This document shows positions 1 to 26,354 of a stretch of 26,354 nt of DNA, one piece after another; within the stretch, counting starts at the first letter, position 1, and each line of letters opens with the position of its first letter. The notes beneath the pieces are model-generated. The model made no database searches, was not told the DNA's origin, and saw nothing but the letters and a program-made list of their open reading frames with translations. The DNA comes from a virus: positions 1-26,354 of IMG/VR virus record IMGVR_UViG_3300042868_005968; one strand, written 5' to 3'. The position numbers were made by a program, and so were the translations under genes.

Positions 1-124
1 CCACAACTTCGTCGAAGCGACCGATGCAGTCCTCCAACAGCAAGTCCGTTTGCTTCTGGGTGCCGGAGGCACGGGGTTGAAAAGCCACTACGTTGTCGGG
101 GAGGTCGTCGTCGTTGTCTGCCAT
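1..124 (-). CDS. Hypothetical protein, N-terminal fragment (runs off left edge)
   Basis: An open frame begins with ATG at 124 and runs off the left edge, leaving 41 codons that start MADNDDDLPDN and contain a short acidic N-terminus followed by VVAFQPRASGTQKQTDLLLED. A purine-rich stretch (AGAAAGAA) precedes the ATG, and the gene lies 10 bp downstream of the HNH gene in the same direction, so it is probably part of the packaging/structural operon. The fragment contains no recognisable motif. Its position after the small-terminase-like gene could suit a small packaging accessory gene, but the visible part does not look like a large terminase ATPase. Function is unknown. Confidence 0.6.
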   Translation of the reverse strand, partial: MADNDDDLPDNVVAFQPRASGTQKQTDLLLEDCIGRFDEVV

Positions 125-134
125 GTGATTCTTT

Positions 135-749
135 CTAATGTTTGTTGGACTTCGCTAAATTTGTCGCGGCTGGCAGTACCTGTAGATTCCAAGGAACGTG
201 AAGTCCACTGACATTTGTGCCTTTTAACGGAACGATGTGGTCGACGTGGTACTGCTTGTTGAACTTCTTTGACAAGTACTTTGCGAAAGCGTAAATGTGC
301 TTCACCGCCGCCTTCTGCTCGGCGTTAAGCGGGAAGGCGGCTTTCGCGCTGCGGCGTTTGGCTTCTTGGGCGCATTTCACATGGAGGTTGTTCTTACGCC
401 ACTCCGCCGCGTATGCGGCAACCTTCTCGGCGTTCCGGCGCTTCCACTCCTTGGAAGTTTCTATGTGCTTATCGCGGTTTTCTTTATGCCAGGCGGCTTG
501 CCGTTGCAGGCAGATGTCTGCGTTGTTGGCGCGGTACTCGCGGTTGTAAGCCGAAACCTTGTCGGAGTTACTCCGCCTCCACTTTCGCGTGTTTTCCAAC
601 GCGCGGTCCATGTTTTGGTTTTTCCACTGGGATGCAGCGGCGCGGTCACACACAGCACATTGGCTGCGTAGGCCGTCTTTCATCGCTGCGCGTTTGTTGA
701 ACTCGGTACGAGCTTTCTCCGCACCGCATTTCGTGCAAGTCTTCATCAT
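135..749 (-). CDS. HNH endonuclease with N-terminal zinc finger
   Basis: This 204-residue protein carries two CxxC pairs near the N-terminus (C5, C8, C31, C34), a zinc-finger arrangement common in phage HNH nucleases. The middle, about residues 40-135, is a basic helical region with repeated units of the form W-x-x-x-N-x-x-K. The C-terminus holds an HNH core: YHVDHIVPL (His171), then WNLQ (Asn188) and a final N-x-x-K-S-N. The start overlaps the stop of the upstream small-terminase-like gene by four bases (ATGA), suggesting translational coupling. HNH proteins next to terminase genes can be homing endonucleases or, as in HK97 gp74, helpers in DNA packaging. The family call is strong; which of these roles applies is not decided by the sequence. 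Confidence 0.88.
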
Positions 750-1330
750 ATCTTTGACGGGTCGATGCCCGCCGCTTTCAACGCCTCGACGGCGTCTTCG
801 AAGTTCATCTTCGTTTCCACCTGTAGCCGCTGGTCAATATCGGTCCTGTCCTGCCAGCCGCCTTTGTTCTTCAAGAAAAATATTTGAGCAGCGACGTTCC
901 CCTTGAGCGCGTTCTGAAACAGGCTGTCGGTCACCATCTTGATACCGCGAGATGTGCCACGGTCGATGGCCTCCTGCACGGTAGGGTCATTCTTTATGAG
1001 TTTGCCCATCGTCGTTGGCGGTAACTTGATCGCGTCGGCGATCTGCTTCGTGGACATCCCCACACTGGCCATCATCTCAATCTCACTGAGATCCACTTTC
1101 GGGAGGGTGTATACCCGACCGGCGTCGTCGACGAGGTCACGGGCCTGGTGGGGGTTCGGCGCGAGGACTGGTTTGGCGTCTTTGAGCAGAGGCAATGGGT
1201 CCGCGTCTTCGACGATCTCCTGTACAGGTTTCTGTACAGGTTTCGATTTTGCTTTCGGCTTACGCGAACTCACTGGCGCCGGAGGCGCATCGAAGTCGGG
1301 GATGCTAATACTGTCGAACGGATCGCTCAC
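746..1330 (-). CDS. Putative terminase small subunit / packaging HTH protein
   Basis: The protein has about 194 residues. A low-complexity Pro/Lys-rich N-terminus (about residues 1-65) is followed by a helix-turn-helix-like stretch ([18 protein letters not shown]) and a helical C-terminus containing [24 protein letters not shown]-x-x-A-x-x-F-x-L-K-N-x-G-G-W pattern is typical of small terminase-like phage proteins, which recognise packaging sites and recruit the large subunit. I chose GTG at 1330 because AGAGGA lies nine bases upstream; a TTG at 1348 would add six residues. The gene is first in a minus-strand cluster and overlaps the HNH gene. A general DNA-binding protein is the alternative. 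The large terminase is not in the window. Confidence 0.68.
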
Positions 1331-1413
1331 GCGGCGTTGTCCTCTCAAGTTTCGGTGGTGTTGTAGACGCGCCAGGTGGGGAATGCAAGCGGAATGGGAG
1401 TTTTACGTCGAAG

Positions 1414-1715
1414 GCACCCACCCTTTGAGATCGGCCAAAGGGTGGTACAAAGGGTGGGTGTCTTTAAGCCACTGGAATTGCGTCGTTATTTTGCCAATGC
1501 ACCCACCCTTCCACCTTTTTCGCGAAATTTGGGTTTCTGGCGGAGCATATAAAACACCCCCTTTTATCTATATTTATATATATTTTTTTTCCCTTAGAAA
1601 AAAAGAAGAAAAGGTGGAAGGGTGGGTGCATTGGCCAAAAACACCAGCTCGTAGGCGGGTTTGGACGGCACCCACCTTTTTTGCAACTAAATTCAAAGGG
1701 TGGAAGGGTGGGTGC
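1414..1715. repeat. Six copies of an AAGGGTGGGTGC-type motif in three facing pairs
   Basis: The 12-base motif AAGGGTGGGTGC, or a one-base variant, occurs six times with alternating orientation: minus at 1414-1425, plus at 1450-1461 (ends in T), minus at 1499-1510, plus at 1618-1629, minus at 1668-1678 (one C shorter) and plus at 1704-1715. This makes three successive inverted pairs with different spacings. Several copies carry a second half-motif, AAGGTGG or AAAGGGTGG, beside them. Each pair could form a hairpin or bind a dimeric protein. The function is unknown; iteron, operator, small-RNA and non-autonomous-element explanations are all open. Confidence 0.8.
1493..1635. repeat. 27-bp perfect inverted repeat flanking an AT-rich 89-bp loop
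   Basis: Bases 1493-1519 are the exact reverse complement of 1609-1635, 27 of 27. The arms run from GCCAATGCACCC to CCACCTTTT. The 89-base interior includes a very AT-rich part with a T8 run, followed by an A-rich patch (about 1590-1610). The structure resembles a small element with terminal inverted repeats, a large cruciform or a replication site. No target-site duplication is obvious around it. Confidence 0.9.
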
Positions 1716-1947
1716 CTCCACTGGCGATCCCTGGCTAGAAGGTAAGAGCCTCACTCAAGTAAAGGTTGACTGAGCTTTTGAGATTTTCGCGGATCGACGT
1801 ATAGGCCCATGACGCGGCGCCAGACTTTGAACACCCCCTCCCCCCTCCCCCTCTTTGCCTGAAACGACGGGTTTCCGCGGGTTTCCAGCGTCCGCACCAT
1901 AGGGCATGGGGCCGAGACGCTAGGTTTCCTGCGGGTTACAGCGCATT

Positions 1948-1970
1948 TGGCACAGTGAATGGCACAGTGA
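1948..1970. repeat. Two direct copies of TGGCACAGTGA
   Basis: TGGCACAGTGA occurs at 1948-1958 and again at 1960-1970, one base apart (12-bp period). The motif loosely resembles the TGGTACAGTGCCA sites next to the integrase gene at 16.3 kb, so a shared binding protein is conceivable, but the similarity is short. No coding role is apparent. Confidence 0.6.
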
Positions 1971-2090
1971 CTAGCCATTGCCAGCGATTGATAGCGATAG
2001 GCTCGCGCGTTTTATAGGGCGCGGCGCATTGCGCGGGCGGGCTATCGGGCTGGCATTGCCTAACGCATAGCAACGGCAAGCAATCACCTA

Positions 2091-2118
2091 TTCGATTAAT
2101 CCCGTCGCATTAATCGAA
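2091..2118. promoter_or_regulatory. 28-bp palindromic site with 10-bp arms and 8-bp spacer
   Basis: TTCGATTAAT (2091-2100) and ATTAATCGAA (2109-2118) are perfect reverse complements separated by CCCGTCGC. The site lies about 90 bases before the first small plus-strand gene. The geometry suits a dimeric repressor operator; the 28-bp total length and central spacer also recall Xer/lox-type recombination sites, although the arm sequence does not resemble dif. It is probably an operator. Confidence 0.55.
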
Positions 2119-2139
2119 ACAATCATTCAACCATATATA

Positions 2140-2152
2140 CAACCGTTGGTTG
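2140..2152. promoter_or_regulatory. Small palindrome in the leader of the small-gene cluster
   Basis: CAACC-GTT-GGTTG forms a 13-bp palindrome about 60 bases before the ATG at 2211, next to AT-rich TATATAAC-type sequence (2155-2162) that could serve as a -10 element. A good -35 at the right spacing is missing, so promoter assignment is tentative; operator function is possible. Confidence 0.35.
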
Positions 2153-2210
2153 ACTATATAACCTATGGGCGATAGGGCGGGCTTACAAACAAACGAAAGG
2201 AACCAAGCCG

Positions 2211-2426
2211 ATGACGTACTACGCAACCAACATTAATAAGGTGGATTGCCACAAGGGTAAGACGGGATATCAGCCCGAGCTAGTCCGCCGCAACCTTATA
2301 ACCCTCAGCACTATTGACGGCGGTATCTATGCGACGCGCGCTGCTGCTGAAAATGCTGCAGACAAGATGATGGCTGCAGCCGAGGGCTTGTTCGAAGCAT
2401 TAGACGAACAAGGGGAAGCGCAATGA
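2211..2426 (+). CDS. Small hypothetical protein
   Basis: This 71-residue protein follows a good ribosome-binding site (GAAAGGAACC) about ten bases before the ATG. It starts MTYYATNINKVDC and ends in an alanine-rich helical tail (AAAENAADKMMAAAEGLFEAL). I do not recognise a family. It is the first gene of the plus-strand small-gene cluster and its stop overlaps the next start by four bases (ATGA), which supports it being real. No catalytic motif, signal peptide or membrane helix is visible. Confidence 0.65.
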   Translation: MTYYATNINKVDCHKGKTGYQPELVRRNLITLSTIDGGIYATRAAAENAADKMMAAAEGLFEALDEQGEAQ

Positions 2427-2518
2427 ACAAGCCAGCCCTGCACTTCGCCCTATTCGCGCTTTACCTACTCGCCGCGCTGGCATTAGACGCGCTGCTATTC
2501 GGCCCGCAACACTACTAA
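2423..2518 (+). CDS. Tiny predicted membrane protein (31 aa)
   Basis: ATG at 2423 overlaps the previous stop (ATGA) and opens a 31-codon frame. After MNKPALH the protein is almost entirely hydrophobic (Phe, Leu, Ala over about 20 residues, with one Asp) and ends FGPQHY, consistent with a single transmembrane helix. Overlap with the upstream gene and the direct run into the GP88-like gene suggest it is translated. No family is recognised; small phage membrane peptides of this kind can be accessory or toxic, but nothing here shows which. Confidence 0.45.
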   Translation: MNKPALHFALFALYLLAALALDALLFGPQHY

Positions 2519-2537
2519 CACTTGAAAGGCTAACCAA

Positions 2538-3185
2538 ATGACAATCCGCATATCAAAAACAAGCAAGCTCGACGGCATTAAAAGCTGGAGCTTAGAAGCG
2601 CGCTCGACTTGCCCTGGTTCAACAGATAGCGACGGCAACCTAGTGCCGGCTTGCCAAGGTTGCTATGCCGTTGGCGGAAACTATCGTTTCAAAAACGTAA
2701 AAGCGCCGCGCGAAGAAAATAGAACCGACTGGAAGCGCGACGCATGGGTTAGCGACATGATCGACGCGCTACGCAATGACAGATATTTCCGTTGGTTCGA
2801 TAGCGGTGACGTTTACGACGTCCGCTTGGCCAAGAAAATATATCTGGTGATGCTTAACACACCCGACGTGAAACACTGGCTCCCAACGCGGATGCATAAA
2901 TTCCCAAAATTCAAGGGGATTCTTGCCGCGATGCAAGCCTTGCCTAACGTTATGGTTAGGCCGTCGTCCGATAGCGTTACTGGTGACTATGTCGCTGGCT
3001 TGCATGGCTCGACCATCGTTCCAGATACGACGCCGCGCGACGGCGTCACCCTATGCCATGCCGCGACTAACGCGGGCAAGTGCGGGCCATGCCGCGCTTG
3101 CTATTCAAAGGACGTTCCAGTCATCGGCTATTTGGCGCATGGCGCGTCTATGTCGAAAGTCGTCCGCTTGGCTTTGGCCGCATAA
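2538..3185 (+). CDS. GP88-like cysteine-rich phage protein
   Basis: The 215-residue protein resembles the phage GP88 family. It opens with SKTSKLDGIKSWSLEA, followed by a cysteine set (TCPG at C25; C39 and C42 in CQGCYA) and a FDSGDVY stretch around residue 87, then HWLPTRMHKFPKF and a second cysteine set near the C-terminus (C173, C182, C185, C188). Seven clustered cysteines suggest a metal or iron-sulphur centre; biochemical function is unknown as far as I know. A GAAAGG ribosome-binding site precedes the ATG. It is the largest gene in the small-gene cluster. Confidence 0.75.
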   Translation: MTIRISKTSKLDGIKSWSLEARSTCPGSTDSDGNLVPACQGCYAVGGNYRFKNVKAPREENRTDWKRDAWVSDMIDALRNDRYFRWFDSGDVYDVRLAKKIYLVMLNTPDVKHWLPTRMHKFPKFKGILAAMQALPNVMVRPSSDSVTGDYVAGLHGSTIVPDTTPRDGVTLCHAATNAGKCGPCRACYSKDVPVIGYLAHGASMSKVVRLALAA

Positions 3186-3210
3186 ACAACCGAAAGTAGG
3201 AGTAACAACT

Positions 3211-3375
3211 ATGCAAAGACACTTTACGGCATTTGTCCGCTTCACTGGCAAGCCCGAACAACAGTGGACCGGCTTGACACTAGGGCAAGCCAAATGGCGC
3301 TATCACTGGATAAAGCGCAATTGGTATTCGCTATTCGGTGACGCCTATCAATACGGGTTCAAGCCAAGCAACTAA
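3211..3375 (+). CDS. Small hypothetical protein rich in aromatic residues
   Basis: A 54-codon frame starts at ATG 3211 after a strong ribosome-binding site (AGTAGGAGTAAC). The product, starting MQRHFTAFVRFTGKP, is basic and rich in Trp and Tyr (WRYHWIKRNWYSLFGDAYQYGF). A longer frame upstream exists without support for an earlier start, because it would overlap the GP88-like gene. No family is recognised; a small nucleic-acid-binding or inhibitor role would be a guess. Confidence 0.6.
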   Translation: MQRHFTAFVRFTGKPEQQWTGLTLGQAKWRYHWIKRNWYSLFGDAYQYGFKPSN

Positions 3376-3385
3376 TCCCATATTA

Positions 3386-3410
3386 GCCGCGCCGGTCAAT
3401 CCAGCGCGGC
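3386..3410. repeat. Hairpin GCCGCGC / GCGCGGC after the 54-codon gene
   Basis: A 7-bp GC stem (3386-3392 with 3404-3410) and an 11-base loop lie 11 bases after the stop at 3375. There is no T-run, so it is at best a weak terminator or an RNA-processing or stability element. Confidence 0.45.
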
Positions 3411-3448
3411 ATTTATGGCATTAGGGCCAATCGAAAGGATCAATAGAA

Positions 3449-3643
3449 ATGCGCCAAGAAATAGAAGTGATTGTCCGCCTAACATATGACGCGGACGCAA
3501 CCTTAGACCGCGCCGCGCTTATGGCCGCAATCATGGCCGATATAAACCGCCTAGCGGACGCTGATAGCGGTTCGCCCGTTGAAATGAACGGCGGACGCAT
3601 TGAAAGCCTAAAAGAAGAAGCCGAGATATACGGCAACGCCTAA
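3449..3643 (+). CDS. Small acidic hypothetical protein
   Basis: This 64-residue protein starts at an ATG preceded by AAAGGA. It begins MRQEIEVIVRLTYDADATLDRAAL and looks like a compact alpha/beta fold (strand, helix, strand). Similar small proteins occur in phage accessory regions, but I do not recognise this one. It directly precedes a strong intrinsic terminator and is therefore probably the last gene of the first small-gene transcript. Confidence 0.6.
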   Translation: MRQEIEVIVRLTYDADATLDRAALMAAIMADINRLADADSGSPVEMNGGRIESLKEEAEIYGNA

Positions 3644-3651
3644 CGCCCGCA

Positions 3652-3685
3652 AAGCCCGCCTAGCAATCACGCTAGGCGGGCTTTT
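3652..3685 (+). terminator. Strong rho-independent terminator
   Basis: AAGCCCGCCTAGC (3652-3664) pairs with GCTAGGCGGGCTT (3671-3683) around the loop AATCAC and is followed by TTTTC-type sequence. The 13-bp stem lies eight bases after the stop codon at 3643, so it ends the 2211-3643 transcript. Confidence 0.88.
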
Positions 3686-3728
3686 CATGGCGCTAGGCAA
3701 TCCAGCCAAGCCCGAAACGGGGGAACCC

Positions 3729-3884
3729 ATGCAAGGCAACATATCAAAGCGCCAATTGCGCGCAATCGCCTATCAATTGGCGGATGAAATACAAACGCGG
3801 GCGGACGCCCTAATGCGGGCCGATGCATCGCTAACGCGCGAAAGGGCAATCGCCCTAGCCGTTGACGATATGGCCAAGGCTTAA
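3729..3884 (+). CDS. Small hypothetical protein after the terminator
   Basis: ATG 3729 is preceded by GGGGGAACCC and gives a 51-residue, helical, charged protein (MQGNISKRQLRAIAYQLADE..., ending VDDMAKA). An in-frame ATG at 3687 would lie in the terminator's T-run and add 14 residues, so I prefer 3729. The pattern of Arg, Ala and Asp heptads suggests a small helical DNA-associated protein, but no family is recognised. It lies between a terminator and the tandem-repeat region, so its own promoter is unclear. Confidence 0.5.
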   Translation: MQGNISKRQLRAIAYQLADEIQTRADALMRADASLTRERAIALAVDDMAKA

Positions 3885-3912
3885 GCCCATGCGCCCTAAC
3901 CAATCCAGCTGG

Positions 3913-3975
3913 CCACCTTGGCCACCTTGGCCACCTTGGCCACCTTGGCCACCTTGGCCACCTTGGCCACCTTGG
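3913..3975. repeat. Seven perfect tandem copies of a 9-bp unit CCACCTTGG
   Basis: CCACCTTGG is repeated exactly seven times (63 bp), flanked by TGG and CATGG. Each junction creates the palindrome TGGCCA and each unit contains CCTTGG, so the array is a ladder of symmetric sites every nine bases. In one frame it would read Trp-Pro-Pro repeats, but the surrounding frame lacks gene character. It suits an iteron array or a slippage-prone repeat. Confidence 0.95.
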
Positions 3976-4036
3976 CATGGGGATAACTATCACAGCGCCT
4001 ATTCGCGCCGCGCGTTAACGCGCCTATGCATCGCCA

Positions 4037-4075
4037 TGCGCCCTAGCGGCCTGCGCCCTAGCGGCCTGCGCCCTA
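4037..4075. repeat. 15-bp direct repeats (two full, one partial)
   Basis: TGCGCCCTAGCGGCC occurs at 4037-4051 and 4052-4066, followed by a 9-base partial copy to 4075. It contains CTAG, which is otherwise rare in most of the window. The repeat lies between the 14-bp palindrome and the AT-rich patch of the proposed origin. Confidence 0.85.
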
Positions 4076-4250
4076 TCGACCGACCGGCAGGACACCACCA
4101 AGCCGGAAACCAGCACCACCATAGGTCAATCCCATTTCTGGGTGCCACACCTGGCAAAACTGGTTTTACCGGAAAAAATCCACAAATCTTTTACCGAGAA
4201 TTCGGATCGCGCCCCCAAGCAGCGCCGGAAAACGACGCCCCCTTAGCATA

Positions 4251-4279
4251 TTGCAATGCCCCTCCCCCATGTGTATGTA
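4251..4279 (+). promoter_or_regulatory. Likely sigma-70 promoter of the XRE-like gene
   Basis: TTGCAA (4251-4256), a 17-base spacer and TATGTA (4274-4279) match a vegetative promoter. The expected transcription start is about 4286, immediately before the ATG at 4287, which predicts a leaderless or nearly leaderless transcript. Confidence 0.5.
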
Positions 4280-4286
4280 GGGTTGC

Positions 4287-4556
4287 ATGAAAACACGCAC
4301 CCCTCGCACAGAAATCATGTCCGCCGCTGAAATCAGGGCGCTCCGCAAATCCACTGGCCTGCACATGAACCAAGCCGCCGTCGCTCTGGGCATTGGCCGG
4401 CGCACGATGGGCAGTTACGAATTAGGTGAAGTGCCTGCACCCAAGCTGGTAATCACGATGCTGCAAGTCCTTGCGGCCAAGCGCCAGGCCATGATCACCG
4501 GCAGGCGTAAAGATATGCTGGACTTCCTTGGCCAGCCGTTCGAAGTGTCGCTGTAG
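4287..4556 (+). CDS. XRE-like helix-turn-helix regulator
   Basis: This 89-residue protein carries a lambda-repressor-type HTH: AAEIRALRKSTGLHMNQAAVALGIGRRTMGSYELGEVPAP, at about residues 12-52. These small one-domain proteins are usually DNA-binding regulators. ATG 4287 is favoured by the promoter geometry immediately upstream; ATG 4317 (MSAAEIRAL) is the alternative and would fit the HTH boundary better. No strong ribosome-binding site precedes 4287 (AGGG only). The gene converges with the minus-strand primase operon and sits beside the origin-like repeats, so it may control either. No operator is identified. Confidence 0.78.
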   Translation: MKTRTPRTEIMSAAEIRALRKSTGLHMNQAAVALGIGRRTMGSYELGEVPAPKLVITMLQVLAAKRQAMITGRRKDMLDFLGQPFEVSL

Positions 4557-4560
4557 GCGA

Positions 4561-4638
4561 CTAGAACCTAATCTCATCGTCGGCCCAGTCGTAAATATCC
4601 CAGCCGAAATTGTCGAACAGGAATTGGCGCAGGGTCAT
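4561..4638 (-). CDS. Tiny acidic hypothetical protein (25 aa)
   Basis: ATG 4638 overlaps the stop of the upstream gene by four bases (ATGA) and opens a 25-codon frame, MTLRQFLFDNFGWDIYDWADDE, ending RF. It is acidic and aromatic-rich. It would be the last gene of the primase operon. The evidence is the stop-start overlap and compact gene packing; a chance frame of this length cannot be excluded. Small acidic phage peptides often act as inhibitors, but that is only a possibility here. Confidence 0.35.
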   Translation of the reverse strand: MTLRQFLFDNFGWDIYDWADDEIRF

Positions 4639-4829
4639 TTGCTTTGTTCCTTTATTGCGCGGACAATTTTCGCAGCCCTCTCTGACGTTATGATTTGATA
4701 GGTATGCCACTGACCTTCACTCCATAAAAAGTTTCCGCTTGTCTTGGCGTCATCCTCTAGCGCCTTGGCTGCGGCTTCGATGCCAGCGTCATAACCTGAC
4801 TGCCATTCGGATGCTGGGTCTTTGGTCAC
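4635..4829 (-). CDS. Small hypothetical protein
   Basis: The protein has about 64 residues starting MTKDPASEWQSGYDAGIEAAAKALEDDA. I chose GTG 4829, which overlaps the stop of the upstream DnaA-like gene by four bases (GTGA) and has GGGGTGG before it; GTG 4838 would add three residues. The sequence is helical with an acidic middle and ends AAKIVRAIKEQSK. The motif Y-D-A-G-I-E-A-A-A-K-A-L resembles a small phage family of unknown role that often occurs in replication clusters, but I do not recognise a named family. Confidence 0.6.
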   Translation of the reverse strand: MTKDPASEWQSGYDAGIEAAAKALEDDAKTSGNFLWSEGQWHTYQIITSERAAKIVRAIKEQSK

Positions 4830-5299
4830 ACCATCCACCCCGTGCAGTGGACGTTCTCGTTGGCGCCACGGCTCCAGATCATGGCGTCGATCAGCTTCTG
4901 CTCTGGCATCGGGCCGTGCGTCTTGCCAGTCGCAAAGATGGCGGCAGCGAGCGCCTTAGAGCCACGTTCGCAGTGCGCCTTGTAGTTCTTGGTTGTTAGA
5001 TCTCGCGGCGCGGCGTCGGCGACGACCTCGCGCGTTACGAAATACGCAGGCGTCGGGTTGTATTTGTGCGCCAACAGGCTGCCCACCGTGCTGCGGTCAC
5101 GCCCGACCACCCTGGCGATGGCCGCGTTCGTCAAGTCCTTATCACGCAGCAGACGGCACAACGCGACACGCGCTGCGACCGGCTTCTCCTGTTTGCTTGG
5201 CCCCAGTATTTCCATGATCGTGACGCCGTACTCGCCTGCGATGCGGACGATGCTCGGCATATGGTTCAGCGTTTCTTCAGTTAAACGAATCTCTGACAC
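4826..5299 (-). CDS. DnaA domain IV-like DNA-binding protein
   Basis: This 157-residue protein resembles the C-terminal DNA-binding domain of the initiator DnaA without its ATPase. Residues about 16-80 read IVRIAGEYGVTIMEILGPSK, then ARVALCRLLRDKDLTNAAIARVVGRDRSTVGSLL; GRDRSTV (66-72) corresponds to the DnaA signature GRDHTTV, the loop and helix that read the DnaA box. The remainder (about 85-157) is unrelated and unknown. Start is GTG 5299, supported by AAGGA nine bases upstream. It lies directly downstream of the primase-helicase gene, so I infer a role in phage origin recognition or control of host DnaA. A generic HTH regulator is the alternative. Confidence 0.72.
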   Translation of the reverse strand: MSEIRLTEETLNHMPSIVRIAGEYGVTIMEILGPSKQEKPVAARVALCRLLRDKDLTNAAIARVVGRDRSTVGSLLAHKYNPTPAYFVTREVVADAAPRDLTTKNYKAHCERGSKALAAAIFATGKTHGPMPEQKLIDAMIWSRGANENVHCTGWMV

Positions 5300-5326
5300 T
5301 TTGAATTTTCCTTTTGCAGTTGTTTG

Positions 5327-7567
5327 TCAGTCCTCAATAGCGAGTGGATCAGGCCAGTCAACCTGATATTGATGCCGCTTGGTAAATAGCTGCCGTGCCT
5401 CTTTCAGCGATGCAACCGCAGTTACTTTGTAGCGAGCGCCAGCCGCGCATTTGACCTTTCCGCCGTAGAACAACTCGTCGTAACGCGCGACCGACGTCCA
5501 GAAGCCATTGGCGTTCTTGACCTCCCAGTGGCGCTGGATCGAATTCTTGTAGCTCTCGTAGATCGTGGTCTTGTTGGCCTCGACCTCGCCGAATTGAACT
5601 GCCGCACCGCTCTTGCTGTCCCTGATCTCACCTTCCATCAGGCAGTCGAACAGCCAACGCTGGACGCAGTCACCGCCACGCATCTGCTGATCCTGCAACG
5701 CCTTCGTCTGCGGGGCAGTGCGGACGTTGACCGTCGCCAGATCGAACGTCTTCAGGTGGTGCAGGATGTGCTTCTTGCCGCCACGGTCGTACCAGCTTTG
5801 CAGGGCTGCGTAGAAGTCATAGTCCTGTTTGCGCCGATCCGAGATGTCGAACACGGCCCAGCGGCGTTCATCGGCTGTCGCTGGCACGACCCACTCTTCG
5901 TTGGACGTGAACAGGATGCGGGTGAAGTTCGGCGCCATGTAGCTGTCGACGCCCTTACGCTCAATCATGATGCGGGGGTTGGTGACGAGATCCTTCAGCG
6001 CGCCCTCTGCCGATTTGCTTCCGGCCCAGAACGCCTCTTCGGCTTGCAGCAGCAGGCAGTCTTCCAGATGGCGGTTGAAGTTGCCGACCAGTTGTTCCTG
6101 GCGACTGATGGTCTTGTGGTGCTGCGGGAACAGACCACCCAGCAGTTCGCCCAGCTTCGACTTGCCGGTGCCTTTGAGGCCGCGCAGCACTGTGGCCACG
6201 CCGATCTTGGTCATCGGCTCCTGCACCATCTGCGCGCACCAGCCCATGATCCACTTGTAATTCGCCTCGTCGCGGTCGGCGATGATGTCGAACATCCAGT
6301 CGGTGAATATAGACACGTCACCTTCTTCTGGCTCACACGACCAGCCGCGCCACAGGTTGTACGCGCCGATCTTCTGGCCCTCTGGCAAGAACACCAAGCC
6401 GCGCGCCGTGCGCCGTTCGGGGTGCGTCAGCCAGAGCTTCACGGGGTTGACCTGTTCGATCACGATGTCGCCGTTCTTCTTCTCGACCTCAATCGGGATG
6501 CACTGGTTGGCGAATTCCTTGGTCAGATCCTCGACGCCGAACAGTTCCAGCCCGTCCTGCATATCGTCTTCGCGGATGACGCGGGCGCTGCCCGACACCT
6601 GTACGAACACCAAGTCCTGCACAAGCTGGTCGACCAGCCCCTTCTTCTTCTCTTCACGCACGACCTTCTTGGCCTTGCCTTCGATGTAGGCAGCGGTCAC
6701 CGGCTGGGCGCTGGTGTTACGACCGAACGAGCGCCACCGCTTGGCGCACTCACCGTGGACATATTTGCCGCCCTGGGCGGACCACTCGTCCCACAGTCGC
6801 AGCCCGTCAGGCTCCCCGTCTGTTTCGTGGTGCAGCGCCATGCCGACCTTGACCCACTCATCGTGGCCACAGTCAGGGTCGAGGCTCTCCATCCACGTTT
6901 TAAGGTCGGCCACACTTTTGCCTAACTTTGGCCGCAATGTCAGAAGGTCGTCCATCTCAGAGTTAGCAAATGTGCTAACTCCCTTGCGCGACAGTTCCCA
7001 GTCGTCGGGGATGATGCTTTCGAAATAGGCAACGAACTCCTGGGCCTGCTCCTTCGTGAGCGTGGGCAGATCGTCGTGCGGTATGTCGATAAGAGATTTC
7101 TTCGGCCAGCCGTAGGGCTGCTGCGTGTCAGGGTGGACCGCATACGCCACGAACTGCTGCCCCTTGGCCAGCACCTCGACCGCGTTCTTGTTGCCTAAGA
7201 AGTCAACATATTCGTTCGACCGGATCTTGCCGAACGGCTCGTCGCAACGGAACACCATCAGCGCCTTCGGCTTCTTGCCGATCCGCAGTGGTGCCTTGCC
7301 GAGGTTGTTCTCGACCCACTTCACCAGCTTGTAGCTGATGTCCTTGTCGAGACAGTCGATGTCGATGGCCGGCGTGTTCTCTGTGAGGATGCCGACACCG
7401 CAGTTCGCCATGCGTGCATCGGCGAGCCACTGGTCGAGCTTCTCTGCGTCAGCGTGGCAGTTCTGCCAATCGCTGATGGCGGGTGCCTTGGCGCCGGCAC
7501 GAATCGGGAGGGGGGAATATCCCAACGAAACTAGTTGCGCGCCGTGAGATTTAAGGTATGAAGACAA
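5327..7567 (-). CDS. Primase-polymerase / SF3-type helicase fusion (VirE-like)
   Basis: The 746-residue protein combines the functions that unwind DNA and lay primers. Residues about 1-180 resemble a bifunctional primase-polymerase domain, with a DxD catalytic pair in PAIDIDCL (66-73) and surrounding GVGILT. Residues about 205-285 (DLKTWMESLDPDCGHDEW...) resemble a PriCT_2 domain. The C-terminal half is a D5/DUF5906-like helicase with Walker A GLKGTGKS (463-470), Walker B-like LLLQAEE (505-511), sensor FTSN (553-556) and a DERRW arginine finger region (566-570). The start is TTG at 7567, with GGAAAGGAA upstream; no nearby ATG exists. It follows the DUF3310 gene across a 54-base gap containing a plus-strand terminator. 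Confidence 0.93.
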   Translation of the reverse strand: MSSYLKSHGAQLVSLGYSPLPIRAGAKAPAISDWQNCHADAEKLDQWLADARMANCGVGILTENTPAIDIDCLDKDISYKLVKWVENNLGKAPLRIGKKPKALMVFRCDEPFGKIRSNEYVDFLGNKNAVEVLAKGQQFVAYAVHPDTQQPYGWPKKSLIDIPHDDLPTLTKEQAQEFVAYFESIIPDDWELSRKGVSTFANSEMDDLLTLRPKLGKSVADLKTWMESLDPDCGHDEWVKVGMALHHETDGEPDGLRLWDEWSAQGGKYVHGECAKRWRSFGRNTSAQPVTAAYIEGKAKKVVREEKKKGLVDQLVQDLVFVQVSGSARVIREDDMQDGLELFGVEDLTKEFANQCIPIEVEKKNGDIVIEQVNPVKLWLTHPERRTARGLVFLPEGQKIGAYNLWRGWSCEPEEGDVSIFTDWMFDIIADRDEANYKWIMGWCAQMVQEPMTKIGVATVLRGLKGTGKSKLGELLGGLFPQHHKTISRQEQLVGNFNRHLEDCLLLQAEEAFWAGSKSAEGALKDLVTNPRIMIERKGVDSYMAPNFTRILFTSNEEWVVPATADERRWAVFDISDRRKQDYDFYAALQSWYDRGGKKHILHHLKTFDLATVNVRTAPQTKALQDQQMRGGDCVQRWLFDCLMEGEIRDSKSGAAVQFGEVEANKTTIYESYKNSIQRHWEVKNANGFWTSVARYDELFYGGKVKCAAGARYKVTAVASLKEARQLFTKRHQYQVDWPDPLAIED

Positions 7568-7590
7568 TGTTCAGGTATTCCTTTCCAACT

Positions 7591-7623
7591 GGGCCGTCCT
7601 TCGGGGCGGTCCATTTTTTTTTT
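7591..7623 (+). terminator. Plus-strand intrinsic terminator inside the minus-strand operon
   Basis: GGGCCGTCC (7591-7599), a TTCG tetraloop and GGGCGGTCC (7604-7612) form a 9-bp stem with two wobble pairs, followed by A and ten T (7614-7623). The T-run is on the plus strand only, so it stops rightward transcription, opposite to the genes on either side. Confidence 0.85.
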
Positions 7624-7891
7624 ATGCTTTAAGAGCGCGCTCCAGATACCAGATGGCCTTTTTCAGGCTCTCGTCTTGGCCTTTGTAACGCTCGCGCCAG
7701 ATGTACTTGAACGCATTGCCCTTGCAGTAGCCGCGAAACTCTTCTGCGGTCAACTCTGATTCGATGGCATCGATACATTCAATGCCGCCCGTCGTGTAAT
7801 GCAGCGGTGCGTTGACAGGGTCGCCTGCCTGCGGCGACTCCTGTTCAGCCAGTTCCGCCTGCATCCTGCGGAAGTCGTCAGCGATGCTCAT
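7622..7891 (-). CDS. DUF3310 family protein
   Basis: The 89-residue protein matches the DUF3310 phage family, with VNAPLHYTTGGIECIDAIE at residues 26-44, then GYCKGNAFKYIWRERYKGQ and KKAIWYLERAL at the C-terminus. These small proteins are widespread in phage replication clusters; their function is not established as far as I know. The ATG overlaps the stop of the regulator upstream by four bases (ATGA), so the two are probably translationally coupled. Its stop abuts the T-run of the plus-strand terminator. Confidence 0.85.
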   Translation of the reverse strand: MSIADDFRRMQAELAEQESPQAGDPVNAPLHYTTGGIECIDAIESELTAEEFRGYCKGNAFKYIWRERYKGQDESLKKAIWYLERALKA

Positions 7892-8154
7892 GACTGCGCC
7901 GCTGCCGCTTCAAGAGACTGGCGCAGTTCGTCCGCAACGTGCGGGCAGAGTTCGTGCCACTGCACTTCACCCTTGGTGAGCATGGACATCTGAAGGGCGC
8001 GCTTCACAGGAACGCCATCAGCGATCCACTTGTATAGCGCCTGGGTGGACACATCCAACAGCGCACACAGCCGACGCATATTTCCGTTGGTGGCGATCTT
8101 GGCCACACGCTCTACCGCACTGCGGATTTTGTTTTCTTCATTTTCAATCATCAT
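7888..8154 (-). CDS. YdaS/Cro-like regulator
   Basis: The 88-residue protein has a helix-turn-helix, RRLCALLDVSTQALYKWIADGVP (about 26-48), followed by VKRALQMSMLTKGEVQWHELCPHV, the layout of YdaS/Cro-type phage regulators. I chose the ATG at 8154 (MMIENEEN) because AGGAG lies five bases upstream; ATG 8151 is equally near. A longer frame to 8208 would cross the promoter. It is the first gene of the leftward replication operon and faces an overlapping rightward promoter, so it probably represses one or both directions of the switch. Confidence 0.82.
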   Translation of the reverse strand: MMIENEENKIRSAVERVAKIATNGNMRRLCALLDVSTQALYKWIADGVPVKRALQMSMLTKGEVQWHELCPHVADELRQSLEAAAAQS

Positions 8155-8162
8155 TTTTCTCC

Positions 8163-8233
8163 TTGACATACTTTGTTGAGTTGCTAACTGGGGGTTGTCG
8201 CCGCACATTTACAGCGCCGATACAAAGTGTCAA
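8163..8233. promoter_or_regulatory. Overlapping face-to-face promoters with symmetric operators
   Basis: Rightward: TTGACA (8163-8168), 16 bases, TAACTG (8185-8190). Leftward: TTGACA on the minus strand (8233-8228), 16 bases, TAAATG (8211-8206). Both predicted starts fall near 8197-8199. The -35 elements sit in larger inverted repeats, TTGACATACTTTGT (8163-8176) and ACAAAGTGTCAA (8222-8233), which look like regulator-binding sites covering both -35 elements. Each transcript would run through the other's -35, so only one is likely to fire at a time. Confidence 0.68.
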
Positions 8234-8247
8234 CAGGAGAAATTGAA

Positions 8248-8535
8248 ATGAGCCAATTAGAAGACATCGCGAAGGCGCTACGCCAGATCGCGACGCAGAT
8301 AGAAGAACTATCTGCACCCGCCAAGGCCGCACCGGCCACACCCCAGATTGCGCCAGGCACCGTCGTCACGCTTGAAGACGTCCGCGCTGCGCTGACCAAG
8401 CTGGCCTCTGCTCAGGGCGCCACGCACGTCAAGGCGCTACTCGCCGACCATCACGCCAAGAAGCTCTCTGATCTCGCCCCTGCGAGCTACGCAGTCGTGC
8501 TGCTTGCTGCTGAGAAGGAACTGGGCGATGACTGA
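8248..8535 (+). CDS. Hypothetical early protein (rIIB/HeH-like region)
   Basis: The 95-residue protein begins MSQLEDIAKALRQIATQIEEL, a predicted coiled-coil helix, followed by a Pro/Ala linker and a C-terminal block (TVVTLEDVRAALTKLASAQG to VVLLAAEKEL). The C-terminal block resembles an unnamed helical domain common in phage early genes, but I do not assign a function. I chose ATG 8248 because CAGGAGA precedes it at normal spacing; GTG 8227 lies inside the promoter. It is the first gene of the rightward early operon. Confidence 0.65.
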   Translation: MSQLEDIAKALRQIATQIEELSAPAKAAPATPQIAPGTVVTLEDVRAALTKLASAQGATHVKALLADHHAKKLSDLAPASYAVVLLAAEKELGDD

Positions 8536-8704
8536 CCAGCAACTCCGCGCACTGGTAGCGGAGCGCAGCAAGCTCCGCGCAATGCTCCAGAGCATCGATG
8601 CAGAACTGTCTGCTGCCCTGCGTATCTGGAGTACCGACCACGGCTACCAAGTGAAGCTGACGGCGGAGCAGGCACTGCGCGCAATGGAGACAGTAAATGC
8701 GTAG
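8528..8704 (+). CDS. Small coiled-coil hypothetical protein
   Basis: A 58-codon frame starts at ATG 8528, overlapping the previous gene by eight bases. The product, MTDQQLRALVAERSKLRAML..., is mostly one long amphipathic helix, followed by YQVKLTAEQALRAMETV. No family is recognised. Gene overlap on both sides supports translation. Confidence 0.6.
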   Translation: MTDQQLRALVAERSKLRAMLQSIDAELSAALRIWSTDHGYQVKLTAEQALRAMETVNA

Positions 8705-8804
8705 GGAAGACGACGACCTCAACGCTGCTCGCGGCTGTGTCATCGCGCTGTCGTGGTGCGGTGTGTTCTGGCTGGCGCTGTTCCTGTCGTTCGTGTTTGG
8801 TTGA
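8697..8804 (+). CDS. Tiny predicted membrane protein (35 aa)
   Basis: ATG 8697 overlaps the end of the previous gene and gives a 35-codon frame. A charged N-terminus (MRREDDDLNAARG) is followed by about 20 hydrophobic residues (CVIALSWCGVFWLALFLSFVFG), consistent with a single transmembrane helix. It ends 11 bases before the DUF2800 gene. It is too short for family assignment; overlap and hydrophobic profile are the evidence. Confidence 0.45.
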   Translation: MRREDDDLNAARGCVIALSWCGVFWLALFLSFVFG

Positions 8805-8815
8805 AAGGTAAATAA

Positions 8816-9976
8816 ATGCAACTTGAAATGTTCGAAGAAGCCGAACCGGCCCACGCCAAGCTCTCGCCGTCGTCAGCGCACCGCTGGCTGTACTGCGCCG
8901 GCAGCGTGAAGCTTGAGGCAGGGATGCCCGACCAGTCGACCGAGTTCAGCCGTGAAGGCACGGCGGCTCACGCACTGGCCGAGTGGTGTCTGCGCGAGGA
9001 AATCCACCCAACCGAGATGGTTGGCGACGAGCTTGAGGGCTGGGTCATCACCAAGGACATGGCCGATCACGTCGCGGACTACGTCGACTACGTCCGCAAC
9101 ATCCACGGCACTGACGGTGAAAGCAATTTGTTCATAGAGCAGCGCGTCGAATTCACCGAATGGGTGCCTGGTGGCTTTGGTACGTCGGACGCCATCGTTG
9201 TTGGCGATGGCCTGTGCCACGTCATCGACCTGAAGTTTGGCCAAGGCGTCAAGGTCAGCGCGCACCAGAACGAACAGGCGATGCTCTATGCCCTTGGCGT
9301 GTGGCAGACCTATGGCCGGATCTTCAACATCGATACGTTCGTGTTGCACATCCATATGCCACGGCTCGACTACGTCAGCGAGTACACCATCACGGTGAAA
9401 GAATTGCTGCGCTGGGCCGACAGGGTTGTGCGCCCCGCCGCTGCCAAGGCCGTTGAAGGCTCGGACAACTTCGAACCCAGCGAGAAGGCGTGTCGTTTCT
9501 GCAAGGCTCGCGCAACGTGTAAGGCACTGGCCAAGCACAACTACGAGATCGCAGTCGGCCAGTTCGACGACCTTGAAGCACCGCTGGAGCCAACGGCGCC
9601 AGGGCTTCTGTCGGTCGACGAGATCGCCAAGCTGCTGCCGAAGTTGTCGATGATCAAGTCGTGGGCCAACGACGTCGAAGAACACGCGCACAAGACCTTA
9701 GCCGCTGGCGGTGTCGTGCCTGGCTACAAGCTGGTCGAAGGCCGCAGCAACAGGCAGTGGGCCGACGACGACCAAGCCGCCAAGGTGCTTTACGACAAGG
9801 GCTACGACCCCTTCACCAAGAAAGTAATTTCACCCACTCAGGCAGAGAAGCTGCTTGGGCGGACGAAAGCCGCCGAGATCGCCGATCTCGTCGTTAAGCC
9901 ACGGGGCAAGCCTTCGCTCGCTCCAGATTCCGATCCACGTCCTGCCTATGGCGCAGCCGCCGTCGATCTATTTTAA
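8816..9976 (+). CDS. DUF2800 PD-(D/E)XK nuclease with predicted iron-sulphur cluster
   Basis: This 386-residue RecB/Cas4-like nuclease has the DUF2800 opening LSPSSAHRWLYCAGS and REGTAAH (46-52), then GTSDAIVV with Asp125 and DLKFG with Asp138 and Lys140, forming the D...DxK core. Cys27 with C226-x2-C229-x5-C235 matches the C...CX2CX5C iron-sulphur arrangement known in Cas4 and AddB nucleases. Such proteins trim DNA ends; beside the DUF2815 gene it probably acts as an exonuclease in phage recombination or replication. The ATG follows a weak site (AAAGGTAAATA). Downstream neighbours are in the same direction, consistent with one operon. Confidence 0.86.
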   Translation: MQLEMFEEAEPAHAKLSPSSAHRWLYCAGSVKLEAGMPDQSTEFSREGTAAHALAEWCLREEIHPTEMVGDELEGWVITKDMADHVADYVDYVRNIHGTDGESNLFIEQRVEFTEWVPGGFGTSDAIVVGDGLCHVIDLKFGQGVKVSAHQNEQAMLYALGVWQTYGRIFNIDTFVLHIHMPRLDYVSEYTITVKELLRWADRVVRPAAAKAVEGSDNFEPSEKACRFCKARATCKALAKHNYEIAVGQFDDLEAPLEPTAPGLLSVDEIAKLLPKLSMIKSWANDVEEHAHKTLAAGGVVPGYKLVEGRSNRQWADDDQAAKVLYDKGYDPFTKKVISPTQAEKLLGRTKAAEIADLVVKPRGKPSLAPDSDPRPAYGAAAVDLF

Positions 9977-9989
9977 AAAGGAAAAGTCA

Positions 9990-10520
9990 ATGACTGCACT
10001 AGTACTCAAGAATGTCCGCCTCTCGTTCCCACAAATCTGGACGCCAAAGGCATTCGCCGCTGGCCAAGACCCGCGCTTCAACGCCAACTTCCTTATCCAC
10101 AAGGAAGAGCAGGCTGAACTGATCGCCAAGATCAAGGAAGCCGTGAAGGCCGTGGCCACCGAGAAGTGGGGCAAGGACGTGCCGAAGTCGCTCAAGGTCT
10201 GCATCGGCGACGGTGAAGAAAAGGATTACGACGGCTACGACGGCGCGATGTTCCTCTCGGCATCCACGAAGACCCGTCCCGTGATCGTCGACCAGAAGAA
10301 GAATCCTCTGGCCGAAGAAGACGGCAAGCCTTACGCCGGCTGCTACGTCAACGCAGCGATCTCGCTGTGGGCGCAGGACAACCAGTGGGGCAAGCGTGTG
10401 AACGCATCGCTCGACGCCATCCAGTTCGTCAAGGACGGCGATGCGTTTGGCGGCAAGAAGACCACCGCTGACGTGTTTGGCGAAATCGAAGAAGACGATA
10501 ACGACTCTTTCCTCGACTAA
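9990..10520 (+). CDS. DUF2815 single-stranded DNA-binding/annealing-type protein
   Basis: The 176-residue protein begins MTALVLKNVRLSFPQIWTPK and belongs to the DUF2815 family, whose members are generally regarded as single-stranded DNA-binding or annealing-type phage proteins. Visible features are the beta-rich core (SFPQIWTP, NANFLIHK), GYDGAMFLSASTKTRPVIVD and the acidic tail EIEEDDNDSFLD. An acidic tail of this kind is typical of SSB-like proteins that recruit partners. An AAAGGAAAAG ribosome-binding site precedes the ATG; a longer upstream frame overlaps the nuclease gene and has no such signal. The likely partner is the DUF2800 nuclease. Confidence 0.85.
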   Translation: MTALVLKNVRLSFPQIWTPKAFAAGQDPRFNANFLIHKEEQAELIAKIKEAVKAVATEKWGKDVPKSLKVCIGDGEEKDYDGYDGAMFLSASTKTRPVIVDQKKNPLAEEDGKPYAGCYVNAAISLWAQDNQWGKRVNASLDAIQFVKDGDAFGGKKTTADVFGEIEEDDNDSFLD

Positions 10521-10527
10521 CCAATGA

Positions 10528-10562
10528 GGGGCTGGGGGAGTTTGGAAGTCGCCCCCAGCCCT
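10528..10562 (+). terminator. GC-rich hairpin between DUF2815 and the next gene
   Basis: GGGCTGGGGG (10529-10538) pairs with CCCCCAGCCC (10552-10561) across a 13-base loop. Only CTTT follows a few bases later, so termination is probably partial; it may lower expression of downstream genes or stabilise the upstream mRNA. Confidence 0.55.
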
Positions 10563-10580
10563 AACCTTTAGGAGCAAGAC

Positions 10581-10808
10581 ATGGACCGTCGCACGAAAAA
10601 AGAACTGATTAAAGAGCTAGACAAATGGTCTGGCGTCATCGCCCACCGCTTTGACATGGGCGGCAAGCATGAACGCTTGGTCGTCGAAACCGAGAAGGGA
10701 AGCCGCTTCGTGGCCATGTCCTTGACGGCGTCTGACCACAGAGCTACCCAAAACAAGATCGGCGATCTCCGCAAGGTGCTTCGCGAACTTGGCGCAGAGA
10801 AAGATTGA
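10581..10808 (+). CDS. Small hypothetical protein
   Basis: The 75-residue protein (MDRRTKKELIKELDKWSG...) starts after TTTAGGAGCAAGAC, a strong ribosome-binding site. It is basic and helical at both ends with a beta-like middle (RLVVETEKGSRFVAMSLT), resembling a small nucleic-acid-binding fold. The C-terminus contains KIGDLRKVLRELG. I do not recognise a family. It ends three bases before the polymerase start, so the two genes are probably co-translated. Confidence 0.65.
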   Translation: MDRRTKKELIKELDKWSGVIAHRFDMGGKHERLVVETEKGSRFVAMSLTASDHRATQNKIGDLRKVLRELGAEKD

Positions 10809-10811
10809 ACA

Positions 10812-12722
10812 GTGCAGATCAGCATCGACTTTGAAACATATTCCGAATGTGACATCAAGACAGCCGGCGGCTACAACTATGCCGCCCACCCCTCGACCGA
10901 AGTCATCTGCATGGCGTGGGCCATCGACGATGAAGACCCGCAGTTGTGGACACCCAGTGAGCTAGTTCCCGAACGGCTGTGTGACGCCATCCTCGACGGC
11001 GCAGAAGTCTGGGCGTGGAACGCCGCCTTTGAACGCGCCGTGTGGGAACACTGCCTGAAGGACACTGGTATCTTCCCTCACGTCCAACCACATCAGTGGA
11101 ACGACACCGCCGCGCTTGGGGCCACCCTCGCCCTGCCCCGCGCTCTGGGCCAGTGCGCCGAGGTGTTGGATCTGGTCGAACAGAAAGACACCCGTGGCCG
11201 CTACCTGATCCAGCGCCTGTGCAAGCCCTACCGTGGCGAGCGTCGGCGCGACCAGCATCTGCTCGACGAGCTTTACGAATACTGCAAGCAAGACGTCGTC
11301 ACAGAGCGCGCCATCAAGAAATACGTCCAGCAGTACAAGCCGATGGGCGAACACGAACGGGAGGTGTGGCTGCTCGACCAAGCAATCAACTGGCGCGGTG
11401 TCGGCATCGACACCACCAACGTCGCCAACGCCCTCGACCTTATCGTCGCCACCGCAGAGCGCCTGAACGCCAGTGTGGTCGACATCACAGACGGCGCGTT
11501 GTCTGGTGTCGGCTCTCGCGCACAGGTCATGGCGTGGTGCCGCGATCAGGGCTACCGGCTGGGCGGCTACGACAAGAACGCGATCTTAGAGGCACTGGCC
11601 GACCCCGCGCTGCCGCCGGTCGTGCGTGACGTGCTGAAAGTACGCCAAACGCTGGGCAAGGCGTCCACGTCGAAATATCTGTCGATGCAGAACCTGGCGG
11701 GCCATGACAACCGCGCCCGTGGCGTCTTCTCTTACCACGGCGCGCAGACAGGCCGCTGGGCCGGTCGTGGCTTCCAGCCGCAGAACCTACCCCGCCCTGC
11801 GTTCGACGACGCCGACAACTGTGTGAAGCTCTTCGAACATCGCGATCCTGAACTGCTGGAGATCCTGTACGGCGACCCGATGGTGGCGCTGTCCTCGACC
11901 CTGCGGTCGATGATCGTGCCTGACGCCGGCAACCGCCTGCTGGTCGCCGACTTCAACGCAATCGAAGCCCGCGTCTTGGCGTGGCTTGCAGGCGAGCAGG
12001 CGCCTTTGGACGTGTTCGCCAGTGGCCAGTGCATCTACTGCCACGCGGCGACGAGCATTTACGGTCGCACCATCACCAAGGCCGACAAGGAAGAACGCCA
12101 GATCGGCAAGGTCGCGGTGCTGGCGCTGGGCTACCAGGGCGGCGTCGGTGCATTCCAGACGATGGCTGCGGCGTACCGCGTCGAGATCTCCGACGAGATG
12201 GCCGACGACATCAAGGTCAAATGGCGTAAAGCGAACCGGAACATCTCGCGGTTCTGGTACGCGCTGGAAGAAGCAGCGAAGAACGCTGTGGTTCACCGTG
12301 GCCATGCGTTTGAGGCTGGGCCGATCACATTCAAATGTCACGGCGACTTCTTGTTCGCCAAGCTGCCGTCAGGCCGCAGGCTGGCCTATTACAAGCCGGT
12401 CATCGGCAACAACGGTCTTGAGTTCTGGGGAACAGACAGCCGCCTTGGCGGACGCTGGGCGAAGCTCACAACCTACGGCGGCAAGCTGTGTGAAAACGTC
12501 ACGCAGGCTGTGAGCCGTGATCTGTTGGCCGACGCCATGTTGCGCGTCGAGGCTGCTGGCTATCCCGTGGTTATGTCGGTGCATGACGAAGTGGTGTCCG
12601 AAGCGCCTATTGGGTTCGGCTCGTTGGAAGAATTCGAACGGCTGATGTGTGTGATGCCCGACTGGGCCACCGGCTTACCGATGGCTGTCGAGGGCTTTGA
12701 GTGTGAGCGTTATAGGAAATGA
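10812..12722 (+). CDS. Family A DNA polymerase with 3'-5' exonuclease domain
   Basis: This 636-residue polymerase I-type enzyme copies phage DNA. Exonuclease motifs are SIDFETYSE (Asp6, Glu8), WNAAFERA (about 69-76) and YEYCKQD (Tyr157, Asp161). Polymerase motif A is LLVADFNAIEARVLAWLAGE (Asp380, Glu385), motif B is ERQIGKVAVLALGYQGG (about 428-444), and motif C is SVHDEVV (His591, Asp592). There is no 5'-3' nuclease domain, as usual in phage enzymes. Start is GTG 10812, three bases after the previous stop, and the stop overlaps the VRR-NUC start (ATGA). Confidence 0.95.
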   Translation: MQISIDFETYSECDIKTAGGYNYAAHPSTEVICMAWAIDDEDPQLWTPSELVPERLCDAILDGAEVWAWNAAFERAVWEHCLKDTGIFPHVQPHQWNDTAALGATLALPRALGQCAEVLDLVEQKDTRGRYLIQRLCKPYRGERRRDQHLLDELYEYCKQDVVTERAIKKYVQQYKPMGEHEREVWLLDQAINWRGVGIDTTNVANALDLIVATAERLNASVVDITDGALSGVGSRAQVMAWCRDQGYRLGGYDKNAILEALADPALPPVVRDVLKVRQTLGKASTSKYLSMQNLAGHDNRARGVFSYHGAQTGRWAGRGFQPQNLPRPAFDDADNCVKLFEHRDPELLEILYGDPMVALSSTLRSMIVPDAGNRLLVADFNAIEARVLAWLAGEQAPLDVFASGQCIYCHAATSIYGRTITKADKEERQIGKVAVLALGYQGGVGAFQTMAAAYRVEISDEMADDIKVKWRKANRNISRFWYALEEAAKNAVVHRGHAFEAGPITFKCHGDFLFAKLPSGRRLAYYKPVIGNNGLEFWGTDSRLGGRWAKLTTYGGKLCENVTQAVSRDLLADAMLRVEAAGYPVVMSVHDEVVSEAPIGFGSLEEFERLMCVMPDWATGLPMAVEGFECERYRK

Positions 12723-12988
12723 TTTTAGAACGTGACATCGAAGCGAAGGCCGTGAAGTGGGCCAAGGCCAACGGCTGGCTGACCTACAAGTTCGTCAGCC
12801 CATCACAGCGCGGTGTGCCTGACCGGATCTTCATCAAGGCCGGCCACGTCGTGTTCATCGAATTCAAGGCGCCAGGGAAGAAGCCGACACCGCTTCAGGC
12901 GCAGACCATCCGCAAAATGAAAGACGCCGGCTGCGAAGTCTGGGTCTGCGACAACGTAGAAAGTGCGATAGATGCTCTCTCGGAATGA
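12719..12988 (+). CDS. VRR-NUC domain nuclease
   Basis: This 89-residue protein is a stand-alone VRR-NUC domain of the PD-(D/E)XK superfamily. It has Glu9 near the start, RGVPDRIF with Asp35, IEFKAPGKKPTPLQ with Glu48, Lys50 and Gln60, then the C-terminal VWVCDNVESAIDAL. Phage members of this family are thought to act on branched or flapped DNA. The ATG overlaps the polymerase stop by four bases, and the end overlaps the SNF2-like gene by 17 bases, so expression is tightly coupled. Confidence 0.92.
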   Translation: MILERDIEAKAVKWAKANGWLTYKFVSPSQRGVPDRIFIKAGHVVFIEFKAPGKKPTPLQAQTIRKMKDAGCEVWVCDNVESAIDALSE

Positions 12989-14327
12989 TCTCCACCCCTA
13001 CCAGCGCCAAGCGGTCCAGTTCATCAAGGACACGCCATCGTGCGCCCTGTGGCTCGACATGGGCCTTGGCAAGACCGTCTCTACCCTGACGGCGGTTAAA
13101 GACCTACTCGCCGAAGGCGCGGCCAGCCGTGTCCTGATCATCGCGCCGCTGCGTGTGGCGCTGTCCACTTGGCCGAACGAGGTCAAGCGTTGGGACTTTC
13201 TGTCTAACCTGTACATCCACCAGCTTGCAGGGCTGTCGCCAGCAGCGCGCCAGAGGGCAATCGTCCCGCCTTACAACATCAGCGTCATCAATCGCGAACT
13301 GGTGCCTTGGCTGGTCGAGGTGTACGGCAAACGCTGGCCATACGACACGGTCATCATCGACGAATCTAGCGCATTTAAAAGTACGCAAGCTAAACGCTGG
13401 CGCGCACTTAGGTCAGTGCTGCCAAAGATCAAGCGGATGATTGAGCTAACTGCGACGCCTGCCGCAAATAACCTCATCGACCTCTGGCCGCAAATCTATC
13501 TGCTCGACAAGGGCGAACGGTTAGGTCGGACGAAGGGAATGTTCCTTGAGAAGTTCTGCCGCACGGTGGGCAACCCTCAATGGAACCAGTGGGAGGTCAA
13601 GCCAGAGAAGCGCGACGCCCTGTACACCCTTTTGGCAGACCTGACTATAAGGATGTCAGCCATCGATTATTTAGATGTGCCGGATCGTATCGATAGTGTG
13701 ATTGAAGTCACCCCCGCTCCGAAATGGCGCAAGCAATATGCCGACCTCCAAAAGGACTTTGTACTCGCTCTAGAAAAGGGTGAGATCACGGCGGTCAACG
13801 CGGCGGTGCAGACCGGCAAGTTGCTCCAGATGTGCAACGGCGCCGTGTATTTGGAAGAAGGCGGGTACGAGGTTGTCCACAACGACAAGCTCGACGCGCT
13901 GGCCGAGTTACTAGAACAAACAGATGAGCCAGTGCTTGTGGCTTTTCAGTTCAAATCCGATCTCGCCAGGTTACGCGAGCGGTTTCCGCAAGCCACTTTC
14001 TTGGGCAAAGACCCAGAAGTGATCGAGCGTTGGAATCAGGGAAAGATCCCGCTCCTACTGGCGCACCCAGCCAGTGCGGGGCATGGGCTTAACCTTCAGG
14101 ACGGGGGGCGCACGATTGTTTGGTTCGGTTTGCCGTGGAGTCTTGAACTCTACTCACAATTCAATGGCCGGCTTCACCGCCAGGGGCAGACCAAGCCCGT
14201 GTTGGTGTACCACATCTTGGTTGGCGGCACTGCGGATGAAGCAGTCCATTCTACTTTGACCCAGAAAGACGCAACGCAGCAGGACTTGTTGGAGGCTATT
14301 AAAAAGTTGCAGACATTGAAGAGTTAA
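12972..14327 (+). CDS. SNF2-like DEAD/DEAH helicase
   Basis: The 451-residue protein has all core superfamily 2 motifs: Walker A DMGLGKT (29-35), APLRV (59-63), motif II IIDESS (128-133), motif III LTATP (159-163), AGHGLNLQ (369-376) and motif VI RLHRQGQTK (400-408). Phage SNF2-like proteins of this size typically accompany DUF2800, polymerase A and VRR-NUC genes, and are inferred to help replication or recombination; the substrate is unknown. The motif II sequence is DESS instead of DEAH, common in this phage group. It overlaps the VRR-NUC gene by 17 bases. Confidence 0.93.
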   Translation: MLSRNDLHPYQRQAVQFIKDTPSCALWLDMGLGKTVSTLTAVKDLLAEGAASRVLIIAPLRVALSTWPNEVKRWDFLSNLYIHQLAGLSPAARQRAIVPPYNISVINRELVPWLVEVYGKRWPYDTVIIDESSAFKSTQAKRWRALRSVLPKIKRMIELTATPAANNLIDLWPQIYLLDKGERLGRTKGMFLEKFCRTVGNPQWNQWEVKPEKRDALYTLLADLTIRMSAIDYLDVPDRIDSVIEVTPAPKWRKQYADLQKDFVLALEKGEITAVNAAVQTGKLLQMCNGAVYLEEGGYEVVHNDKLDALAELLEQTDEPVLVAFQFKSDLARLRERFPQATFLGKDPEVIERWNQGKIPLLLAHPASAGHGLNLQDGGRTIVWFGLPWSLELYSQFNGRLHRQGQTKPVLVYHILVGGTADEAVHSTLTQKDATQQDLLEAIKKLQTLKS

Positions 14328-14384
14328 GAGATGATACAACTACAAGTTGCGTCAATAGCTGGAAGTGTAGGAGTGTGGCTGCTC

Positions 14385-15032
14385 ATGGAATTCGCAAAGC
14401 GTCTGAAGCAGGCGTGTGATGAAAGCCCGATAATCCCCGAACACGGCAAAGGCCGTCAGGTGTATCTGGCCAAGAAGATGAACGTCACACAGGAGGCGGT
14501 CAGAAAGTGGCTGGAGGGCGAGAGCCTGCCCCGCCCTGACAAGATCGCCCTATTGGCCAAGACGTTGGGTGTGGATGCGCTGTGGCTCCAACTCGGCACC
14601 AGCCCGCTGGAGATCGCCGACAAGCGCCAGGCAGCACAGCGCGGGGACGCAGCGGTCTACGGCGTGATGTCGTATCTGCTGCTGGCCGGCTACCACGTCG
14701 CGATCCCCCAAGGTGAGAGCAAGGTGGACGTCTTCGCCATCAAGCATGGCACCCAGCTATCTATTGTGGCCCGAATGGGCCAGCCGCTGGCCAAGGGAGA
14801 GTGGACGGCCACCTTCCCCGCCACGGTCGAGGCGCGCTGGCAGGCAGTCTTTGCCACCGAGGGTCAGTCGCTGCATCTGGAGATCGTGGACGTGCCGCCG
14901 GAGCTTGCGCTGCGTCACGGGACGCGCACTGGCAGCGGTGTTGAGGTGCTGATCAAGAGATCGCCGAAAGGCCGGTACACGCTGGGCGGTGTCGAACTGC
15001 GCCAGCTTCGCAATCCCGCAGAGGAAACCTGA
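14385..15032 (+). CDS. HTH protein with a C-terminal nuclease-like fold
   Basis: The 215-residue protein begins MEFAKRLKQACDESPIIPEH and carries an XRE-like HTH (GRQVYLAKKMNVTQEAVRKWLEGESLPRP, about 22-50). The C-terminus is not a LexA/CI S24 peptidase: the segment GDAAVYGVMSYLLLAGYHVAIPQ, followed by KVDVFAI and LSIVAR, resembles a PD-(D/E)XK fold, with Asp in KVDV, but the usual E/QxK is replaced by VAR. I prefer ATG 14385 because GTAGGAG lies upstream; ATG 14331 would add 18 residues. A CAACT-ACA-AGTTG palindrome (14337-14349) sits just upstream and may be its operator. Probably a repressor of phage lysogeny or early genes. Confidence 0.7.
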   Translation: MEFAKRLKQACDESPIIPEHGKGRQVYLAKKMNVTQEAVRKWLEGESLPRPDKIALLAKTLGVDALWLQLGTSPLEIADKRQAAQRGDAAVYGVMSYLLLAGYHVAIPQGESKVDVFAIKHGTQLSIVARMGQPLAKGEWTATFPATVEARWQAVFATEGQSLHLEIVDVPPELALRHGTRTGSGVEVLIKRSPKGRYTLGGVELRQLRNPAEET

Positions 15033-15241
15033 TGGAACGCCCTTGGATTGGTTTGAAGGAACTGGCCGATCTGTTCGGCCTGACGCTGGGGTCTATCCGC
15101 AACGCTATCGCAGAGCAGCGTTTCCCTGTCCCCACCTACAAGCTAGGGAAGCGTGTGGTGGCCGACAAACACGTCGTGGAGCAGTTTTTTGCCTCACGAC
15201 GTGCTGACGGCCTCAAGCAGATTACGCGGCGCGCGTCATAG
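15032..15241 (+). CDS. Excisionase-like winged-helix protein
   Basis: The 69-residue protein, starting MERPWIGLKELADLFGLTLG, shows the HTH_17/excisionase pattern: LKELADLFGLTLGSIRNAI, then FPVPTYKLGKRVVADKHVVEQFF, where the second block also resembles PrtN-type regulators. Its ATG overlaps the preceding stop by one base (TGATG), with GAGGAAACC as ribosome-binding site. Its last 20 bases overlap the end of the integrase gene on the opposite strand. Position and size make a recombination directionality factor the best guess; a transcription activator is the alternative. Confidence 0.72.
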   Translation: MERPWIGLKELADLFGLTLGSIRNAIAEQRFPVPTYKLGKRVVADKHVVEQFFASRRADGLKQITRRAS

Positions 15242-16277
15242 GGATCACGTTCCCCGCCGCTTCGATCTTCTCTTGGTAGCGGCGAATGGCCACAGGGCCG
15301 TTGTGCAGATCCGCAGGGCGGAGATGCAGATACCGCTGGAGCATCTTCAGGTCTTTGTGGCCAGAGCAAAGCTGCACTTCGGTGATGCCGTAGCCCTGTT
15401 CGAACAGCCGGCTGATCGCTTCGTGGCGGATGTCGTGAAGGTGAAGGTCTTCGATGCCAGTTGCCGCGACGGCAACGGTGACGCCCGTGCTGACCGAATC
15501 TGCCTTGTACGGGAAGATGAACTCACCCTTACGCGGCTGGCGCTGGACGATGTCCCACGCGGCGCCCAGCAGCGGGGCGATCTCGTCACGCTTCTTGCGT
15601 GGATGTTTCCGCTGGCGGATCAGGATCGTCCGGTCGGCCTCGTTGATGTCGTCCCACCGCAGGCGGCACGTCTCGCCGATGCGGAACGCGCTGGCCAGTT
15701 GGAACGGCAGGATGTCCTCATATGGGATGCGGGAATGGGTGAAGTGGTCGACGATGGTGTCGATCTCGTCGTCGCTGACCCGCCGGTCACGCACGTTGGA
15801 CTCGGCGATGATGCCGTGGGTCCGCATGAAGCGCACCGCGCGTTCGTAGGACACCATGTCTGGCCGCGCTTCCCACAGCGTCTCGGCGGTGGTCAGGACG
15901 GTGCGGAAGTAGATGACGTACTGCTGGCGAGTGCTGGGAAGGATGTCGCGCTTGCCGCTGATCCAGTCGACCAGCACTTCGGTCGTCAGCTGGTCGAGGC
16001 GCTTGTCGCCAAGGTCTGTGGCTGCACGGCGAACGATGATCGCCTTGTTGTACGGGACCGGCTTGCCGATCTGGGCCATGCGCTTGAGGTATTCCTCGAC
16101 CGTGTCGGCCACGGTGGCTTTGTCGACCGCGAACTTGCCCTCGTCGATCTTGTATTCGGCGTCTCGCGCCCAGCGTTCGGCCAGGGCTTTCGTCTTGAAC
16201 GTCTTGGAGACTGCGGCGTGGCCCTTCTTGCGGATCAGGACTCTGTAGCTGTCGCCACGCTTTTGGATAACGGCCAT
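15222..16277 (-). CDS. int: Tyrosine recombinase (phage integrase)
   Basis: The 351-residue integrase joins phage DNA to the host chromosome at a specific site. It has an N-terminal arm-binding-type region (residues 1-50), a core-binding domain (about 55-150) and a catalytic domain with Arg199 (AFRIGETCRLRW), His281-x-x-Arg284 (HDIRHEA), His307 (CSGHKDL) and nucleophile Tyr316 (QRYLH). I chose ATG 16277 because AAGGAG lies eight bases upstream; a longer frame to 16325 would cross the attP-like repeats. Its end overlaps the convergent excisionase-like gene by 20 bases. Confidence 0.95.
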   Translation of the reverse strand: MAVIQKRGDSYRVLIRKKGHAAVSKTFKTKALAERWARDAEYKIDEGKFAVDKATVADTVEEYLKRMAQIGKPVPYNKAIIVRRAATDLGDKRLDQLTTEVLVDWISGKRDILPSTRQQYVIYFRTVLTTAETLWEARPDMVSYERAVRFMRTHGIIAESNVRDRRVSDDEIDTIVDHFTHSRIPYEDILPFQLASAFRIGETCRLRWDDINEADRTILIRQRKHPRKKRDEIAPLLGAAWDIVQRQPRKGEFIFPYKADSVSTGVTVAVAATGIEDLHLHDIRHEAISRLFEQGYGITEVQLCSGHKDLKMLQRYLHLRPADLHNGPVAIRRYQEKIEAAGNVIPMTRAA

Positions 16278-16501
16278 CGGTACACTCCTTGGTACAGTGC
16301 CAACGTGTGTTGGCGTGTTGCACATCCGTAAATCAATGACTTACGATGAGTGGCACTGTACCAGATAAAGTGTTCGTTGCAAGCCCTAAGTTGATGATTC
16401 GTGAGGGAAAATGTAGGTCCGCTCGGTCACATTCATCATCCCAGAGATATTCTTCATATTCAATGACTTACGAGTGGGTTGGTACGAATTTGGTACAGTG
16501 G
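16278..16501. other. Putative attP region (phage attachment site)
   Basis: This gene-free stretch next to the integrase contains TGGTACAGTGCCA (16290-16302) and its exact inverse TGGCACTGTACCA (16351-16363), a third copy TGGTACAGTG (16491-16500), and a 14-bp direct repeat TCAATGACTTACGA at 16333-16346 and 16460-16473. Mixed direct and inverted short repeats beside an integrase gene are the hallmark of an attP with arm sites and core. The crossover core cannot be fixed without host sequence; no tRNA-like segment is seen. Confidence 0.65.
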
Positions 16502-17212
16502 TCAAGCCCGCTTCACGTTCCCTAAGCTCCAACTGCCACACGCCTGGCACTGATACCGCTGGCGGATGCTGGCCTTCGTGCGATGCCAACCCCGTGCCTG
16601 GGTGCGGCTGGAGCCGCAGGCGCCGCAGTCCAAGGGCTTGGTGGCCCCCATGTGCGGATGGGTGGAGATGAACGCCCTGACGTGCTTGTAGACCTTCTCG
16701 GTCAGCATAACATCGCCAGCGCAGTACTTGGCCATGCGGCGCTGGGCTGCTTCGTCGCCGTCCATCACCTTGAGCCACAGGTCTAAGCCTTCGTGCTTCA
16801 CCTTGCTGCCGAGGCCCAATATCTGGGCGACGTAGTCGAGCTTGTTGCAGATGTAGCCCAGCTTCCGCACCGACCTGTAGATGTCGATCTGGGTGAGTTG
16901 CGGGGCCGGCGGGAGGCCGTGCAGCAGGAACTCGCCCTGCAACTTTGGAAGATCGAATGACGCGCCATTATAGGTGGCTACGGCTTCCGCCTCCTCAAGC
17001 GCCGCGTGGACGATCTGGAGCATCTCCTTATGGCCATGCTCCCAGTCGCTGTAGACGGTGGCCTTCTTGTCAGCCAGCCACTTCATCCCGACGCAGATTA
17101 CACCGCCGTCTATCAGTATTTGTTTATGGCTTATATGTTGATCGCGGATACCGAACGAAGCCACAACCGCGGGCTTCGTTTCGATGTCCAAAAACAGAAT
17201 CTTTGGCGCCAT
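16502..17212 (-). CDS. DEDD-type 3'-5' exonuclease with C-terminal zinc ribbon
   Basis: The 236-residue RNase H-like exonuclease shows LFLDIET (Asp9, Glu11), TYNGASFDLPKL (Asn82, Asp87) and YCAGDVMLTE (Tyr163, Asp167), the full DEDDy set. It resembles the family related to exonuclease domains of polymerase B/YprB. Residues about 190-236 add a zinc ribbon with C196, C199, C222 and C225, probably for nucleic-acid binding. The start at 17212 follows GAGAAAG. It is downstream of the virion genes and upstream of the integrase on the same strand. Its in vivo substrate is unknown. Confidence 0.85.
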   Translation of the reverse strand: MAPKILFLDIETKPAVVASFGIRDQHISHKQILIDGGVICVGMKWLADKKATVYSDWEHGHKEMLQIVHAALEEAEAVATYNGASFDLPKLQGEFLLHGLPPAPQLTQIDIYRSVRKLGYICNKLDYVAQILGLGSKVKHEGLDLWLKVMDGDEAAQRRMAKYCAGDVMLTEKVYKHVRAFISTHPHMGATKPLDCGACGSSRTQARGWHRTKASIRQRYQCQACGSWSLGNVKRA

Positions 17213-17230
17213 GCATAATAGCTTTCTCTG

Positions 17231-20200
17231 TTATTGGGCTAAAATTCCAGTTGCTGTCGCAGCGCCCGCCGACCGGCCCACGTTCTTCGACGTGGCTTTC
17301 ACCTTGTCGAACGTGTCTACCTTGGCGAGGATGCTGTCGAGTGCTGCTTTTGCCTTCTTCGGGTCTGTCTCCAGCAGAATAGGCTGAAGCTCTTTTGCCA
17401 ATGCTTCTTGGTTGCGGACAGCTTCTAGTTTGCCGGCGTTCTTTGCGCTCAACCCTATTTTTTGCATCAAAGTCGGGATTAAAGAGACGCCACCCGTGGC
17501 CATAGCGGTGCCGCCTTCGGCGACTGTACTCAAAATACCTGGCTGACCGGCTTGCGCTGAAAAACTATCGCTCACAAGACGACGGGGATCGGTCTGCGAA
17601 CCATCGATCAAGTTGCGCTTTGTTTCACGCATCAGGTCTTCGAAGTCAGCGCGGGTGTTGATGTTGCTGACATCGGCTTCGGGGAATACGACCTTAAGCC
17701 GCTCCTGCATATCGTCGCCACGCAGCATTTCCCAAGGGTCTTGGTTCCGGCCTTTGCGCTTCATCTGGTCGATGATCTTGTTGGCCACGCCGATGCGATA
17801 CGAGTCCAGATCCTCTGGCGAGAGGTCTTTGATGTGTTCGGCGATCTCTTTGGCGTTTGTCTTTGGCGACATGATCGCCTTACCGCCGAGGGTCAGCTGT
17901 TCGGCCTGCGACATGGCTGGCGACAATGTGTCGAGATAGTCGCCATAGTCGCCGTTCAGGCCACGCATACGATCTACCAACTCGCCGCGCGTCTTCAGAA
18001 CTCCGCGCAGTTCGCCGCCACGGTCGTAGACCAACTTGCCGGCGTCGTTGCGGTATGTGTCGATGTGGCTGTCGATACCACGGCGCATATAGTCGAGAGA
18101 CTCCCACGACGCGCCTTCTTTCAACACGATGTTGCCTTCGGCGTCGAGGTCAACGCCCAAGCTCTTCCAGTCGCGCCCTTCTTCCTTGGCGATGGTCTGC
18201 GCCTTGGCCAATCCCGCTTTTGCGGATGGCCGTTGCAGCAGTGAGTTTAGTGCAGGGTCTGCTACTGGCGACATCTTGGCGAACGCGGTCTGTTTGATCG
18301 GCGCAGCGTCAAGCACGGCCTTACCCGTGATGTCCTTGCTCAGTTGGGTGACGTTCGTCTCCGCGGCGAGGTTGCTGTCCACCGCCAGCACTGCACGACT
18401 GCCACTCGCCCGATCCCTGCCAAGGAGGGTCTGACGCCCCTGCTGGCCTGCTTCGGCGGAGTTGGTGATGGCGTTGTACGCGAGTGAACGAGCGCCAGGG
18501 TCGGCGTCGGCCAGTGTCGCAGGCAGGCCGAGATTGTCGGCTTGGTCGAGTGTCTCGCGGGCTAGAACAGGGTTAACCACGTTCTCGGCGATGAGCGATT
18601 CCGCACCGCTTGGCGCTTCGGCCAAACGACCGGCGAGCTTGCCGCCGATGTAGTTACCGGCCACGTCGCCGAGAAGAGCGGTGCCTCCGCCGATGAGTGC
18701 GCCGGTTTTACGGTCTTCGTTATTTTCAAGCGCACCGGCAGTGGCGCCCAGAGCTACGTTCGCGCCACCTTGCACCAAACGGGCTACCGCGGGGCTGAGT
18801 TGTACCGCTTTCGCTCCTGCGTTGATGCCACGGCCAACAGGCAGGAAGCTGCCGATGCCACCCGCGATGTTGCCGAGGGTAGAAAGGATCGGTGAATTGT
18901 CGCTGGCGTAACGCTTGTAAGCGTCGATTTGAGCCATACGCTCAGGGTCGCCGCCACTGGCAACTTCATCAAGCCCGCCCAACAGCATACCGTTGGCCGT
19001 GCCTACGGCAAAAGCGCCGTAGCCTGTATCGGCCATGTTGCCGGCCACGCGCTCAAGGAATGAGTTTTCGTCAAGCTGCACTTCGACGCTCACCCGTGGC
19101 TCTGGCAAGCTCTTCGGCAACGGCTTACCGGCGTATGGCCGGTAGGCTTCGACGTTACGTTGCACAGTCGACACCAGCGCATCTGACATTGGAACACCGC
19201 GCGTCTGAGCCAGTGCGATGATGTCCGACGCCGAAGACCCGTTACGGATCATTTGTTGTATGGTTGTGTTCAGACCTTTCTTTGCAGGGTCTGGGACCAT
19301 TTTGGATTCAGTCTTGCTGATGGTTTGCGGCTGGCGCGATATGTTTTCTGGTGTGATCGACGGCGGACCACCGGCGGGTCCGTTACCACCACCCCCTTGG
19401 CCAGAGGTGCCTGGGGCGAAGCCGGCCATGTATTCTTCCTTGGCCTTCTGGTACGAGGCTTCAAGCATCTGCTGCCGCTGTTCGCGGGTGGCGCCGACCA
19501 GAGCCTCGGACGGAAGTGTTACGGCTGCGTAACGACGCAGTAGTGTCTCTTCTGCCTTGTCCAGTTCGCCGGTCAGGAACTCTGGGCCAGCGTTAAGAGC
19601 GTCGGGTTCGACGTTAAAATTAACGCGACCGAGTGCTTCAAATTCAGGCACTGCTGTCTGGCCAACACCCGTGCCTGCTGAACCCATCGCTGCGCCACGC
19701 TCTTTCAGCGTCTGGATCATGTTGAACTTCGCGCCGGAACGGATTGTGCCGAGTGCTGCGTCAAGGCTGGCGCGGTCGGTGCCTGCGTACAGCGCGCCGC
19801 CGACCAACGGAAGCCCCGCTATACCGCTGCCCCCTTTGCCTTCGGCGGTGTCGGGCCGGCCTACCAAGCCGCCGATAGTGCCGGTGCTGTAATCGTTGGT
19901 GTACTGGCGCGCGTTGCGGATCGCCAGCAACTGGTTACGCACTTCCTGCGTGGCAGCGTCTTCGACGATGACACCACGGGCGCGGTTCTTTATCGCGTCT
20001 TCGTAATCAAGCCCCTTGAGGTTCGTCTCGATAAGCGTCTTGTCAGTGTTCGCCGCGGTGTTGACGTCGCCGACAGCACGGCTGCCGATCTGTGAACTTG
20101 TGTTGCTCAAATCCGCTTGGTTCCGCGCCGCAGTTGCGGGAGGAAGTGGAACGCGCGTTACGGCAGGGCCGTTTTGGGCTGTCGGCGCGGGGCCAATAGT

Positions 20201-20263
20201 CACAATCGCGCCGTTCGGCTGACGCTCGACGATGAACCCGTTGATGACCTTACGCTCTGCCAT
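17231..20263 (-). CDS. Large internal virion / DNA-ejection-type protein
   Basis: The 1,010-residue protein begins MAERKVINGFIVERQPNG. Nothing catalytic is recognised. It has a disordered N-terminus, a Gly/Pro spacer (GTSGQGGGGNGPAGG at about 290), long Ala-rich helices, and a glycine-alanine stretch (about residues 455-560: GNIAGGIGSFLP..., GALIGGGTALLGDVAGNYIGG) like membrane-active segments of podoviral ejection proteins. ATG 20263 is chosen over GTG 20281 because GGAAGG lies at correct spacing. It is last in the tail/ejection cluster. Family-level assignment is by size, composition and position, so the role is inferred. Confidence 0.6.
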   Translation of the reverse strand: MAERKVINGFIVERQPNGAIVTIGPAPTAQNGPAVTRVPLPPATAARNQADLSNTSSQIGSRAVGDVNTAANTDKTLIETNLKGLDYEDAIKNRARGVIVEDAATQEVRNQLLAIRNARQYTNDYSTGTIGGLVGRPDTAEGKGGSGIAGLPLVGGALYAGTDRASLDAALGTIRSGAKFNMIQTLKERGAAMGSAGTGVGQTAVPEFEALGRVNFNVEPDALNAGPEFLTGELDKAEETLLRRYAAVTLPSEALVGATREQRQQMLEASYQKAKEEYMAGFAPGTSGQGGGGNGPAGGPPSITPENISRQPQTISKTESKMVPDPAKKGLNTTIQQMIRNGSSASDIIALAQTRGVPMSDALVSTVQRNVEAYRPYAGKPLPKSLPEPRVSVEVQLDENSFLERVAGNMADTGYGAFAVGTANGMLLGGLDEVASGGDPERMAQIDAYKRYASDNSPILSTLGNIAGGIGSFLPVGRGINAGAKAVQLSPAVARLVQGGANVALGATAGALENNEDRKTGALIGGGTALLGDVAGNYIGGKLAGRLAEAPSGAESLIAENVVNPVLARETLDQADNLGLPATLADADPGARSLAYNAITNSAEAGQQGRQTLLGRDRASGSRAVLAVDSNLAAETNVTQLSKDITGKAVLDAAPIKQTAFAKMSPVADPALNSLLQRPSAKAGLAKAQTIAKEEGRDWKSLGVDLDAEGNIVLKEGASWESLDYMRRGIDSHIDTYRNDAGKLVYDRGGELRGVLKTRGELVDRMRGLNGDYGDYLDTLSPAMSQAEQLTLGGKAIMSPKTNAKEIAEHIKDLSPEDLDSYRIGVANKIIDQMKRKGRNQDPWEMLRGDDMQERLKVVFPEADVSNINTRADFEDLMRETKRNLIDGSQTDPRRLVSDSFSAQAGQPGILSTVAEGGTAMATGGVSLIPTLMQKIGLSAKNAGKLEAVRNQEALAKELQPILLETDPKKAKAALDSILAKVDTFDKVKATSKNVGRSAGAATATGILAQ

Positions 20264-20264
20264 G

Positions 20265-20630
20265 TTAATTATACCTTCCACGAGAATTGCTTACGTCGGG
20301 CGCGTTACCCCAGCCAGGGAACGTGACGTGTATAGAGTTTCCGTTCGACGGGATAGCTTTACTGCCAGGGTATTCAAGCCTAATCCGCTCAATGGCTTCG
20401 GCCTTTGTCATCCCTTTCGGGATGCCGAGGTCTAACCCATCCCCGCTTTGGTGCGAACCTGTCCGTGTATTGGTCAAGCCCTGCGCCACAAGAGCATCTT
20501 GGTGTGCCTGCGTCCGGTAGCCGCTTGTCGGCGTGAACCCAAGTTTCCCTAGATTGGCCATTGGGTCGAAATCACTACCGAAAGGTGCCACCAGCGTTGC
20601 CGCTGGTGCCTCCCGCTTTGTTCCAATCAT
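20265..20630 (-). CDS. M15-like peptidoglycan peptidase
   Basis: The protein has about 121 residues. It carries the D-Ala-D-Ala carboxypeptidase/endolysin-like pattern SGYRTQAHQDAL, then GSHQSGDGLDLGIPKG and, near the end, SIHVTFPGW. Two His and an Asp (SHQSG, GLDLG, IHV) fit the zinc site of M15 enzymes. Lying among virion genes rather than lysis genes, it could digest the cell wall during DNA entry; endolysin use is also possible. Its start overlaps the upstream gene (ends 20575). I took ATG 20630; GTG 20636 or ATG 20561 (MANLGKLG) are alternatives. It ends one base before the large ejection-type protein. Confidence 0.72.
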   Translation of the reverse strand: MIGTKREAPAATLVAPFGSDFDPMANLGKLGFTPTSGYRTQAHQDALVAQGLTNTRTGSHQSGDGLDLGIPKGMTKAEAIERIRLEYPGSKAIPSNGNSIHVTFPGWGNAPDVSNSRGRYN

Positions 20631-21552
20631 CCTCACTGAACGTAGGCAACGAGGCGGCTGGTGTCGGGTTTGGCGATACAGGCGGTGGGGCGCCAGTGGG
20701 AATCGGATCGCCGTACTGAATCATCTGCTTGATGGTGCCATCCGAGTTGTAGAGGACGCCTGTGCCGTTCTCGGAGATCGAACCGAATTTAACACCGCCA
20801 GTGTCGTCCAAGCGGGTTATCACGTCTTTACCACGGGCCAGTGTTCGGGCGAGGTCAGGGGTGTACGCCATCCGGTCCAAGCCGATGCTCGTGGCCATTG
20901 GGCCGTAGACGGGGTCTTGCATCAAATTCGCAGCGCCTTGGGCGTATGTCGCGGCAGGGTCAGCCGCACCTTTTGCGTTGGCCGCGAGGTTCGCGAACAG
21001 ATCATACGTCTCGCCCATCCGCTTGGATTGGTCAGTCAATAGGTTCGTCATGGCCTGTGTCTGATTTGCGCGCAGGCTGTCCATCGTCTGCGTCAGGCCG
21101 AGTTTGGCGGTGCTGATGTCGGCCAGTGTTGATTTGTAGCGATCCTGCGCCGTTGCGTTCGGGCGGAACGGAGCCGCGAGATCGTTGTTGCCCCCGCCGA
21201 TGGCGTTTTCAAGAAGCCGGAACGGTGTGCCGACCACGGCGCTGATCGCGTTGCCGACGACGTTGAGTGGGTTCTTTACCGACTGGCGCTGCCGCAACGC
21301 CGCTTCTTCCGCGCGTTGTAGGGCCGCGAGTTGGGCTGCTTCGTACTCCGCCATCGCTTCTGGCGTTTGCGGGCCAGCGAGTGCGGGCGTCTTTTGTACC
21401 TCTGCCGCTTTTACGGCAGCGGGCATCACGCTAGATGTTGGCGCCCGCGCCGCTGCGGCGGCGTAGTCCACATATGAACTGCGCCCGACGTCCTCAAAAG
21501 TCGGTGTGTCGGCCAATACGCCGATATTCCTGCGTTGGAAATTAACAGCCAT
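20575..21552 (-). CDS. Hypothetical virion protein
   Basis: The 325-residue protein (MAVNFQRRNIGVLADTPTFEDV...) is Ala/Gln/Asn-rich and mainly helical, with a basic QRAEEAALRQRQ region (about 80-90), a GTPFRLLENAIGGGNNDL turn, and a Pro-rich tail (GAPPPVSPNPTPAASLP). GGGGTGA precedes the ATG. It lies three bases after the previous gene, and its end overlaps the peptidase gene by 56 bases. No family is recognised; an internal virion protein ejected with DNA is the best guess from position and composition. Confidence 0.62.
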   Translation of the reverse strand: MAVNFQRRNIGVLADTPTFEDVGRSSYVDYAAAAARAPTSSVMPAAVKAAEVQKTPALAGPQTPEAMAEYEAAQLAALQRAEEAALRQRQSVKNPLNVVGNAISAVVGTPFRLLENAIGGGNNDLAAPFRPNATAQDRYKSTLADISTAKLGLTQTMDSLRANQTQAMTNLLTDQSKRMGETYDLFANLAANAKGAADPAATYAQGAANLMQDPVYGPMATSIGLDRMAYTPDLARTLARGKDVITRLDDTGGVKFGSISENGTGVLYNSDGTIKQMIQYGDPIPTGAPPPVSPNPTPAASLPTFSEDDWNKAGGTSGNAGGTFR

Positions 21553-21555
21553 CTG

Positions 21556-21990
21556 TCACCCCTGACCGAAAGGCGCGAAAGGAGTCGCGCTAGAATTGTT
21601 GCTCATCATCGCCAGCATCTGCTGCATCGCGGCTGGGCCAGCGAGCGACGGTGCGTTCATGGCGATCTGCGTTGGCTTGTAGTTCTTTGCTTTGGTCCCA
21701 GTAGCTGGCGTTACGCTGAACACGTCCTGCGGCATGGCAGACGCGCCTGGCAGACCAAACACAGACGCCACAGGGATGCCCGTCATCGAAATGGCAGTTG
21801 GCTGGTAGTTCTTCGCCTTGGCGCCTTGCGCTGCCTGCACGTTGAACTGCGCCTGCTGCGGCGCCCGTATCATGTCGAAGATCGACATGGCGTTCTGCGG
21901 CATCGCCTGCGGCGCAGCGGTCGTGCCATAGCTCTGCCGCGATGATGGCGTTTTGATGCTTTGCATTATTTTGTCGAACAGACTAGCCAT
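21556..21990 (-). CDS. Low-complexity virion protein with an internal repeat
   Basis: This 144-residue protein starts at ATG 21990 (MASLFDKIMQSIK); a TTG at 21999 is less likely. It is Met/Gln/Ala-rich and contains two related segments, AKAKNYQPTAISMTG and TKAKNYKPTQIAMNA, about 38 residues apart. The start follows the upstream stop by one base, so the genes are coupled. No family is recognised; a tail or internal virion component is inferred only from its place in the cluster. Confidence 0.6.
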   Translation of the reverse strand: MASLFDKIMQSIKTPSSRQSYGTTAAPQAMPQNAMSIFDMIRAPQQAQFNVQAAQGAKAKNYQPTAISMTGIPVASVFGLPGASAMPQDVFSVTPATGTKAKNYKPTQIAMNAPSLAGPAAMQQMLAMMSNNSSATPFAPFGQG

Positions 21991-21991
21991 A

Positions 21992-23137
21992 TCACCCAAA
22001 TCCTACGTTCGCGTTAAACGACTTGGAGTTACCCGTGGCCGAGTTCGACCCCATGTTGCCGCCCATGCCGTAGCTGTAGCTGTTGTTGAAGCTGTTGCCG
22101 AAGCTGTTGCTGGTCGAGTTGTCCAAGCCGATGCTGTTGCTCGACGACAAGACGGTCGGATCGCCGATGAGCGACTTGTACATCTGCAATGAGTTGTACG
22201 GGTTCATCTCGTTGCTGTACTGCGTGTCGAGAAGCTGCTGCTGGTACTGACGCAAGTAGTTGCCGGTGTCCTGCGCCAGTTGGGCGTTGTTGACGCCTGT
22301 GTTGTACGCTTGGTTCATGCCTGTCTGACCGGCTTGGCCGATGTTGTACGCGAGGTTCGCGCCTTGGCCCATGAGATTGGCGTTAACAGTGTTGGTGTTA
22401 AGTTGGGCTGTCTGGTTCGCCAAGCCCTGCTGCGCCGCGATGCCGAGGCCGGTGTTGTACGCTTGGCCCCGCAAGTTGGACGAGATATCGGCTACGCGGT
22501 CGCCAGCGCCCCGCATGGCGATGGCGTCCATCACCGCACGGCGGCTGGAGCCGCTGTTGCCAGTGCCTGCTGCCATTCCTGCGTTGCCGGTCAGCTGGTT
22601 CTCGTACAGGTTACGAGTAACGTCGCGGCTTGCCGCGTCGATCTGGCCGCTAAGGTACGGGTTGTACGACGCCTGCGCCGCCGTCTGCATATCGATGCCA
22701 CGGTTCATTGGGGTGCCGTAGACGTTGCCGCCGGCCATCGTCGCCGCTGCGTTACCCGCAGTGCCGAAGCCCGCCGTGTTGGCTAGTGACTGTGCAAGCT
22801 GCTGCCGGAATATGTCGTCGCCAGTGCCTTGGCTGAAGCCGTACTGCTGGGCTAACCCCTGCGCCATGATAGGGTTGATGTCGGCTACCTGTTTATCAGG
22901 TAGACCGTAGTTGTTGTACAGATTACCGGCGTTGGCGTAGAGGTTCTGGAGATACGGCTCCTGCGCGCCATAGATGTTCTGGCCCGACTGTGAGATGTTG
23001 AGGCCACTGCTGACAGCGTTCGATCCCTGCTGCGAGCCGCTCTGGCTGATGTTCTCTTGGAGATCATAACCAGCGGTCGCGCCTGACGAGACGTTATTGC
23101 TCGACGACTTACCAAAACCAAGACTAGCTAACGCCAT
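21992..23137 (-). CDS. Asn/Ser/Gly/Gln-rich virion protein
   Basis: The 381-residue protein shows the phage pattern AQEPYLQNLYANAGNLYNNYG (about residues 58-78), seen in many podoviral tail or ejection-associated proteins, and a strongly repetitive C-terminus of Asn/Ser/Gly residues (SNSFGNSFNNSYSYGMGGNMGSNS). The central region is Ala-rich and helical. AGGA sits eight bases before the ATG. The biased composition suggests a partly disordered or fibrous virion component. The exact role is unknown. Confidence 0.65.
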   Translation of the reverse strand: MALASLGFGKSSSNNVSSGATAGYDLQENISQSGSQQGSNAVSSGLNISQSGQNIYGAQEPYLQNLYANAGNLYNNYGLPDKQVADINPIMAQGLAQQYGFSQGTGDDIFRQQLAQSLANTAGFGTAGNAAATMAGGNVYGTPMNRGIDMQTAAQASYNPYLSGQIDAASRDVTRNLYENQLTGNAGMAAGTGNSGSSRRAVMDAIAMRGAGDRVADISSNLRGQAYNTGLGIAAQQGLANQTAQLNTNTVNANLMGQGANLAYNIGQAGQTGMNQAYNTGVNNAQLAQDTGNYLRQYQQQLLDTQYSNEMNPYNSLQMYKSLIGDPTVLSSSNSIGLDNSTSNSFGNSFNNSYSYGMGGNMGSNSATGNSKSFNANVGFG

Positions 23138-23146
23138 ATTTATATC

Positions 23147-23392
23147 CTACGCAATGAATGTCCAAGAACCATCGAAGTAATAAAGCCCCCGACCGGAGCC
23201 TGGATTCCATGAAGTTCCATCCGCGATGGCCAGTTGGCCAGTGACGGGTTTCGCTGGAGCTTCAAAGAGAACGGGGATCGTTGGTGTTTGCGCGGCCCTG
23301 AAGCTGTCTGAGACACGTTGAAGTTCAAGTGTCGCCCAGCGGCGCAAGTCTTCGACCGTTTTGGCGAGAGTTGGTGCAGGGCTGTAACTCAC
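23147..23392 (-). CDS. Small hypothetical phage protein
   Basis: The 81-residue protein begins with GTG at 23392 (MSYSPAPTLAKTVEDLRRWA), overlapping the previous stop by four bases (GTGA). It has a helical N-terminus and a beta-rich C-terminus ending with GLYYFDGSWTFIA, a common end of short phage tail-associated proteins and fibres. It could be a small tail accessory protein; no family is recognised with confidence. Confidence 0.62.
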   Translation of the reverse strand: MSYSPAPTLAKTVEDLRRWATLELQRVSDSFRAAQTPTIPVLFEAPAKPVTGQLAIADGTSWNPGSGRGLYYFDGSWTFIA

Positions 23393-24960
23393 CGCTCTGC
23401 TACCTCTTCTACATCCAAATCAAATCCACCCAACTGCCAATACCCTGCAACGGATGAAGATTCAATCCTTAATGCAAGATAACGGCCAGATACACGGGTA
23501 TCGACCTTATAGTCGGTTTCGACGTTGTATTCTTTCGTTGTCTTCCACGTCACCGGCCCTTGGGGGCTGGACGACGAGCCGACTTGGAAAGTCACTGTGC
23601 CAGTGCCTTTAATCTGCGGCAGGATGCGCTTGATCTGAAGGACACGCTCTGTCGGGCGCTGAAGCACCTGATCCATGTCGATCTTGGTTGTCTCGACAAA
23701 CGATGTGTACGACACGCCGGATGCGCCAAACGTCTCGTTGTGGGCCTGTATCTTCGACGCGCCGTTATTGGCTGAAAACAGCCGTGTGTTGCGCGCTTGT
23801 GTGTCGGCGCCAAGGTCAGTCCACAGTGCCGACCAGCTGTCCCACTCGACGTTCAGGTCAGTCCAAGTCGCGCCTGTGCCGCTGCCGCCACCGCCGATGG
23901 CAGGGCCGACGCACATTGAACGCACGTTCGGCAGATCGCGGAAAGTCCAAGCGTCGTTGGCGTAGTTCCACACTGCTGCCCTGTTGGCCGTTTCGACGTT
24001 GGAGGCGTTCTTATCGGCGTACCCGATCCATATCTCGTTTGTCGAAGGTTCGTGGACGACGAACACGCTGCGGGCGTCGGCCACGCTGCTGTAGAACGTG
24101 TCTTTTACCCGCTTCGTGGCCACGGGTTGCTTCGATGAGCCGTCGTGGATGTAGATGTCGTCACGCCCGACCACGAAGTGGCGGTTGTCGAACACGCAGA
24201 CTGCGCCACGGTTGATGATGCCGCCGTCGTCGAACAGTTCGCGGAACGCAAACACCAGCGGGGCGCCAATGAATGCCATTGAGTACGCGCCACGTTCGGC
24301 GTAGATGATGTTGTTGCCTGCCAGCGGTAAGCTGTCGATCAGCCTGCCAAGACGGCCACCCAGAATGTTCTCGCCCGCCAGGTTGGTCGTGCTGGTGATG
24401 TCGTAGCTGCCTGGCACCGATGTCGGATCGAACTCGTCGCCCCAGCGCACGGTGTACGGGTATTCGGTTGAACCGTCTGTGTAGCCAACCATCACCAAGA
24501 AGGAGACGAAAGGCTTGATGCAGTTCGTGCGTAGATTCGTTGGCCAGTTGGCGATGTCAGCAAACGCGGTGCCGCTTGGCGCCATGTATTGCGGTTTGTC
24601 GCTGCCGTTGTTCGCCAAGAAGCCGAAGCCGATCTGGCTGGTCTGCCAGCGGGGGCTGTTGGCATACCCGCTGGTGTAGGCCGCTGCGGTGACGTTGACG
24701 ACGCTGGAGCCTGTGTAGCGGTAGAGGTTGTTGGCTGTGCCGACGACCAAAGTGTTGTTACTGTCAACGAACCAGCCCGCGACGTGCGTCGGCGCATTAG
24801 GCACGGTGGTCACATCGACGTGGCCCAGAGACTTGCCCAAGCGACCGTTGAACATCTGCACGTTATTGCCTGCGGCGAACTGGGTCAGTTCGACGTCATA
24901 CGGCTGCTGATCGGGGACAAGCCCGCCAGCGCCGATGTTCCGCAGGGGAACCATGACCAT
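23389..24960 (-). CDS. Beta-propeller tail/hub protein (P22 gp10-like)
   Basis: The 523-residue beta-rich protein starts MVMVPLRNIGAGGLVPDQQPYD. The segment YSMAFIGAPLVFAFRELFDDGGIINRGAVCVFDNRHFVVGRDDIYIHDG resembles the repeat-rich domain of P22 gp10-like tail accessory (hub) proteins that seal the portal and hold the tail. Repeated Trp-rich beta motifs (WRWGDE-, DAWTFRDLP) support a propeller. The first ATG (24960) overlaps the fibre stop by one base; ATG 24954 is a possible alternative. The P22 comparison is by pattern and position, not by alignment. Confidence 0.62.
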   Translation of the reverse strand: MVMVPLRNIGAGGLVPDQQPYDVELTQFAAGNNVQMFNGRLGKSLGHVDVTTVPNAPTHVAGWFVDSNNTLVVGTANNLYRYTGSSVVNVTAAAYTSGYANSPRWQTSQIGFGFLANNGSDKPQYMAPSGTAFADIANWPTNLRTNCIKPFVSFLVMVGYTDGSTEYPYTVRWGDEFDPTSVPGSYDITSTTNLAGENILGGRLGRLIDSLPLAGNNIIYAERGAYSMAFIGAPLVFAFRELFDDGGIINRGAVCVFDNRHFVVGRDDIYIHDGSSKQPVATKRVKDTFYSSVADARSVFVVHEPSTNEIWIGYADKNASNVETANRAAVWNYANDAWTFRDLPNVRSMCVGPAIGGGGSGTGATWTDLNVEWDSWSALWTDLGADTQARNTRLFSANNGASKIQAHNETFGASGVSYTSFVETTKIDMDQVLQRPTERVLQIKRILPQIKGTGTVTFQVGSSSSPQGPVTWKTTKEYNVETDYKVDTRVSGRYLALRIESSSVAGYWQLGGFDLDVEEVAER

Positions 24961-26015
24961 TAGCGGGACTCCAACTCCGCGACCCGCAGTTCAAGAGCCT
25001 TGATGGCTTCGATCAACAGGCCGACTAAGTTCTGGTACGCCACGCTCTTCAGGCCGTTTTCGTGAGTGTGTACGACCTCTGGCACGACGCGCTCAACCTC
25101 TTGCGCGATCACACCGATGCGCTCTTCCATGTTGAACTTGCTGATGTAGCTGACGCCACGCATGGCCTTGACCTTGTACAGCGCCTCGGTGATCGTCTCG
25201 ACGTTGGTCTTGGTGCGTTCGTCCGAGAACGCCGTGATGTCGCCAGTGGCTGTCACGGTGCCGGATACGGACACGTTGCCGGAGATGGTGCCACCGCTGG
25301 CCGAGTACTTGCCGTCAAGCGCCGTCTGAAGGCCAGAGATGTCGGCGATGGCGAGTGTGACTGCGCCGGTCTTGCCAGCCACGCTGCTGACTGTGCCTGC
25401 GTTTATCGTGATGACGCCGGTCGTGCTGTTGTACGAGCCAGCGCCTGACACGCTGATCGCAGAGCGGGCGCGGGCGTTGGTGAAGTAGAGATTGGTGCTT
25501 TCGGCGACGTCCGCCGTGTTCAGCGTTACTGAGCCTGTTTTGCCAGCCACGCTGATGACAGGGGCGCCCGTGGCGCTGAAGCTGATGACGCCAGTGGTCG
25601 GGTTGTACGAGAGATCGCCTGCTGCGCTGATCGCTGCCCGCGCTAGGGCAGTGGTGAAGTACTTGTTTGTCGTTCCCTCCGCCACGTTGTCGGCGTTGAA
25701 TGAGATGTTGGCCGTGCCGTTAAACGCGACACCGTTGATGGTGCGCGCGGTCTGGAGCGCCGTGGCGGTAGAGGCGTTGCCCACCACTCCGCCAGACGCA
25801 GTAATCGGGCCAGACACAGTGCCACCGGCCAGCGGCAGATACGCTGCGCTAAGTGCGGTGTGCGTGGCCGTCACCGGCCCTGTGATGTTGGGGAAGGTCG
25901 CCTTAATCGCAGCCTTGATCAGGCGCAGATGGTTGTCGCCCTGGTTGGCGTTGTCCGACGACGTCGGATTTGTTTCGACCAATCCGTCGATGTATGTCGC
26001 GCTCTCAAGACCCAT
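24960..26015 (-). CDS. Tail fibre with S74 endosialidase-type chaperone
   Basis: The 351-residue protein has an N-terminal beta-helix-like region with repeated units (SVAGKTGSVTLNTADVAESTNLYFTNARARSAISVSG and near copies at GKTGAVTL and NVAEGTTNKYFTTALARAAIS). The last 89 residues form an intramolecular chaperone: FSDERTKTNVETI from about 263, RIGVIAQEVERVVPEVV and GLLIEAIKALELRV. Ser264-Asp265 is the expected self-cleavage site region. The protein trimerises and probably binds the host surface. ATG 26015 follows AAAGGG. Receptor specificity is unknown. Confidence 0.9.
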   Translation of the reverse strand: MGLESATYIDGLVETNPTSSDNANQGDNHLRLIKAAIKATFPNITGPVTATHTALSAAYLPLAGGTVSGPITASGGVVGNASTATALQTARTINGVAFNGTANISFNADNVAEGTTNKYFTTALARAAISAAGDLSYNPTTGVISFSATGAPVISVAGKTGSVTLNTADVAESTNLYFTNARARSAISVSGAGSYNSTTGVITINAGTVSSVAGKTGAVTLAIADISGLQTALDGKYSASGGTISGNVSVSGTVTATGDITAFSDERTKTNVETITEALYKVKAMRGVSYISKFNMEERIGVIAQEVERVVPEVVHTHENGLKSVAYQNLVGLLIEAIKALELRVAELESR

Positions 26016-26053
26016 AAAAACACCCTTTCACGCCTGCGATAGCACAGAAGCGG

Positions 26054-26287
26054 CTAATTGACGACCGTTTTATTCGGACAATCGTTTTCACAAACACACA
26101 CCCACTTGCTGTTGTGGGCTTCAATCTCTACAACCGTCTCCGCTGTGTCGCTTGTGGCGTCATAGCTGATCGGCGTTGCGATCCTGCAATAGTCACTGAC
26201 TACGGCGGGAGCGGTCGAAACGGTCGCGCAGCCGCTCGTCGCGGACAGGATCAGGAGTGGCCAAAGCTTCTTTAGCTTGTTCAACAC
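26054..26287 (-). CDS. Outer-membrane spanin lipoprotein (Rz1-like)
   Basis: The 77-residue protein has a short signal sequence (MLNKLKKLWPLLILSATSG) ending in a lipobox-like Cys20 (SGCAT), followed by a small mature region with DYCRIATPISY, TAETVVEIEAHNSKWVCVC, typical of phage Rz1/LysC proteins. Rz1 is lipidated, sits in the outer membrane and joins Rz to disrupt it at lysis. Start is GTG 26287 with AAGGAGG eight bases upstream. It is nested out of frame with the end of the Rz-like gene by 95 bases, as in lambda. Confidence 0.86.
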   Translation of the reverse strand: MLNKLKKLWPLLILSATSGCATVSTAPAVVSDYCRIATPISYDATSDTAETVVEIEAHNSKWVCVCENDCPNKTVVN

Positions 26288-26354
26288 GTTCTTCGACCTC
26301 CTTCATGTCTGCATCGCGCTGCTGCGCTTTACCAGCCTCAAGCAGCTGCCTGTC
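26193..26354 (-). CDS. Inner-membrane spanin (Rz-like), C-terminal fragment
   Basis: The visible 53 codons from the right edge read DRQLLEAGKAQQRDADMKEV followed by a charged helical tail ending DRFDRSRRSQ. It is rich in Glu, Lys, Gln and Arg in a coiled-coil pattern, as expected of Rz. The stop at 26193-26195 lies inside the Rz1-like gene, whose GTG is in the +1 frame. The N-terminal membrane segment lies outside the window. The identification rests mainly on the Rz/Rz1 overlap and composition. Confidence 0.78.
   Translation of the reverse strand, partial: DRQLLEAGKAQQRDADMKEVEERVEQAKEALATPDPVRDERLRDRFDRSRRSQ

Follow-up and report, generated by a model that had tools for sequence, protein, structure and literature searches.

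What kind of element occupies 1414–1715 of the window, the 26,354-base stretch of viral DNA analysed here, where copies of a single motif alternate in orientation around an AT-rich centre? The preliminary description of this DNA had offered four options: a replication initiator array, operators of a dimeric repressor, a structured RNA or the remnant of a small mobile element. The first is favoured here over the other three. The array very probably serves a temperate podophage as its replication origin, laid out on the plan of SaPI/PICI origins and presumably read by the C-terminal domain of a PrimPol-helicase.

The motif AAGGGTGGGTGC, also written GGGTGGGTGC, occurs six times with at most one mismatch. 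The outer iterons lie at 1414–1425 (minus strand) and 1704–1715 (plus), the middle ones at 1450–1461 (plus) and 1668–1679 (minus), and the inner ones at 1499–1510 (minus) and 1618–1629 (plus). The claim that this order lies far beyond chance held, with no copy elsewhere in the window and 0.07 expected in shuffled sequences. The six alternating copies of the preliminary description are likewise real, but they do not form three successive facing pairs, since all six mirror about a single axis at 1564.5 that joins the opposite-strand copies 1414/1704, 1450/1668 and 1499/1618, each within 0.5 bp. Six randomly placed sites reached the same mirror symmetry in 3 of 20,000 trials, and a scan for dyad axes gave 52 matched bases at the array; the best axis in 20 Markov-simulated windows reached 27. 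The 27-bp perfect inverted repeat reported for the middle pair of that description was confirmed and exceeds every other exact inverted repeat in the window (the next unrelated one has 13 bp). Its left arm (1493–1519) contains the iteron 1499–1510 and a half-site at 1511–1518, both on the minus strand, and its right arm (1609–1635) contains a half-site at 1610–1617 and the iteron 1618–1629, both on the plus strand. Six is the correct number of full copies but an incomplete count of sites: the half-site AAGGGTGG (at most one mismatch) yields ten units, including those at 1438, 1511, 1610 and 1696, with offsets of -143, -123, -111, -58, -50, +49, +57, +111, +135 and +143 from the axis. The extra half-site at 1438–1445 (plus) stands in tandem with the middle left iteron, and that at 1696–1703 (plus) precedes the outer right iteron with an 8-bp step.

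The axis falls within the 60-mer of lowest GC content in the window (1547–1606, 20% GC), which is proposed as the unwinding element. The GC skew has no clean switch at this axis. A conserved block, GGNMTATRNNNNGWTCCGCGAAAAT (1783–1807, minus strand), flanks the array and was found in IMG/VR only in contigs of this phage group; it is accompanied by a G-run, GGGGGAGGGGGGAGGGGG (1834–1851, minus strand), at which several independent contigs start. Farther away, at 3908–3976 and after the early-gene block, the 9-bp unit CCACCTTGG forms a tandem array. As in the preliminary description, the region was treated as non-coding, because the frames open across the array differ among relatives and the core carries indels.

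Relatives were collected from IMG/VR through the terminase small subunit (TerS, phrog_309; 746–1348, minus strand), the neighbour of the array, and sorted into motif groups A to D. For TerS itself, a GTG start at 1330 (VSDPFDS) is more likely than the TTG at 1348 because of a conserved GAGAGGA that resembles a ribosome-binding site. Group A comprises the window and L004–L012 (TerS 87–94%), and such close relatives keep the positions and orientations of the array, with all six copies and their spacings present wherever the contig spans them. Two of its members, L004 and L006, share the same G-to-A change in three of the six copies and have an extra ORF between array and terS. Group B (L053–L056, TerS 68–69%) carries the motif AGGGTGTGTAAT, of which contig G009 has 12 copies, every one mirror-paired. 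The motif is GGCCCAGATGGACCGG (GGGCCAG, looser) in group C (L057, TerS 55%) and GTGTCTTGGAG in group D (L014, TerS 53%). The motifs of groups B, C and D are unrelated to that of the window. The distances from the axis are ±57.5/±111/±143 in group A, ±60.5/±109.5/±136.5 in group B and about ±58/±116/±134 in group D, so that the three agree on about ±58, ±111 and ±137 bp with the same strand alternation; the geometry of group C is looser. Groups A, B and D all retain the G-run next to the array. The conservation in related phages on which the preliminary description had staked its reading was thus found for the spacing, and for the motif only within close relatives. Groups B, C and D also share a second recurrent element, GCTAAGNNATTGAWWT, whose repeats lie within and close to their arrays (2393–2990 in L014, 37265 in G010 and about 196–290 in L057); it was not found in the window. 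A comparison of the window region with the phage collection at the DNA level gave no match, and TerS profile scans of 84,980 host genomes gave no relative.

The same kind of element accompanies the replication genes in more distant phages. In the window, PrimPol (PriCT_2, DUF5906) is followed by homologues of DUF2800, DUF2815, PolA, VRR-NUC and SNF2, named by reading their translations, and this order matches Bordetella phage BPP-1 and Burkholderia phage BcepC6B. These two, Acinetobacter phage 4316 and Rhizobium phage RHph_X2_30 each carry the element with a different motif. The inverted sequence is TTGCCTCGTTTGCCTCGTTTCT in BPP-1, at 26607–26710 (iteron GCCTCGTTT, twice per side), TTGGGACGATAGGGACGATA in BcepC6B, across the record junction (iteron GGGACGATA, twice), and GAGTGACGTTAGTGACGTT in phage 4316, directly after the primase gene (iteron AACGTCACT, twice). 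All three are the longest exact inverted repeats in the sequence examined (copies 25–350 bp apart; next-best 16, 13 and 12), and no description of these origin-like dyads was found in the papers searched. The three phages share the replication gene set of the window, and their dyads are inverted pairs of tandem 9-bp iterons with an AT-rich core, placed between primase and terS; unlike the window, with its three spaced positions, they have two sites in tandem on each side, and the motifs are unrelated. In BcepC6B and phage 4316, as in SaPI/PICI, the primase gene has the element immediately on its 3′ side. A complete mirror array, built from GGTCCAAGG (±66.5/±113.5/±124.5/±143), is present in RHph_X2_30, with AT-rich stretches outside the inner iterons and not at the axis. 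The primase is 2.9 kb away, with this array on its 3′ side, and terS is at a distance of about 19 kb; the array is therefore tied to the replication genes and separate from terS. No such array was found in the region round the primase of Pseudomonas phage Lydia, whose primase is related, in Vibrio K296 and ctXG6705, or in the about 15 of 39 kb examined of PfAn1; BUCT555 showed nothing beyond a short 13-bp inverted repeat. An origin is favoured because mirror geometry and alternating orientation persist while the motif is replaced, and because phages that share the replication genes carry the same kind of element, in RHph_X2_30 far from terS.

The proposed initiator is the PrimPol (PF09250)–PriCT_2–DUF5906 helicase encoded at 5327–7567 (minus strand). 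Across 743 columns of this protein, groups A and B are separated by 60 fixed differences, and 19 of these fall in the last 62 residues, where about 5 were expected (0 of 20,000 permutations) and where the correlation with the motif amounts to one A/B evolutionary transition; other non-overlapping stretches of 62 residues hold at most 12. The identity of the C-terminal segment is 96–100% within groups and 68–70% between A and B. This concentration of differences is a further reason for the origin reading, and from the divergence of the sequences we propose that the iterons are read by the C-terminal domain (residues 676–746; 5330–5542, minus strand), which diverges along with the motif group. 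PrimPol loci L100–L104 have a third C-terminal type and give no third test point, because their contigs stop before any array. An AlphaFold model of the C-terminus has an order of helices and strands compatible with a winged helix at low confidence (pLDDT 68), and a comparison of this model with the PDB gave no significant match. The helicase core of the protein matches the primase of PDB entries 6k9c/6k9e, which we take to be the NrS-1 phage protein.

The alpha protein of P4, with its ori/crr, is a primase-helicase fusion that acts on its own iterons. The BPP-1 primase matches the P4-family model TIGR01613, whereas the window protein reaches it only below the cut-off (15.5 of 108.7 bits). SaPI/PICI origins (EcCICFT073, SaPIbov1), situated 3′ of the primase-helicase gene, resemble the array in that their helicase is of the DUF5906/D5 type, their iterons are inverted with a period of 9 (in EcCICFT073) and the iteron sequence varies from one element to another (PMC6092414). 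At the EcCICFT073 locus, examined as a control, the iterons TGTCTACCC TGTCTACCT have a period of 9, are inverted round an AT-rich core and lie directly 3′ of the primase gene (Rep), and the origin is experimentally supported. The D5/DUF5906 core of the cognate helicase (PF19263) was detected in the window PrimPol (3.6e-24) as well as in this Rep (5.1e-10). SaPI Rep and SCC Cch2 bind iterons through their C-terminal domain (PMC7581432). The plan shared with EcCICFT073, the common PF19263 domain and this mode of binding all favour an origin. The putative origin of SCCmec Cch2 is likewise served by a helicase of the D5 family, which uses its C-terminal domain to bind iterons located downstream of its own gene, but there binding requires direct repeats and a mirror array is absent (PMC7581432). 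By analogy, the element of the window probably works like a PICI/SaPI origin. It differs from one in its presence in full temperate phages, the relatives having terminase, portal and further structural genes rather than the incomplete set of a satellite; in a helicase fused to PrimPol; in three site positions per side at fixed distances with strict mirror symmetry; in the conserved G-run and flanking block beside the array; and in its location 3.6 kb from the gene. The array is not filed as a PICI/SaPI origin because it is in a phage and not immediately 3′ of that gene.

We infer binding and origin activity at the array along the following lines. The C-terminal DNA-binding domain of the PrimPol-helicase would bind the three iteron positions on each side, and helicase rings may assemble on the two half-arrays as suggested by SaPI Rep and SCC Cch2; these rings would open the AT-rich centre by melting, and outward synthesis in both directions would then be started by the fused primase-polymerase. 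Several observations count against an origin: the array of the window abuts terS, 3.6 kb away from the PrimPol gene, and the GC skew, the single A/B transition, the weak structure model of the C-terminus, the looser group C, the off-axis AT-rich stretches of RHph_X2_30 and the lack of an array near the primase of Lydia point the same way.

Proximity to terS had at first made us favour packaging, with the array as a pac or cos site bound by the neighbouring TerS, as it was always found by terS and apparently travelled with terS in contig G002; this is now considered unlikely. In close relatives the array lies directly upstream of terS, and two TerS residues within the recognition helix differ between motif groups A and B, but they belong to only 4 changes in the 61 residues of the HTH region, 57 of which are the same in both groups. 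The element does not stay with terS across phages, given the about 19 kb that separate them in RHph_X2_30, and distant phages with a homologous TerS have no array. Contig G002 (locus L012; 41,164 bases) is siphophage-like and encodes a lambda-type terminase of its own (phrog_57/phrog_15); next to its tail-fibre genes it additionally has the podophage TerS and a portion of the array, without PrimPol. Such an arrangement would favour a packaging site, but this contig stops within the array and could be either a true mosaic or a chimeric assembly, the latter because phages share the tail cassette next to the array. The packaging reading was dropped because of RHph_X2_30, the comparison of TerS with PrimPol and the possibly chimeric G002.

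A second alternative retains an origin and assigns its recognition to another protein. Directly downstream of PrimPol, a gene at 4826–5299 (minus strand) encodes a 157-aa protein whose resemblance to DnaA domain IV falls short of the Pfam threshold (PF08299, 24.9 bits) and which is conserved in G001, G009 and G010; in RHph_TM26, which has a related primase, a gene is annotated as DnaA-like. Binding of the origin by this protein instead of the PrimPol-helicase is nevertheless improbable, as its recognition helix fails to track the motif: it differs between the window and G001 despite their common motif, that of G001 being closer to group B, and no such protein is annotated in BPP-1, BcepC6B or Acinetobacter phage 4316. 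It may be an accessory factor.

An operator array for a dimeric repressor or a late-gene regulator is very unlikely. The array does sit between divergent early and late genes, and HTH proteins differ between motif groups. Its sites are nevertheless confined to this place, with none at the Cro/repressor region around 8,200, a search of the region for a sigma-70-like promoter found none, and neither the mirror geometry round an AT-rich core nor the linkage to primases in other phages is expected of operators. A structured RNA is the least credible of these readings: the fold z-scores of about -9 are obtained on both strands, as with any inverted-repeat DNA, no Rfam family matches, and an RNA requires neither motif replacement at fixed mirror distances nor tandem half-sites. 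The remnant of a small mobile element does not agree with an element that is fixed in position, geometry and flanks among relatives and is not scattered.

The origin read by the PrimPol-helicase may, tentatively and at somewhat less than even chances, stand for a class of phage origins in which the mirror geometry is fixed and the whole set of iterons is exchanged along with the PrimPol-helicase domain that reads it, so that close relatives have separate replication specificities. If true, this would be for phages what incompatibility groups are for plasmids, and its driving force may be that co-infecting phages or satellites compete for the same replication proteins. Because the same plan appears in temperate phages that include BPP-1, BcepC6B and RHph_X2_30, the replicons of satellites and phages may have a common ancestry or mechanism. 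The dyad of BPP-1 provides a candidate origin for a much used phage, for which none was found described in the papers searched. The close relatives G001 and G009, with different iterons and different helicase C-termini, would offer a ready system for mapping residues to bases and for asking why origins change their specificity.
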